In this document: piece after piece, positions 1-64,000 of the stretch
Layout of the letters: each line of letters begins with the position of its first letter
Position numbering within the stretch: the stretch's first letter is position 1
From: Pseudotabrizicola formosa
GTDB taxonomy: Bacteria; Pseudomonadota; Alphaproteobacteria; Rhodobacterales; Rhodobacteraceae
DNA length: 64,000 bases
Direction of reading: 5' to 3'
Assembly (NCBI RefSeq): GCF_002900965.1
Contig: NZ_PJOM01000002.1
Span: 682,001 to 746,000, forward strand
Translations under genes and position numbers: made by a program
Notes under the pieces: generated by a model
What the model was told of the DNA's origin: nothing
Database searches by the model: none
The model's input: only the letters and a program-made list of their open reading frames with translations

Positions 1-274
1 GGGTCTGGGTCTGCCGATCATCGACCACGGGTCGCATATTGTGCCCGTGCACGTCGGCGACCCTACCCATTGCAAGATGCTGTCCGACATGTTGCTGGAT
101 CAGTTCGGGGTCTATGTGCAGCCGATCAATTACCCCACCGTGCCGCGCGGCACCGAGCGGCTGCGTTTCACGCCGTCACCTGTGCATGACTCTGTGGAAA
201 TTAATCGTTTGGTAATGGCTATGGATCATCTTTGGCGTCAGTGTGCGCTAAATCGCGCCGAGGTGTCAGCCTAG
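1..274 (+). CDS. hemA: 5-aminolevulinate synthase, C-terminal fragment
   Basis: Only the last 90 or so codons are present (reading frame from base 2); the gene begins before the window. The enzyme condenses glycine and succinyl-CoA to 5-aminolevulinate, the first step of heme and bacteriochlorophyll synthesis in Alphaproteobacteria (C4 or Shemin route), using PLP. The visible part holds family-typical stretches: HIVPV, VGDP, a segment reading YVQPINYPTVPRGTERLR, and FTPSPVHD. The stop is TAG at 272-274. The catalytic PLP lysine lies upstream, outside the window. Possession of this enzyme rather than only a glutamyl-tRNA route supports an alphaproteobacterial origin. Confidence 0.95.
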   Translation, partial: GLGLPIIDHGSHIVPVHVGDPTHCKMLSDMLLDQFGVYVQPINYPTVPRGTERLRFTPSPVHDSVEINRLVMAMDHLWRQCALNRAEVSA

Positions 275-390
275 GGCCGTTCTCGCAGGTGCAAAAGACC
301 TTGTGCTGTGATAACGAATCCCTAATACGAACAAAATGAGTCGTGGTAAAAACGGCTATGGGACTTGGGGACAGTCATGGGGCAGCGCGC

Positions 391-1611
391 ATGATCGGGC
401 GGAGGGCGAAACCTTCGATGCCGGAGACAGAGGGCCCAAAGGGCTTTGACGACTTCGATCTGCGGCTGGGCGACCTCATGCGGGGCGAGCGCGCCACGAT
501 GGGCAAATCGCTGTTGGACGTGCAGCGCGAGTTGAAAATCAAGGCCGCCTATATCGCCGCCATCGAAAATGCCGATATCTCTGCCTTTGAAACCCAAGGG
601 TTTGTGGCGGGTTACGTTCGGTCTTATGCGCGCTATCTGGGGATGGACCCGGATATGGCCTTTGCCCGGTTTTCCAAGGAAGCGAATTTCGAAGTGGCCC
701 ATGGCATGAGTGCCGCCGCCTCGTCTTCGGGGATGACCGCCGCGCGCAGCCGCAGCACGCAGGTGTTCAGCGACCCTCTGGCCAACCCGAACGCAACCTT
801 TATCCCCCGCAGCGAAAGCCTGTTCGCGCAGGTGGAACCGGGGGCGGTCGGATCGCTTCTGGTGCTGGTCGCCTTGATCGGGGCGATTGGCTATGGCGGC
901 TGGTCGGTGCTGCAGGAAGTGCAGCGCGTGCAACTGTCGCCAGTGGATCAGGCCCCTGCGGTTGTGGCGGAAATCGACCCGCTGGGCAATATCAGCGGGT
1001 CAGCCCCCTTGGTGCGCTCGGCCCCGATGGCGGCAACCGAGCTGGCCGGTGCAGATCCTGTGCAACAGCAGGCCGAGCAGATGGATCGCCTTTACCGCCC
1101 GCAGGCGCTTGATGTACCCGTGCTGACCGCGCGTGATGGTCCGATTGCGGCGATCAACCCGCGTCTGGCCGTTGCTGCGGTGACCTCCGAGGCGGTGGAT
1201 GCCGCCCTGGCGGAAGCCTTGGGCACGACAGACTCTCAGGTTCAGGTCGTGGCCGATGCGCAGCCGGGAGTCGAGATTCTGGCCGTGCGCCCCTCTTGGG
1301 TGCGGGTGTCTTCGGCAGATGGCACGGTGTTGTTCGAAAAGATCCTGGATGCCGGCGAACGTTGGGCCGTGCCGCAGCTCGAAGAGCCGCCGGTTCTGCG
1401 CGCGGGCAATTCCGGATCGGTCTATTTTGCGGTGAATGGCCAGACCTACGGCCCGGCTGCCCCCGGCGCACAGGTGGTCCGGAACGTCGCCCTGTCACCC
1501 GAAGCGTTGACCGAGACCTTTGCAGTCGCCGATCTGGAGCGCGATGCCGATCTGGCCGCGCTGGTGAATGTGGCCGATGCCTCACAGGTTCTGAACGCGC
1601 CGTCGCAATAG
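391..1611 (+). CDS. RodZ-like helix-turn-helix membrane protein
   Basis: An N-terminal Xre/Cro-type helix-turn-helix (about residues 30-85, with the LDVQRELKIKAAYIAAIE type helix pair) is followed by a single membrane helix near residues 152-174 and a long Ala/Val-rich region with a C-terminal DUF4115-type beta domain. This is the architecture of RodZ, the bitopic protein that links MreB to the rod-shape wall machinery; the cytoplasmic HTH binds MreB rather than DNA in studied members. The open frame extends to a GTG at 343, but ATG 391 (MIGRR) or ATG 418, which has GGAGG at 401-405, are more likely starts. A hairpin terminator follows at 1672-1700. Confidence 0.75.
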   Translation: MIGRRAKPSMPETEGPKGFDDFDLRLGDLMRGERATMGKSLLDVQRELKIKAAYIAAIENADISAFETQGFVAGYVRSYARYLGMDPDMAFARFSKEANFEVAHGMSAAASSSGMTAARSRSTQVFSDPLANPNATFIPRSESLFAQVEPGAVGSLLVLVALIGAIGYGGWSVLQEVQRVQLSPVDQAPAVVAEIDPLGNISGSAPLVRSAPMAATELAGADPVQQQAEQMDRLYRPQALDVPVLTARDGPIAAINPRLAVAAVTSEAVDAALAEALGTTDSQVQVVADAQPGVEILAVRPSWVRVSSADGTVLFEKILDAGERWAVPQLEEPPVLRAGNSGSVYFAVNGQTYGPAAPGAQVVRNVALSPEALTETFAVADLERDADLAALVNVADASQVLNAPSQ

Positions 1612-1671
1612 GCGGGGCGGACCCGGGGGTCGCAGACCTGTTACAGGATTGCGTCAATCCTGAGTGACAGG

Positions 1672-1700
1672 GCCGCCCTTGGCATTGCCGGGGCGGCTTT
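1672..1700 (+). terminator. Intrinsic terminator between the RodZ-like gene and ispG
   Basis: Stem GCCGCCC (1672-1678) pairs with GGGCGGC (1691-1697), with a 12-base loop, followed by TTTGT. It lies 60 bases after the RodZ-like stop codon and just before ispG, so ispG probably has its own promoter or depends on partial read-through. Confidence 0.6.
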
Positions 1701-1741
1701 GTCGTCCTATCAAGGGGCAAAGCTTAAAGGATCTGCGCAAG

Positions 1742-2878
1742 ATGAGCCTGAATTCTGTCCGCCCCTGGCGTAACATCTATCGTCGTACCTCGCGCCAGAT
1801 CCGCGTTGGCAAGGTGCTGGTCGGGGGGGATGCGCCGATTTCGGTGCAGACCATGACCAACACCCTGACCACCGATGTGGAAGGCACGCTGGACCAGATC
1901 CGCCGCGCGGCGATTGCCGGGGCCGATATTGTCCGCGTCTCGACCCCTGACCCGGAAAGCACGGCGGCGCTGCGCGAGATCTGCGCCGAAAGCCCGGTGC
2001 CGATCGTGGCCGACATCCATTTTCATTACAAACGCGCCATCGAAGCGGCAGAGGCGGGGGCTGCCTGTCTTCGGATCAACCCCGGCAATATCGGCGACGC
2101 CAAACGTGTGGCCGAGGTGGTGAAGGCGGCCAAGGATCATGGCTGTTCCATCCGCATCGGGGTGAATGCGGGATCGCTGGAAAAGCACCTTCTGGACAAA
2201 TATGGCGAGCCTTGCCCGGATGCGATGGTGGAATCCGGCATGGACCATATCAAGCTGTTGCAGGACAACGATTTTCACGAATTCAAGATCTCGGTCAAAG
2301 CGTCGGATGTGTTCATGGCGGCGGCGGCCTATCAGCAGCTGGCCGATGTGACCGATGCGCCGATCCATCTGGGGATCACCGAGGCCGGGGGCCTGCAATC
2401 GGGCACGGTGAAATCGGCCATCGGTCTGGGCAACCTCCTCTGGATGGGGATCGGTGATACCATCCGGGTGTCCTTGTCGGCGGACCCGGTGGAAGAGGTG
2501 AAGGTCGGGTTCGAGATCCTGAAATCACTGGGCCTGCGGCATCGCGGTGTCACGATCATCTCTTGCCCGTCCTGCGCGCGGCAGGGCTTTGACGTGATCA
2601 AGACGGTCAGCGCGCTGGAAGACCGGCTGGCGCATGTGACCACCAGCCTGTCGCTGTCGATCATCGGCTGTGTGGTCAACGGCCCCGGAGAGGCGCTGAT
2701 GACCGACATCGGCTTTACCGGTGGCGGGGCAGGGTCGGGGATGGTCTACCTGGCCGGCAAGCAAAGCCACAAGCTGGGCAATGACGCGATGATTGACCAC
2801 ATCGTGGAACTGGTCGAGGCCAAGGCCGCCGAGATTCAGGCGGCAGAGGCCGCAGCAGAGGCGGAAGCGGCAGAATAG
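1742..2878 (+). CDS. ispG: 4-hydroxy-3-methylbut-2-en-1-yl diphosphate synthase (GcpE)
   Basis: IspG catalyses the penultimate step of the MEP isoprenoid pathway, reducing the cyclic diphosphate MEcPP to HMBPP with a [4Fe-4S] cluster. The 378-residue protein has the N-terminal TIM barrel and, at the C-terminus, the cluster-binding SCPSC (Cys275, Cys278) and GCVVNGPGE (Cys310, Glu317) motifs. The ATG at 1742 ([11 protein letters not shown]) gives the usual family length; the open frame extends upstream to 1664 but through the terminator hairpin. The C-terminus is an Ala/Glu-rich tail. The converging mnmA gene ends 16 bases after the stop. Confidence 0.96.
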
Positions 2879-2893
2879 GGCGAACGGGCGGAA

Positions 2894-4030
2894 TTATCGC
2901 CCGCGCCAGACCCAGCCGCCGCCCAAGACCCGGCTGCCTTCGGGGGCATAAAACACACAGGCCTGACCGGCGCTGACGCCATCTTCCGGGTCCAGCAATT
3001 CCACTTCGGCTTCGGTTGCCGAAAGCGGACGGATCACGGCGGGGCGTGGCGGACGGGTCGAGCGGACCTTGACATGCACCTGCCATTCGGGCTGCGAGTC
3101 AAAGGGGACGTCCCCCAGCCAGTTCACCTCGCGCACTGGGATGGTGCGGGTGGCAAGCGACTCGCGCGGGCCGACGATGACGCGCCGCCTCTCGGGATCA
3201 AGCCGCACCACATAAAGCGGATCGCCCAGACCGCCGATGCCCAGCCCTTTGCGCTGACCGATGGTGTAATGGATCACACCGCGGTGCTGGCCCAGCACGC
3301 GGCCTTCCAGATCGACGATCTCGCCCGGATCGGCAGCCCCGGGCCGCAGCTTTTCGATCACTGCGGCGTAATTGCCGTTCGGCACAAAGCAGATGTCCTG
3401 ACTGTCGGGCTTGTCGGCCACTGGCAGCCCGTATCTGGCCGCAAGCGCGCGCGTTTCTGCCTTGGAGTGCAGATGCCCCAGCGGAAAGCGCAAAAACGCC
3501 AATTGTTCTGCCGTGGTCGAGAACAGAAAATAGCTCTGGTCCCGGCCCGCATCGGCGGCGGCATGCAGCTCTGGTCCGGCATCCCCGGTCTTGCGCTGGA
3601 TGTAATGCCCTGTCGCCATACAATCGGCATCCAGATCGCGGGCGGTCGCCAGCAGATCCTTGAACTTCACCCGCTCATTGCAGCGGATGCAGGGCACCGG
3701 GGTGGCCCCCGCCAGATAGGCATCGGCAAACTCTTCCATCACTGCTTCGCGGAAGGTGTTTTCATAATCCAGCACGTAATGCGGAAACCCCATGGTTTCG
3801 GCCACGCGCCGGGCATCGTGAATGTCGCGGCCCGCACAGCAGGCCCCTTTTTTCGCCAGCGCTGCGCCGTGATCATAGAGTTGCAGCGTGACGCCCACCA
3901 CGTCATAGCCTTCGTCCTTGAGCATCGCCGCGACGACCGAGGAATCGACGCCGCCCGACATCGCCACCACGACCCGCGTGGCAGATGGCTGCTTTGGCAG
4001 CCCCAGCGAATTAAGCGGGTGGTCCAGCAT
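2894..4030 (-). CDS. mnmA: tRNA-specific 2-thiouridylase
   Basis: MnmA thiolates uridine-34 of Lys, Glu and Gln tRNAs, adenylating the base and transferring persulfide sulfur. The 378-residue protein starts MLDHPLNS at 4030; the longer frame (to 4111) has an untypical N-terminus. The ATP-pyrophosphatase P-loop SGGVDSS is at residues 25-31. The nucleophilic cysteine is Cys117 in PCIRCNE, and the second catalytic cysteine lies in SQDICFVP. The gene diverges from sciP, so the 135-base gap 4031-4165 must carry both promoters. Confidence 0.95.
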
Positions 4031-4165
4031 GATCAAACCTTTCACGAATGGCGCGTAATATAGGAAAATACACGGCAGTCTCAACCCCTTCCGTCGCGCA
4101 ACCTTCACCATGGCTTAAGTCCGATCGGGCACGGTCAGTCTCATATGGGACGGTGATGGAAAGAC

Positions 4166-4450
4166 ATGGCCATGTATCTTAAACGTGTTGATGGCCCGCG
4201 TCAGGTGACCCTGCCGGATGGCAGCATCCTGACCCGCGCCGATTTGCCCGCTCCTGACACGCGGCGCTGGGTGGCCAGTCGCAAGGTGGTGGTGGTGCGT
4301 GCCGTGATCCATGGCCTGATCACCGAGGCAGAGGCGCTGGAACGCTATGCCTTGTCGGAAGAAGAATTCGCCCTGTGGCGACAGGCTGTTGAGGTGCATG
4401 GCGAAAAAGGGCTGAAGGTCACCACGATCCAGAAATACAGACAATCGTAA
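4166..4450 (+). CDS. sciP: CtrA inhibitor SciP (DUF1153 family)
   Basis: This 94-residue protein matches the SciP family (YLKRVDGPRQVTLPDG at the start, helix-turn-helix in the middle, a C-terminus around TTIQKYR). In Caulobacter SciP binds CtrA and DNA and blocks CtrA-dependent transcription in the early cell cycle. Here it sits directly upstream of ctrA, 93 bases away and in the same direction. ATG 4166 (MAMYLK) is used; ATG 4172 would give the shorter MYLKRV start seen in homologues. In Rhodobacter, SciP and CtrA together affect motility and gene transfer agent production, which fits the lysis cassette at 37.4-38.5 kb. Confidence 0.9.
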   Translation: MAMYLKRVDGPRQVTLPDGSILTRADLPAPDTRRWVASRKVVVVRAVIHGLITEAEALERYALSEEEFALWRQAVEVHGEKGLKVTTIQKYRQS

Positions 4451-4477
4451 GTTGTTTTTATGGCGCGCAATCTTAGA

Positions 4478-4494
4478 GTAACCTATGGTTAACC
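4478..4494 (+). promoter_or_regulatory. CtrA binding box in the ctrA promoter
   Basis: GTAA (4478-4481), seven bases, then TTAACC (4489-4494): one mismatch from the CtrA consensus TTAA-N7-TTAAC. It lies 50 bases upstream of the ctrA start. A further TTAAC half site is at 4511-4515. This suggests autoregulation of ctrA as known in Caulobacter. Confidence 0.65.
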
Positions 4495-4543
4495 ATTGCC
4501 GTCCATGTTGTTAACGTACCTGTATGTGTTGCGGAGCCTTACC

Positions 4544-5251
4544 ATGCGAATTTTACTCGTCGAGGATGATCCCACAACCTCGCGCAGCATCGAATTGATG
4601 CTAAGCCATGCCAATCTGAATGTTTATTGCACAGATTTGGGCGAAGATGGCATCGATCTGGCAAAGCTCTATGATTACGACCTTATTTTGCTTGACCTGA
4701 ACCTTCCGGATATGTCCGGCCATGAGGTGTTAAGGCAATTGCGATTGGCGCGAATCGAAACGCCTATTCTGATTCTCTCTGGCACGGATGACACGGATTC
4801 AAAGCTCAAAGGCTTTGGTTTTGGCGCAGATGATTACCTGACAAAGCCCTTTCACCGCGAAGAACTGGTGGCGCGCATTCATGCGATCATCCGCCGGTCG
4901 AAAGGGCATAGCCAATCGGTAATCGTGACCGGCAAGGTGAATGTGAACCTGGATGCCAAGACGGTTGAGGTGGACAACAAGACGGTGCATCTGACCGGCA
5001 AGGAATATCAGATGCTGGAACTGCTCTCGTTGCGCAAGGGCACCACGCTGACCAAGGAAATGTTCCTGAACCACCTCTACGGCGGCATGGATGAGCCGGA
5101 ATTGAAGATCATTGATGTCTTCATCTGCAAGCTGCGCAAAAAGCTGGCAGAGGCGACAGGTGGCCACAATTACATCGAAACCGTCTGGGGGCGTGGTTAT
5201 GTGCTGCGTGACCCGGTGGGCGAACCGCGCAAGATGGCGGCCAACGCCTGA
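4544..5251 (+). CDS. ctrA: Cell cycle response regulator CtrA
   Basis: An OmpR/PhoB-type response regulator of 235 residues. Receiver domain at residues 1-115 with acidic pocket Glu7-Asp8-Asp9 and phosphoacceptor Asp51 (the same number as in Caulobacter CtrA); the switch lysine is in [14 protein letters not shown] winged-helix DNA-binding domain follows (residues 125-225, ending GRGYVLRDP). The ATG at 4544 (MRILLVEDD) is chosen over an upstream in-frame start at 4496 because it fits the family N-terminus exactly. The C-terminus ends Asn-Ala rather than the Ala-Ala degradation signal of Caulobacter CtrA. In Rhodobacterales CtrA controls flagella and gene transfer agent genes rather than being essential. 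Confidence 0.95.
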
Positions 5252-9513
<4,262 letters not shown>

Positions 9514-9528
9514 AGCGAAACGCGGTTT

Positions 9529-9580
9529 GTTCTCGAATGTTCTTAAAAAGTTCTTTACAGGGTGGCGTTCCTATGAGAAC
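9529..9580 (+). promoter_or_regulatory. SOS (LexA) box cluster upstream of a small membrane protein
   Basis: GTTC at 9539-9542 and GTTC at 9550-9553 are separated by exactly seven bases (TTAAAAA), a perfect match to the GTTC-N7-GTTC LexA box defined for Rhodobacter and other Alphaproteobacteria. A further GTTC lies at 9529-9532, and GTTC 9567-9570 with GAAC 9577-9580 forms an inverted pair. The cluster lies between the recG stop and the ATG at 9611. Confidence 0.7.
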
Positions 9581-9610
9581 AATATGGCAACACGCAAACA
9601 GGAGGATGCC

Positions 9611-9727
9611 ATGGTTGCCCAAGTCAAGGAAATCGTCACCCGGTCTCGCGCCACGTTGATTGAGGATCTGTTGGGCGTGGTTGCCCTGTTTGCCTCGCTT
9701 TACGTCTGCCTGTCGTTCTCGTTCTGA
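9611..9727 (+). CDS. Small single-span membrane protein, probably SOS-regulated
   Basis: A 38-residue peptide beginning MVAQVKEIVTRSRATL with a short charged amphipathic head and one hydrophobic helix (LLGVVALFASLYVCLSF) reaching the C-terminus. ATG 9611 has GGAGG at 9601-9605, five bases upstream; the frame continues up to 9500 but without a comparable ribosome site. A strong hairpin terminator follows at 9813-9847. Function unknown. Its size, single membrane helix and upstream GTTC-N7-GTTC box resemble the plan of SOS-induced division inhibitors such as Caulobacter SidA (29 residues), but no sequence relation is claimed. It could also be a constitutive small membrane protein. Confidence 0.6.
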   Translation: MVAQVKEIVTRSRATLIEDLLGVVALFASLYVCLSFSF

Positions 9728-9812
9728 CACTGCCTGCGGTCTGACACGCGCGCGCGCGCCCCGCATCTGTCCCCAAGGGATGCCTATCAGCGCGCAACAG
9801 ACACGCCACTTG

Positions 9813-9847
9813 CCGCCGCCGTCGATCTGACGTGCGGCGGTTTTTTT
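9813..9847 (+). terminator. Strong intrinsic terminator after the small membrane protein
   Basis: Stem CCGCCGC (9813-9819) with GCGGCGG (9834-9840), continued by an inner CGTC/GACG stem, then seven T (9841-9847). It closes the recG / small protein unit and separates it from the converging NifU-like gene. Confidence 0.85.
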
Positions 9848-9866
9848 ATGCCGGGGGGTGCAGCTG

Positions 9867-10319
9867 TCAGCCTTGGGGCAGGGCCGCCTCTGCCATCACA
9901 GCCGCCTCTGCCGCCGCTTCGATCGCGAGCAGGATAGAGGCGTGGCGGTTCTTGTAATCCCGTGCCGGGGTCAGCACGACAAAGCCGTCAAACGGGGCGG
10001 CGGGCACCGGGCCTTCCTCCCGCAGCATCGCGCGCAGGGCATCACGGCCCTCTGCGAGTTCGGCCGCGCTGCGCCCGATCACCACCTCGCCCAGCAGGCT
10101 GGCGGCGGCTTGCCCCAACGCGCAGGCTTTGACGTCCTGACCAAAGGCACTGACCCGGCCATCCTGCATCACCACATCCACCGTTACGGTAGACCCGCAC
10201 AGGGGGGACCGTTTGCGCAGGGTGGCTTGCGGCGCGGGCAGGCGCCCATGGTGGGGAATGTCGGCTGCCAGTTCCAGAATCCGACCGGAATAGAGTTTGA
10301 TCAGGTCACTGTCGCTCAT
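9867..10319 (-). CDS. NifU/IscU-like iron-sulfur cluster assembly scaffold protein
   Basis: A 150-residue protein of the NifU N-terminal (SufU/IscU-like) fold: start MSDSDLIKLYSGRIL, the SPLCGSTV segment with the first cysteine ligand, and the KACALGQAAASLL segment with the second. Such proteins act as scaffolds or accessory proteins in Fe-S cluster building; the third canonical cysteine of IscU is not obvious, as in other short alphaproteobacterial members. The frame runs up to 10439 but ATG 10319 fits the family. It diverges from hisI across 64 bases. Confidence 0.8.
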   Translation of the reverse strand: MSDSDLIKLYSGRILELAADIPHHGRLPAPQATLRKRSPLCGSTVTVDVVMQDGRVSAFGQDVKACALGQAAASLLGEVVIGRSAAELAEGRDALRAMLREEGPVPAAPFDGFVVLTPARDYKNRHASILLAIEAAAEAAVMAEAALPQG

Positions 10320-10383
10320 CGCGCTTTTCCTTTTGTCGAACCTTAGATAGACCGATCCTCCGCAGCCGCCAAGGAGAACGCGC

Positions 10384-10755
10384 ATGGCTTTCGACCCCGC
10401 CAGCCTGAAATACGACGCCAACGGGCTGATCCCCTGCATCGCGCAGGATCATGCGACGGGCGAGGTGCTGATGATGGCCTGGATGAATGCGGCTGCGGTT
10501 GCGCAAACCCTTTCTACCGGGCGGGTGACCTATTGGTCACGGTCGCGCGCGGCATTCTGGATCAAGGGCGAAACCTCGGGACATGTGCAGCATCTGGTGG
10601 AGTTCCGGGTCGATTGCGACCGCGATTGCCTGCTGGTGCGCGTGCATCAGCACGGGCCTGCCTGCCATACCAACCGCCGGTCGTGCTTCTATACGCTGGT
10701 GCAGGATGGCGCCGAGGTGATCACCATGGAACCGATGACCAAAGCTGATCGTTGA
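10384..10755 (+). CDS. hisI: Phosphoribosyl-AMP cyclohydrolase
   Basis: HisI opens the purine ring of phosphoribosyl-AMP, the third step of histidine synthesis. The 123-residue protein is the stand-alone single-domain form, with TYWSRSR, the VDCDRD Mg/Zn site and the zinc cysteines in PACHTNRRSCFY. AAGGAG just upstream of ATG 10384 supports the start. No other his genes are nearby, as usual for split his genes in Rhodobacterales. Confidence 0.95.
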   Translation: MAFDPASLKYDANGLIPCIAQDHATGEVLMMAWMNAAAVAQTLSTGRVTYWSRSRAAFWIKGETSGHVQHLVEFRVDCDRDCLLVRVHQHGPACHTNRRSCFYTLVQDGAEVITMEPMTKADR

Positions 10756-10851
10756 CCAAAAGCATATCCTTTTCCCGGCGCCGCCCTTGACCTTCGGGCG
10801 GGAAAAGCTCCTATTTGCGCCAGTCCGTTACAACCGACAAAGGAACATCCG

Positions 10852-11451
10852 ATGGCTTTCACGCTTCCCGATCTGCCCTATGCCCATGATGCGCTCGCCG
10901 CGCTTGGCATGTCGAAAGAGACGCTCGAATATCACCATGACATTCACCACAAGGCCTATGTCGACAATGGCAACAAGCTGATTGCCGGCACCGAATGGGA
11001 AAACAAGTCGGTCGAAGAGATCGTCGTGGGCACCTATAACAAGACCGCCGTCGCCCAGAACGGCATTTTCAACAATGCCAGCCAGCACTGGAACCATGCC
11101 CTGTTCTGGGAGATCATGGGGCCGGGTGAAAAGGCGATGCCGGGCGCACTTGAAAAGGCGCTGACCGAGTCCTTCGGATCGGTCGCCAAGTTCAAGGAAG
11201 AGTTCTCCGCCGCCGGTGCCGGTCAGTTCGGCTCCGGCTGGGCCTGGCTGGTGAAGGATGCGGATGGCGCGCTCAAGGTCACCAAGACCGAGAATGGCGT
11301 CAATCCGCTGTGCTTTGGTCAGACAGCTCTGCTGGGCTGCGATGTGTGGGAGCATTCCTATTACATCGACTTCCGCAACAAGCGGCCGGCCTATCTGAGC
11401 AACTTCCTTGACAAGTTGGTGAACTGGGAAGCCGTCGCAGCCCGTATGTAA
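10852..11451 (+). CDS. sodB: Superoxide dismutase (Fe type)
   Basis: A 199-residue cytoplasmic superoxide dismutase converting superoxide to oxygen and peroxide. Metal ligands are visible: His in YHHDIHH, His in SQHWNHALFW, and Asp and His in DVWEHSYY; the GAGQFGSGW region is typical of iron-type enzymes. AAAGGA precedes ATG 10852. The upstream gap holds an 8-base perfect inverted repeat (CTTTTCCC 10769-10776, GGGAAAAG 10800-10807) without a T run, a possible mRNA hairpin or operator. A strong terminator follows at 11475-11508. Confidence 0.95.
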   Translation: MAFTLPDLPYAHDALAALGMSKETLEYHHDIHHKAYVDNGNKLIAGTEWENKSVEEIVVGTYNKTAVAQNGIFNNASQHWNHALFWEIMGPGEKAMPGALEKALTESFGSVAKFKEEFSAAGAGQFGSGWAWLVKDADGALKVTKTENGVNPLCFGQTALLGCDVWEHSYYIDFRNKRPAYLSNFLDKLVNWEAVAARM

Positions 11452-11474
11452 GGCCAAGCCTTTGATCTGAAACG

Positions 11475-11508
11475 AAAACCCGCGCAAGCCCGGCTTGCGC
11501 GGGTTTTT
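11475..11508 (+). terminator. Intrinsic terminator of sodB
   Basis: CCCGCGCAAGC (11479-11489) pairs with GCTTGCGCGGG (11493-11503) around a 3-base loop, with A residues before and TTTTT after the stem. Confidence 0.9.
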
Positions 11509-11589
11509 GCTTGGACAAATCGTCACACTTCCTTGGCATTTTTGCGTTCCCATCTGACGTAGAGAGAAAAAAAACGACAGGAGGTTTGG

Positions 11590-12024
11590 GTGCGCACAGG
11601 TGTTGGTGGACGGGGATGCTGGATTGTGGTGGTGGACGGGGCCGGGGCGATGATCCTGGAAAACGCGGGCTCAGTTACCGCCCCTGACCTTCGGGTGATA
11701 GACCGGATCGAAACGCCGGGACCAGAGGCTGGCCCCGCCGCGGCCCCCCGGCAAAACCTGCCCGTTGAGGCCAGTGACAGGGTGCGGCTGGCGGAAACCG
11801 CCATGGTGGCCATGCTGATGACCCGGTTGACCTTTGCGGTGCGGCAGTCGCGCACCACCCGTCTGGCGATTGCCGCGCCGCCGCATCTGATGGAGGCGAT
11901 CCGCACCCGGCTGGATGACGGTCTGCGCAGCCGGGTCGCGGTCATGGTGCCCAAGACCCTGACCCAGCATCCGCTCGACAAGATTGTCAGTCTGATGGCC
12001 GAAGCGATGGAGCGCGCGGCCTGA
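11590..12024 (+). CDS. Host-attachment family protein
   Basis: A 144-residue protein resembling the family annotated as required for attachment to host cells (PF10116), which has an RNase H-like fold related to archaeal peptide release factors. Seen here: an N-terminal strand CWIVVVDGAGAMIL followed by a variable linker and the conserved C-terminal region with RLAIAAPPHLMEAIR and VPKTLTQHPLDKI. The start is GTG 11590, preceded by AGGAGG at 11579-11584. The biochemical role of this family is unclear. It lies between sodB and the converging LOG gene. Confidence 0.7.
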   Translation: MRTGVGGRGCWIVVVDGAGAMILENAGSVTAPDLRVIDRIETPGPEAGPAAAPRQNLPVEASDRVRLAETAMVAMLMTRLTFAVRQSRTTRLAIAAPPHLMEAIRTRLDDGLRSRVAVMVPKTLTQHPLDKIVSLMAEAMERAA

Positions 12025-12062
12025 GACTTTTCCTGAAGTTTCCGGCGTAACCCACCAAAATG

Positions 12063-12617
12063 TCAGGCAAACTCGGTCCTGAGCCGGGCCAGCAGGCCCG
12101 GCACATCCGCAATGGCGTTAAAGGCATGGCGCAGATGCGCCTCGGCAAAGCCCTGATCAATGACGTGGTCGACAAGCCGTATCAGTGGTTGCCAGTAACC
12201 GCCGGTATCCAGAAGGAAAATCGGTTTGCTGTGCAGCCCGATCTGCCGCCAGGTCAGCACTTCGAAAAACTCGTCCAGACTGCCGGCCCCGCCGGGCAGC
12301 ACCACGATGGCATCCGAGTTCATGAACAAGACCTTCTTGCGCTCGTGCATGTCCTCGGTGATCACCAGTTGCCCCAGATCGCGCTTGCCTTGTTCCTTGC
12401 CCATCAGATGCGTCGGGATCACCCCCATGGTCCGGGCCCCCGCGCTCAGGGCGGCGCGGGCCACTTCGCCCATCAGCCCGACATCGCCTGCGCCGTAGAC
12501 CAGCCGCCAGCCGTTGTCTGCTATGCCCTGACCCAGGCTTTGGGCGTCTGCGGCATAGGCGGGCGACAGGCCGGGACGTGATCCGCAGAAGACACAGACA
12601 GAACGAAGCAGGGTCAT
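12063..12617 (-). CDS. LOG family phosphoribohydrolase (TIGR00730)
   Basis: LOG-family proteins hydrolyse nucleoside 5'-monophosphates (cytokinin riboside monophosphates and AMP) to base and ribose 5-phosphate. The 184-residue protein shows [10 protein letters not shown] at the N-terminus, GGRDVGLMG-like [12 protein letters not shown], and the catalytic [16 protein letters not shown] motif (canonical PGGxGTxxE, here with Ser for Thr). ATG 12617 has GAGG upstream. It diverges from the LysM gene. The physiological substrate in this organism cannot be read from the sequence. Confidence 0.9.
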
Positions 12618-12748
12618 GGCGGCCTCACTATGGGATTTTCGTTGCAAGCCCAGTGTTATCGGGGTTCCTATGCAAAGGAAAGCAGGGGTCGGCAACAGGC
12701 CCCGCGGGCCGGGCCCTGTCTGGGGCCGGAATGCGACGGGGAAATGAC

Positions 12749-14278
12749 ATGGCGGTCTGGACGGGGAAAGCGGGCGCGGCGCGCGTTGCAGGGGGGGTAG
12801 CGGGGCTGGGCGTTGTGGCGGTGGCCGCAAGTCTGCTCTGGCCGGTGCAGGATGTCCCCCAGGAGGCTGCCCCCGCGACAGCAGCGGTGCCGGTCGCGGG
12901 GCGCGTGCCGACCTCCGAGCCGCTTCAGGAGGTGAAGCCTGTAACCTCTGTGACGGGGCCAGAGGTGCAGGCCGAACCAGAGGCCACGGCAGAGGTCATG
13001 CCCGGACCGAGCGCGCCTGCGGTGGAGAGCCCCGACCCGGTCTTGCCCCGCTTTGACGGCTACCGGATCGAAGCCGATGGCTTTGCCGTCGTGTCGGGCC
13101 GGGCGGCGGCGCGGGCCATGGTTTCCGTGCTGGTGGACGGCCAGCCGGTGGCCGAGGTTCAGGCAGGGGCCGATGGCAGCTTTGCCGCCCTGTTCACCCT
13201 GGCCCCCAATGCTCAGCCCAGCCTGATGACGCTGGAGGCAACCCAGCCAGAGGGTGCCGCGACTTTGGGGTCGGACCAGTCGGTGGCGCTTGGCCCGATT
13301 GCCGGGCCGCAGCCGGTGGCGATGCGGCCCGAGACGGCGGCTTCCGCGCCCGAGGGGCTGCGGGGAACGGCTCTGTCGGGCGCGGTGGTGCCGCCCGCGC
13401 CGGAGCAGGGGGCGGCAGCGATCGCTTCCGCCGATGGTGCGGGCCTTGCCGCGCCTGCGGCAGATGCTGCGCCTCCGCCCGCCGTGCCGCCTGTGGCCTT
13501 GCTGGTGAGCGAGGGGGGCGCGACGGTGCTGCAAGGCCCGGTGCTGACTGAGCCCCAATCAACGGCGGCACAGGTTCCCGATGGGTCGGCGGCACGCCCG
13601 ACGGCTGTGGTGCTGGAGGCGATTTCCTATGCGCCCGACGGCGCGGTGCACCTGTCGGGGCGTGGCCATCCCGGCCAGACGGTGCGGATCTATCTGGATA
13701 TGGCCCCGGTGGCAGAGGCTGTGGTCGCGGCGACCGGCCTATGGCAGGTGACGCTGGGCGATACGGCCCCGCAGATCTATACCCTGCGGCTTGATCAGGT
13801 GGACGCGTCGGGCAAAGTCTCGGCGCGGTTTGAGACTCCGTTCAAACGCGAAACGCCCGAGGCTCTGGCGGCGCTGTCTGCTGGGGCAGGGCAGGGGGCG
13901 GGGGATGCGGCAGAGACAGAGGCACCCCCTGTGGCCCCTGATGTGACAGGGCCAGCGGAACTGGCACCGCCCGCGACGGCACAGACCGGGCAAACCGCAC
14001 AGCCCGTTGACACCCCGATCGCCTCCACCTCTGTCGAGGTGCCAGAGGGCACTGCTGCCCTCACGCCTGTGGCGTCGGATGCGGCGGCTGTTGCCGCACA
14101 ACCGCCGCCGCCGGTCAGCGTCACCGTGCAGCCGGGCTTCACCCTGTGGGGCATCGCGCAGCAGAATTTCGGCGACGGGATCTTGTATGTGCAGGTCTAT
14201 GAGGCCAACCGCGACAAGATTGGCGACCCGGATCTGATCTATCCCGGGCAAGTCTTTACAATTCCCGCAAAACCCTGA
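12749..14278 (+). CDS. LysM-domain envelope protein
   Basis: A 509-residue protein starting with a short cytoplasmic segment and a membrane anchor (about residues 10-30, [19 protein letters not shown]), then a long Ala/Pro/Glu-rich low-complexity region, two Ig-like beta segments (near 95-165 and 295-370) and a C-terminal LysM (about 455-507: [13 protein letters not shown] and [14 protein letters not shown]) that binds peptidoglycan. The frame opens at 12578; ATG 12749 is taken because the GGGGAA upstream and hydrophobic N-terminus fit. A probable inner-membrane-tethered wall-binding protein, common in Rhodobacterales next to an Atm1-type exporter. Exact role unknown. Confidence 0.75.
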
Positions 14279-14338
14279 ACCGGGTCTGGCCATTCCCGCC
14301 GCTTCCCCCTAGATATCAGGGCCGAAAAGAGGCCCCCG

Positions 14339-16150
14339 ATGTTTGAACCGACCCCGACAGACGCCCCGGCCAGTGGCCTGCAGACCATTTCCCGCGTGAT
14401 CCCTTATCTTTGGCCACCGGGTCAGAACTGGGTCAAGCGCCGGGTGGTGGCCTCGCTCTTGCTGCTGGTGATGGCCAAGGTGATCTCGGTCACTACCCCC
14501 GCGATCTACAAGCAGGCGGTGGATGCGCTGGCAGGCGATGCGCCGGATACAGCCACCCTGCTCGGGCTGGCGGCCGTTGGGTTGACAGTGGCCTATGGCA
14601 TGGCGCGACTGCTGACCGTGGCGTTCAACGAGGCGCGCGATGCGGTGTTTGTGCGGGTTGGCCAGCGGGCACTGCGCCAGCTGGCACTGGAAACCTTCAC
14701 CCATATTCACAAGCTGTCCTTGCGCTATCACATCACCCGCAAGACCGGCGGCCTGAGCCGGATCATCGAGCGCGGGGTGAAGGGCGTCGATTTCCTGCTG
14801 CGCTTCATGCTCTTGTCGATCGGACCGCTGATCCTTGAGCTGAGCATGGTGTCGATCATCTTTGCGGTGGTCTTCGGCTGGCAATATGCGGCGGTGGTGG
14901 TGGTGGTGATCACCATCTATGTCGCCTTTACCTTCAAGGTCACCGAATGGCGGGTGGCGATCCGGCGCGAGATGAACGCGCAGGATACCGATGCCAACCA
15001 GAAGGCCATCGACAGCCTGCTGAATTATGAAACGGTGAAATATTTCAACGCCGAAGGGCTGGAGGCGCAGCGCTATGACCATGCGATGCAGCGCTATGAG
15101 GTGGCGGCGGTCAAGACGGGCCTCAGCCTTGCGTTCCTGAACCTTGGGCAGGCGTTCTTCATCACATCCGGCCTTGTGATCGTGATGGTAATGGCGGCGC
15201 GCGGGGTGCAGGCGGGCCAGCTTACCGTGGGCGATTTCGTGATGGTCAACGCCTATATGATCCAGATCACCATGCCGTTGAACTTCCTTGGCACGGTATA
15301 CCGCGAGATCCGGCAGGCGCTGGTCGATATGGGCGAGATGTTCGGCCTGTTGGGCCAGCCCGCCGAGGTGAAGGACAAGCCCGGTGCGCCGGATCTGTCG
15401 GTCACGCGTGGCGAGGTGAGGTTTGATGATGTGCGCTTTGACTATGATCCCTCGCGCCCCATCCTGAAAGGCGTCAGCTTTACCGTGGCCCCGGGGCAGC
15501 GGGTGGCGCTGGTCGGGCCCTCGGGTTCGGGCAAGTCCACCATCGGGCGGTTGCTGTTCCGCTTCTATGATGTGACCAATGGCGCAATCCGCATTGACGG
15601 GCAGGATCTGCGCGATGTGACGCAGACCAGCATCCATGCCAGCATCGGCGTGGTGCCGCAGGATACGGTGCTGTTCAACGATACGGTCTATTACAACATT
15701 GCCTATGGCCGCGCCGGGGCCAGCCGCGAAGAGGTGGAGGCGGCGGCGCGTGCGGCGCGCATCCATGAGTTCATCATGTCCTTGCCCGAAGGCTATGAAA
15801 CCACGGTGGGCGAGCGTGGGCTGAAACTGTCGGGCGGCGAAAAGCAGCGTGTGGGCATCGCGCGCACCTTGCTGAAAAATCCGCCGATCCTGATCCTCGA
15901 CGAGGCGACCAGTGCGCTGGACACCCAGACCGAGCGCGACATTCAGGACAGCCTGCTTCAGATGGGGCAGGGCCGGTCGGTGATCACCATCGCGCACCGG
16001 CTGTCGACGATTGCCGATGCCGACCAGATCATCGTGCTGGAGGCGGGCCAGATTGTGGAGCAGGGCACGCATGATGCGCTCTTGGCCAATGGCGGGCGCT
16101 ATTCTGCCATGTGGGCCCGGCAATCGGCGGAAGAGGAAGAGGCGGCCTGA
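14339..16150 (+). CDS. Atm1-type ABC exporter (fused membrane and ATPase domains)
   Basis: A 603-residue half-transporter. Residues 1-340 form the six-helix transmembrane domain, and the ATPase follows with Walker A GPSGSGKST near residue 394, signature LSGGEKQRVGIAR, Walker B ILILDEATSALD and the H-loop IAHRLST. It matches the Atm1/ABCB7 branch (NYETVKYFNAEGLEAQRYD in the coupling region), which exports glutathione-linked persulfides for Fe-S biogenesis and, in Novosphingobium, heavy-metal glutathione conjugates. It works as a homodimer in the inner membrane. A monothiol glutaredoxin and BolA, related to Fe-S handling, are at 30.6-31.2 kb. Confidence 0.92.
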   Translation: MFEPTPTDAPASGLQTISRVIPYLWPPGQNWVKRRVVASLLLLVMAKVISVTTPAIYKQAVDALAGDAPDTATLLGLAAVGLTVAYGMARLLTVAFNEARDAVFVRVGQRALRQLALETFTHIHKLSLRYHITRKTGGLSRIIERGVKGVDFLLRFMLLSIGPLILELSMVSIIFAVVFGWQYAAVVVVVITIYVAFTFKVTEWRVAIRREMNAQDTDANQKAIDSLLNYETVKYFNAEGLEAQRYDHAMQRYEVAAVKTGLSLAFLNLGQAFFITSGLVIVMVMAARGVQAGQLTVGDFVMVNAYMIQITMPLNFLGTVYREIRQALVDMGEMFGLLGQPAEVKDKPGAPDLSVTRGEVRFDDVRFDYDPSRPILKGVSFTVAPGQRVALVGPSGSGKSTIGRLLFRFYDVTNGAIRIDGQDLRDVTQTSIHASIGVVPQDTVLFNDTVYYNIAYGRAGASREEVEAAARAARIHEFIMSLPEGYETTVGERGLKLSGGEKQRVGIARTLLKNPPILILDEATSALDTQTERDIQDSLLQMGQGRSVITIAHRLSTIADADQIIVLEAGQIVEQGTHDALLANGGRYSAMWARQSAEEEEAA

Positions 16151-16156
16151 CCGGCG

Positions 16157-19100
16157 CTATTCCGCTGCGTTGCGGATCGGGTAGGGGGCGGGCGGCGGCG
16201 CGTCTTCCCACAGGATCAGCGGTCTTTGCACCGCGCGGGCGGCGCGGGTCAGGGCCAGATCACGGGCTTCGACGCTGCCCTTGCCATGGGCAAGCGCAGA
16301 CAGCTCTGCCCAGCCGCGATAGGCCCCGGCCCAAAGCCAGACCCGCAGCGCCAGGAGCGATGGCGTGAGCACCAGCGTCAGCACGGTGGAAATGCCAAGG
16401 CCAAAGACCACCGCGGTGGCAAGCTGTGTCCACCACAGGGCCGAAGGGCTGTTGAGCGTATAGCCGCCGCCGATGAAATCGACCGAAAGGCCGAACATCA
16501 TCGGGGCCAGCCCCGCCATTGTGGTGATGGTGGTCAGCAGCACCGGGCGCAGGCGCTGTTCGGCGGTGCGGCCGATGGCTTCCAGCTTTGGCATGTAGCG
16601 GCTGAAGTCCTGATAGGTGTCGATCAGGATAATGTTGTTGTTGACCACGATTCCTGCCAGCGCCACGATTCCGGTGCCGGTCATGATGATGCTGAAGGTC
16701 TGGCCCATGACCATCATGCCAATGAGCACCCCGGTGGTGGACAAGACCACCGCCAGCAGCACCAGCACCGCATTGTAGACCGAGTTGAACTGCGCGAGCA
16801 AAATGATGAACATCAACCCCAGCGCGCCGGCAAAGGCCTTGCCCAGAAATGCCCCCGCCTCGGCCTGATCTTCCTGATCGCCGGTCCAGGCCCAGGCAAC
16901 GCCTTCGGGCAGATCGGCGGTTTGCAGCCATGCGGTCAGGGTTTCGATCCGTTCACTGGCATTGATCGGCACGCCATCGGGCCGGGTCAGGCCATCGGCC
17001 ACATCGGCGCGGATGTCATAGACCCGCGCCTCGTTCACCCGGTCGATGCGGCCCAGCTTGGGCACCGGTTTACGGGTGATGAAATTTGCCAGCGGCACCA
17101 GCCCGTCTGCGGTGCGCACCTTGAGCGAATCGAGGGTGGACAGCACCCGGTCCGCATCCGGCAGGCGCACGCGGATCTCGATCTCTTCATCGGACGACTC
17201 CACCCGCATGGTATCAAGCATGACCCCGCGGGTCACCAGCTGCACCATGCCGCCCACGGTGGCGACATCGGCACCAAAGCGCCCGGCGCGGGCGACATCG
17301 ACGGTGATTTCCCAGTCGATGCCCGGCAAGGGGCGAGTGTCTTCAAGACCGATGATGCCCGCCATGCCGGCCATCTGCGCACGGATGGTTTCGACCGCCT
17401 GATCGAGCGCTGCAAAATCATCGCCCGACAGGCGCAGGTGCAAGGGTTTGCCGGAAGCGGGGCCGGAGGCGCCCGCCAATACTTCGATCTTTATCCCGGG
17501 CAGGGCGTTCAGCCGTTCGGTCAGGCCCGCGATGATACGCTCACCCCCCAGGGCGGGATCGGCGCTGCGCTCTTCCCAAGGCTCCAGTTCCAGCTGGATC
17601 TGGCCCACACTGTCCAAGGGCGATTGCGCGCCGCCGGTATTGGCGTTCAGCCCCCCGGCCCCGGCGAAGGAGAAGGTAGATCGCACCCCCGGCGTGCCGA
17701 TCACCAGCGCCTCGGCCTGTTGCAGCAGCGCGTCTTTTTCGGCCAGCGACAGGTTGCCTCGCGCCTGCACATAGACGATGGCCTGTTCCGGTTCGGTGGC
17801 CACAAAGAACTCTACCCCTTTGCCATGCTGGGCATAAAGGCCGAAGATCAGCGCCACAAAGCCGATCACGGCGGCGATGGTCACCAGCGGCATCACCGGA
17901 TTGCCGGTCAGAAAGCGGATCACCCGGCCAAAGGCGCTGCGCCTGTAGCCCGCCACCACGGGCGCAAGGCGCTGCGGTTTGGCGGCCTCCAGCGTGATCG
18001 AGGCTGCAAAACCGCCCAGCATGGCCAGCGCCGCACCGGGCAACAAGGCCGCCGCGCCGGTGCCGCGCGGCGCAAGCATCAGGGCGACGCCGGCGAACAG
18101 GATCGCAAGCGCGACGGCCACCAGAACCAGCCGCAGCCACAGCGGGCGCGGGCGCAGCAGGGTGGCAACCGCTTCAAGCTGCCGCGTGATCCGGCCTGCC
18201 ACCCCGCCCATCACCGGCACATAGACCAGTGCCACCAGAAGCGATGCCGACAGCACGAAGATCAGCGTCACCGGCAGCATGCCCATGAATTCTCCCGCCA
18301 CCCCGGGCCAGAACAGCATGGGCAGAAAGGCACAAAGCGTGGTGGCGGTAGAGCTGATGATGGGCCAGAACATCCGCTTTGCGGCCTCGGTATAGGCGGC
18401 CATCGGGCCAGAGCCGTCCTGAATCCGTTTGTCGGCATATTCCACCACGATGATGCCGCCATCGACCAGCATGCCGACGGCCAGGATCAGCCCGAACATC
18501 ACGATGTTCGACACCGAAATGCCCAGCACCGCAAAGAAGGCGAAGGTCAGCAGGAAAGTCGTCGGAATGGAAAACCCGACCAAGAGCGCCGACCTTGTGC
18601 CAAGGGCGGCCAGCACCACCACCATCACCAGTGCGATTGCCGTCAGCACCGCGCCTTCCAGCTGGCGCACCATGCCTTCGACATTGGTGGACTGGTCGAG
18701 CGAGGCCGCAACCGAGACCGACCGGCGCAGGTCTTCGGGCCAGGCCGCCACCTCGGCCTCCACCACATCCTGCACCAGACGCGAGGTGTCGATCAGGTTG
18801 AAGCCCTTGCGCTTGACCACCTGAATCGCCACCGTCGCTTCGCCATTGTAGCGCGCGGTGCCGGTTGGGTCTTCAAAGGTCAGGTTGATCTGCGCCAGAT
18901 CGCCCAGCGTGATGGTGCGGTCGCCGTTGACCTTGACCGGCAGGGCGTAAACCTGTGCGGGTGTGTTGAAGCTGGACGGGATCTTGACCGCAAAGGCCCC
19001 GCTGGGGGTTTCCACCTCTCCGGCTGCGATCAACTGGTTGTTGCGGGTGACAACCGTGATCAGCTCGGCGGCGGTGATGTTATAGGCCTCCAGCTTCAGC

Positions 19101-19666
19101 GGGTCGATCAGCACCTCCAGCATCTCGTCCCTGTGCCCGGCCAGTTCCGCCTTGAGCACCGGTTCCAGAGCGGCAATCTTGGATTGCAGATCCTTGGCCG
19201 CGCGCAGCAGGGTGCGTTCGGGCACGTCGCCCGACAGGGCGATCACCAGAATGGGAAATTCACTGAAATTGATCTCGTTGATCGAATAGGTGTCTGCCCC
19301 GGCTGGAAATTTCGCCTCGGCCGTGTTCATCCGGTCGCGCACATCGGCGATGGTCTGCGATTTGTCCCAGCCGAATTCAAATTCCAGCGCCACGCCGCCA
19401 TAGCCTTCGGCCGCGGTGCCGGAGATGGTCTTGAGCCCGTCAAGGCCCGACAATTCCTGCTCCATCACCTTGACCAGCAGGGTTTCCGAGTCGGCGGCGG
19501 AAATGCCGGGGAAGGGGACCGAGACGAACAGCGCCGGAATGTCGATATCCGGCTCGCCCTCCTTGGGCAGGTTGACATAGGCCAGCACGCCTGCCGCCAC
19601 CGACAGCAGGATAAAGGCCACCACCATGCGGGCGCGGGCGGCGGCCCAGTCGATCAGCCCGGTCAT
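16157..19666 (-). CDS. RND efflux transporter, permease subunit
   Basis: A 1169-residue inner-membrane proton-driven pump of the AcrB/HAE1 superfamily. The N-terminal helix and KEGEPDIDIPALFV start, the DGGIIVVEYADKRIQDG segment (TM4 acidic residue region), and the second-half FNSVYNAVLVLLAVVLSTTGVLIG helices are visible. It is longer than the usual 1030-1050 residues because about 70 residues with two additional hydrophobic segments lie between TM6 and TM7 (coded near 17995-18155). It overlaps the adaptor gene by four bases. No outer-membrane TolC-type gene is adjacent. Substrates cannot be inferred. Confidence 0.92.
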   Translation of the reverse strand: MTGLIDWAAARARMVVAFILLSVAAGVLAYVNLPKEGEPDIDIPALFVSVPFPGISAADSETLLVKVMEQELSGLDGLKTISGTAAEGYGGVALEFEFGWDKSQTIADVRDRMNTAEAKFPAGADTYSINEINFSEFPILVIALSGDVPERTLLRAAKDLQSKIAALEPVLKAELAGHRDEMLEVLIDPLKLEAYNITAAELITVVTRNNQLIAAGEVETPSGAFAVKIPSSFNTPAQVYALPVKVNGDRTITLGDLAQINLTFEDPTGTARYNGEATVAIQVVKRKGFNLIDTSRLVQDVVEAEVAAWPEDLRRSVSVAASLDQSTNVEGMVRQLEGAVLTAIALVMVVVLAALGTRSALLVGFSIPTTFLLTFAFFAVLGISVSNIVMFGLILAVGMLVDGGIIVVEYADKRIQDGSGPMAAYTEAAKRMFWPIISSTATTLCAFLPMLFWPGVAGEFMGMLPVTLIFVLSASLLVALVYVPVMGGVAGRITRQLEAVATLLRPRPLWLRLVLVAVALAILFAGVALMLAPRGTGAAALLPGAALAMLGGFAASITLEAAKPQRLAPVVAGYRRSAFGRVIRFLTGNPVMPLVTIAAVIGFVALIFGLYAQHGKGVEFFVATEPEQAIVYVQARGNLSLAEKDALLQQAEALVIGTPGVRSTFSFAGAGGLNANTGGAQSPLDSVGQIQLELEPWEERSADPALGGERIIAGLTERLNALPGIKIEVLAGASGPASGKPLHLRLSGDDFAALDQAVETIRAQMAGMAGIIGLEDTRPLPGIDWEITVDVARAGRFGADVATVGGMVQLVTRGVMLDTMRVESSDEEIEIRVRLPDADRVLSTLDSLKVRTADGLVPLANFITRKPVPKLGRIDRVNEARVYDIRADVADGLTRPDGVPINASERIETLTAWLQTADLPEGVAWAWTGDQEDQAEAGAFLGKAFAGALGLMFIILLAQFNSVYNAVLVLLAVVLSTTGVLIGMMVMGQTFSIIMTGTGIVALAGIVVNNNIILIDTYQDFSRYMPKLEAIGRTAEQRLRPVLLTTITTMAGLAPMMFGLSVDFIGGGYTLNSPSALWWTQLATAVVFGLGISTVLTLVLTPSLLALRVWLWAGAYRGWAELSALAHGKGSVEARDLALTRAARAVQRPLILWEDAPPPAPYPIRNAAE

Positions 19667-20793
19667 GGTGCGGCCTGTTGCAGGGTGACGGTGATCGGCG
19701 TGCCGTCCGTCACATAGTCCTGCCCCACCGTGATCACCGTGGCCTGCTCGGGCAGACCGGTGACCAGCATGCCATCCACCGTATCGCGCAGCACGGTGAC
19801 GGGGGCAAAGCGGGCGCGCCCCTCTACCGCCAGCTGCACCCCCAGCACCCCGGTATTGTCCAGTGTCAGGCTGGAAGCCGGCAGCAGATGCGCCATGACG
19901 CCATCGGCACTGATCAGCATTTCCGCCGTCTGCCCATCACGGATCACAAGATCGGCATTGGGCACGGTGACCTCGACCCGGAAGGTGCGGGTGGCCGGAT
20001 CGGCGACGCGCGACAGAAAGGTGACGCGGCCCTGCACCTCGCGCCCGGAAATCAGGCGCGCCCCGGCAATCGCCCCGACCGAAATCCGGTCCACCTCGGT
20101 TTCGGGGACGAAGCCGACCAGCTTGATCGGGTCCAGCTGGATGACCGTGCCGCAGACCCCGCCGGGTTGCAGCAGGCTGCCCAGTTCGGCGGTGTCGGCC
20201 TCCAGCAGCCCTTCAAACGGGGCGCTGATGGTCAGGCGGGACAGGTCGATGCGGATGGCCTCCAGCGCGGATTGCGCGCCCTGCACCCCGGCGCGGGCCG
20301 ATTCCAGCGCCGCTTCGGCCCCGATGCGGCGGGTCTCGGTGGCAAAGCCGCCCTCATTCAGCCGGTTGGCGGCATCGGCATTCACTTGCGCCTCGCGCAA
20401 GCGGGCCTGCGCCTCGGTCAAACGCGCTTCAGCCTCGGCGCTCTGCTGCAGTCTGCTGCCGGGGTCGAGCGCGCATAAGGTCTGGCCTGTGGTGACAAAG
20501 GCCCCGCGCCGCAGCGGGTCTGACCGCACCAGCCCCCCGGTTTCGGCCCGCACCTCAACCTGCCGCGCGGCTTCGGTCCGGCCCCGGGCGATCACCGCAT
20601 TCTGCACCGGCGTTGCGGCAGTGGCGATGGCGACCACGGACATTGCGGCCTCGGCTGGCGGGGATGCCGATGTCTCCGCCCCGGACGGCAGGGCTTCGGC
20701 GGCGGTGGTGGCCATCAGACGGTCCCGCTCGAACACGGCAACATAGAGCGTTGCCGCGACGGCCAGGGCGGTCAAGGGAGGAAGGATACGCAT
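19663..20793 (-). CDS. RND efflux periplasmic adaptor subunit
   Basis: A 376-residue membrane-fusion protein linking the RND permease to an outer-membrane channel. An N-terminal membrane helix (LTALAVAATLYVAV) anchors it; a lipoyl-type half (GGLVRSDPLRRGAFVTTGQTLC), a coiled-coil hairpin of alternating Ala/Glu/Arg (SAEAEARLTEAQARLREAQ) and the barrel domain with FVPETEVDRISVG follow. ATG 20793 with AAGGTG upstream is preferred over ATG 20820. The adaptor is first in the operon and its stop overlaps the permease start (ATGA), indicating coupled synthesis. Confidence 0.92.
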   Translation of the reverse strand: MRILPPLTALAVAATLYVAVFERDRLMATTAAEALPSGAETSASPPAEAAMSVVAIATAATPVQNAVIARGRTEAARQVEVRAETGGLVRSDPLRRGAFVTTGQTLCALDPGSRLQQSAEAEARLTEAQARLREAQVNADAANRLNEGGFATETRRIGAEAALESARAGVQGAQSALEAIRIDLSRLTISAPFEGLLEADTAELGSLLQPGGVCGTVIQLDPIKLVGFVPETEVDRISVGAIAGARLISGREVQGRVTFLSRVADPATRTFRVEVTVPNADLVIRDGQTAEMLISADGVMAHLLPASSLTLDNTGVLGVQLAVEGRARFAPVTVLRDTVDGMLVTGLPEQATVITVGQDYVTDGTPITVTLQQAAP

Positions 20794-21011
20794 GGTCACC
20801 TTTTCAAGCCGCTCTCGCATGGGCTAATCTAGGCCTTGCCGGCCGGACGGACAAGCTGCCTCCGTGCCGCAGCGGATTGCGGTCTGTGGGGCAGGGCTTG
20901 GCAAGCCCTTGTGCTTGCGTGTAAGACAGGGCGCAGACAGGTGGTCCGCTGCGCTTCCGGGCGGGTGGGTCCCGACACAGGTAATGAACGCCTTTTGAAA
21001 GCCGAAGTGAC

Positions 21012-21671
21012 GTGAGCAATCCCGATAGTTTCATTCAGGAAGTGACGGAAGAGGTACGCCGCGACCGGCTGTACTCCTACTTCCGCAGATACGGCTGGAT
21101 TCCTGCGCTGATCGTGCTGGCGGTGGTCGGTGGCACGGCCTGGACCGAATGGTCGAAAGCGCGCGATGCGGAACAGGCACAGGCTTTTGGCGATTCCGTG
21201 CTGGATGCGCTGGATCTGGGCGGGGCTGAGGCGCGTCAACAGGCGCTCGCATCGGTTCCGGCAGATGGCGCGCAAAAGGCGGTGCTCTCCCTGTTGCTGG
21301 CCTCTGACCCGACGCAGGACCGTGCGGCCAGCCTGGCCGCGCTCGAGTCCCTGGCGGCAGATACCTCCCAACCGCAAAGCTACCGCGATCTGGCCGTGCT
21401 GCGCCGGGTGATCCTGGCCGGCAGCGATCTGCCGCTGGCCGACCGGCGCGCGCTGCTGGACCCGGTCGCGGCGCCGGGGCGGGCCTTCCGGCCCTTGGCG
21501 CTGGAACAATTGGCCTATCTGCTGGTCGAAGAGGGCAATACCGATGCTGCGATCAGCGCGCTTCAGGCGCTGACGCAGGATCAACAGGCCCCGGCGGGCT
21601 TGCGTGGCCGGGCGGGACAGATGATTGTGGCGCTTGGGGGCGAGACTGCCCCCGCAGCGGATGCCGGGTGA
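21012..21671 (+). CDS. YfgM-like tetratricopeptide membrane protein
   Basis: A 219-residue protein with a cytoplasmic N-terminus (SFIQEVTEEVRRDRLYSYFRRYG), one membrane helix (WIPALIVLAVVGGTAW, residues 28-45) and a periplasmic helical-repeat domain. Topology and position match YfgM (AncA), a SecYEG-associated protein encoded just before bamB and der in E. coli. The start is GTG 21012. The stop overlaps the next gene's GTG, so synthesis is coupled to BamB. Confidence 0.8.
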   Translation: MSNPDSFIQEVTEEVRRDRLYSYFRRYGWIPALIVLAVVGGTAWTEWSKARDAEQAQAFGDSVLDALDLGGAEARQQALASVPADGAQKAVLSLLLASDPTQDRAASLAALESLAADTSQPQSYRDLAVLRRVILAGSDLPLADRRALLDPVAAPGRAFRPLALEQLAYLLVEEGNTDAAISALQALTQDQQAPAGLRGRAGQMIVALGGETAPAADAG

Positions 21672-23062
21672 CGGGACTTGGCTGGGTGGGGACCGTGGGA
21701 GTGAAGCGAGTGGTGAAACAGAAGTGCTGGCTGGGGCTCTCGGCGATGACCGCCGCCCTGCTGCTGTCTGCGTGCGAACGCGAACTGATCCTGCCGGGCG
21801 AACGCTTTCCGGTGCGCGCCGATCTGGATGCCTCGCTTCGCGTCGAAGGGCAACCGGCCCCGGTGGCCCCCTCTGCGCTGCCGCCGAACCAGAGCGTGCC
21901 GATTGCACTGCCCGCCGCCGTGGCCAATGCCGAGTGGAGCCACCGCGGCGGCTCGGCCCGCCACGCCTCGCCCCATGGGCGGCTCTCCGCCGCGCCTGCA
22001 CGGGTGTGGAGCGCCAATATCGGGGCCGGGTCCAGCCGCAAGAACCGCCTGACCACCTCTCCGGTCGTGGCTGATGGCCGGATCGTCACGATGGACAGCA
22101 ATGCGCTGGTGGTGGCCACTGGCACCAACGGGGCCACGCTGTGGCAAGCCGATCTGACCGCGCCGTTCGACCGGGGTGGCGATGTGTCGGGCGGCGGTGT
22201 GGCGCTTGGCGGCGGCATGGTGTTTGTGGCGACGGGCTATGGCGAACTGGTGGCCCTGCAGGCCAGCAACGGCGCTGTGCTCTGGCGCCAGCGTCTGGCA
22301 AGCCCGGTATCGGGCGCGCCTGCCTATGATGGCGGCACGGTCTACGTTTCTACCCGCGATGGCGCGGGCTGGGCGGTGGATGCGCGCAATGGCAAGGTGG
22401 AATGGACCGTGCCGGGCCTGCCCAATGCGCTGGCGGTCTCTGGCTCTGCCGCTCCGGCGGTGACCGATCGTACCGTGATTTTCCCTTTCCCCAGCGGCGA
22501 ACTTGTCTCGGCCCTGCGCCTGAACGGCGTGCGGGTCTGGGGCGCGCCGGTGACCGGGCAACGCCCCGGCCGCGGCTATCAGGGGCTGACCGATCTGACC
22601 GGCGATCCGGTGATCGTGGGCAGCACGATCTATGCCGGCACCGCCGCAGGCCGGACCGCCGCGATCAACGCAGGCTCGGGCGAGCGGATCTGGACCGCGG
22701 TAGAGGGGGCGATGAACCCGCCGCTGGTGGTGGGTGGATCGGTCTTTGTGGTAAATGACGAGGCGCGTCTGGTGCGTCTGGACGCCGCCACCGGCGAGGT
22801 GATCTGGCTGGCCGACATGCCCTATTTCGAGAATGCCAATCCACGCAGGCATCAGGCCATCACCGCGCATTATGGCCCGGTTCTGGCTGGGGGCCGGGTG
22901 ATCGTGGTGTCGGGCGATGGTCTGTTGCGCCAGTTCAACGCCACTGATGGCACGCTGGTGGGCACGGCCCAGATTCCCGGCGGCGCGGCAGCGGCACCGG
23001 CCCTTGCAGGCGGCGTGCTTTATGTTGTCAGCACGAACGGGCAACTTCACGCTTTCCGTTAA
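21668..23062 (+). CDS. bamB: Outer membrane assembly lipoprotein BamB
   Basis: An eight-bladed PQQ-like beta-propeller lipoprotein of the BAM complex, which folds outer-membrane proteins. A signal peptide with lipobox LLSAC is visible (ALLLSACEREL), then repeated propeller motifs such as GATLWQADLTAP, GAVLWRQRLASP and GERIWTAVEG. GTG 21668 overlaps the previous stop; GTG 21701 (VKRVVKQKCW) gives a more typical signal peptide and may be the true start. The yfgM-bamB-der order is the same as in E. coli. Confidence 0.9.
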   Translation: MTGLGWVGTVGVKRVVKQKCWLGLSAMTAALLLSACERELILPGERFPVRADLDASLRVEGQPAPVAPSALPPNQSVPIALPAAVANAEWSHRGGSARHASPHGRLSAAPARVWSANIGAGSSRKNRLTTSPVVADGRIVTMDSNALVVATGTNGATLWQADLTAPFDRGGDVSGGGVALGGGMVFVATGYGELVALQASNGAVLWRQRLASPVSGAPAYDGGTVYVSTRDGAGWAVDARNGKVEWTVPGLPNALAVSGSAAPAVTDRTVIFPFPSGELVSALRLNGVRVWGAPVTGQRPGRGYQGLTDLTGDPVIVGSTIYAGTAAGRTAAINAGSGERIWTAVEGAMNPPLVVGGSVFVVNDEARLVRLDAATGEVIWLADMPYFENANPRRHQAITAHYGPVLAGGRVIVVSGDGLLRQFNATDGTLVGTAQIPGGAAAAPALAGGVLYVVSTNGQLHAFR

Positions 23063-23115
23063 GGCCAAAGCCCTGTATGGGGAACGGCTTGAATGATACC
23101 GGACCCGTATAAGAC

Positions 23116-24576
23116 ATGAGCTTTACCCTCGCCATCGTGGGCCGCCCCAATGTGGGCAAATCCACGCTTTTCAACCGCCTTGTCGGGCGCAAGCTGGCCC
23201 TGGTCGATGACCAGCCGGGGGTGACCCGCGATCTGCGCGAGGGCGACGCCAAGCTGTTCGACCTGCGCTTTACCGTGATTGACACCGCCGGTCTGGAAGA
23301 GGTCACCGATGACTCGCTTCAAGGCCGGATGCGGCGGCTGACCGAACGGGCGGTCGATATGGCCGATGTCTGCCTGTTCCTGATTGATGGCCGTGTCGGC
23401 GTGAACCCGACGGATGAGGTCTTTGCCGAGATCCTGCGCAAGAAAGCCGCCCGGGTGATTTTGGGCGTCAACAAGGCCGAAGGCCGCGCCGGCGAAGAAG
23501 GCGCGCTGGAGGCCTGGTCGCTGGGTCTGGGCGAGCCGTTGCGCATTTCTGCCGAACATGGTGAGGGGATGGACGATTTGTACCGTCTTCTCAAGCCCTT
23601 GGAAGGCGAGTTTGCCGAGCGCGAGGCCGAGAACACGCCGCTGACCGATGTGGATATCTCGGAAGAAGATGCCGAGCTGGAGGCGGATGAATTCGCGCAC
23701 CGGCCCACGGTCAAGAAACCGCTGCAGATTGCGGTGATCGGGCGGCCCAATGCGGGAAAATCCACGCTGATCAACAAGATCATCGGCCAAGATCGTCTGC
23801 TGACCGGGCCAGAGGCCGGGATCACCCGCGATGCGATTTCGGTCAAATCCGACTGGTTGGGCACGCCGATCCGGATCTTTGACACGGCGGGGATGCGCAA
23901 ACGCGCCAAAGTCGTTGAAAAGCTTGAAAAACTCTCGGTTGCTGATGGCTTGCGCGCCGTGCGCTTTGCCGAAGTGGTCGTGGTGCTGCTCGACGTCGAT
24001 ATTCCTTTTGAATCCCAGGACTTGCGGATCGCAGATTATGCCGAATCCGAAGGCCGCGCCGTGGTGATCGCGGTCAACAAATGGGATCTGGAGGATGAAA
24101 AGCAGGACAAGCTGGCCGAGCTGAAGGAAATGTTCGACCGCCTGCTGCCGCAGTTGCGCGGCGCGCCTCTGGTGACCGTATCGGCAAAAACCGGGCGCGG
24201 TCTGGACCGTCTGCATGACGCCATCCGCCGCGCGCATGACACCTGGAACAAGCGCATCACCACCAACCGGCTGAACACCTGGCTGGGCGCGATGACCGAG
24301 GCGCATCCGCCGCCAGCCCCGGGCGGCCACCGGATCAAGCTGCGGTATATGACGCAGGTCAAGACCCGCCCGCCAGGATTCGTCATCAAATGCTCGCGCC
24401 CCGAAGAGCTGGCCGACAGCTACAAACGCTATCTGGTCAATGGCTTGCGCGAACATTTTGATATGCCGGGCACGCCGATCCGGCTGTTCCTCCGCTCTCA
24501 GGCGAATGACAACCCGTTCAAGGAACGCAAATTCCACACCCCAAGCCGTCTGCGCAAGCATATGGACAAGAAATAG
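23116..24576 (+). CDS. der: Ribosome biogenesis GTPase Der
   Basis: Der (EngA) is an essential double-GTPase that matures the 50S subunit. The 486-residue protein has two G domains, each with a P-loop (GRPNVGKST near residue 8, GRPNAGKST near residue 212), DTAG switch-II motifs (DTAGLEE, DTAGMRK) and NKxD motifs (NKAE in the first, NKWD in the second), and a C-terminal KH-like domain. The acidic linker around residues 175-195 is typical for the order. Standard length, no anomaly. Confidence 0.97.
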
Positions 24577-24678
24577 CCCTGTTTCACGGGGTTTTCATCA
24601 TCCGCGCCCCATGCTAGGGACGCGCCGCAGAACACGGGCGCAAGGCAGGGGCCTTGACCCACATCAGGAGACGCCGAA

Positions 24679-25101
24679 ATGGCCATCGAACGCACGCTTT
24701 CCATCATCAAACCCGACGCCACCCGCCGCAATCTGACCGGCAAGATCGTGGCCAAATTCGAAGAGGCCGGTCTGCGCGTCGTCGCCTCCAAGCGCATCCA
24801 CCTGTCGGCGGCCCAGGCTGGCGAATTCTATGCCGAGCACAAAGAGCGCGGCTTTTACGGCGAGCTGTGTGACTTCATGGCGTCCGAGCCGGTTGTGGTT
24901 CAGGTTCTGGAAGGCGAAGGCGCCATTGCCAAGAACCGCGAAGTGATGGGGGCCACCGATCCGGCACAGGCCGATGACGGCACGATCCGCAAGGATTTTG
25001 CGCTGTCCAAGGGTGAAAACTCGGTCCACGGCTCTGACAGCGCCGACTCGGCCGCGCGCGAGATCGCGTTCTTCTTCTCGGGTCTTGAACTGGTTGGCTA
25101 A
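24679..25101 (+). CDS. ndk: Nucleoside diphosphate kinase
   Basis: Ndk balances nucleoside triphosphate pools by a phospho-histidine ping-pong. The 140-residue protein has the catalytic His117 in ENSVHGSDS, the N-terminal [10 protein letters not shown] and the [17 protein letters not shown] segment. Start ATG 24679 follows CAGGAGACGCCGAA. Its likely terminator hairpin (25158-25190) lies inside the 3' end of the converging tfoX-like gene. Confidence 0.97.
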
Positions 25102-25128
25102 GGCCCGCCGTACAGTCGGTCCGGCCTT

Positions 25129-25470
25129 CTAGGTCTTTTCGACGACACCAAAAAACGAAAGGGCCGCCTCCAGATCGGAGCGGCCCTTTTCCATTGTGCC
25201 AAGGGTGCTGCCCGTGATGGCATCAAAGCGCTTGCGCAGCGCGGCTTTCTCGGCACCCTTGCAATCGTTCCAGGGACGGCCCTGCAACCCCATCACCAGC
25301 ACGTAATAGCCGATGAAATGCGGCGGTGTGCCCGACAGCAGCAGGCGGCGATAGGCTTCATCAGGCCCGATCGCGCGCAGGTCGGTGGCGATGTGGATGC
25401 CGGCCCGGGCAAAGGCGCGTTCCGACGCCGGGCCAAGGTTGGGAATAGCGGAAACCGGATCAGACACCAT
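25129..25470 (-). CDS. TfoX/Sxy C-terminal domain protein
   Basis: A 113-residue protein consisting of the TfoX C-terminal (helix-hairpin-helix-like) domain: IPNLGPASERAFARAGI, then DLRAIGPDEAYRRLL and LQGRPWNDCKGAEKAALRKRF. Full-length TfoX/Sxy regulators of competence carry an N-terminal domain that is absent here, so a direct role in competence is uncertain; stand-alone versions are frequent in Rhodobacterales. It lies downstream of a Gln-rich peptide on the same strand. Confidence 0.75.
   Translation of the reverse strand: MVSDPVSAIPNLGPASERAFARAGIHIATDLRAIGPDEAYRRLLLSGTPPHFIGYYVLVMGLQGRPWNDCKGAEKAALRKRFDAITGSTLGTMEKGRSDLEAALSFFGVVEKT
25158..25190 (+). terminator. Putative ndk terminator embedded in the converging gene
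   Basis: AAAGGGCCGC (25158-25167) pairs perfectly with GCGGCCCTTT (25180-25189), with a 12-base loop and a final T; four T close the stem on the rightward strand and A residues precede it, so it could act in both directions. It lies within the last codons of the reverse-strand TfoX-like gene. Confidence 0.6.
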
Positions 25471-25545
25471 TGCCCCCTCAGAGTCAGAACGGGGCCAGCG
25501 TGACCGCTGACCCCGCCCTGTTCAAGGCTGTTCTTTTTGTGCTTT

Positions 25546-25662
25546 TCAGATTGACGCCCAGTCCTTGAAGACCGGTGTGCCACCTTGCTGCTGGGGCGCG
25601 GGTTTGCCGCCCTGCTGCTGTTGGCCACCCTGCTGGGGCGTTGCATTCTGCTGGGGGGTCAT
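25546..25662 (-). CDS. Small Gln/Pro/Gly-rich peptide
   Basis: A 38-residue frame starting MTPQQNATPQQGG, containing repeated QQ and GG units and ending GTPVFKDWASI. A GGAG six bases before the ATG supports initiation at 25662. Composition is low-complexity and disordered until the hydrophobic-aromatic tail. No family recognised. It is 75 bases upstream of the tfoX-like gene on the same strand. It may be a real small protein or a chance frame; the ribosome site and the well-formed tail favour the former. Confidence 0.4.
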   Translation of the reverse strand: MTPQQNATPQQGGQQQQGGKPAPQQQGGTPVFKDWASI

Positions 25663-25921
25663 TTTGTGCTCCATCTGACCGTTTGCCTGCCGTTCTTTCA
25701 ACCTTGTCACGACGCGTGGCCGCAACAAGTCCAAATCATGACAGTGCGGCGACGCTTTAGTCTGGCTGTGGAGAAGCTGCAACAGGCGAAGCGATCACGC
25801 TGTCGTTGCCCGGCTCGGACGGCAAAGACGCGCCGATACCGCACCGCGCGATGCCTTGCAGGCGGTGCCGAATGCTGTAGCACTTGGTTTGACGCGGCTT
25901 ACATGACCTGAAGGACCACAG

Positions 25922-26989
25922 ATGACTTCGCCCATTCCTGTTTTCGATGGCCACAACGATCTGTTGTTGCGCCTGTTCGCCGCACCCGACCGGCGCGAGG
26001 ACATCTGGCTGACCGGCGAGGGCAAGGGACATCTGGATCTGCCACGGATGCAACAAAGCGGCTTTGCCGGGGGGATGTTCGCGATCTATGTGCCATCTCA
26101 GGGCAGCGAGGCGGCGGCAGGGCTGGATGCGCTGATGGATGCCCCGCCCTATGATCTGCCACTGCCCGCGCCGCTGGCGCAAGCGATGGCCCTGCGCGTG
26201 GCGCAGACCATGGCCGATGATCTGCACTGGATGGCGGACAGCAGCGGCGGTGCCTTCCGGCTCTGCACCTCGGTGGCACAGATCGCGGCGGCGCGGGCGG
26301 AGGGGGTCATCGCCGGGGTCATGCATATGGAAGGCGCCGAGGCGCTGGACGGCGATGGCGCAATCCTGCATGATTTTCACGCCCGCGGCCTGCGGTCGCT
26401 GGGTCCGGTGTGGAGCAGGCCGACCCTCTTTGGCCATGGCGTGCCGTTCCGCTTTCCCGGTGACCCCGATACCGGACCAGGGCTGACCGAGGCGGGCATG
26501 CGGCTGGTGCGCGATTGCAACCGCTTGCGGATCATGATCGATCTGAGCCATCTGAACGCCAAGGGCGTCGAGGATGTGGCACGGCTGTCGGATGCGCCGC
26601 TGGTCGCCACCCATTCCAACGCCTGGGCCATCACGCCATCGACGCGCAACCTGACAGACCGCCAGCTTGGCCTGATCCGCGACTCTGGCGGCATGGTCGG
26701 CATCAACTTCGCCACCGTGTTTCTGCGGGAAGATGGGCGCAGATCGCCCGACATGACGCTGGACCCGCTGTTGCGCCACCTGGACCACCTGATTGCACAT
26801 CTGGGCGAGGATCACGTCGGCTTCGGTTCCGATTTCGACGGCGCGGCCATCCCGGCACCCCTGGGCGATGTGACCGGTCTGCCGGTGCTGACGGCGGCGC
26901 TTGCCGCACATGGCGTCACCCCGGACCTGATGCAGAAACTGTGCTGGGACAACTGGATGCGTGTCCTGCACCGCACCTGGGGCCACTGA
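25922..26989 (+). CDS. Membrane dipeptidase family M19
   Basis: A 355-residue zinc dipeptidase of the renal dipeptidase family. The N-terminal PVFDGHNDLLL carries the HxD metal ligands, GVMHMEGAEAL the bridging glutamate, and VATHSNAWAI and GSDFDGA further metal and active-site residues. Such enzymes cleave dipeptides, including D-amino-acid-containing ones, probably in the cytoplasm as no signal peptide is seen. ATG 25922 fits the family start. A G-run hairpin and a bidirectional terminator follow. Confidence 0.92.
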   Translation: MTSPIPVFDGHNDLLLRLFAAPDRREDIWLTGEGKGHLDLPRMQQSGFAGGMFAIYVPSQGSEAAAGLDALMDAPPYDLPLPAPLAQAMALRVAQTMADDLHWMADSSGGAFRLCTSVAQIAAARAEGVIAGVMHMEGAEALDGDGAILHDFHARGLRSLGPVWSRPTLFGHGVPFRFPGDPDTGPGLTEAGMRLVRDCNRLRIMIDLSHLNAKGVEDVARLSDAPLVATHSNAWAITPSTRNLTDRQLGLIRDSGGMVGINFATVFLREDGRRSPDMTLDPLLRHLDHLIAHLGEDHVGFGSDFDGAAIPAPLGDVTGLPVLTAALAAHGVTPDLMQKLCWDNWMRVLHRTWGH

Positions 26990-27039
26990 TCCCCCATTAT
27001 CTGTTCATAAATATCCCGGGGGGCGGCGCGGCACGCGCC

Positions 27040-27055
27040 GGGGGGCTGGCCCCCC
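27040..27055. repeat. G-run/C-run hairpin element
   Basis: Six G (27040-27045), CTGG, six C (27050-27055). A similar hairpin (five G, CCAGG, five C) is at 49371-49385. Both are intergenic, just downstream of forward genes; neither has a T run. Confidence 0.4.
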
Positions 27056-27065
27056 ATCAACGTCA

Positions 27066-27093
27066 AAAGGCCCGCGCAGCAGCACGGGCCTTT
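27066..27093. terminator. Bidirectional terminator between the dipeptidase gene and tkt
   Basis: AAAGGCCCG (27066-27074) with CGGGCCTTT (27085-27093), ten-base loop; A-rich on one side and T-rich on the other, so it can serve both converging genes. Confidence 0.8.
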
Positions 27094-27113
27094 CTTGTCA
27101 CATCCCCAAAGCC

Positions 27114-29165
27114 CTACAACAGCGCCTTGGCCTTGGCGACCGCCGCCTCGGCGGTGATGCCGAATTCGGCATAGAGCCGTTCCGCCGGGGCAGAGGCCCC
27201 AAAGCCGGTCATGCCGACGAAATCCCCCTTGTCGCGCTTGCCGCCTTCGCCGAACAGCCAGGTGTCCCAGCCAAAGCGCGTGCCTGCCTCAATGGCAATG
27301 CGCACCGCACCGGGCGGCAGCACCTTGCGGCGATAGCTGGCATCCTGCTGGGCGAACAGCTCCCAGCACGGCATGGAGACCACGCGGGTGCCGATGCCCT
27401 CGCCCTCCAGCAGCGCACGGGCCTTGAGCGCGATTTCCACCTCGGACCCGGTGGCCATCAGGATAACCTGACGCTTGGCGGTGGCCTCTTCCAGCACATA
27501 GGCCCCCTTGGCGACCATGTTCTGGTTGGTGTGGGTCTTGCGCACGGCCGGCAGGTTCTGCCGCGACAGGGCCAGAACGGTGGGCGTGGTCTTGGAGGAC
27601 AGCGCCACGTCCCAGGCCTCGGCGGTTTCCACCAGATCGGCAGGACGGATGACATAGGTGTTGGGCGTGGCGCGGCTGATCGCCAGATGCTCGACCGGCT
27701 GATGGGTCGGGCCATCCTCGCCCAGACCGATGGAGTCATGGGTCATGACATAGACCACCGGAACCCCCATCAGTGCCGACAGGCGCATCGACGGGCGGGC
27801 ATAATCGGTAAAGCACATGAAGGTGCCGCCATAGGCCCGCACGCCGCCGTGCAGGGCCAGACCGTTCATCGCTGCCGCCATGCCATGTTCGCGGATACCG
27901 TAATAGACATAGCGACCCTTGCGGTTTTCGTCCGAGAACACGCCCATATCAGCGGTCTTGGTGTTGTTCGATCCCGTAAGGTCTGCCGATCCGCCGATGG
28001 TTTCCTGCATCACCGGGTTGACCGCCGCCAGCACCTTCTCCGATGCGGCACGGGTGGCAAGTTTCGGCATGTCCTCAACCGCCTGCTTTTTCACGCCCCG
28101 GATGGTCGCGGCCAGCTTGGCCGGCGCGTCACCGGCAAAGATCCGGGCAAATTCGGCCTGCTTGGTGGGCGAAAGCGCTGCCAGGCGTTTGTCCCAGGCG
28201 CTGCGGGCCTCGGCCCCCCTGGCCCCCACGGCTTCCCACCAGGATTTGACATCGGCCGGCACTTCGAAAGGCCCACCGGGCCAGCCGTAACCGTCTTTGG
28301 CGGATTGCAGCTGCGCCTTGTCGGTCAGCGCGCCATGGCCCTTGGAGGTGTCTTGTGCGGCATGGCCGATGGCGATGTGGGTCTTGCAGGCGATCATCGC
28401 CGGGCGGGGCGAGGCTTTGGCGGCGGTGATGGCGCGGTCGATGTCTTCGGGATCATGCCCGTCGCAGGCGAAAACGTCCCAGCCCGAGGCGGCAAAGCGC
28501 GCGCCCTGATCGGTGACATCCGACAAGGACACCTTGCCGTCGATGGTGATGCCATTGTCATCCCACAACACGATCAGCCGCGACAGTTTGAGCCTGCCCG
28601 CCAGACCGATGGCTTCTTGGGACACGCCCTCCATCAGGCAGCCGTCACCGGCGATGACATAAGTGTAATGATCCTGCACCTGCGCGCCCCAGCGGGCGCG
28701 CAGCGATTCTTCGGCCATGGCAAAGCCGACCGCGTTGGAAATGCCCTGACCCAGCGGGCCGGTGGTGGTTTCCACACCTTGGACATGGCCATATTCCGGG
28801 TGGCCTGCGGTGATCGCCCCCCATTGGCGGAAGTTCTTGACTTGCTCCAGTGTCATGTCGGCATAGCCGGTCAGATACATCAAAGAGTAGAGCAGCATCG
28901 AGCCATGGCCTGCCGACAGGATGAAACGGTCACGGTCGGGCCAGCGCGGGGCGCTTGCGTCGAACTTCAGGTGATTGGCAAACAGAACGGTCGCCACATC
29001 TGCCATGCCCATCGGCATGCCCGAATGGCCCGAATTGGCGGCGGCCACGGCATCCAGCGTCAGGGCGCGGATCGCGGTGGCACGCATCCAATGATCGGGG
29101 TGGCGGTTGCGCAGGGTCTGGATGTCCAAGGCCGGGCTCCTCATTCTGGGATCTATGCGTGTCAT
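27114..29165 (-). CDS. tkt: Transketolase
   Basis: Thiamine diphosphate enzyme moving two-carbon units in the pentose phosphate and Calvin cycles. The 683-residue protein shows [13 protein letters not shown], the TPP motif from AGDGCLMEG to the DDNG segment, and the second-domain [11 protein letters not shown] 29165 (MTRIDPRM) has AAGGA upstream; a longer frame begins at 29201. It diverges from the coiled-coil protein gene at 29337. It links metabolically to zwf-pgl-pgi at 45.6 kb. Confidence 0.96.
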
Positions 29166-29336
29166 GGGTTCCTTACCACCCCGGACGGCAAGATCAAGCA
29201 CGCCGGCCCGGCTGGTGTCGATATGGGGCGGTCCTTACGCTTTGTTTACGCTAAGATCAGGGTTGACCTGCAAGGCTGCGATTCGCACCCTTGCCTTGGG
29301 CAGAGCAAACACCGGGACAGCCGGGAAAGAGGGGGC

Positions 29337-29867
29337 ATGGATAACATTGCCGAATTGGAGCGTCGGATTGCAGCGGCGCTTATGCGGATTGGCGACGGGG
29401 TGGAAAGCCTGTCAGCGCGGGAAGCAGCGTCTGACGGGCCGGTGGCGACGCTGGCCGATGGCGTGGCGGAAGCCGAGATCGCGCGCCTGAACGAAGCGCT
29501 GGATGAAGAACGGATGCGGGTATCGCAGCTGCACGACCGCTTGCGCGCCGCGCAGCGGGCGCCGGTTGCCGACAAAACGCCCGAGCTGGAGGCCGAGATC
29601 GAACGGCTGAGCCGCCTGCTGGACAGCCAGGGGCTGGAAATGCAGCGGTTGAAGAAAACCGTGGTGGGCCTGCGCGAGCAGCTGCGCCTGATGATCGAGG
29701 CCCAGGCCGAGGACCGGGTGGAGCCGCATCTGATCAACAAGGCGATGCTGACCGAGCTTGAAGCCCTGCGCAGCCTGCGTGCTGCCGAAGCGGCGGAGCT
29801 GGACGAGCTGATCGCTGCGCTGGACCCGCTTGCGCCGCGACAAGAGGAGGTGGCCCAGGATGCCTGA
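29337..29867 (+). CDS. Coiled-coil hypothetical protein upstream of zapA
   Basis: A 176-residue protein, nearly all helical heptads rich in Glu, Arg, Leu and Ala (for instance NEALDEERMRVSQLHDRLR and LEAEIERLSRLLDS), with no membrane segment. ATG 29337 follows GAGGGGG. Its stop overlaps the start of zapA by eight bases, so the two are made together. In Rhodobacterales this position, between tkt and zapA, is commonly held by such a protein. A role with ZapA in division is an inference from coupling only. The open frame extends upstream across tkt antisense, which is a shadow. Confidence 0.75.
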   Translation: MDNIAELERRIAAALMRIGDGVESLSAREAASDGPVATLADGVAEAEIARLNEALDEERMRVSQLHDRLRAAQRAPVADKTPELEAEIERLSRLLDSQGLEMQRLKKTVVGLREQLRLMIEAQAEDRVEPHLINKAMLTELEALRSLRAAEAAELDELIAALDPLAPRQEEVAQDA

Positions 29868-30234
29868 TGTGACAGTGTTGATCGGCGGGCGGGAGTTTCA
29901 GGTCGCCTGTCAGGCCGGCGAAGAGCATTTTCTGCAATCTGCTGCCGCGCTGCTGAATGCCGAAGCCGACCCTTTGGTGCAACAGATGGGGCGGATGCCC
30001 GAGGCGCGGATGCTGCTGATGTCGGGCCTGATGCTGGCCGACAAGACGGCGGCGCTGGAAGATGAGAACCGGCTGCTGAAAGAGCGGCTGGCTGTGCTGC
30101 AGGCGCGGCCCGCAGCGCCCGTCGAAAAGGTCGAGGTGCCGGTGATACCGCCACAAGTCTATGAGACGATGGCGGAAATCGCCGCAAGGGCCGAGGCGCT
30201 GGCCGATCGCATCGAAGAGCGGGCGCAGGGGTGA
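29860..30234 (+). CDS. zapA: Cell division protein ZapA
   Basis: ZapA cross-links FtsZ filaments at the division site. The 124-residue protein begins MPDVTVLIGGREFQVAC, typical of the ZapA N-terminal domain (residues 1-50), followed by a long coiled-coil helix. GAGGAGG at 29844-29850 and ATG 29860 are preferred over an in-frame start at 29830. It overlaps the preceding coiled-coil gene and the following MliC-like gene (GTGA). Confidence 0.88.
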   Translation: MPDVTVLIGGREFQVACQAGEEHFLQSAAALLNAEADPLVQQMGRMPEARMLLMSGLMLADKTAALEDENRLLKERLAVLQARPAAPVEKVEVPVIPPQVYETMAEIAARAEALADRIEERAQG

Positions 30235-30560
30235 GGGCGGCGCTGGCCATGGGCCTGATGGCGCTGGCCTCGCAGGCCGGGGCTGAACCGATGCTGGTCC
30301 AGAACCTGCGCTATGCCTGTGATCGCGGGGTAGAGGTTCCGGCCACTTTTGTGACCGGGCCAGAGGATGCGCTGGTGGTGTTGCAGATCGAGGGCCGCCA
30401 GATCCTGCTGTATCAGGAGGTGGCAGCCTCTGGCGCGCGCTATGCCTGGCCATCGGACGGGGCCAGCTATGTGCTGTGGTCCAAGGGTGATGAAGCGGTG
30501 ATTTCCTGGCGCGAAGGGGGTGCAGAGGTGCCCTTGTTGTCCTGCCGAGAACAGAGCTGA
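30231..30560 (+). CDS. MliC-like periplasmic protein
   Basis: A 109-residue exported protein: signal peptide (AALAMGLMALASQAGA), then a small beta domain with paired cysteines (LRYACDRG near residue 29 and LLSCRE near 105) and the family-typical SGARYAWPS and LWSKGDEA segments of the C-type lysozyme inhibitor fold (MliC/PliC). Members inhibit vertebrate or own wall hydrolases. The start is GTG 30231 overlapping the zapA stop. A strong terminator follows immediately. Confidence 0.72.
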   Translation: MRAALAMGLMALASQAGAEPMLVQNLRYACDRGVEVPATFVTGPEDALVVLQIEGRQILLYQEVAASGARYAWPSDGASYVLWSKGDEAVISWREGGAEVPLLSCREQS

Positions 30561-30589
30561 AAAAGGCCCGCAGGTTTTGCGGGCCTTTT
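30561..30589 (+). terminator. Terminator of the zapA operon
   Basis: AAAAGGCCCGCA (30561-30572), five-base loop, TGCGGGCCTTTT (30578-30589). The stem is a perfect 12-bp inverted repeat and could also stop leftward transcription. Confidence 0.9.
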
Positions 30590-30622
30590 CATATAGATGC
30601 GACTAAATGTTGAAGCGACACC

Positions 30623-30985
30623 TTAAGACGCGTTGGCTTCGCGGATCTTGTTGGCAGCGTCCTTGTCATAGGTGACGCCCTTGGCTTCGAACAAGGCGTC
30701 AAGCTCTCCTGACAGGGTCATTTCGGTGACGATATCACAGCCGCCGACAAATTCGCCTTTGACGTAAAGCTGTGGGATGGTGGGCCAGTCCGAGAAATCC
30801 TTGATGCCCTGACGGATCTCCTGATCGGCCAGCACGTTCACATCGGCAAATTCGACGCCCATGTAATTGAGAACGCCTGCCACGCGGGAGGAAAACCCGC
30901 ATTGCGGCATCATTTTGGTGCCCTTCATGAACAGCACCACGTCGTTCTTTTCGACAGTGTCCTTGATCTGGTCTTGAGCGCTCAT
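30623..30985 (-). CDS. grxD: Monothiol glutaredoxin (Grx4 family)
   Basis: A 120-residue CGFS-type glutaredoxin, which binds a bridging [2Fe-2S] cluster with glutathione and delivers or senses clusters. The active site is in MMPQCGFSSRV. A typical glutathione-binding segment SDWPTIPQLYVKGEFVGG and GGCDIVTEM follow. It is downstream of a bolA gene on the same strand with a 16-base gap; Grx4-BolA heterodimers are the established partners. Confidence 0.96.
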   Translation of the reverse strand: MSAQDQIKDTVEKNDVVLFMKGTKMMPQCGFSSRVAGVLNYMGVEFADVNVLADQEIRQGIKDFSDWPTIPQLYVKGEFVGGCDIVTEMTLSGELDALFEAKGVTYDKDAANKIREANAS

Positions 30986-31001
30986 CAGCGTGTTCCTTTG
31001 A

Positions 31002-31238
31002 TTATTCCGGGGCGCGGGTGGTCAGCGCCAGCGCGTGCAATTCGCCCTGCGATCCGTCCATCTTGCCTTTCAGGGCGGCGTAAACGGCGCGCTGTTGCTG
31101 CACGCGGTTCAGGCCCCGGAAGGATTCATCGACCACTTCGGCCGAGAAATGCTGGCCATCATCGCCCTGAACCGTAATGCGCGCCTGCGGAAAGCTGGCA
31201 CGGATCAGGGTTTCAATGTCGCGGGCGTCGATCGGCAT
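31002..31238 (-). CDS. BolA family protein
   Basis: A 78-residue BolA/IbaG-type protein with the conserved SFPQARITVQGDDGQHFSAEV region and the FRGLNRVQQQRAVYAAL helix. BolA proteins pair with monothiol glutaredoxins through a shared [2Fe-2S] cluster and influence iron homeostasis; the glutaredoxin partner lies immediately downstream. Confidence 0.92.
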   Translation of the reverse strand: MPIDARDIETLIRASFPQARITVQGDDGQHFSAEVVDESFRGLNRVQQQRAVYAALKGKMDGSQGELHALALTTRAPE

Positions 31239-31308
31239 GGGCGGCTCCTGTTTTACCTATGTCAAATCTAGGCTGCGCGGGCCTCGGCTGCAAGGCGGGT
31301 TTGCGCCG

Positions 31309-33471
31309 TTACAGGCCAAGCGCCGTTGCAAAGGCGGTGCGATAGGTCTGGCTGAGGTCTTTGAGCGGGGCCGACTGATCCCCCAGCGCCACCGTATCGC
31401 CGCCGAACCGCCCGACGACCGTGACCGGCACCCCGGCAGAATGGCCAGCGGATTTGAGTCCGTGGAGGGTCTTCGGGTCAATCGCCACCAGATAGCGGGC
31501 CTGATCTTCGCCGAACAGGGCGGCGATGTCGCCGGTTTCCAAGGCCACGCCCAGACCCGCCGCCTCGGCCATCTCGAAGGCCGTCAGGGCCAGACCGCCA
31601 TCGGACAGATCTGAACAGCAACGCAACACGCGTGCCTGCGCACGGATGAAGTCGCCGTGGCGTTTTTCTGCCGCCAGATCGACCGGGGGGGCATCGCCGC
31701 TGTCCATCCCGAAGGCTTCGGCCAGCAGGGCCGACTGGCCCAGATGGCTGCCGGTGGGGCCGATCAGCACCGCCAGATCGCCCGATTTTGGCGCGCCGTG
31801 GATCAGATGATCGAGCGTCGGCAGAATGCCGACCGCGCCGATGGTGGGCGTGGGCAGGATGCCGGAGCCATCGGTTTCGTTGTAAAGCGAGACATTGCCC
31901 GACACGATGGGCATATCCAGCGCCGCCACAGCCGCGCCGATGCCCTTGATGGCCCCCACAAGCTGCCCCATGATTTCGGGCTTTTCGGGGTTGCCGAAGT
32001 TCAGGTTGTCGGTGGTGGCAAGCGGCGTCGCCCCCATCGCGGTCAGGTTGCGGTAGGCTTCGGCCACCGCTTGCTTGCCGCCTTCAAACGGGTTGGCTTT
32101 GACATAGCGCGGCGTCACGTCAGAGGTGAAGGCCAGCGCCTTTTTGGTGCCATGCACCCGCACCACACCGGCGGGCAGGCCGGGGGTGATGACGGTATCT
32201 GCACCGACCTGGGAATCGTATTGCTCCCACACCCATGCCTTGTGGGCATAGGAAGGGCTGCTGATCAACGCGCGCAGGGCATCGAGCGGGGTAATGGCAG
32301 GGATATCGCCCAAGGGGGCTGCGGCGGGGGTTTCCACCCAGGGGCGGTCATATTCCGGCGCGGTGGAGGACAGTTTGGACAGCGGCAGGTCGGCCTTGAT
32401 GTCATTGCCATGCAGGATAAGGAAGCGGTCTTCGGGGATGGTCTCGCCGACGATGGCGAAATCCAGATCCCATTTGGCGAAGATCGCGCGCGCCACATCC
32501 TCCAGTTCGGGCTTGAGCACCATCAGCATCCGTTCCTGGGATTCCGACAGCATCATCTCATAAGCGGTCATGTTGGTTTCGCGCTGCGGCACATCGGCCA
32601 GTTGCAGCTTGATGCCAAGGCCGCCCTTGTCGCCCATTTCCACCGCCGAACAGGTCAGGCCGGCAGCGCCCATGTCCTGAATGGAAATCACGGCACCGGA
32701 TGCCATCAGTTCCAGACAGGCCTCCAGCAAGCGCTTTTCGGTGAAGGGGTCGCCGACCTGCACGGTGGGGCGCTTTTCCTCGATGGTATCGTCGAATTCA
32801 GCGCTGGCCATGGTGGCCCCGCCGACACCATCGCGCCCGGTTTTCGCACCGAGATACACAACCGGCATGCCGACACCCGAGGCGACGGAGTAGAAGATCT
32901 TGTCGGCATCGGCCAGACCGGCGGCAAAGGCGTTGACCAGACAATTGCCATTGTAGGATTTGTGAAACCGAACCTCGCCGCCGACGGTGGGCACGCCAAA
33001 GGCATTGCCGTAGCCGCCCACGCCTTCGACCACGCCCTTGACCAGATAGGCGGTTTTCGGATGCGAGGGCAGGCCGAAGGACAGCGCGTTCATCGCGGCA
33101 ATGGGCCGCGCGCCCATGGTGAACACATCGCGCAGGATGCCGCCCACGCCGGTAGCAGCCCCCTGATGCGGCTCGATATAGCTGGGGTGATTGTGGCTTT
33201 CCATCTTGAAGATGACCGCCTGCCCGTCGCCGATATCGACCACACCGGCATTCTCACCGGGGCCGCAGATCACCTGTGGCCCGGTGGTGGGCAAGGTGCG
33301 CAGCCATTTTTTCGATGACTTGTAGGAGCAATGTTCGTTCCACATCGCCGAGAAAATGCCAAGCTCGGTAAAGTTCGGCTCGCGCCCGATAATGTCGAGG
33401 ATCCGCGCATATTCATCGGGTTTGATCCCGTGCTTGGCGATCAACTCCGGCGTGATTGCGGGTTCGGTCAT
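31309..33471 (-). CDS. purL: Phosphoribosylformylglycinamidine synthase subunit II
   Basis: The 720-residue large subunit (small form, PurL of the PurSQL type) converts FGAR to FGAM in purine synthesis, using ammonia from PurQ. It contains the [18 protein letters not shown] active-site region, [21 protein letters not shown] and, in the second half, [12 protein letters not shown] 33471 ([15 protein letters not shown]) is chosen, as the N-terminal extension to 33684 lies over a non-coding region with a putative sRNA. purQ/purS are not in the window. Confidence 0.95.
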
Positions 33472-33664
33472 GTCTGGATTCCCCGATGCGGACTCGTGTC
33501 TGCGCTTTAGGCGAAAGGCGGCCAGAGGGGAAGGGGCAATGGCGTGAAAGCGCCCGTCGCGGGCGGGCAGCGGGGCCGGATGGGGCAGGCAGCGTCTTGG
33601 TTGTGCCCGCAATCCGGGCGCAGATGGGGGTTTGGCGATTATTTTTGCATCATCACCCGGAAAG

Positions 33665-33753
33665 GCAAAAAAAAGGCCGAGCAAAAGCTCGGCCTAAGTC
33701 CAACAGGGAGGTATGAAGCGAACAAGAGCAACCGCTCAACCGCTCGCTTCATG
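33665..33753 (-). ncRNA. Putative trans-acting sRNA with exposed CCUCCC motif
   Basis: Reading leftward from about 33753: a hairpin with 9-bp arms ATGAAGCGA and TCGCTTCAT (33752-33744 and 33721-33713), an unpaired ACCUCCCUGUUGGAC, and a terminator hairpin AGGCCGAGC-UUUU-GCUCGGCCU ending in eight T. A possible promoter is TTGCCC, 16 bases, CTAGAT at 33764-33759. About 88 nt. The plan (5' hairpin, anti-Shine-Dalgarno CCUCCC, strong terminator) recalls the suhB/MmgR class of alphaproteobacterial sRNAs; this family assignment is a suggestion, not verified. It lies between the LysR gene and purL, all leftward. Confidence 0.55.
33668..33695 (-). terminator. Leftward terminator of the sRNA / LysR gene
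   Basis: AGGCCGAGC (33674-33682), AAAA loop, GCTCGGCCT (33687-33695); on the reverse strand the stem is followed by a run of eight T. It separates the LysR/sRNA transcripts from purL. Confidence 0.9.
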
Positions 33754-33861
33754 GGTGGATCTAGGCATGCTTGGGATTCGGGGCAAGTGGAAACAGGCTG
33801 CTGATGCGGCATGTCCGCTATGCGCTGAGTGCATGGCTGCGCGGGCTGGCCGCGCAGCGGA

Positions 33862-34758
33862 TCATTCCACCTGCTGCCGCTTGCGATAGGCAAAGATCTC
33901 TTCGGTCACGAATTCGCGGAAGGCGGCCACGCGTTTGGAATGGCGCAGCTCTTCCGGATAGGCCAGAAAAACCGGCACTTCGGCGCTTTCGGTATCGGGC
34001 AGCACGCGGACCAGATGCGGGAAATCCTCGGTGATGTAATCGGGCAGAACACCGATGCCGAGGTGATTGAGCACGCCTTGCAGCACGCCAAAGTAGTTGT
34101 TGACCGTCAGGGTGGAGGGGATGTCATGCGCCATCAGTTCCTGCACCAGCGAGGCCCCCGCCGCCACCTGTGGCACACCAGCGTGCTGGGCGATCAGCCG
34201 GTGCTGCGAGAAATCGGTCATTGCGAGGGGCGTGCCCTGTTCCGCGAGGTATTCCGGCGACGCATAAAGCCGCATCTTGATGTTCATCAGCCGTTTGCGG
34301 ATCAGATCTGCTTGGGACGGTTCCTTCATGCGGATGGCCACATCGGCTTCGCGCATCGGCAGGTCGAGCACGCGTTCTTCCAGCATCAGGTCAATCTTGA
34401 GGCTGGGGTATTTCTTGTACAGGTTCGCCAGTCGCGGGGCGAGCCACAGCGTGCCAAAGCCGGTGGTGGTGGTGACGCGCAATTCGCCAAACACCTCATC
34501 CTCGGAATCGCGGATGCGGGCGGCGGTCGCCTCCAGCCGTTTGGCCATGGCTTGGGTGGCATCAAACAAAAGCTCACCCTGTTCGGTCAGGATCAGCCCG
34601 CGCGCGTGGCGGTGAAACAGGGTGACAGACAGGCTTTCTTCCAGCGCGCGGATCTGGCGGCTGACGGCGGATTGCGACAGGTGCAGCACATCCCCGGCAT
34701 GCGTCAGGCTGCCCTTGTCGGCAACGGCGTGAAAAATGCGCAGCTTGTCCCAGTCCAT
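33862..34758 (-). CDS. LysR-type transcriptional regulator
   Basis: A 298-residue LysR regulator with the N-terminal winged helix (MDWDKLRIFHAVAD, then LSQSAVSRQIRALEE in the recognition helix) and a periplasmic-binding-like effector domain (from about residue 90, with TTTTGFGTLWLAPRL). ATG 34758 is preferred over 34782. No obvious target lies next to it; LysR genes often control a divergent neighbour, here the acyltransferase gene at 34978 across a 219-base gap. Target unknown. Confidence 0.92.
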   Translation of the reverse strand: MDWDKLRIFHAVADKGSLTHAGDVLHLSQSAVSRQIRALEESLSVTLFHRHARGLILTEQGELLFDATQAMAKRLEATAARIRDSEDEVFGELRVTTTTGFGTLWLAPRLANLYKKYPSLKIDLMLEERVLDLPMREADVAIRMKEPSQADLIRKRLMNIKMRLYASPEYLAEQGTPLAMTDFSQHRLIAQHAGVPQVAAGASLVQELMAHDIPSTLTVNNYFGVLQGVLNHLGIGVLPDYITEDFPHLVRVLPDTESAEVPVFLAYPEELRHSKRVAAFREFVTEEIFAYRKRQQVE

Positions 34759-34977
34759 CGTCAAACCCTTTGCGAAAGCCAAACGCTATCACGGCCCGCC
34801 TCATGACGGGAGAATCAATCGCTTGTAAATGCTTTTCGGGCAGAGATAGTGCCAAAGGCGTGGCCTTTTCGTCCTACCGCAGGGGGGCAGAGCGGCTGTC
34901 ATATCGCCGTTACCTGAACCGGCGACATGCAGGGATCAGGCGGCAGCGATCAAGCGGCGCGTGGAGGGAGCAAAGCT

Positions 34978-35856
34978 ATGCAGCAGGGTGGTGCGCGTGA
35001 CATTTCCTATGCCTCGTCAGCGTCAAGCCGGGCGGGGGCGGTGCTGATCCGCGCGCTGGAAAATGCGACGGGGCGGCTGGCCCTGATCAAGCGCGCGGCG
35101 GGCTATGAAGATGAGATGGCGCGCGGTCGCAGCTTCTGGGATGTGGTGCCCGAACGCTATGGGCTGAGCCTTGAAGTTGTGGGCGGAGAGGTGAGCAATA
35201 TTCCGGCGACCGGGCCCTTGGTGCTGATCGCCAATCATCCGTTCGGCATTCTGGACGGGTTGATGATGGGCCATCTGCTGGACCGGGTGCGCGGCGATTT
35301 CCGCATTCTGGCCAATTCGGTGTTCCGCCGGGCCGAGGCGTTGAACCGGGTGGTGCTGCCGATTTGCTTTGATGAGACGAAAGAGGCGGTAAAGCTCAAT
35401 CTGGACACCCGGGCTGAGGCCTTGCGCTATCTGGGGCAGGGCGGGGCGATCGGGGTGTTTCCGGGCGGCACAGTTTCGACCAGTGCGCGCCCCTTCACTT
35501 CGCGGCCGATGGACCCGGGCTGGCGCAACTTTACCGCCAAGATGATTGCAAAGTCGGATGCCACGGTGGTGCCGGTCTATTTTGACGGTCACAATTCGCG
35601 CCTGTTCCAGATTGCCAGCCATGTGCATTACACCTTGCGGCTGGGCCTGTTGATAAAGGAGTTCCGGGCGCGGATGGATGAACCGGTGCGCGTGGTGATC
35701 GGCAAGCCGATCGCCGCCTGCGATCTGGCCCCGCTGAAGGCGGACCCGACCCGGATGATGGAATTTTTGCGCAAGGCCACATACGATCTTTCACCGCATC
35801 CGTTACGGTCCTATGCTGCCGGTCACGAATTCGAGGCAAAATACAAAACGCGCTGA
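34978..35856 (+). CDS. Lysophospholipid acyltransferase family protein
   Basis: A 292-residue PlsC-like acyltransferase with the catalytic HX4D motif in [10 protein letters not shown] and a downstream FPGGTVST segment (substrate-binding FPEGT-like). It probably acylates lysophosphatidic acid or another lyso-lipid at the inner membrane; lyso-ornithine lipid is an alternative since OlsA-type enzymes look alike. ATG 34978 follows GGAGGGAG; an upstream in-frame ATG at 34927 has no such site. It is followed by murI after 44 bases. Confidence 0.85.
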
Positions 35857-35900
35857 CCGGGCCCAGGCGCCCGCAACAGGCGCAGAGGGTGGGGGCAGGC

Positions 35901-36713
35901 ATGGCGGTCGGGGTTTTTGACAGCGGCATTGGCGGGTTGACGGTGCTGGACGCCATCACGCGTCGCCTGCCAGATTTGCCGCTGGTCTATCTGGGTGACA
36001 ACGCCCATGCGCCTTACGGCGTGCGCACGCATGAGGACATCTTCAACCTGACCTGCGCCGCGGTGGAGCGGCTGTGGGAGGAGGGCTGCGATCTGGTGAT
36101 CCTGGCCTGCAACACCGCCTCTGCCGCAGCCCTCAAGCGGATGCAGGAAACCTGGGTGCCGGCAGACAAGCGGGTGCTGGGGGTGTTCGTCCCGATGATC
36201 GAGGCGCTGACCGAGCGGCAATGGGGCGACAACTCGCCGCCGCGCGAAGTGGCGGTGCGCCATGTGGCGCTGTTTGCGACCCCGGCCACCGTGGCCAGCC
36301 GCGCGTTTCAGCGCGAGCTTGCGTTTCGCGCCATCGGGGTGGATGTCGAGGCGCAGCCCTGCGGCGGTGTGGTCGATGCGATCGAGCAGGGCGATGAGAT
36401 CCTGGCGGAGGCGCTGGTGCGCAGCCATGTCGAGGCACTGATGCGCCGGATGCCACATCCGCAGGCGGCGGTGCTGGGCTGCACGCATTACCCGCTGATG
36501 GAGGCAACGTTCCAGGACGCGTTGGGGCCGGATGTGAAGGTGTTCAGCCAGGCCAATCTGGTGGCCGAGTCGCTGGCCGATTATCTGGTCCGCCGCCCCG
36601 AGATGCTGGGGGCCGGGACAGAGTCGAAATTCCTGACCACCGGCAACCCGAAGGCAGTGTCCTCCAAGGCCACCCAGTTCCTGCGCCGCCGCATCATCTT
36701 TGAGGCGGCCTGA
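35901..36713 (+). CDS. murI: Glutamate racemase
   Basis: MurI makes D-glutamate for peptidoglycan. The 270-residue protein has [11 protein letters not shown], the two catalytic cysteines in LACNTAS and LGCTHYPL, and the GDNAHAPYG substrate loop. ATG 35901 (MAVGVFDSG) is used rather than the upstream GTG 35889. It is cytosolic and of standard length. Confidence 0.96.
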
Positions 36714-36821
36714 ACGGCTTTGATCCTGATCATTCACATCTGCGGGTTGCGGCATTAGAACAACTCGACATGGCCCGGGTTTGACCCCACATCAGGGGCG
36801 CAACCGGACGGAGGACAGATC

Positions 36822-37280
36822 ATGGCGGGGATGAAGGGGCTCAAAAAGCAACGGCGGGTGCAGATCATCGTGCTGGCCTTTGTGGCGCTGGCCGTGTCCA
36901 CCGGTCTGATCGGTTATGCCATGAAGGACGGCATCAACTTTTTCCGCAGCCCGACGCAGGTGGTGGAGGACCCGCCGCGGGTGGGCGAGGTGTTCCGCAT
37001 CGGCGGTCTGGTCGAAGAGGGCAGCATCCAGCGCGGCCTGTCCGAGACGGTCAGCTTTCGGGTGACCGATACCAACCAGACCATTCCCGTGCGCTACACC
37101 GGTATCCTGCCGGATCTGTTTTCCGAAGGTCAGGGCATGGTCGGCACCGGGTCGATGGAAGACGGCATCTTTATTGCGACCGAAATCCTGGCCAAGCATG
37201 ACGAGACCTATATGCCCGCCGAAGTGATCGACGCTTTGAAAGAGCAGGGCGTGTATCAGGATGCCAATACCGACAGTTGA
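36822..37280 (+). CDS. ccmE: Cytochrome c maturation protein CcmE
   Basis: CcmE is the periplasmic heme chaperone that carries heme covalently before transfer to apocytochrome c. The 152-residue protein has an N-terminal anchor helix (QIIVLAFVALAVSTGLIGY), a beta-barrel, and the heme-binding His126 with Tyr130 in LAKHDETYMP. GGAGGACAG precedes ATG 36822. It stands apart from other ccm genes, which are not in the window. Confidence 0.96.
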   Translation: MAGMKGLKKQRRVQIIVLAFVALAVSTGLIGYAMKDGINFFRSPTQVVEDPPRVGEVFRIGGLVEEGSIQRGLSETVSFRVTDTNQTIPVRYTGILPDLFSEGQGMVGTGSMEDGIFIATEILAKHDETYMPAEVIDALKEQGVYQDANTDS

Positions 37281-37306
37281 CGGGGACTGATCCGGCGCGC
37301 GCAGGC

Positions 37307-37323
37307 TTTCGCACCGGTTAACC
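37307..37323 (+). promoter_or_regulatory. CtrA-like site upstream of the lysis cassette
   Basis: TTTC (37307-37310), seven bases, TTAACC (37318-37323). The right half is a perfect CtrA half site and the spacing is right; the left half has two mismatches to TTAA. It lies 50 bases before the endolysin ATG at 37374, as in CtrA-dependent promoters. Confidence 0.4.
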
Positions 37324-37373
37324 CCGTCTTGTCACCCTTGTCATGGGGGAGCGTCACCACGCCGGGGATGCCC

Positions 37374-38000
37374 ATGACAGAGTTACGACAGCCAGACGTA
37401 CGGCAGCTTGCCGAAGCCATCGTCGCCCGCGAGGGCGGCTTTGTGAATGATCCTGACGATCCCGGAGGGGCCACCAACCATGGTGTCACCATCGGCACCC
37501 TGCGCCGCTTGGGGCTGGATGTGACCCGGGATGGCCGGATCGACGTGGCCGATGTGCGGGCCTTGACCCGCAATCAGGCCGTGGATGTCTTTATCGAGCA
37601 TTATTTCAGACGGCCCGGACTTTCCGCGCTGCCCGAAGTGGTGCAGGCCTCGGTCTTTGACATGTATGTGAATGCCGGGCCCAATGCGGTGAAGATCCTG
37701 CAACGGCTGTGCACCGATATGGGCTTTCCCTGTGATCCCGACGGGATGATCGGGCCTCAGACGATCAGGGCCGCGCAAAGTGCCTATGAGGCGGCACCGA
37801 ACCATTTTGCCGATGCTTATGGCATCGCGCGGCGCAACTACTATTACGCGCTGGCCGACAGTCGCCCGCAAAGCCGCAAGTTTGCCCGCCGCAGGGATGG
37901 CGGCAAGGGCGGCTGGATCACCCGGGCCGAAGAGTTCATCAGCCCGCGCTATCATCTGACGGAGGCGCAACACATGGCACGGGTGGCAAAATGGGGTTGA
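37374..38000 (+). CDS. GH108 endolysin (N-acetylmuramidase), GTA-type lysis protein
   Basis: A 208-residue GH108 enzyme: catalytic Glu20 in REGGFVNDPDDPGG, followed by ATNHGVTIGTL, then a C-terminal PG-binding-3 domain (DPDGMIGPQTI). These N-acetylmuramidases cleave glycan strands of the wall. No signal peptide, so export depends on the holin encoded by the overlapping next gene. In Rhodobacter capsulatus an equivalent endolysin-holin pair releases the gene transfer agent particles and is CtrA-dependent. Start 37374 (MTELRQ) chosen for family fit; 37368 or 37329 are possible. Confidence 0.85.
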   Translation: MTELRQPDVRQLAEAIVAREGGFVNDPDDPGGATNHGVTIGTLRRLGLDVTRDGRIDVADVRALTRNQAVDVFIEHYFRRPGLSALPEVVQASVFDMYVNAGPNAVKILQRLCTDMGFPCDPDGMIGPQTIRAAQSAYEAAPNHFADAYGIARRNYYYALADSRPQSRKFARRRDGGKGGWITRAEEFISPRYHLTEAQHMARVAKWG

Positions 38001-38464
38001 TTGGCAAGGTGTTGGGCGGGCCGGGCGCGGTTTCGGCACTGGGCACCGCAGCAAAGGGCATATCCGAAGTCTTCGTGCCCTCTGCCACCCGGCGGATGGA
38101 ACTGTCGGCCGAGGCGCAGATGGCCGCCTTGCGCCAGCTGGGGGACGAATACGGCCATCCGGCGCTGGGCTGGTTTGACCGGCTGGTGAACGGGCTGAAC
38201 CGTCTGCCGCGCCCGATGCTGGCCTTTGGCACGCTGGGGCTGTTTGTCTATGCCATGGTCGATCCTGTGTCTTTTGCGCAGCGCATGGTGGGGCTGAACG
38301 CCGTGCCAGAGCCTTTGTGGTGGCTGCTGGGGGCGGTGGTGGCCTTCTACTTCGGCGCGCGGGAAACCTATTATTTCCGCCATCGCGGTGGGGCTGCGGT
38401 TGCGCAAAACGGGGCCGTATCCGGGGATAATCCCGCATTGGACGATTGGCGCGGCAACGGCTGA
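37991..38464 (+). CDS. Holin family protein (3TM holin)
   Basis: A 157-residue protein with two clear membrane segments ([15 protein letters not shown] and [21 protein letters not shown]) and an N-terminal amphipathic half, matching the holin family linked to gene transfer agents. Holins form the pores through which the endolysin reaches the wall. It overlaps the endolysin gene by ten bases, a compact two-gene lysis cassette followed by argS. No capsid or tail genes are in this window. Confidence 0.82.
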
Positions 38465-38522
38465 ACTTGACCTGAGTTGCGCCCTCTGGCATGGCGGAGG
38501 GCGCAAGACAGGATTTGATCAG

Positions 38523-40265
38523 ATGAACCTTTTCGCCGATATCCGCGCCACCGTTCTGACCGCATTGACCGAAATGCAGGCCGAAGGCACGCTGCCCGGG
38601 GGGCTGGATTTTGCGGCCGTAGCGGTAGAGCCGCCCCGCGATGCCGCGCATGGGGACATGGCGACCAATGCCGCGATGGTGCTGGCCAAGCCTGCGGGCA
38701 AACAGCCGCGCGCGATTGCCGATGCGCTGGCGGCCAAGCTGCTGGCCGATCCACGCATCACCGCCGCCGATGTTGCGGGGCCGGGCTTTCTTAACCTGCG
38801 GCTGGCACCCGGCCTTTGGCAGGGTCTGGTCAAGGCGGTCTTGGCGCAAGGCACCGATTTCGGTCGTGCGGATGTGGGCAAGGGCCGCAAGGTGAACGTG
38901 GAATTCGTCTCGGCCAATCCGACGGGCCCGATGCATGTGGGCCATGTGCGCGGGGCTGTGGTGGGCGATGCATTGGCCAATCTGCTGGCCTTTGCCGGCT
39001 GGGACGTGACCCGGGAATATTACATCAATGACGGGGGCGCGCAGGTCGATGTGCTGGCACGTTCGGCCTATGAGCGCTACCGGCAGGCGCATGGTCTGAG
39101 CCCCGAAATCCGCGAAGGGCTGTATCCCGGCGAATACCTCATTCCGGTGGGCGAGGCGCTGAAGGACACCTATGGCGACACGCTGCTGGACAAGGGTGAG
39201 CAATACTGGCTGGCCGATGTGCGCGAGTTTGCCACCCAACGGATGATGCAGATGATCCGCGAGGATCTGGCATCCTTGGGTGTGTCGATGGACCTGTATT
39301 CCTCGGAAAAGGCGCTTTACGGCACCGGCAAGATCGAGGCGGCGATTCAGACGCTCAAGGATATGGATCTGATCTATGAGGGCGTGCTGGAGCCGCCGAA
39401 AGGCAAAGAGCCCGAAGATTGGGAACCGCGCGAGCAGACCCTGTTCCGCAGCACCGCCCATGGCGATGATGTGGACCGCCCGGTGCAGAAATCCGATGGC
39501 AGCTGGACCTATTTCGCGCCCGATATCGCCTATCACTTCGACAAGGTGCAGCGCGGCTATGATCAGCTGATCGATATTTTCGGCGCCGATCACGGCGGCT
39601 ATGTCAAGCGGATGAAGGCGGCGGTATCGGCCCTGTCAGGCGGGCGGGTGCCGCTGGACATCAAGCTGGTCCAGCTGGTCAAGCTGTGGAAAAACGGTGA
39701 GCCGTTCAAGATGTCCAAGCGCGCGGGCACCTTTGTCACCTTGCGCGACGTGGTGGAGCTTGCGGGCGCCGATGTCACCCGTTTCATCATGCTGACTCGC
39801 AAGAATGACGTGGCGCTGGACTTCGACTTTGACAAGGTGCTGGAACAGTCGAAAGACAATCCGGTGTTTTATGTGCAATATGCCAATGCGCGCGTAAATT
39901 CCATCCTGCGCAAGGCGCGCGAGGCCGGGGTCGATGTGTCGGACGCCACGCTGGCGGCGGCGGATCTGTCGAAACTCGACCACGTAGCGGAAATCGCGGT
40001 GGCCAAGAAGCTGGCGGAATGGCCGCGTCTGGTGGACATTGCCGCGCGCGGAAATGAACCGCACCGGGTGGCGTTCTACCTCTATGAGCTGGCGTCAGAC
40101 CTGCACGGGCTGTGGAACCGGGGCAATGATGATGTGTCCTTGCGGTTCTTGCAGGACGATACGGCAACATCTCAGGCGAAAATCGCACTGGTGCGGGCCG
40201 TGGGCGTTGTCATTTGCTCGGGTCTTGGTATCCTTGGGGTGACTCCGGCCGAGGAAATGCGCTGA
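38523..40265 (+). CDS. argS: Arginine-tRNA ligase
   Basis: ArgRS class I synthetase, 580 residues. HIGH-type motif HVGH near residue 138 ([15 protein letters not shown]), KMSKR at 396-400, an N-terminal Add1 domain and C-terminal DALR anticodon-binding domain. The ATG at 38523 is chosen; the frame extends to 38388 across the holin end. The following SPOR gene begins 64 bases on. Confidence 0.96.
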
Positions 40266-40328
40266 TCAACAGCGCCCCGCCGGTGACGCAGGCAACAAGA
40301 CGGGCAAACCGTCTGATCGAGGCAGAGC

Positions 40329-41303
40329 ATGGCGGAAATCGATTTTGATGAGTATGGGGCGCCGCCCCGTATGAGCGGCGGGCAGGCGCAAAAGCTGATC
40401 CACCTGACCGGCGCACTGTGTTCGCTGGCGCTGATTGCTGGCATGGCCCTGTGGGGCTATCGTCTGGCGGTGCGCGATGTGTCGGGCGTGCCGGTGATCC
40501 GCGCCATCGAAGGGCCGATGCGGGTGGCCCCGCCCAATCCGGGTGGCAGCATTGCCGACCATCAGGGCATGGCGGTTAATGTGGTGGCCGCCGCGGGGGG
40601 GGCAGCCGGTCTGCCCGCAGAAATCATTCTGGCCCCGCCACCGATGGATCTGACCGCCGAGGATGCGCCCGGCCTGTCACCGCTTGACCCGGTCGCGGTG
40701 GCATCCGCGCCGGAGCTGGCCCCGTCGGGCCAGACAGCGCCCCAAACTGTGGCCGCGCCGGATGCTATCGGGGCGCTGATTGCCGAGGCCCTGCCGTCAG
40801 AGGCTTTGGCTGCCCCTCAACCCGTGACCACACAGGATGCTGTGGCGATGGCCTTGGCCGAGGCCTTGGGGCAAGCCCCGCCATTGGAACCGCTGGACGA
40901 GGGTGCTGCGCTGGAGGCCCCGGCGCAGGGTGGTGCCGGGGCCATCCGCCCGAAGGCGCGGCCAGAGCCCGCCTTCGCAGCGGACGTCGCGGCAGAGCCT
41001 GTCAGTGCCAGCCGCCCGACCAGCCCCGAAATCGACCCCGCGACCCTGAGCGTCGGCACAAGGCTGGTGCAGCTGGGGGCCTTTGACAGCGCCGAAATCG
41101 CGCGGGCCGAATGGGACAGGGTGCGCGACCGCTTTGGCGATCTGATGACCGGCAAATCGCTGGTGGTGCAATCGGCACAATCGGGGGGGCGCACCTTCTA
41201 TCGCCTGCGCGCGCATGGGTTTGACGGGGAGGATGACGCCCGCCGCTTTTGTGCCGCGCTGTTGGCGGAAAATGCCGCCTGTATCCCGGTTGCCCATAGA
41301 TGA
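40329..41303 (+). CDS. SPOR-domain membrane protein
   Basis: A 324-residue bitopic protein: short cytoplasmic tail, one membrane helix (IHLTGALCSLALIAGMALWGY, about residues 23-45), a long Ala/Pro-rich periplasmic linker and a C-terminal SPOR domain (about residues 240-320, RLVQLGAFDSAEIARAEWDR) that binds denuded glycan at the septum. It is coupled to nagZ by an ATGA overlap. A likely divisome-associated protein; exact role unknown. Confidence 0.85.
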   Translation: MAEIDFDEYGAPPRMSGGQAQKLIHLTGALCSLALIAGMALWGYRLAVRDVSGVPVIRAIEGPMRVAPPNPGGSIADHQGMAVNVVAAAGGAAGLPAEIILAPPPMDLTAEDAPGLSPLDPVAVASAPELAPSGQTAPQTVAAPDAIGALIAEALPSEALAAPQPVTTQDAVAMALAEALGQAPPLEPLDEGAALEAPAQGGAGAIRPKARPEPAFAADVAAEPVSASRPTSPEIDPATLSVGTRLVQLGAFDSAEIARAEWDRVRDRFGDLMTGKSLVVQSAQSGGRTFYRLRAHGFDGEDDARRFCAALLAENAACIPVAHR

Positions 41304-42307
41304 CGACAGGCAGGCTTGCCGCGATCTTTGGCTGCGCGGGGCCAAAGCTGACGGCGCAAGAGACAGCGTTCTTCCGCGAGGCCGATCCGTTCGGGTTCAT
41401 CCTGTTCGCCCGCAATGTTGAAAACCCGGTGCAACTGCGGGCGCTGACCGCTGCGTTGCGCGATGCGGTGGGGCGCGACGCGCCGGTGCTGATCGATCAG
41501 GAAGGCGGGCGGGTGCAGCGGCTGCGCGCGCCCCATTGGCGCGACTGGGCCCCGCCTCTGGAGACTGTGGCAGGCGCGCGCGATCCGCAGCGCGCCATGT
41601 GGGTCCGCGCGCGCATCATCGCGCATGAATTGCGCGGCGTGGGGGTGGATGCCAATTGCGCGCCCTGTGCCGATGTGGCGGGGGATGCCACGCACCCGTT
41701 TCTGAAGAACCGCTGCTATGGCACTGATCCGGCGATGGTTTCCGCCATTTCGTCGGTTGTCGCCGACGGCCATCTGGCGGGGGGCGTTTTGCCGGTGATC
41801 AAGCATCTGCCCGGCCATGGCCGCGCGTCGGCAGACACGCATCACGATCTGCCCACGGTCACAGCCTCACGCGCCGAGTTGACGGCGACGGATTTTGTGC
41901 CGTTCAAGGCGCTGAACCATCTGCCGATGGCGATGACGGCGCATGTCGTCTTTTCCGCCTATGATGACCGGCCCGCCACGCAAAGCCCCCAGATGATCCG
42001 GGTGATCCGCGAGGATATCGGCTTTCACGGGCTGCTGATGACAGACGATCTGAACATGCAGGCGCTGCACGGCAGCCTGGCCGAACGCACGGCGGCCTCG
42101 ATGGCGGCAGGCTGCGACATCGCCTTGCATTGCAAGGGCGATCTGGCCGAGATGCAGGCGGTCGCCGCGGCGTGTGGGGACCAGACCCCGGCCATCCGCG
42201 CCCGGGCGCAGCGCGCGCTGGACGCCCGCCATGCGCCCGACCCCGTTGACATCGCGGCTTTGGACGCCGAATTTCGGGGTCTGATGTCCGGGGATGCGCA
42301 TGTCTGA
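41300..42307 (+). CDS. nagZ: Beta-N-acetylhexosaminidase (NagZ-type)
   Basis: A GH3 cytoplasmic enzyme that removes GlcNAc from anhydromuropeptides in wall recycling. The 335-residue protein has the conserved LIDQEGGRVQRL, the catalytic-loop KHLPGHGRASADTHHDLP and MTDDLNM with the nucleophile Asp. It overlaps the SPOR gene by four bases and the scpA start by eight. Confidence 0.93.
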   Translation: MTTGRLAAIFGCAGPKLTAQETAFFREADPFGFILFARNVENPVQLRALTAALRDAVGRDAPVLIDQEGGRVQRLRAPHWRDWAPPLETVAGARDPQRAMWVRARIIAHELRGVGVDANCAPCADVAGDATHPFLKNRCYGTDPAMVSAISSVVADGHLAGGVLPVIKHLPGHGRASADTHHDLPTVTASRAELTATDFVPFKALNHLPMAMTAHVVFSAYDDRPATQSPQMIRVIREDIGFHGLLMTDDLNMQALHGSLAERTAASMAAGCDIALHCKGDLAEMQAVAAACGDQTPAIRARAQRALDARHAPDPVDIAALDAEFRGLMSGDAHV

Positions 42308-43094
42308 CACCATTGCCGACGACTGGGGCGAGGACCGTCTGGCTCCGGCGGACCGGATGGCCGCCGAGGCGCTGATCGTCGATGTCGATGGGTTTGAGGG
42401 GCCGCTGGATCTTTTGCTGACGCTCAGCCGCACGCAAAAGGTGGATCTGCGCAAGATTTCGGTACTGGAACTGGCCGAGCAATACCTGGGCTTTGTGCAA
42501 AAGGCGCAAAGCCTGCGGATCGAGCTGGCGGCGGATTATCTGGTGATGGCGGCCTGGCTCGCGTTTTTGAAGTCGCGCCTGCTGCTGCCCCCCGAACCCG
42601 GCGAGGACGGGCCAAGTGCCGAGGATCTGGCCGCCCATCTGGCCTTCCAGCTGGAACGGTTGCAGGCGATGCGCGAGGCGGCGGCGCGGTTGATGGCGCG
42701 CGATCAGCTGGGCCGTGATTTCTTTGCCCGGGGCGTTCCCGAAACCATCCGTCATCACCGTGAGGTGCGCTATGACGCCACCTTGCTGGATCTGATGCGC
42801 GCCTATGCCCGTATCCGCACCAAGGATGAATTCCGGCCCTTTGTGATGGATCGTGACCATGTGTTCACAATGGAGCAGGCGCTGGACCGGATGCGCGGGC
42901 TGATCGGCTATGTCGGGGACTGGGCCGATCTGACCAGCTTTCTGCCGGAAGGCTGGGAGGCCACGCCAATGCGCCGCCGGTCTTCTACTGCCGCCCATTT
43001 CGCAGCCATTCTGGAAATGGCCAAGCGCGGCCAGATCGAGCTGCGGCAGGGTGAGATGTTTGCCCCGATCCAGATCCGGCGCGGCACGGCATGA
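42300..43094 (+). CDS. scpA: Segregation and condensation protein A
   Basis: ScpA is the kleisin that bridges the two SMC heads in the condensin complex. The 264-residue protein shows FEGPLDLLLTLSRTQKVDL at the N-terminus, a central helical linker and a C-terminal winged helix. ATG 42300 (MSDTIADDW) is used; ATG 42294 is possible. It overlaps both nagZ and scpB, an arrangement that keeps ScpA and ScpB in step. Confidence 0.93.
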   Translation: MSDTIADDWGEDRLAPADRMAAEALIVDVDGFEGPLDLLLTLSRTQKVDLRKISVLELAEQYLGFVQKAQSLRIELAADYLVMAAWLAFLKSRLLLPPEPGEDGPSAEDLAAHLAFQLERLQAMREAAARLMARDQLGRDFFARGVPETIRHHREVRYDATLLDLMRAYARIRTKDEFRPFVMDRDHVFTMEQALDRMRGLIGYVGDWADLTSFLPEGWEATPMRRRSSTAAHFAAILEMAKRGQIELRQGEMFAPIQIRRGTA

Positions 43095-43744
43095 CCGGGC
43101 CAGCCATGGATCCTGTCGAGAAAAGCCTGTTCGAGGCCCCGCCCATGGGCGAGCAGGAACGCATGGTCGAGGCGATTCTGTTTGCCAGTGCCGAACCGGT
43201 GACGGTGGCGGAACTGGCGGCCCGCATGCCGCATGGCTGCGACCCGGCCGAGGCGCTGGCCTATCTGCGCAAACGCTATGACGGGCGCGGGGTGCATCTG
43301 GTGCGGGTGGGCGATGCCTGGGCCATGCGCACCGCCGCAGATCTGGGCCATCTGATGCGCAAGGAAACGGTGGAAAGCCGCAAACTGTCGCGCGCGGCGA
43401 TCGAAACGCTGGCGATCGTGGCCTATCATCAGCCGGTGACCCGGGCCGAGATCGAGGAAATCCGCGGCGTGGCCGTGTCGCGCGGGACGGTGGATCAGCT
43501 GATGGAACTGGACTGGATCCGGCTGGGCCGCCGCCGGATGACGCCGGGCCGCCCGGTGACCTTTGTGGTGACCGAGCAGTTCCTGGACCATTTCGGCCTG
43601 GAATCGGCCCGTGATCTGCCGGGGATCAAGGAATTGCGGGCGGCGGGCCTTCTGGACAATCGGCCCTTGCCCGGCTCGATGCAAAAGGCCGATGATGACG
43701 AGGAAGAGGCCACTTCCGGCCAGAGCGAATTGTTTGAGGATTGA
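43091..43744 (+). CDS. scpB: Segregation and condensation protein B
   Basis: ScpB dimerises and binds ScpA to complete SMC-ScpAB. The 217-residue protein has two winged-helix domains with the VEAILFASAEPVTVAEL start, SRKLSRAAIETLAIVAYHQPVTRAEIEEIRGV-type core and an acidic C-terminal tail (DDDEEEATS). It overlaps scpA in an ATGA and is followed one base later by a small basic protein. Confidence 0.94.
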   Translation: MTGPAMDPVEKSLFEAPPMGEQERMVEAILFASAEPVTVAELAARMPHGCDPAEALAYLRKRYDGRGVHLVRVGDAWAMRTAADLGHLMRKETVESRKLSRAAIETLAIVAYHQPVTRAEIEEIRGVAVSRGTVDQLMELDWIRLGRRRMTPGRPVTFVVTEQFLDHFGLESARDLPGIKELRAAGLLDNRPLPGSMQKADDDEEEATSGQSELFED

Positions 43745-43745
43745 A

Positions 43746-43958
43746 ATGAACGTCAACCAGATCATCAACATGGTGATGCGGATTTTTGTGCGCAAAGGCG
43801 TGAACTGGGGCATCACCAAGGGCACCAAGGTGGTGGCCAAACGCGGCAAGCCGGCGGCCCCGGTGACACCCGCGCAAGCCAGCCAGAGCACTCTGGCGCG
43901 TGAAACCGCCAAGCGCGCGCGCAAGGCCGCGGCGGTGACCCGGCGGATCGGGCGCTAG
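43746..43958 (+). CDS. Small basic protein coupled to scpB
   Basis: A 70-residue protein starting MNVNQIINMVMRIFVRKG, then a Lys/Arg/Ala-rich tail (AKRGKPAAPVTPAQ; TAKRARKAAAVTRR). The first half can form an amphipathic helix; the second is strongly basic and Ala-rich, like a DNA- or RNA-binding tail. GAGGA of the scpB end serves as the ribosome site, and the start lies one base after the scpB stop, so it is coupled. No characterised family recognised; similar small proteins occur after scpB in related bacteria. Confidence 0.75.
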   Translation: MNVNQIINMVMRIFVRKGVNWGITKGTKVVAKRGKPAAPVTPAQASQSTLARETAKRARKAAAVTRRIGR

Positions 43959-44132
43959 GTTTCACCTCACTGTCACTTTGTTGTGCGATCCCGGTCTGGT
44001 CGGGGCGTGGACCGGCCCACTTGGGCTTGGGGGCTTGCCAGCCGCGTTCCGCCAGATATAGTTCGGGGTATCGGGGCAGGGTTCCCTGCACCGCTACCCT
44101 GAGGCAATCGGGATGGTGAGGTCACTCGACGA

Positions 44133-44717
44133 ATGGACGGCGATTTCAGAACACAGTTTGTGCGCGACCCGGCGTCGCTGAAACATTACCCGGCGCTGGT
44201 GCTGAATGCGGATTACCGCCCGCTCAGCTATTACCCGCTCAGCCTCTGGCCCTGGCAAGAGGCGATCAAGGCCGCCTTCCTTGACCGGGTGCAGATCGTG
44301 GCCGAATATGACCATGTGGTGCGAAGCCAGCGGGCCGAATTCAGGATACCTTCGGTCGTTGTCCTCAAGGATTATGTAAAACCCCAAAAGCGCGTGGCCT
44401 TCACGCGCTTTAATCTTTTTCTAAGGGACGAATTCTGCTGCCAGTACTGTGGCGCCCGGGGCGATCTGACCTTTGACCATGTGATCCCGCGGGCCCGTGG
44501 CGGGGTGACCAGCTGGGAAAACGTGGTGGCCGCCTGCAGCCCCTGCAACCTGCGCAAGGGGTCAAAGACCCTGCGCCAGTCGGGTCTGTCGCTGAACCGC
44601 ACGCCGCGCGCCCCCAATGCCGAGGAAATGCAGGCCCATGGCCGGCGCTTTCCGCCCAATTACCTGCACGACAGCTGGATGGACTATCTGTACTGGGATG
44701 CTGAGCTGGATGCCTGA
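44133..44717 (+). CDS. HNH endonuclease-like protein
   Basis: A 194-residue protein with an N-terminal domain (LVLNADYRPLSYYPLSLWPW) and an HNH nuclease domain: zinc cysteine pair CQYCG, LTFDHVIPRARGG (His and Asp of the ββα fold) and ACSPCNLRKGSKT with the last Asn and cysteine pair. Such proteins are common housekeeping members of Alphaproteobacteria with unknown substrate. It stands alone with a 174-base gap upstream. Confidence 0.85.
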   Translation: MDGDFRTQFVRDPASLKHYPALVLNADYRPLSYYPLSLWPWQEAIKAAFLDRVQIVAEYDHVVRSQRAEFRIPSVVVLKDYVKPQKRVAFTRFNLFLRDEFCCQYCGARGDLTFDHVIPRARGGVTSWENVVAACSPCNLRKGSKTLRQSGLSLNRTPRAPNAEEMQAHGRRFPPNYLHDSWMDYLYWDAELDA

Positions 44718-44798
44718 TCCGTCATAATTCTGTTACAAATGCTTCACATTCCTGGTCGGCTTGTCTAGGGTGCCGCGTCTGGTCCGCAGGAGATGGCG

Positions 44799-45497
44799 AT
44801 GGTTCCCCCGATCGAAATGGCTGCCCTCAACATGTTCGTGGCGCTGGCCTGCGGGGCGCTGGTCGGATCGGAACGGCAGGTGCGCCAGCGGATGGCCGGG
44901 CTGCGCACCAATGCGCTGGTGGCTTTGGGGGCCGCGAGTTTCGTCATCTTTTCATCGCTTTACCCCGATGAGATCAGCCCCACGCGGGTTGCCGCGCAGA
45001 TTGTCTCGGGCATTGGCTTTCTGGGGGCCGGAATCATCTTTCGGGACGGGTTCAACATCCACGGGCTGAACACGGCGGCGACACTTTGGTGTTCCGCCGG
45101 GGTTGGCATGATGGCAGGGTCGGGCCAATGGCCCTATGCGCTGCTGCTGACCGGGATGGTGATGTTTGTGAACCTTGGTCTGCGTCCGCTGGTCAAATGG
45201 ATCAAGCGGCGCACCAAGGCCGGAATGCCCTTGGGCAAGACCTACCGCGTGTTGCTGACCTGCAGCGCCGATCAGGAAGGCGCGCTGCGCAGTCTGATGC
45301 TGCGGACGCTGGCCATCGGCGGGCTTCACCTGTCCGATATTTCCGCCCGCCCCGCTGAAGACGGCGTTGGACTTGACCTTTCGGTAACGGTTAGCGGCGA
45401 AGGTCTGCCCGATGCCTTGGTCGAACAGGCCGTTCATCGCCTTGCCGCCGAGCCTGGGCTGATCCGGGTGCGCTGGGAAGCGATTGAAGAGGTCTGA
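44799..45497 (+). CDS. MgtC/SapB family membrane protein
   Basis: A 232-residue inner-membrane protein: four hydrophobic helices in the first 140 residues (MFVALACGALVGSERQ, GLRTNALVALGAASFVIF, SGIGFLGAGIIF, LWCSAGVGMMAGSG) and a cytosolic C-terminal ACT-like domain. MgtC in pathogens lowers ATP synthase activity and aids growth at low Mg; members in free-living bacteria may serve similarly. AGGAG at 44788-44792 supports ATG 44799 rather than 44793. Confidence 0.9.
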   Translation: MVPPIEMAALNMFVALACGALVGSERQVRQRMAGLRTNALVALGAASFVIFSSLYPDEISPTRVAAQIVSGIGFLGAGIIFRDGFNIHGLNTAATLWCSAGVGMMAGSGQWPYALLLTGMVMFVNLGLRPLVKWIKRRTKAGMPLGKTYRVLLTCSADQEGALRSLMLRTLAIGGLHLSDISARPAEDGVGLDLSVTVSGEGLPDALVEQAVHRLAAEPGLIRVRWEAIEEV

Positions 45498-45567
45498 GCG
45501 GCCAAAGCGCTTTGATCCGCTTCACGCCAATGCTAGACTTTGGCTGTGGGCTTGGGTACACAGACCG

Positions 45568-45581
45568 CGTTAGCGCTAACG
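45568..45581. promoter_or_regulatory. 14-bp palindromic operator upstream of zwf
   Basis: CGTTAGCGCTAACG is a perfect palindrome with a central CG, the form of LacI-family operators. It ends 26 bases before the zwf start, so a bound repressor would block the zwf-pgl-pgi promoter or early transcription. The regulator gene is not in the window. Confidence 0.6.
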
Positions 45582-45606
45582 GCGTGGCAGGAGCAAGGAT
45601 TTCCAC

Positions 45607-47058
45607 ATGGTTTCGCGTGTCATCCCGGTCGAGGTCTTCGATCTTGTGATTTTTGGTGGCACCGGGGATCTTGCCCGGCGCAAGATCCTGCCGGGCCTTT
45701 ACCGCCGCTTTCTGGCGGGTCAGATGACCGCAGACAGCCGCATCATCGGGGCCGCGCGCGGCGAGCTGAGCGATGATGATTTCCGCAAGCTGGTGCGCGA
45801 GGCGATCGATGAATTCGTGCCAAAGGACCGCCGCGACGACGCGGTGATCACCGAGTTTCTGTCGCGCCTTCATTATGTGGCCATAGATGCCAAGGGCGAG
45901 GGCGGCTGGGATGATCTCAAGGCGCTGATGCGCGACGGGGTGGTGCGGGCCTTCTATTTCTCGGTGGCCCCCGCGCTGTTCGGCGATATTGCGCTGCGGC
46001 TTAAAAAGCATGATGTGGCCGACGAGTCGGCGCGGATCGTGGTGGAAAAACCCTTTGGCCGCGACCTGGCAACCGCAAAGGCGCTGAACGCCACGCTGGC
46101 CCAGCATTTCCATGAGGCGCAGATCTACCGGATCGACCATTATCTGGGCAAGGAAACCGTGCAGAACCTGATGGCGGTGCGCTTTGCCAATATTCTGTTC
46201 GAGCCGCTGTGGAAGGCCGAATATGTCGACCATGTGCAGATCACCGTGGCAGAAACGGTGAGCGTGGACGGGCGCGGGGCCTATTACGACAAATCGGGCG
46301 CGATGCGCGATATGGTGCAGAACCATATGATGCAGTTGTTGTGCCTGATTGCGATGGAACCGCCCTATCACTTTGACCCCGATGCCGTGCGCGATGAAAA
46401 GCTGAAAGTGATCCGCGCGCTGGACCCGGTGGCGCAGAATGATATCGTGCGCGGCCAGTATCTGGCCGGGGGCGGGCAGGGCAGCTATCTGGACCATTGC
46501 GAAAATCCGGCCAGCACCACCGAAAGCTATATTGCGCTCAAGGTGCATGTGTCGAACTGGCGCTGGAAGGGCACGCCGTTTTACCTGCGCACTGGCAAGC
46601 GGCTGCGGGCGCGGGCGTCGGAAATCGCCATTACCTTCCGCGAACCCCCGCATTCGATCTTTGACGATGCCAAGGGCTGGCGCGAAAATGTGCTGGTCAT
46701 CCGGTTGCAGCCCGATGAGGGCATGAACTTGATGGTGATGATCAAGGAACCCGGGCCGGGTGGCATGCGCCTGATGCAGGTGCCGCTGGACATGTCCTTT
46801 GCCGGCGTGCTGGGCGATGAGGCCGAGGATATTCCAGACGCTTATGAACGGCTGATCATGGATGTGATCCGGGGCAACCAGACCCTGTTCATGCGCGGCG
46901 ATGAGGTTGAGGCCGCCTGGGCCTGGACCGATCCGATCATCGAAGGCTGGAACGCCACCGGTGCCAAGCCGCAGGGCTATGACGCGGGATCTTCCGGGCC
47001 GGAGGATGCGTTGATGCTGATGCACCGCGACGGGCGGCGCTGGCGGGAGATACGCTGA
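45607..47058 (+). CDS. zwf: Glucose-6-phosphate 1-dehydrogenase
   Basis: First enzyme of the oxidative pentose phosphate and Entner-Doudoroff routes. The 483-residue protein has the N-terminal nucleotide motif FGGTGDLARRK, the active-site RIDHYLGKE and EKPFGRDL. ATG 45607 with an AGGA upstream. The stop TGA overlaps the pgl ATG (TGATG), so zwf-pgl-pgi form one unit behind the palindrome at 45568. Confidence 0.96.
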   Translation: MVSRVIPVEVFDLVIFGGTGDLARRKILPGLYRRFLAGQMTADSRIIGAARGELSDDDFRKLVREAIDEFVPKDRRDDAVITEFLSRLHYVAIDAKGEGGWDDLKALMRDGVVRAFYFSVAPALFGDIALRLKKHDVADESARIVVEKPFGRDLATAKALNATLAQHFHEAQIYRIDHYLGKETVQNLMAVRFANILFEPLWKAEYVDHVQITVAETVSVDGRGAYYDKSGAMRDMVQNHMMQLLCLIAMEPPYHFDPDAVRDEKLKVIRALDPVAQNDIVRGQYLAGGGQGSYLDHCENPASTTESYIALKVHVSNWRWKGTPFYLRTGKRLRARASEIAITFREPPHSIFDDAKGWRENVLVIRLQPDEGMNLMVMIKEPGPGGMRLMQVPLDMSFAGVLGDEAEDIPDAYERLIMDVIRGNQTLFMRGDEVEAAWAWTDPIIEGWNATGAKPQGYDAGSSGPEDALMLMHRDGRRWREIR

Positions 47059-47729
47059 TGGATTTTGTAACCTACCCCGATGCCGAGATGATGTATCTGG
47101 CCCTTGCCAAGCAGATGGCCAGCGAATTGGGCGCGTTTCTGCGCCGTGATGGTCATGCCTCGCTTTGTGTGCCGGGCGGCACCACGCCGGGCCCGGTCTT
47201 TGACACGCTGTCGGGCGTGGAGCTGGACTGGCCCAATGTTGCGGTCTTTCTGAACGATGAACGCTGGGTGCCGGAAAGCAACCCGCGCTCCAACACCCGG
47301 CTGCTGCGCGAAAGGCTGCTGCGCGGGCCTGCCGGCAAGGCGACCCTTGTGCCGCTTTATGCCCCGGCCGATCAGCCCGAAGATATGCTCGACGCCTTGT
47401 CCGCCGGCCTGCAACCGCATCTGCCGATTTCTGTGCTGCTGCTGGGGATGGGGGCGGATATGCACACCGCAAGCCTGTTCCCCGGTGCCGATCTGCTGCA
47501 GCAGGCGCTTGCGCCCGATGCGCCGGTGCTGATGGCCCTGCGGGCCGAGGCGGCGGGAGAGCCGCGCATCACCCTCTCCCTGCCGGCGCTGAAAACCGCG
47601 TTTCACACCCATATCCTGATCAAGGGCGCGGAAAAACGCGAAGCGCTGGAGCGCGCGCAAAGCCTTTCCGTCACCGAAGCACCGGTGCGCGCCGTGCTGG
47701 ATGTTGCAACCGTTCACTGGACCGAATGA
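47058..47729 (+). CDS. pgl: 6-phosphogluconolactonase
   Basis: Hydrolyses 6-phosphogluconolactone. The 223-residue SOL/DevB-type protein has [27 protein letters not shown] and the [16 protein letters not shown] motif. It overlaps zwf by one base and pgi begins one base after its stop, so it is in the middle of the sugar-phosphate operon. Confidence 0.95.
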
Positions 47730-47730
47730 C

Positions 47731-49332
47731 ATGAACCAAGCCTGGGACGCCCTGAAAGACCACCATGCGGCTGTTGAGGGCCGGCCAATTCTGGACCTGT
47801 TTGACGGCGGCGACCGGGCGGCGATGTTTACCGCCCAGGCCGATGGCATGATCCTCGATTTCGCCAAGACCAATATCGATGAGCGGGGGCTTGGGCTTTT
47901 GCTGCAGCTGGCCGAGGCGGCCGGGCTGGCAGACAAGCGCGCCGCGATGTTTGACGGCGCAAGGATCAACGAGACCGAAGGCAGGGCTGTCCTGCACACC
48001 GCTTTGCGCAACATGGACAAGCCCTTGGTGGTGGATGGTCAGGATGTGACCATCGCCTTGCGTGACACCCATGCAAGGATGACCGCGTTTGCCGATGATG
48101 TGCGGACGGGCCGCTTTACCGGGCAGGGCGGCCAGATCACCGATGTGGTGAACATCGGCATCGGCGGCTCTGATCTGGGGCCAGCGATGGCGGTGCTGGC
48201 ATTGGCCCCGTTCCATGACGGGCCTCGCGTCCATTTCATTTCCAACGTCGATGGTGCCCATGCCGCCGATACGCTGCGCGGGCTGAACCCCGAAACCACG
48301 CTGGTGATCGTGGCCTCCAAGACCTTCACTACCATCGAGACGATGACCAATGCCGAAACCGTGCGGGCCTGGATGGCGGCACGGGTTGCCAATCCGGCCG
48401 CACAATTTGCCGCCGTTTCAACCGCGGCAGAGAAAACATCGGCCTTCGGTATCGCAAGTGAACGCGTGTTCGGTTTTGAAGACTGGGTCGGCGGTCGCTA
48501 TTCGATGTGGGGGCCGATCGGCCTGTCGCTGATGCTGGCGGTGGGGCCCAAGGGATTTGACGCCTTCCTGCGCGGGGGGGCGGCCATGGATGCGCATTTC
48601 CGCTGCACCCCCTTTGCGCAGAACCTGCCGGTGCTGCTGGCGCTGGTGGGCCTCTGGCACAACCAGATCTGCGGCTATGCCACCCGCGCCGTTCTTCCCT
48701 ATGATCAACGCCTCAGCCGTCTGCCTGCCTATCTGCAGCAGCTGGAGATGGAATCGAACGGCAAGCGCGTGGCGATGGATGGCAGCGATCTGCCCTATCA
48801 TTCCGGCCCGGTGGTCTGGGGCGAGCCGGGGACCAATGGCCAGCACGCCTTCTACCAGTTGATCCATCAGGGAACGCGGGTGGTGCCATGTGAATTTCTG
48901 GTGGCCCGGCGCGGCCATGAACCAGACCTTGCACATCAGCACCTGCTCTTGGTGTCAAACTGTCTTGCGCAATCCGAAGCCCTGCTGCGCGGCCGCTCTT
49001 TGGCCGAGGCGACTGAGATCATGGAAAAAAAGGGCCTCACCGGGGCCGAGCTGGACCGTCAGGCCCGCCACCGTGTCTTCCCCGGCAATCGCCCCAGCAT
49101 CACCCTGGCCTATGACCAGCTGACGCCCTTCGTGCTGGGCCAGATCATCGCGCTTTATGAACACCGGGTGTTTGTCGAAGGCGTGATCCTGGGCATCAAT
49201 TCCTATGATCAATGGGGGGTGGAACTGGGCAAGGAACTGGCGCTTGCCCTGCAACCCATGCTGGAAGGCAAGCGCGATACCAGTGGCAAGGACGGCTCCA
49301 CCCAACACCTGGTGGCCTGGGCGCGCGGCTGA
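47731..49332 (+). CDS. pgi: Glucose-6-phosphate isomerase
   Basis: Interconverts glucose 6-phosphate and fructose 6-phosphate, allowing gluconeogenic carbon to enter the zwf route. The 533-residue protein has the SIS-fold motifs [11 protein letters not shown], the SKTFTTIET phosphate loop and, in the C-terminal half, [18 protein letters not shown] with catalytic residues. ATG 47731 is used. Confidence 0.96.
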
Positions 49333-49368
49333 CCCTTCGTCCGGGTGCGTGAGACCAGCGTGACGGGT

Positions 49369-49387
49369 CCGGGGGCCAGGCCCCCGG
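49369..49387. repeat. G-run/C-run hairpin element
   Basis: CCGGGGGCC, A, GGCCCCCGG: a self-complementary 19-base element between pgi and the converging ridA-like gene, similar to that at 27040-27055. No T run, so weak as an intrinsic terminator. Confidence 0.4.
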
Positions 49388-49393
49388 CTCCGG

Positions 49394-49747
49394 TCAGTTC
49401 AGCGCGGCGGTGACGATGACCTCAACCAGATATTCCGGCGTGGCCAGCTTCGCCTCGCCGGTTGCGCGCGCGGGCGTGTGCCCCTGTGGCACCCAGGCAT
49501 CCCAGACCGCGTTCATCTGGGCAAAATCCGCCATATCTGCCATCCAGATCTGCGCCGAAAGGATCCGGGTCTTGTCGGTGCCAGCCTCGGCCAGAATGCG
49601 GTCGACCTCGGCCAGACAGGCGCGGGTCTGCTCCGCGACCGAAGCGCCCGGTGCGCCAACCTGACCAGCCAACCAGATGATGCCATTGTAGCACACAGCC
49701 TCGCTCATGCGCGCGCCGGTGCCGATGCGTGTGATGTCGTCATTCAT
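49394..49747 (-). CDS. RidA family protein
   Basis: A 117-residue protein of the RidA/YjgF family; canonical members deaminate reactive imine/enamine intermediates. Visible: LAGQVGAPGASVAEQTRACLAEVDRILAEAG with the QT helix start, and PARATGEAKLATPEYLVEV. The catalytic Arg of the archetype (often in PAR) is present at PARATGEA. ATG 49747 with GGAG upstream; longer frame to 49843 unlikely. Substrate not known. Confidence 0.85.
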   Translation of the reverse strand: MNDDITRIGTGARMSEAVCYNGIIWLAGQVGAPGASVAEQTRACLAEVDRILAEAGTDKTRILSAQIWMADMADFAQMNAVWDAWVPQGHTPARATGEAKLATPEYLVEVIVTAALN

Positions 49748-49944
49748 GGGGCAACTCCGCTTGTGAAAATCCCCCGCCTGCCTAGCGGCAGCGCCGCCCG
49801 AAGGAAAGGGGTGTCGCCAGAAGACGGCGTGCATCGCAATCAAGGGAGGGTGCGCCAGCGGATGGTCCCGTATCGGGCTAAATCTTAACGTAGAATTGCC
49901 TCAAATTTCTGTGATCTCCAGGTGGTGTTAGATAGGAGAGTCCA

Positions 49945-50352
49945 TTGAAACGTCTGCTCGCATTGTCCTGTGTGGTATCCCTTGCCGCCTGTGTGCAAGA
50001 ACCTCTTGCTGAATATCGCCCCGTTGTCGATCCGGCAAAGTCCAGCCCAGCCAAGTTTGAGCGCGACCTTGCGGCCTGCCGGAATGTGGGTCTCGGCGCA
50101 GAGGCGGCCTATAAGAAGCGCCAGGAACAAGAGATGGCGCAGAACATGATGGCAGGGATCCTGATCGGGGCCATCGCGGGTGCTGCGATCGGCGACAGTG
50201 GAAACTATGCGGCGGCCGGCGCTGCCTATGGTGCGGGCGCTGGTGCCGCCGCAACCGATACCGAGCTGGCGCAGGGTGGGCCGCGCCGGATCATTGATCG
50301 CTGCATGGCGGATCGCGGGCACACCATCCTCAACGATATCGGCCGCGGCTAA
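49945..50352 (+). CDS. Glycine-zipper lipoprotein
   Basis: A 135-residue putative lipoprotein with TTG start (49945), TAGGAG upstream, signal peptide RLLALSCVVSLAAC (lipobox SLAAC), a hydrophilic segment, and a glycine-zipper membrane-interacting stretch (GILIGAIAGAAIGDSG followed by GAAYGAGAGAAA). C-terminus ends with a second cysteine-containing helix (DRCMADRGHTIL). Function not known; such proteins insert into or stabilise the outer membrane. Confidence 0.7.
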   Translation: MKRLLALSCVVSLAACVQEPLAEYRPVVDPAKSSPAKFERDLAACRNVGLGAEAAYKKRQEQEMAQNMMAGILIGAIAGAAIGDSGNYAAAGAAYGAGAGAAATDTELAQGGPRRIIDRCMADRGHTILNDIGRG

Positions 50353-50753
50353 TCGCTGTGCTGACCATGGCCCCGCCTCTGGGAGACTGGGGGCGTGGTT
50401 TCAGTTTGAGGCTCGCCCTGAGCGTTTCCAATCGCCGGTAAGGTATTGATCGCTGGTCGCGGGTCGCGCTTCCACTTTTGCAGAATTTCCAAATGTATCC
50501 GGGAAATCTGTGCGTCCGACCTCGGGTGCGATCGAATTATGCGTCTCGCAGGCAGGTTTCAGCGAGATCGGGCTTGTTGGACGGTCGTCGTGATGGGCGG
50601 AGAGCTGACGCTCAATGAAATCAACATTATCGATCGATCTGCGTAATAGACAGTCAATGGCAAATCTTTGGCAAATGTGTAGCAGCTAGCTTCGAACAGT
50701 TACTCTGGGCAAGATGATGATATGTGAGGCTCAACAACTTCCTAGGATATAAT
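50353..50753. other. Intergenic, left edge of the accessory segment
   Basis: About 400 bases without a convincing gene. Base composition shifts toward A+T from about 50600. A 66-codon frame at 50446-50646 has no ribosome site or family resemblance and is not called. No RNA gene, direct repeat or integrase is seen by eye; the shift in composition marks a likely insertion boundary. Confidence 0.4.
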
Positions 50754-51593
50754 ATGTCACCAATCTTGACTCAGACTACTCGGCCGGATGGAAAGCCTGG
50801 TCTTCATGTTGACCTAGCCACTTTCGAGGCACCGATGAAGGAGGCCCTGCGCCGCGCGACCGTCTTTCTTGGGTATGCTTTCCACACCTCAGAGGTGACT
50901 CCTCTGAGGTCCGTGAGGCTCAATGGGCCTATAATCCTGGAAGTCGGTGTGCCAAACCCTCTCCCACCAGCTGATCGCAAGCGCTATCAAACTGAATTCA
51001 CGCAGTGGGCAATCGGTCAAGGGTTGCTCGAGATCGATCAGAGCTATCATCGCTACGTTGTATCTGCGCTCGATACGCTAACTGATCTTGAAAGTTTCTT
51101 GCGAGACCAGAGCCTAATGGGCCATCGAAAGCCCAACCTAGCGAACACATGGGCGGTCCACGAGCAATTCTACGCGAAGCTTGGCCAGCAGTCGACTAAG
51201 CATGAGGATGAATCCGGTTATTTGCGTAGTTTGGGCCACGCGCGAAACTGTCTCGCACATGACAGTGGCACCGTTACTAAAATACGAATGGCTGACGGAA
51301 AATCAACGATGGCAGTTCGTTGGCCCGGTCGCGATTTAATAAATGTTGATCAGAGTGGTAACCGCTCGGTGCTTCCACTAAATCGCACATACAGGGTCCG
51401 TAAAGACGATGTTGGATCGCAGCTAGTTATCCAGGACGTGGTTCGAGAACATAACTACTCAGAAGGGGATCGTGTCAGTTTTTCCGAAACAGACTTGTCG
51501 GAGATCATCTTTTTTTATCAAATTCTTGCTATGAAAATAGGTGCCGAAATGCATCGCATAGCCCGTGAGAAGATGGCAGAGACCCGGTTTTAA
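50754..51593 (+). CDS. Orphan protein with HEPN-type RNase motif
   Basis: A 279-residue protein of unrecognised family. Its helical N-terminal half leads to SLGHARNCLAHDSG, where Arg164-Asn165 and His169 form the RX4H signature (Arg followed by a polar residue) of HEPN-domain ribonucleases, common in toxins, abortive infection and other defence proteins. The second half is beta-rich. Codons are more A+T-rich than the neighbours, suggesting transfer. ATG 50754 (AGGA upstream) is preferred to GTG 50724. No antitoxin-like partner gene is adjacent. Confidence 0.6.
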   Translation: MSPILTQTTRPDGKPGLHVDLATFEAPMKEALRRATVFLGYAFHTSEVTPLRSVRLNGPIILEVGVPNPLPPADRKRYQTEFTQWAIGQGLLEIDQSYHRYVVSALDTLTDLESFLRDQSLMGHRKPNLANTWAVHEQFYAKLGQQSTKHEDESGYLRSLGHARNCLAHDSGTVTKIRMADGKSTMAVRWPGRDLINVDQSGNRSVLPLNRTYRVRKDDVGSQLVIQDVVREHNYSEGDRVSFSETDLSEIIFFYQILAMKIGAEMHRIAREKMAETRF

Positions 51594-51936
51594 ACCACTC
51601 TAGTAGATCATCCCGAGTGACCGCTCAGGGGCTCAAAACGGACTTCTGCGCTTGTCGCGAAAGTCCGGTTCAAGTTGAGGGTGGGGAGTGCACCATAATT
51701 CATGCGCAGGTGTCGTACCAGTTATTGGATCCTGTCAAGAAAGATCGAGACGATTAAGGCTAACCACACATGTGAACGATCGCAGAACTGCTTCGGGACT
51801 TTCTTCGGGACTCGATGGGATGAATCGTCCCGAACTGGCCGGAGTTGTCCCAATGTTCAGGTTTGGCCGTCGCCTGTTGCCAACTTCAAAACCTGAACAA
51901 ACTGGCTTAAAATCAATGACTTGTACGGATTTTGGG
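51594..51936. other. Non-coding segment with two palindromes next to the tRNA
   Basis: No convincing gene in 340 bases. Two inverted repeats: TTCGGGA (51804-51810) with TCCCGAA (51828-51834), inner CGAT/ATCG arms; and TGTTCAGGTTT (51854-51864) with AAACCTGAACA (51889-51899), 24-base loop. A short frame (51702-51896) ends with a GTFFGTRWDES stretch that looks like integrase tails, but no catalytic domain is present. Possibly the relic of a mobile element at the tRNA. Confidence 0.4.
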
Positions 51937-52010
51937 TGGAGCGGGTGAAGGGAATCGAACCCTCGTCATCAGCTTGGGAAGCTGCTTCTCTACCATTGAG
52001 ATACACCCGC
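51937..52010 (-). tRNA. tRNA-Gly (anticodon CCC)
   Basis: Reverse-strand sequence starts GCGGGTGTATCTCAATGG and ends CACCCGCTCCA. Acceptor arms GCGGGTG/CACCCGC, D-arm with AATGGTAGAG, anticodon loop TTCCCAA (anticodon CCC, preceded by T33 and followed by A37), T-arm with GGTTCGATTCC, and genomically encoded CCA. 74 bases. It decodes GGG glycine codons. tRNA 3' ends are favourite integration sites, and accessory DNA lies on its 3' side. Confidence 0.9.
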
Positions 52011-52100
52011 GTCGCAGATTGAATACCGGTTCGCTGGCGCGAGTGCAAGGTGCCGCTGCGGGGGCGGCTTTCACTTTTTGTCGTCCGGACGCGCCTGGCC

Positions 52101-52841
52101 CTAGGCCTCGTCGCCTTCGGCTTCGGTTGCGACTGATGCATCGCCGCCAAGCGCGGTGTAGCGGCGGTCGGCCAGCCATTGCAGGCGCTTGGCCTGGGTC
52201 AGCAGCACCCGGCGCAGGCCGCCCTGCACTTTTCGTTCGGCGATCACCTGGGCCAGTCGTGACAGGATCAGCGCGCGCCGCGCGGTGCGGAAATCGGGGT
52301 GCGAGCGGATCTTGTAGACCTGATCCGACACGATCCGCCGGCGCAGCGATGGCGGTGTGGTCAGCTCCACAGTCGGCAGCGGCGGATCTTTTTCGTTCAG
52401 CACGGCCTTGAAGGTGCTGTTGGCCACGGCAGTCTGATAGACCAGATGTTCCAGCGCGTTCAGATGCGCGCGGGCGACCGCATCGGCTTTTGACGTCCGT
52501 TCAAACTGCGGCAGCGGCCAGACCTCGATCTCGAACACCTCAAACGGGTCGAGCACGGACATGGCCACTGCATCGGTGCGTTGATTGGTCAGATGGCGGC
52601 GGATGCGGGTGCTGATCTTTTCCTTGGTCTGGCCGACATAGATCGGCTCGCCGTCATAATCGAAGAACGCATAGACGCCCCAGGTGAAAGATCCGACCGG
52701 CCGGCTGCGCCCCCTCACCGGATCCTCGAAAGGGGCTGACAGGAACTCTGCCAGATTGGCCCGCAGATCCTCGGTCTCGAAGGGCGGCACATTGGTGTCA
52801 TCGGGGTTGCGCGCGGTCATGCCCCAAAGTCGACCCGGCAT
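52101..52841 (-). CDS. Eco29kI-family type II restriction endonuclease (GIY-YIG)
   Basis: A 246-residue GIY-YIG nuclease: WGVYAFFDYDGEPIYVGQT carries the GIY/YIG-like pair (GVY and YVG), followed by RIRRHL with the catalytic Arg region and a downstream Glu and Asn (NALEHLVYQ). It matches the Eco29kI family, whose members recognise CCGCGG and cut as CCGC^GG. The start overlaps the methyltransferase stop (ATGA at 52838-52841 on the reverse strand), ensuring that the modification enzyme is made first. CCGCGG sites occur in this window (for example 5676 and 9334), so protection would be needed. Confidence 0.85.
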   Translation of the reverse strand: MPGRLWGMTARNPDDTNVPPFETEDLRANLAEFLSAPFEDPVRGRSRPVGSFTWGVYAFFDYDGEPIYVGQTKEKISTRIRRHLTNQRTDAVAMSVLDPFEVFEIEVWPLPQFERTSKADAVARAHLNALEHLVYQTAVANSTFKAVLNEKDPPLPTVELTTPPSLRRRIVSDQVYKIRSHPDFRTARRALILSRLAQVIAERKVQGGLRRVLLTQAKRLQWLADRRYTALGGDASVATEAEGDEA

Positions 52842-53986
52842 CAGGCGACCAGGGCCAGCCGGTTGCGCCGCAACACCGGTTCAAATACCGCCTCCGCCAG
52901 ATGCCGCACCACCGGCACGGCCACCCCGTCGCCCGCAAGTTTGTAGGCATCATTGTAGCGCTGCGGCAGGAGGAAACTATCGGGCAGACCCATCAGGCGC
53001 ACCGCCTCACGCGGGGACAACAGGCGCGAGCGGACGCTGTCGCCCTCAACCACCATGATGGTCTGGCGGCTTGATCCGCCCGATGGGGTGCGCAGGCACC
53101 CTGCCACCTCATCGAACCTGACCTCAGCCCGCTGGCGCTTTGCGCCTGTCGCATCGGGGCGGGTGCGGCGATAGATGGTTCCGATCTTGCGGCTGCCAAG
53201 CTGGCTGGCCGCAGCCACCTTGCTGCGGTTCAGATCGGTCATCAAGGACAGCAGATAGGCAGTTTCCGTTGCCGTATGCCAGTCCACGCCCTGAGGTTGA
53301 TCTTCGATCAGGTCAGACAGGGCCAGATGACGCGCGGCAGGCACCGGCAGACTCCACCAGACCCAACGCGCCCGCGCGGTCGCCGACAGCAGGGCCTGGC
53401 CTTCTACCAAAGCAGGGGGATGCCAGACCGAAGACGGCGCATCCTGCACACAGCCTTCAGGCAGGCGCAGATCGCCCCGCACGCCGATGAGGAAAAAGCG
53501 CGGTCGCGACTGGGGCAGGAAGTGCACCGCATCGACCACCACGGCGCCAAAGCGGTAGCCAAGGCCGGAAAACGCGGCGGCCAGCGTGGCAAAATCACGG
53601 CCCCCATTGCTGGTGATCGCGCCATAGACATTCTCGACCGCGACGATCTTGGGCCCGCGCCCTTCGGCGTTCATGTCGCGCACCAATTGCCAGAACGGCT
53701 TGAACATGCCCGAGCGTTTGCCTGCCAGACCCGCGCCCTTGCCCGCAAGCGACAGATCCTGGCAGGGGAAGGAGGCCCAGACCAGATCGGCGCTGCCCGG
53801 AATATCGGCAGGGGTAAGGGCAGCCACATCGCGCAGCAGCAATTCCTGGCCGCCATGGTGGTTGGCGCGGTAGCTTTGCGCCTTTTTCGGATCAATATCA
53901 TTGGCGAACAGGCAAGACCACGCAGGACCAAGGCCAAAGCCCGCCATGCCGGCCCCCGCGAAGAAATCGTAGTATGTGTGCGGCAT
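52841..53986 (-). CDS. DNA (cytosine-5) methyltransferase, Eco29kI-type R-M partner
   Basis: A 381-residue C5-cytosine methyltransferase with motif I FFAGAGMAGFG, motif IV SFPCQDLS (catalytic Cys), motif VI VENVYG, motif VIII LPQSRPRFF and motif X GDGVAVPVV. The target-recognition region lies between residues 220 and 300. Encoded directly upstream of and overlapping the Eco29kI-like nuclease gene, so it is the cognate modification enzyme, probably methylating within CCGCGG. Specificity is inferred from the nuclease family. Confidence 0.9.
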   Translation of the reverse strand: MPHTYYDFFAGAGMAGFGLGPAWSCLFANDIDPKKAQSYRANHHGGQELLLRDVAALTPADIPGSADLVWASFPCQDLSLAGKGAGLAGKRSGMFKPFWQLVRDMNAEGRGPKIVAVENVYGAITSNGGRDFATLAAAFSGLGYRFGAVVVDAVHFLPQSRPRFFLIGVRGDLRLPEGCVQDAPSSVWHPPALVEGQALLSATARARWVWWSLPVPAARHLALSDLIEDQPQGVDWHTATETAYLLSLMTDLNRSKVAAASQLGSRKIGTIYRRTRPDATGAKRQRAEVRFDEVAGCLRTPSGGSSRQTIMVVEGDSVRSRLLSPREAVRLMGLPDSFLLPQRYNDAYKLAGDGVAVPVVRHLAEAVFEPVLRRNRLALVA

Positions 53987-54159
53987 GATCCCTCCGTCGC
54001 CAGATGTTGACTATCGCAAGCGCAGGGGCCTTGTCCAAGACTATCCGGCGGCAGCCCGGATCGTTGCGCAAAATCGGGCGGGCTTCAAGAACAAAGTGGC
54101 AACGCTTGCCGATCTTGTGCAAGCGGAACCGCGGGCCTTGGAGGCGCGCCGGAACCGAT
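53987..54159. other. Upstream region of the restriction-modification genes
   Basis: No gene seen. It should hold the promoter of the leftward methyltransferase-nuclease pair. No regulatory C-protein gene or clear operator was recognised. Confidence 0.3.
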
Positions 54160-54192
54160 AAAGAAAACCCCCGATGCGCGGGGCATCGGGGG
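54160..54192 (-). terminator. Leftward terminator downstream of the fasciclin gene
   Basis: CCCCCGATGC (54168-54177) with GCATCGGGGG (54183-54192), five-base loop; the reverse strand continues with TTTTCTTT. It isolates the sigma/fasciclin operon from the restriction system. Confidence 0.85.
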
Positions 54193-54298
54193 TCGGGACG
54201 CATTGGCCGGCCCCCGCGTCTGGGGACGTTGTTCAGCAGGGCGGCCCAGATGCGCCCCCAAAGCGCGGGGGAGTGACACCCCGCGCCATGGAGGGGTC

Positions 54299-54844
54299 TT
54301 ACATCGCGGGCAGGAGCACGGTGTCGATCACATGGATCACGCCGTTCGACTGCTTGACATCGGCGATGGTCACGGTGGCCACATTGCCCATGCCATCGGT
54401 GATGTTGACCGCATCGCCGTTCATGGTGATGGCAAAGTCGCAACCGCCCACAGTGCTGACGGTGTGGGTGCCGCCGCCATCCGCGATCATCTTGCCGATA
54501 TCAGCGGCCATCGCATTGGCAGCCACCACGTGGCAGGTCAGGATCTTGGTCAGCTGATCCTTGTTTTCCGGCATCAGCAGGGTTTCCACCGTGCCGGCCG
54601 GCAGCTTGGCAAAGGCGTCATTGGTGGGCGCGAACACGGTGAACGGGCCTTCTCCCGACAGCGTTTCCACCAGACCGGCGGCCTGCACGGCGGCCACCAG
54701 CGTGGTGTGATCGGCCGAGTTCACGGCGTTTTCGATGATGTTCTTGTCGGCGAACATCGCGGCACCACCCACCATCGGGTTGTCCTGCGCGAAGGCGGCA
54801 AAGGTGGACAGGGCAAGAACCGAGGCTGCAAGTGTGAATTTCAT
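54299..54844 (-). CDS. Secreted fasciclin (FAS1) domain protein
   Basis: A 181-residue exported protein: signal peptide (KFTLAASVLALSTFAAFAQ), then one FAS1 domain with the H1 motif GPFTVFAPTNDAFAKLP and H2-like VIHVIDTVLLP. FAS1 domains mediate adhesion or protein binding. Two cysteines (LTCHVV and GGCDF) may form a disulfide. Start 54844 with GGGAG upstream. It is downstream of an anti-sigma / ECF sigma pair, paralleling the SigK-regulated MPT70/MPT83 fasciclins of mycobacteria. Confidence 0.88.
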   Translation of the reverse strand: MKFTLAASVLALSTFAAFAQDNPMVGGAAMFADKNIIENAVNSADHTTLVAAVQAAGLVETLSGEGPFTVFAPTNDAFAKLPAGTVETLLMPENKDQLTKILTCHVVAANAMAADIGKMIADGGGTHTVSTVGGCDFAITMNGDAVNITDGMGNVATVTIADVKQSNGVIHVIDTVLLPAM

Positions 54845-55008
54845 AAGACATCTCCCGTTGGACAGAGGCAGGATCATCCTGCCTTCACCAATGGATACGA
54901 GAGCCTTTCGGGGCAAGTTTCAGGCGGGTGCAGAAATTTATGCGTGTGACGGTCAATACCCTGTCTGTCTGCACCCCGGCCACCGCCCGATGCAGGCAGC
55001 GGCGGCGC

Positions 55009-55656
55009 TTACAGCTCGGCCGTCAGGATGACTGGGCCGGTGGGCGCGCCGGTGGGCGAGCCGCCTGCGGGTTCGACCGAAACGGCCAGCACCCAGCCCG
55101 CCGGCGGGCGCGGGTATTCCACATCCAGCGGGTCGGCACCCAGCAGACCCAGCGACACCGGGGCCGCCCCCGGCGCAATCGCCCAAAGCTCATGCGTCTG
55201 GCCTTCGGGGGCAGGGGTGCCCGCCACCCGGGTCACCCTCAGCAGGGTGCCGTCATGCCGGGCTTCATAGATCAGCGCCGCATCCGGGCTGCCCAGGCTG
55301 GCGATCACCTCTCCCGGCGCGGAGGGGGGCATCAGGAGCACCACGCCAAAGCCGACAACCGCCGCCGTCACGGCACCGGCCAGCCACAGACGCCAGCCGC
55401 CGCGCAAGGCAGATTGCTTGGGGAACAGCCGTGCTTCGATCCGCGGCAACAGATCGGGCGGCACCGGCACACTGGCATAGGCCTCGTTCAAGGGCGCGAA
55501 ATGTGCAACCCAGGCCGAAACCCGATCAGCAAAGGCCGGATCGGTCTTGAGCCGTTCTTCAACCGCAAGCCGCTCGGGCAAGTCCAGCACGCCCAGCACA
55601 TATTCTGCGGCCAAAGCTTCGTCTGCCTCTTCGGGGGTCAGGGGGGCGTCGGTCAT
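55009..55656 (-). CDS. RskA-type anti-sigma factor
   Basis: A 215-residue bitopic protein: cytoplasmic sigma-binding domain with EYVLGVLDLPERLAVEERL, one membrane helix (LWLAGAVTAAVVGFGVVLLM, about residues 90-110), and a periplasmic RskA C-terminal domain with LRVTRVAGTPAPEGQTHELWAI. It should hold the ECF sigma factor encoded by the overlapping upstream gene at the membrane until released by proteolysis. Start 55656 overlaps the sigma stop in an ATGA. No zinc HxxxCxxC site is visible, fitting the RskA rather than ZAS type. Confidence 0.85.
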   Translation of the reverse strand: MTDAPLTPEEADEALAAEYVLGVLDLPERLAVEERLKTDPAFADRVSAWVAHFAPLNEAYASVPVPPDLLPRIEARLFPKQSALRGGWRLWLAGAVTAAVVGFGVVLLMPPSAPGEVIASLGSPDAALIYEARHDGTLLRVTRVAGTPAPEGQTHELWAIAPGAAPVSLGLLGADPLDVEYPRPPAGWVLAVSVEPAGGSPTGAPTGPVILTAEL

Positions 55657-56207
55657 TGCTCCAGACACTCCCGCAGCTTCAAGAGGCTGCGCCGCAGCCA
55701 GGTCCGCATGGTGTTGAGCGGGATGTTGTGGCGCAGCGCCAGCACATCATAGGACAGCCCATCCAGATAGGCCCCCCGCACCGCATCGGCGCGGGCGGGT
55801 TCCAATGTGTCAAAACAGTCCGACACGCGCCGCGCCTCGCCCTTGGCAATCAGCCGCGTCTCTGCGCGGGGCGCCGTGTCGGCAATCAAGGCGGCGGCGT
55901 CATCTTCATTCTGTTCGGGCTTGCGGGCGCGCAGCCGGTCAATCGCATGGTTGCGCGACAGTGCCACCAGCCAGGTCATGCCTGCACCGCGCGACGGATC
56001 GAACCGTCCCGCCCGCAGCCACACTCTGGTAAACACTTCCTGCAACGCATCCTCCGCTTCTGATCTGGTGCCAAGGATACGGACCAGCACACCCATTAGT
56101 TTCGGCCCGGCCTGATGATAGAGCGACCGGAAGGCCGCACGGTCCTGCGCGGCGATACGCTGCAGCAGCAGGCAGGTCTCGGTCAGCGTGGGTGCGGTTG
56201 CAGTCAT
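55653..56207 (-). CDS. ECF (SigK-like) RNA polymerase sigma factor
   Basis: A 184-residue group IV sigma factor with region 2 (QDRAAFRSLYHQAGPKLMGV; EDALQEVFTRVW) and region 4 helix-turn-helix (GLSYDVLALRHNIPLNTMRTWLRRSL). Start 56207 (MTATAPTLTE) is the family-like choice; the frame extends to 56249. Coupled to its RskA-type anti-sigma factor. Likely targets include its own operon and the fasciclin gene. Confidence 0.9.
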   Translation of the reverse strand: MTATAPTLTETCLLLQRIAAQDRAAFRSLYHQAGPKLMGVLVRILGTRSEAEDALQEVFTRVWLRAGRFDPSRGAGMTWLVALSRNHAIDRLRARKPEQNEDDAAALIADTAPRAETRLIAKGEARRVSDCFDTLEPARADAVRGAYLDGLSYDVLALRHNIPLNTMRTWLRRSLLKLRECLEQ

Positions 56208-56258
56208 GGCGCTGACGCTATCATGCCGATATGGCATTGCCAGCCCCAAAACGCGGGG

Positions 56259-58298
56259 TCAGCCACGCCGCCTGCGCCCCTCACGCGTTCCCGCCGTGTT
56301 GAAGGAGACATCGGGCAGGGTGACAATGGCGCTGAGCGACGGAAACGCATCCACCGCATGCGGAATCGCATTGGCATTCACGAAATGCTCCTGAAACCGT
56401 GGCTCGATGGCGGTTTCGACCTTGTGAATCTGATGCACCGTCGCCTCGATCTGGTCGCGCGCCGCCACATTGCACAGGGCAATCCGCGCGCCGGTCCCGG
56501 CGGCATTGCCTGCGCTGGTGACCTTGTCCAGCGGCGCGTCGGGGATCATGCCCAGCACCATGGCATGTTTGGGGCTGATATGCGCGCCAAAGGCCCCGGC
56601 CAGCGTGACCCGGTCGACGTGATCGATACCCATTTCATCCATCAACAACCGCGCCCCGGCATAGAGCGCGGATTTCGCCAGCTGGATGGCCCGGATATCG
56701 CCCTGCGTCACCATGATGCGCGGCCCACCGTCGGACGTGCCGTCATGCAGCAGATAGCTGTGGGTGCGCCCCTCGGCCACGCAGCGCGCTGTGCCGGTCT
56801 GGTCCGGCCCACCGATCAGCCCGCCTGGGTCGAGCAGCCCCGCCATGCGCATTTCCGCCACTGCCTCGATGATGCCAGATCCGCAAATGCCGGTGATGCC
56901 GCTGGTCGCGGTGGCGGCGGCAAAGCCCGGATCATCCGACCACAGGTCTGACCCAATCACCCGGAAGCGCGGTTCCTTGGTCACCAGATCAATTTCCACC
57001 CGCTCAATCGCACCGGGGGCGGCGCGCTGGCCGGAACTGATCTGCGCGCCCTCGAACGCCGGGCCGGTGGGGGACGAACAGGCCAGAACCCGGGTCTTGT
57101 TGCCCAACAGAAGTTCGGCATTGGTGCCGACATCGACGATCAGCACCATGTCCTCCGACTTGCCCGGCTCTTCGGACAGCGCCACAGCCGCCGCATCGGC
57201 CCCGACATGCCCCGCGATGCAGGGCAGCAGGTAGACCCGCGCCGCCCGGTTGATCGCGCCAAGATCCAGATCGCGCGCGTCAAGCGACAGGCTGCCCGAG
57301 GTCGCCAGTGCAAAGGGGGCCTGGCCCAGCTCTACCGGGTCGATCCCCAGCAGAAGATGGTGCATCACCGGGTTGCAGACCACCACAGCCTCGTAAATGC
57401 TGGCCGGATCAATGCCGCCCTCCGCCGCAATAGACTGGGTCAAAGCGTTCAATGCCTCGCGCACCACGCGGGTCATTTCCACATCGCCGCCCGCGTTCAT
57501 CATCACATAAGACACCCGGCTCATCAGATCTTCGCCAAAGCGGATCTGCGGGTTCATCACCCCACCTGACGCCAGCACCCGCCCGTCGCGCAGATCGCAC
57601 AGATGCGCGGCGATGGTGGTGGACCCCAGATCAATGGCCAGCCCGTGGATCGCCCCGTCATGAAACCCGGGCCAGAGGTCGAGGATGCGGGGCAGGGCGT
57701 CGTGGTTGCCCTTGTGCAGCGCGACGGTCACCTTCCACTGGCCCTTGCGCAACGCCGGCTGCAACCGGCGCAAAATCGCCAGATCGGCGGTGACATCTGC
57801 CACCTGCCACTGCTCGCGCAGGGCCCGCGCCAGACGTTCGAAATCGCCGGTCGGTTCGTGCATGTCGGGCTCTGCCACCTCGACGTAAAGCAGGCGGGTG
57901 GCCGGGTCCATCGCGATCACCCGCTCGGTCGCCGACTTGCGGATCACCTGCTTGTGGACCTGGGATTCCGGCGGCACGTCGATGACCACATCGCCCATCA
58001 CCTGCGCCTGACAGCCCAGACGGCGGCCATCGAGCATGCCACGTTTGGACTTGTAGCGCTCTTCCACGGCGTTCCATTCGGTCAGGGCGTCTTCCGCCAC
58101 GGTCACGCCGTGCTTGGGAAACTCGCCATAGCCGGGGCTGATCTGGCATTTGGAACAGATGCCGCGCCCGCCGCAGACCGAGTCGAGATCGACCCCGAGC
58201 TGGCGCGCCGCCGTCAACACCGGGGTGCCAAGCGCAAAACGCCCGCGCTTGCCCGAGGGGGTAAAGATCACAAGGGCATCGTCGGGGGTGTCATAAGA
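56259..58298 (-). CDS. RamA-like corrinoid activation protein (2Fe-2S / ASKHA)
   Basis: A 679-residue protein: N-terminal plant-type [2Fe-2S] ferredoxin domain (Cys43, Cys49, Cys52 in VCGGRGICSKC and a later Cys in LGCQ), linker, then the actin-like ATPase domain (GLAIDLGSTTIAAHL, LIVDVGTNAELLLG, GAFGAHI) of the DUF4445/RACE family. These proteins use ATP to reduce Co(II) corrinoid back to the active Co(I) state. It is in an operon with a methyl-THF:corrinoid methyltransferase; in roseobacters a RamA-like protein replaces the reactivation domain of methionine synthase. Confidence 0.88.
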   Translation of the reverse strand, partial: SYDTPDDALVIFTPSGKRGRFALGTPVLTAARQLGVDLDSVCGGRGICSKCQISPGYGEFPKHGVTVAEDALTEWNAVEERYKSKRGMLDGRRLGCQAQVMGDVVIDVPPESQVHKQVIRKSATERVIAMDPATRLLYVEVAEPDMHEPTGDFERLARALREQWQVADVTADLAILRRLQPALRKGQWKVTVALHKGNHDALPRILDLWPGFHDGAIHGLAIDLGSTTIAAHLCDLRDGRVLASGGVMNPQIRFGEDLMSRVSYVMMNAGGDVEMTRVVREALNALTQSIAAEGGIDPASIYEAVVVCNPVMHHLLLGIDPVELGQAPFALATSGSLSLDARDLDLGAINRAARVYLLPCIAGHVGADAAAVALSEEPGKSEDMVLIVDVGTNAELLLGNKTRVLACSSPTGPAFEGAQISSGQRAAPGAIERVEIDLVTKEPRFRVIGSDLWSDDPGFAAATATSGITGICGSGIIEAVAEMRMAGLLDPGGLIGGPDQTGTARCVAEGRTHSYLLHDGTSDGGPRIMVTQGDIRAIQLAKSALYAGARLLMDEMGIDHVDRVTLAGAFGAHISPKHAMVLGMIPDAPLDKVTSAGNAAGTGARIALCNVAARDQIEATVHQIHKVETAIEPRFQEHFVNANAIPHAVDAFPSLSAIVTLPDVSFNTAGTREGRRRRG

Positions 58299-58746
58299 CA
58301 TCTGGAAACTCCTGCGCACCCGCGGAGTCTAGGCCGGAAGGTGGCGTCTGCAATGCGACAGCTTGTGCTGTCTGAAACTGATAGGCGATCTGGGAAAAGG
58401 CGTCGGCGGCAAAGACATAAAACCAGCTCATCGGCCCGTCGGCCTGCGGAATGCCATGCACAGCCCCGCCGGGAATGAACAAGGCCACCCCGGGGGACAG
58501 GGCATGGGCGGTGCCGTCGATCATCACGCGGCCATGTCCGGTCAGACCGAAATAGACCTCGGCCTGTGGATGGCTGTGCAGGGCAAAGGTCTCGCCTGCG
58601 GCAATATGGGCCACGCCGCATGTCAGACTGTCGGTGGGGGTGGATCCTTGCGAAAACAGGCTTTGCCAGCGCACCGTGCCGCAGGCCGGATCGGCCCATG
58701 TTTCCATGGGCTGATCGGCGACGTTGAGGGCAAGGGGCGTGCTCAA
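58291..58746 (-). CDS. Cupin-domain protein in the B12/folate operon
   Basis: A 151-residue single-cupin protein: motif 1 FALHSHPQAEVYFGLTGHG with metal ligands H-x-H-x3-E, motif 2 LFIPGGAVHGI with the last His. It may start at TTG 58746, directly after the methyltransferase stop, or at ATG 58707. Its stop overlaps the RamA-like start by eight bases. Substrate unknown; some DMSP lyases are cupins, but no specific match is claimed. Position suggests a role in methyl donor metabolism. Confidence 0.65.
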   Translation of the reverse strand: MSTPLALNVADQPMETWADPACGTVRWQSLFSQGSTPTDSLTCGVAHIAAGETFALHSHPQAEVYFGLTGHGRVMIDGTAHALSPGVALFIPGGAVHGIPQADGPMSWFYVFAADAFSQIAYQFQTAQAVALQTPPSGLDSAGAQEFPDVL

Positions 58747-58752
58747 GATCGC

Positions 58753-59733
58753 TCAGGCACGTCCGCGGCGGCCACCACGACGGCCCGCAGCGGCCTGTGA
58801 CGCCGCGCTTGACGCTTCGGCAAAACTCATCCCACCTTCAACCGCCTCCAGCACCTTGGCAAAGCGGATCCACTCGCCGCCATTGGCATCATGGTTCATC
58901 AGGAAATTGGCGGCGCGGATCGCCTCCATTTCCTGCAGGCGCACCGGGTTCATGATCGCACTGGTCATGCCCGCGCCGATCGCCATCGGCAGAAACGCCG
59001 CATTGATCCCATGCCGGTGCGGCAGGCCAAAGCTGATGTTGGACGCGCCGCAAGTGGTGTTCACCCCCAGCTCCTCGCGCAAGCGCCGCACCAGCGCAAA
59101 CACCTGCTGGCCCGCGCTGCCCATCGCACCCACCGGCATCACCAGCGGATCGACCACGATGTCATGTGCGGGAATGCCGAAATCGGCGGCACGTTCGACG
59201 ATTTTCTTTGCCACCGCAAAGCGCACATCTGGGTCTTCGGAAATGCCGGTATCGTCATTCGAGATGGCCACGACCGGCACGTTGTATTTCTTGACCAGTG
59301 GCAGCACCAGCTCCAGCCGGTGCTCTTCGCCGGTCACCGAATTGAGCAAAGGCCGCCCCTCGCAGGCCATCAACCCGGATTCGAGCGCGCCCGGGACCGA
59401 GGAGTCGATGCACAGGGGCACATCGACCGTGGCCTGAATGATCTCGATCAGCGCCTTCATCAGCGGCGGTTCGACAAAGTTGTTGTCGGCATAGCGCGGG
59501 TCTTCCGCCATCTTGTTGGTGAAGACCGCACCCGAGTTTACATCCAGCACCGTCGCCCCGCAGGCCACCTGTTCCAGCGCATCGCGGATCACGGTGTCGA
59601 AATTGCCCGCTTCCAACTCGGCAGCCAGTTTCTTGCGCCCGGTCGGGTTGATCCGCTCGCCGATCACGCAAAACGGTTCGTCAAAACCGATGATGACAGT
59701 TTTTGTCTTTGATTCAATTACGGTACGGGTCAT
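58753..59733 (-). CDS. Methyltetrahydrofolate:corrinoid methyltransferase (pterin-binding)
   Basis: A 326-residue TIM-barrel of the dihydropteroate synthase-like fold: GERINPTGRKKLAAEL, TVLDVNSGA, CIDSSVPGALE, AISNDDTGI, and CGASNISFGLP. It transfers the methyl group of methyl-THF to Co(I)-corrinoid. In Phaeobacter-type bacteria a protein of this kind is the pterin module of a split B12-dependent methionine synthase; homocysteine and B12 modules are encoded elsewhere and not in this window. A C-terminal RGGRRGRA tail is basic and probably disordered. Confidence 0.88.
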   Translation of the reverse strand: MTRTVIESKTKTVIIGFDEPFCVIGERINPTGRKKLAAELEAGNFDTVIRDALEQVACGATVLDVNSGAVFTNKMAEDPRYADNNFVEPPLMKALIEIIQATVDVPLCIDSSVPGALESGLMACEGRPLLNSVTGEEHRLELVLPLVKKYNVPVVAISNDDTGISEDPDVRFAVAKKIVERAADFGIPAHDIVVDPLVMPVGAMGSAGQQVFALVRRLREELGVNTTCGASNISFGLPHRHGINAAFLPMAIGAGMTSAIMNPVRLQEMEAIRAANFLMNHDANGGEWIRFAKVLEAVEGGMSFAEASSAASQAAAGRRGGRRGRA

Positions 59734-59748
59734 TCTTAAACCTTTTTC

Positions 59749-60666
59749 TCAGGCGGCCACGGCGGGTTTTCCCGCCGCGCCACCATGTTCTGTCACCCAG
59801 GCGGCATTGGTCTTTATCCCCCCAAGCGGGAAGAAATGGACCTGTTCGATGCCAAAGCCCGGGTGCGCCGCCTTCTGCGCGGCAAGGGCTGTCAGCACAT
59901 CTGTCGGCTCATAGGGCAGCAGCAGCTTGGTCACATCCATGGCACGCTTTTGCAAGACCTTGAGCGACGGGCCCACCCCGCAGGCAATGGCAAACTTGAT
60001 CAGGGTCTGCAGCTTGGCAGGCCCGGCAACACCAATGTGAACCGGCAGTTTTATTCCTTCGGCCTGCAGGCGTGTGACCCAGTCAATCACCGGGGCCGCC
60101 TCAAAGCAGAACTGCGTCGCCATCGCCATCTGGGCATCACACCGCTCGGCAAAGGCCGATTTCCAGCGTGCGGCCTCCATCACCATGCGGTCAGACCCGT
60201 CGGGGTCGATGTCGCGGTTGCCCTCCGGGTGGCCCGCCACATGCAAGCGGTCAAAGCCGTCAAAGGCGCCGGACTCCAGCAACTGCATCGAGCAGTGATA
60301 GTCGCCCACGGGCTGTGCCACGCCACCGGCCAGCAGCAAGCCCTGCCGCACGCCCACATCGCGGTAACGGCTGACCCAATCGCCAAGCGTGGCACGGTCC
60401 GGAATAATGCGCGCCGGAAAATGCGGCATGGCGGTAAAGCCCTCCTCCGCCAGACGGCGCGCGGTGGCCACCATCTCCTCGATCGGGGTGCCGTCGATAT
60501 GCGCGATGTAGACGCGGGTGCCTGCGGGCAGCAGGGTGCGGAAATCTTCGATCTTCTCTGCCGTACGCGGCATCACCTCGATCGAATAGCCTTGCAGGAA
60601 GGCCTCCAACTGCCCCGGTGCGGGGTCAGCGGGCGCGGTCTTGGTGCGGAAACTGAACAGGGCCAT
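59749..60666 (-). CDS. Methylenetetrahydrofolate reductase-like protein
   Basis: A 305-residue MetF-type FAD barrel converting methylene-THF to methyl-THF, which would feed the methyltransferase encoded immediately downstream. Segments YIAHIDGTPIEEMVA, AMPHFPARII, GVAQPVGDYH, and GHPEGNRDID (canonical YPE/HPE) are visible. Compared with E. coli MetF it is more divergent. GGGAGAGG supports the start at ATG 60666; ATG-like 60687 is alternative. Confidence 0.8.
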   Translation of the reverse strand: MALFSFRTKTAPADPAPGQLEAFLQGYSIEVMPRTAEKIEDFRTLLPAGTRVYIAHIDGTPIEEMVATARRLAEEGFTAMPHFPARIIPDRATLGDWVSRYRDVGVRQGLLLAGGVAQPVGDYHCSMQLLESGAFDGFDRLHVAGHPEGNRDIDPDGSDRMVMEAARWKSAFAERCDAQMAMATQFCFEAAPVIDWVTRLQAEGIKLPVHIGVAGPAKLQTLIKFAIACGVGPSLKVLQKRAMDVTKLLLPYEPTDVLTALAAQKAAHPGFGIEQVHFFPLGGIKTNAAWVTEHGGAAGKPAVAA

Positions 60667-60697
60667 CAACCTCTCCCTCAGGGTCATGTGCAGAGTC

Positions 60698-61000
60698 TCA
60701 GGCCTTGGCCCAACCCTCTGCGGCGATCAGTGCTTTCAGGCGATCGGTATCATATTCGGCTTCCAGCCGGGCGGCCTCGCTGCGGGCGACATCTTCCTGC
60801 TCACCCTCTACCTCGTAGGCCGGGGCTTTGCGCCATTCGGCGAGGTAGGAATCCGCATCCTTGGCCCCGATCTTCATGGCACAGCGATCAATCGCCTGTT
60901 CAAACCGTTCGGTCAGCTGCACCTTGGCCCCGCGCCGGCCCTTGCCGACGATGACCTGTGCCGGAATGTCACGCCAGAACACCACTGTCACTTCGGCCAT
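60698..61000 (-). CDS. PF13769-type 'virulence factor' protein
   Basis: A 100-residue protein with VTVVFWRDIPAQVIVGKGRRG at the N-terminus and KIGAKDADSYLAEWR in the middle, matching the family labelled virulence factor in databases. No experimental role is established; in Rhodobacterales it regularly leads the corrinoid/folate methyl-transfer operon, so a role in B12-dependent methyl transfer is more likely than virulence. It is the first gene of the leftward operon. Confidence 0.75.
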   Translation of the reverse strand: MAEVTVVFWRDIPAQVIVGKGRRGAKVQLTERFEQAIDRCAMKIGAKDADSYLAEWRKAPAYEVEGEQEDVARSEAARLEAEYDTDRLKALIAAEGWAKA

Positions 61001-61184
61001 GGCATGATTCCCTTCCGACATCTGCTTTGTTCCGTTCTAATCGGCCCTTGGCGATAAGAGGGTGCGTTTTCGACATCGCGCAACGCATCTGCGACCCGCA
61101 GGGCCCGACACCCACTCCGGATCAGACCTTGCGGCAGGGGGGGATCGGCGTTACGTTTAGCGCAACCACATATGGAGGGCGACC

Positions 61185-62321
61185 ATGACGCCCGAGCGTC
61201 CCCGAGGGGGGGACGCGTCGCAAACACCGATAGAGCCAGAGGATGGTTCTCGTGTCGTCGAATCGTCACCCCCTCCAAAGCCGGGGCAGGGCACGCTTTA
61301 TGCAGCGCTCGACCTTGGCACCAATTCTTGCCGGATGCTGATTGCCCAGCCAAAGGGCAGCCAGTTTCTGGTCGTGGACAGTTTTTCCAAAACTGTTCAG
61401 CTGGGCATCGGGCTGGAAGCCTCGGGCCGGCTGTCGCGTGCGTCGATGGGGCGGACGGTGCAGGCCTTGCGGATCTGCCAGAAAAAGATCGAACGCCACG
61501 GCGTGAAACGGATGCGGCTGGTGGCAACCGAAGCCTGCCGCCGCGCCCGCAATGCGCGTGACTTCATCCGTCAGGTCAAGCGTGAGGCCGGGTTGGCGCT
61601 GGAGATCATCACACCCGAAGAAGAGGCGCGGCTGGCGGTGATTTCCTGCGCGCCCTTGGTGAACGAACGCACCGAACAACTTCTGGTGGTTGATATCGGC
61701 GGTGGGTCGACCGAACTGGTCTGGATCGACCTGTCGGGCGTGATCCCCGAAAACCGGCCTCGTGCGATCATGAGCCTGCATTCCGGCTTTGCCGGTCAGC
61801 CCGAAGGCGGCGCGCGGGTGGTGGACTGGATCTCGGTGCCGCTGGGGGTCGCCACCTTGCGCGACCAGTTCGGCGATGTGGAGGATGACGCTGCACGCTT
61901 TGCCCTGATGAGCTGGTTTTTTGAAGAGCAACTGGCCAGCTTTTCGCCCTATAATGCCGAGCATCCGCGCGAAGGGTTTCAGATCATTGGCACCTCCGGC
62001 ACGGTGACCACGGTGGCGGCCAGCTATCTTGGCCTGCGCCGCTATGACCGGACCAAGGTGGATGGGTTGCAGATGACCAGTGACCAGATCGATTTCGTGA
62101 TCCGCGATTACCTGGCCCTGGGCCCGGAAGGGCGCCGCACCGATCCGCGCATCGGGCGCGACCGGCATGCGCTGATCATGTCCGGCGCGGCTATCCTTCA
62201 GGCCCTGATGCGGATATGGCCAACCGACCGCCTTTCCGTGGCCGACCGTGGCCTGCGCGAGGGGCTTTTATATGCCCAGATGACCGCTGATGGCGTGCTG
62301 ACTGAAGGACCATTCACATGA
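61185..62321 (+). CDS. Ppx/GppA family phosphatase
   Basis: A 378-residue exopolyphosphatase/pppGpp phosphatase-like protein of the ASKHA fold, with [26 protein letters not shown] and [11 protein letters not shown] motifs. An N-terminal Pro/Ser-rich extension of about 35 residues precedes the domain. Substrates are polyphosphate and/or pppGpp. GGAGGG before ATG 61185. It overlaps rlmE by four bases (ATGA). Confidence 0.92.
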
Positions 62322-63064
62322 GTGAAAAAACCACCTCTGGCCGTGGCCAGCGCGAGCTTCGGGTGCGGGTGAAAACCGCCAAGGGGCGCAAACTGTCGTC
62401 CACGCTGTGGCTGGAGCGGCAGTTGAACGATCCTTACGTGATCCGGGCGCGCAAAGAGGGCTATCGCGGCCGCGCGGCCTACAAGATTTCCGAACTGGAT
62501 GACCGGTACGGGTTCCTCAAGCCCGGCGCGCGGGTGGTGGACCTTGGCTGTGCGCCCGGCGGCTGGTGTCAGGTGGCGGTGGTGCGGGTGAATGCGCTGT
62601 CGCAAAACCCGAAAAAGCCGGCGGGCACGGTGCTGGGCGTCGATTTGCAAGAGGTGGAGCCGATCCCGGGGGCAGAGCTGCATCAGCTTGATTTCCTGTC
62701 GGATGGGGCGGATGATCTGGTCAAGGGCTGGCTGGGCGGGCGCGCCGATGTGGTGATGTCGGACATGGCGGCCGCCGCCTCGGGGCACAAGGCGACGGAC
62801 CATTTGCGCATCGTGGCACTGATCGAAGCCGCCCTGGATTTTGCCTTTGACGTGCTGGAGGACGGCGGCACCTTTGTCGCCAAGGTTCTGGCGGGCGGGG
62901 CGGAAAACACCATGCAGGCGATGCTGAAAAAGAACTTCACCAAGGTTGCGAATGTGAAGCCCGCGGCCAGCCGGTCGGACAGTTCGGAGAAATTCGTGGT
63001 GGCCATGGGCTATCGCGGACGCGCGCTGGCGGCGGCAAAAGCCGCTGAAGAGGATGAGGATTGA
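62318..63064 (+). CDS. rlmE: 23S rRNA 2'-O-ribose U2552 methyltransferase
   Basis: RlmE (FtsJ/RrmJ) methylates U2552 in the A loop of 23S rRNA. The 248-residue protein has the SAM motif [12 protein letters not shown] and the catalytic tetrad region with [10 protein letters not shown] (Lys), VMSDMAA (Asp), [11 protein letters not shown] (Lys) and SSEKFVV (Glu). It is coupled to the Ppx/GppA gene. Longer than E. coli RlmE by an N-terminal basic extension. Confidence 0.95.
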
Positions 63065-63094
63065 TCGCGTTCTGACAACAATCCGCCCCATGCG

Positions 63095-63120
63095 AAAGGC
63101 ACCCCGCAGGGTGCCTTTTT
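63095..63120 (+). terminator. Terminator of ppx-rlmE
   Basis: AAAGGCACCC (63095-63104), CGCA loop, GGGTGCCTTT (63109-63118) followed by TT. Also symmetric enough to act on leftward transcripts of the following gene. Confidence 0.88.
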
Positions 63121-63153
63121 CACGAGAAACCGGAAAGTTCTGACCGAATCGCC

Positions 63154-63723
63154 TCAGCCGCCCCAGCTGCGGACCGGGCCGCAATCCATGTGGACAAAAT
63201 CGGAGCGCGAGTATTTTCCAACGCCACCAGATGCGCAGGCGGCCGCTGCTTTGGCCATCTGGCCCACCGACCGCGACTTGAGCCGCAGATCGGCGGCCTG
63301 CCCCTTGAGGTGCAGCGAATTCCGGGCAACGCCCCCCGACTGCGACCGAAGCATCGCGTTGGTGCGCGGGCTGCGATAGCCCGACAGCATCATATAGGGC
63401 TCGCTCACATCCATCAGGCGATGGGCCGCCGCCATGATATCCACCGTGCGCGCGTCAATGCTGATCACGTCGTTGGATCGCCAGTCCCGCATGAAGTGAT
63501 TGATTTCCTTCATGACTTCGGGAATGTACTTGCCTTCGATCCAGTAGATCGTGTCGATGCTTTCCCCTGTCCGCCCCGAATACATGCGGATGCGGCGGAT
63601 ATCGCCCGCACCGCGCAGCAGGCCGAAAGCGTTGGAATAGGTCGGAGCCGCAACCACAAGCGACGCGGCGAACGCGCCCAGCAAACCACGCCGCGAAAAC
63701 CCCAGCTTTGATGTCTCTGTCAT
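63154..63723 (-). CDS. Tat-exported DUF882/M15-like peptidase
   Basis: A 189-residue protein with a twin-arginine signal (SRRGLLGAFAASLVVA) and a peptidase M15 fold (YcbK-type): SGYRSPRTN, HLKGQAADLR with His and Asp zinc ligands, and FVHMDCG with the last His. Likely a periplasmic wall peptidase, cleaving peptide cross-links. Start 63723 has the Tat motif at the proper distance; the frame to 63777 is not needed. Confidence 0.88.
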   Translation of the reverse strand: MTETSKLGFSRRGLLGAFAASLVVAAPTYSNAFGLLRGAGDIRRIRMYSGRTGESIDTIYWIEGKYIPEVMKEINHFMRDWRSNDVISIDARTVDIMAAAHRLMDVSEPYMMLSGYRSPRTNAMLRSQSGGVARNSLHLKGQAADLRLKSRSVGQMAKAAAACASGGVGKYSRSDFVHMDCGPVRSWGG

Positions 63724-64000
63724 TCTTACGCCTGTCCCGTCGCATTGTTGACCACCTAGACGGCGGTTCGTCTGCACTTATCCCCAAGTGTGCAGATCTT
63801 ATGCCACAGCATATTATGCAACCCAAGGACAGATTCTCCGCCGGTTCCCGTATGAGCGCCCATCGGCAAAGAATTGCTGAAAGTTGCCGTGTGACTGTGC
63901 GGGATTTTTCTTAAAGAACTGTTGCCTGAAAGTAACGAAATCCGGCGCTCGCGTGATCTTCTGGCCGGAACGTGAATGGACAGTGCCGTCATCTTCGCGG
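63724..64000. other. Intergenic at the right edge
   Basis: Nearly 280 bases without a convincing gene on either strand. It must contain the promoter for the leftward Tat peptidase. A 78-codon reverse frame at 63756-63992 has no family resemblance or ribosome site. A downstream rightward gene may begin past the window. Confidence 0.3.

Follow-up and report, generated by a model that had tools for sequence, protein, structure and literature searches.

What is encoded in the gap behind recG in Pseudotabrizicola formosa, and could it delay division in cells with damaged DNA? The window analyzed here is a stretch of 64,000 nucleotides of contig NZ_PJOM01000002.1 (positions 682,001 to 746,000). In this window recG ends at position 9513, and the gap behind it is filled by a LexA-type promoter, a peptide ORF and a 3′UTR. 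An earlier note on this DNA had proposed that LexA controls a 38-residue membrane peptide at this locus. After comparison with relatives in the Rhodobacteraceae, the locus is read here as giving rise to an SOS-induced mRNA of this family with two division-delaying outputs, a membrane peptide directed at the divisome and an RNA that would repress ftsZ. This reading is held tentatively, its probability being judged not far short of even.

Distribution of the recG-side unit

A tblastn search with the 38 residues identified relatives in 46 of 198 family genomes (E ≤ 0.01). Thirty of the loci were fetched; recG is present in 28, and the other two (L015 and L020) have a SufU-like neighbor. In the window a SufU-like (NifU_N) gene at 9867-10322 on the minus strand converges on the peptide unit, and such a gene was found in 24 of the 30 fetched loci of relatives. 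When a DNA pattern of the promoter only was used (TTCNNAAAAAGTTCTT N16-24 GAGAACAA), matches were obtained in 165 of 292 family genomes and none for the reversed control. There was one match per genome among the matches listed, and all 30 that were fetched are located downstream of recG and ahead of a short ORF of the peptide family.

To avoid selection by peptide or promoter, loci were also taken by RecG alone, using the best 80 of 587 candidates, which are the nearest relatives. The peptide was found in 79 of these 80 loci. GTTC-N7-GTTC is present in 78 of the 79, GAAC-N7-(C/G)AAC likewise in 78, and both in 77, while CTGCCTG or CTGTCCC occurs in 75, no more than 260 nt past the stop. The joint conservation of box and peptide behind recG, to which the earlier note had looked for support, is borne out by these counts. 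The unit is missing from L108 (Gemmobacter nectariphilus), where the sequence behind recG, after position 4588, contains no boxes and no 3′UTR motifs.

With a profile of the peptide, strong matches among 385 genomes of the class were confined to five genomes, all of them from the Rhodobacteraceae (E ≤ 2.7e-12). Matches in 19 other genomes of the 385 had E values of at least 0.003 and were mostly partial or inside long frames; none outside the family was convincing. Applied to another 30 family genomes, the profile detected the peptide in 23 (E ≤ 0.01). As seven gave no match, losses or divergent copies exist, and these seven genomes may hold divergent copies.

The gene adjoins recG, a recombination helicase. 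This is compatible with another role in the SOS response, in which the peptide would bind a different inner-membrane protein (a protease, a transporter or an envelope sensor) or modulate recombination, and division would not be stopped. This explanation is regarded as improbable, since the complementarity to ftsZ described below points to division. The adjacency itself may be mere inherited order, because a separate promoter serves the gene and its distance from recG varies (∼550 nt in L113, a Roseovarius locus). An mRNA that delays division through a peptide and an RNA is preferred.

A conserved SOS-type promoter

On the plus strand, GTTC half-sites are arranged in tandem between 9529 and 9553 as GTTC-N6-GTTC-N7-GTTC (at 9529, 9539 and 9550), the second and third forming the box GTTCTTAAAAAGTTC (9539-9553). 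According to PMC12700426, GTTCN7GTTC is the LexA consensus of Caulobacter. The box is followed by a −35-like element, TTTACA (9554-9559, plus strand), the position of which is kept among relatives, mostly as TTTAC. A second LexA-like box, GAAC-N7-CAAC (9577-9591, plus strand), overlaps the −10-like AACAAT (9578-9583). The further GTTC and GAAC elements mentioned in the earlier note could be located as the half-site at 9529, with its spacer of six bases, and this second box. TTTACA-18-AACAAT (9/12 matches) is the sole sigma-70-like site in 9480-9900, and the mean number in shuffles was 0.0.

The box pattern is short. GTTC-N7-GTTC has 2 matches in the window compared with 1.4 expected, and 83 in the genome compared with 116 for the reversed control pattern. 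A single match is therefore unremarkable on its own, and the case rests on conservation. The further match in the window (51774-51788, minus strand) has no clear gene directly behind it and is at chance level.

Conservation was determined for 138 distinct loci; among the loci from which this set was drawn, 30 had been picked by the promoter pattern and 30 by the peptide. Within 200 nt before the ATG, GTTC-N7-GTTC occurs in 137 of them (shuffled expectation 0.3). GAAC-N7-(C/G)AAC precedes the ATG in 131 (expectation 0.65), 11 of which have GAAC-N7-GAAC, and the triple GTTC arrangement is found in 111. Both promoter anchors are present in 132 loci, and in 128 of these they span 35 nt. Among the six loci missing an anchor, L086, L145 and L152 are one base off, L125 and L126 are more divergent and the start of L064 was misread. 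That the box arose by chance was considered as well and ruled out, as conservation and spacing far exceed those of shuffles.

Boxes of the same kind precede SOS genes in the genome of the window. For lexA and recA, identified by family models, GTTC-N7-GTTC is found on the other strand, 32 and 49 nt before the predicted starts, respectively. Other boxes are followed directly by uvrA, an MmcB-like DNA-repair gene, an SRAP gene and, judged from its position, a gene for an ImuB-like polymerase. The remaining matches lie within genes or before genes without a known SOS role, as such a short pattern predicts. In the same genome, two GTTC-N7-GTTC boxes that overlap each other lie across the start of a photolyase/cryptochrome-like gene (L191, around position 1501). 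LexA sites have been searched for in Dinoroseobacter shibae, and recG is absent from the main text of that study (PMC6473078). Taken together, the promoter appears to be a conserved one of the SOS type, and SOS control of the gene is well supported by the sequence comparisons.

Translation and predicted membrane helix of the peptide

The 38-codon membrane-peptide gene extends from 9611 to 9727 on the plus strand, stop included, and its translation is MVAQVKEIVTRSRATLIEDLLGVVALFASLYVCLSFSF. It is preceded by the Shine-Dalgarno sequence AGGAGG (9600-9605, plus strand), which agrees with the strong ribosome site described earlier. A loosely defined motif of this kind is present in 112 of 114 forty-residue relatives. 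Pairwise comparison of relatives that share 72-97% DNA identity (63 pairs) gave a pN/pS of 0.31 in frame vs 0.98 and 2.5 in the two alternative frames. Purely non-coding conservation was ruled out by this ratio and its off-frame controls. An ATG is found at the expected place in all 138 distinct loci, as read by a script that favored ATG. The peptide has 40 residues in 118 of 144 loci and 36-42 in 143; the other one, L064, was misread by the script. Translation is thus well supported across the relatives.

In all 114 peptides, positions 20-37 are devoid of charged residues. The periodicity of conservation across residues 16-38 has its maximum at 100 degrees per residue (permutation p 0.003), and the conserved face of the helix comprises D19, G22, L26, L30, G33/L34 and P37. 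This pattern resembles that of a membrane helix in contact with another protein and looks less like a pore-forming amphipathic helix. The peptide combines a very short length with one predicted membrane helix, as expected for the SidA type, and division inhibition like that by SidA is plausible. The proposed 38-residue membrane peptide agrees with the purifying selection on its frame and the uncharged span, and its control by LexA is strongly supported by conservation, by the boxes before SOS genes and by pN/pS. Searches in Pfam and NCBIfam gave no match for the window peptide. In PHROG the sole match, a marginal one, was obtained with one of 30 relatives (E 0.042), and solved structures gave no convincing match to the peptide (best E 0.47).

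The TisB/IstR-1 system of Escherichia coli includes an SOS-induced short hydrophobic peptide, and the membrane helix of TisB has charged residues. A type I toxin of this kind, which would depolarize the membrane and be held down by an antisense RNA, resembles the recG-side gene in its short hydrophobic peptide, its structured mRNA and, as predicted here, its SOS induction. It is nevertheless a very unlikely explanation for this gene, given the span free of charged residues, the conservation on one face and a leader between promoter and ATG that varies from 22 to 71 nt among relatives. In addition, no minus-strand promoter-like site was found in 9480-9900 of the window, and there was no sign of an antisense partner. 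A peptide that acts on the divisome is preferred to a toxin.

A predicted structured RNA in the 3′UTR

Behind the peptide the earlier note had placed a strong terminator. The fold contains an intrinsic-terminator-like element (9812-9847, plus strand), consisting of a hairpin of 12 pairs (9812-9841) and a T-run to 9847, but a simple terminator scanner reported none in 9480-9900. Concerning the extent of the unit, box and peptide had been read correctly, but the conserved unit continues past the peptide stop and through the 3′UTR to ∼9847.

Directly behind the stop, on the same strand, lies a CUGCCUG motif (9730-9736), of which all but the last base are unpaired in the fold and which is complementary to CAGGCGG at ftsZ, with one U-G pair. 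The outer stem P1 (9736-9806, plus strand; arms 9736-9743 and 9798-9806) encloses an inner hairpin. Hairpin H1 (9763-9783, plus strand) carries the C-rich loop region CUGUCCCC (9767-9774), the first bases of which are paired in the fold. In the relatives, the 3′UTR could be delimited by a GC-rich hairpin and a T-run in 127 of 138 loci. These 127 contain 124 copies of CTGTCCC, distributed over 97 of them, and 135 copies of CTGCCTG in 95, compared with shuffled means of 3.5 and 5.3, respectively. In minimum-energy folds the unpaired fraction is 72% for bases within CTGTCCC copies vs 42% for all bases. Folding gave z-scores of −2.4 with the window sequence and −4.3 with each of two relatives.

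Consensus folding of a MAFFT alignment of 58 long 3′UTRs yielded only the terminator and a 4-bp stem. As the stems vary and the loops do not, alignment folding performs poorly, and therefore an alignment-free swap test was used, in which the pairing of each locus's own flanks is compared with that of flanks exchanged between loci, the relatedness of loci being left uncorrected. For P1, own arms gave −26.1 kcal/mol and swapped arms −21.0 kcal/mol, and own arms were in the best 5% for 44 of 114 loci. The corresponding values were −9.6 and −6.9 kcal/mol for H1 (21 of 100), −6.6 and −4.6 kcal/mol for H2 (8 of 34), and −9.6 and −6.0 kcal/mol for H3 (14 of 35). Windows shifted from H1 by 13 nt either way showed no difference, with 6 of 100 and 4 of 96 loci in the best 5%. 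In Rfam no match at the gathering score was obtained for the window region 9450-9900 or for the loci of nine relatives. From the conserved loops and stems, the 3′UTR is a predicted conserved multi-hairpin RNA that exposes CUGCCUG and CUGUCCC.

This strong conservation would also fit a locus that is mainly an RNA gene, the conserved function residing in an sRNA from the 3′UTR and the peptide being a minor product. Such a gene is extremely improbable here, as purifying selection acts on the reading frame, the peptide length remains close to 40 residues and five relatives retain the peptide without either 3′UTR motif. An mRNA with both a peptide and an RNA output accordingly stays the preferred reading.

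The ribosome site of ftsZ and its complementarity to the 3′UTR

Among mRNAs, ftsZ was examined first because it is repressed by DinR, an SOS-controlled sRNA from the 3′ end of dinI in Klebsiella pneumoniae (PMC10907235). In the genome of the window the start region of ftsZ (L258) reads AAAAGACAGGCGGATAGGCAATGG. The 3′UTR sequence 5′-CUGCCUGUC-3′ is predicted to pair with 5′-GACAGGCGG-3′ of ftsZ over nine bases, one of the pairs being U-G. A second match of nine bases, GGGACAGGC, is located ∼95 nt before the ftsZ ATG and is complementary to GCCUGUCCC. GGGACAG was seen upstream of ftsZ in 5 of 29 family loci.

From 70 family ftsZ loci, 68 were read; L270 is truncated where its contig stops, and L283 failed the start filter yet has CAGGCGG. 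CAGGCGG is found within 22 nt of the ATG in 62 of the 68, and GGAGG or AGGAG in none. Outside the family, 29 ftsZ loci of the class were reduced to 27, as one lacks an ATG where it was expected and L388 is itself a family locus; CAGGCGG is present in 0 and GGAG in 24 of these 27. Before other genes CAGGCGG was seen once among 225 in recG loci, many of which are mutually orthologous. It occurs at 1 of 170 distinct predicted starts of the window's genome, a rough background because only 41 of the 170 show GGAG and many may thus be wrong. The ftsZ ribosome site of Rhodobacteraceae, ACAGGCGGA(CAG), is conserved and non-standard, unlike the GGAG of most of the other alphaproteobacteria compared.

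Predicted binding to the 3′UTR was compared between ftsZ and 30 control starts in each of 35 genomes. In 21 genomes at most 3 of the 30 controls bind the 3′UTR as well as the own ftsZ, where ∼4.5 genomes would be expected, and mean binding was −10.9 kcal/mol for ftsZ vs −5.9 kcal/mol for controls. ftsZ ranks first of 31 starts in just 2 of 35 genomes, and for the genome of the window six of the 30 control starts equal or exceed ftsZ in predicted binding. The pattern CAGGCGGA-N1-10-ATG occurs at 44 places in this genome (reversed control 5). Since 7 of 30 fetched places pass a simple gene-start filter, ftsZ included, ftsZ is not unique. In a brief look, GGGACAGGCA had 11 matches there vs 9 for the reversed control. 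ftsZ is thus a candidate target with a strong family-wide signal, and others are possible.

CTGCCTG or CTGTCCC is found within 220 nt past the stop in 18 of 23 family genomes for which both the 3′UTR and the ftsZ site were read, and 17 of these 18 have CAGGC(A/G)G at ftsZ. In G018, CTGCCTG is combined with CAGGCAG at ftsZ, so that all pairs are Watson-Crick; in G077 the 3′UTR motif is kept and the ftsZ site is changed. Five of the 23 have neither motif (G060, G030, G048, G102 and G045), and four of them keep CAGGC(A/G)G at ftsZ; in G045, which lost the motifs, the site is CAGGTGG. Among the seven genomes without a peptide match, six keep the ftsZ site, including G015, and it is degenerate in G004. 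Motif and ftsZ site are not strictly coupled, and significant co-loss is absent. The CAGGCGG site could be retained at ftsZ for another reason or for another RNA.

These data bear on the possibility that only the peptide acts on division, as an SOS inhibitor of the SidA/DidA/YneA type on a late membrane protein of the divisome, while the 3′UTR stabilizes or terminates the mRNA and its match to ftsZ is coincidental. The LexA promoter, the single-helix peptide and its one-face conservation fit this explanation, small integral membrane division inhibitors are a widespread SOS theme (PMC4211646, PMC13396833), and the ftsZ site is mostly kept in genomes without the 3′UTR motifs. It is nevertheless judged rather unlikely, as loop motifs and paired stems of the 3′UTR are conserved beyond the needs of a terminator and CAGGCGG, present at ftsZ in the family, is absent from the 27 ftsZ genes outside. 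An additional, ftsZ-repressing output is preferred, with the caveat that the match to ftsZ comprises only 7-9 bp, one of which is U-G. The structured 3′UTR with its complementarity to the ftsZ ribosome site, which the earlier note had passed over, is the computational result that hints most directly at cell division.

Discussion

The proposed mechanism is as follows. In undamaged cells, as the positions of the boxes suggest, LexA dimers on the two boxes around −35 and −10 would keep the gene off. Upon damage, RecA-triggered cleavage of LexA would allow the synthesis of a short mRNA encoding a single-pass inner-membrane peptide of ∼40 residues. The conserved face of the peptide would serve to dock it on a membrane protein, most likely a divisome component, in the way that SidA docks on FtsW. 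In the multi-hairpin 3′UTR of the same mRNA, exposed CUGCCUG and CUGUCCC would pair with the ftsZ site and lower FtsZ synthesis, like DinR in Klebsiella. The SOS boxes, the promoter, translation, the structured RNA and the complementarity are supported at the level of sequence. The membrane partner, the repression of ftsZ and the arrest of division are predicted. It is a more tentative proposal, and rather doubtful, that the unit represents a family-wide SOS checkpoint with peptide and RNA outputs, for which the ftsZ site was reshaped from GGAG to ACAGGCGGA(CAG).

SidA of Caulobacter crescentus is a 29-residue, SOS-induced inner-membrane division inhibitor (PMC4211646). The recG-side peptide is similar in being alphaproteobacterial, probably LexA-controlled and very short, with a single predicted membrane helix. 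In contrast to SidA, it has ∼40 residues, its gene adjoins recG and a structured 3′UTR follows, whereas none is mentioned for SidA in the accessible part of PMC4211646. With DinR the unit shares a LexA-controlled mRNA for a small protein, the 3′ end of which pairs with the translation start of ftsZ, as was shown for DinR and is predicted here. However, the pairing stretch of DinR is specific to Klebsiella, while motif and ftsZ site are family-wide in Rhodobacteraceae (PMC10907235).

The host protein of DinR, DinI, is a modulator of the RecA filament, and both this protein and the DinR sequence are unrelated to the peptide unit. Because of this, and because its likeness to SidA is one of description, the unit is assigned to neither system; it is predicted, by analogy, to work like SidA and DinR at once. 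The sequences of DicF and DicB are presumably unrelated to the recG-side unit as well. From the Qin prophage of E. coli, this one locus yields an ftsZ-directed sRNA, DicF, and a small protein that affects division, DicB (PMC9438474, PMC10448788), but from a prophage operon, in contrast to the single gene with LexA boxes described here. In Rhodobacter sphaeroides, of the same family, the sRNAs UpsM and StsR likewise control division genes, but this control is exerted on the dcw cluster, in its 5′ leader, and StsR is made under RpoHI/HII; recG, SOS, LexA and ftsZ do not occur in the main text of that study (PMC8625941).

Among the best results of an open-access literature search, no paper described the recG-side gene or an SOS division inhibitor from the Rhodobacter/Roseobacter family. 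New here are the conserved multi-hairpin RNA of the 3′UTR and its complementarity to the unusual ribosome site of ftsZ. The gene is a strong candidate for the SOS division inhibitor of the Rhodobacter/Roseobacter family and may be how these bacteria pause division during DNA repair. If the RNA half of the proposal is true, it would be a second, independent example of ftsZ being silenced by the 3′ end of an SOS mRNA, here family-wide, and the non-standard ftsZ ribosome site of Rhodobacteraceae would be explained.
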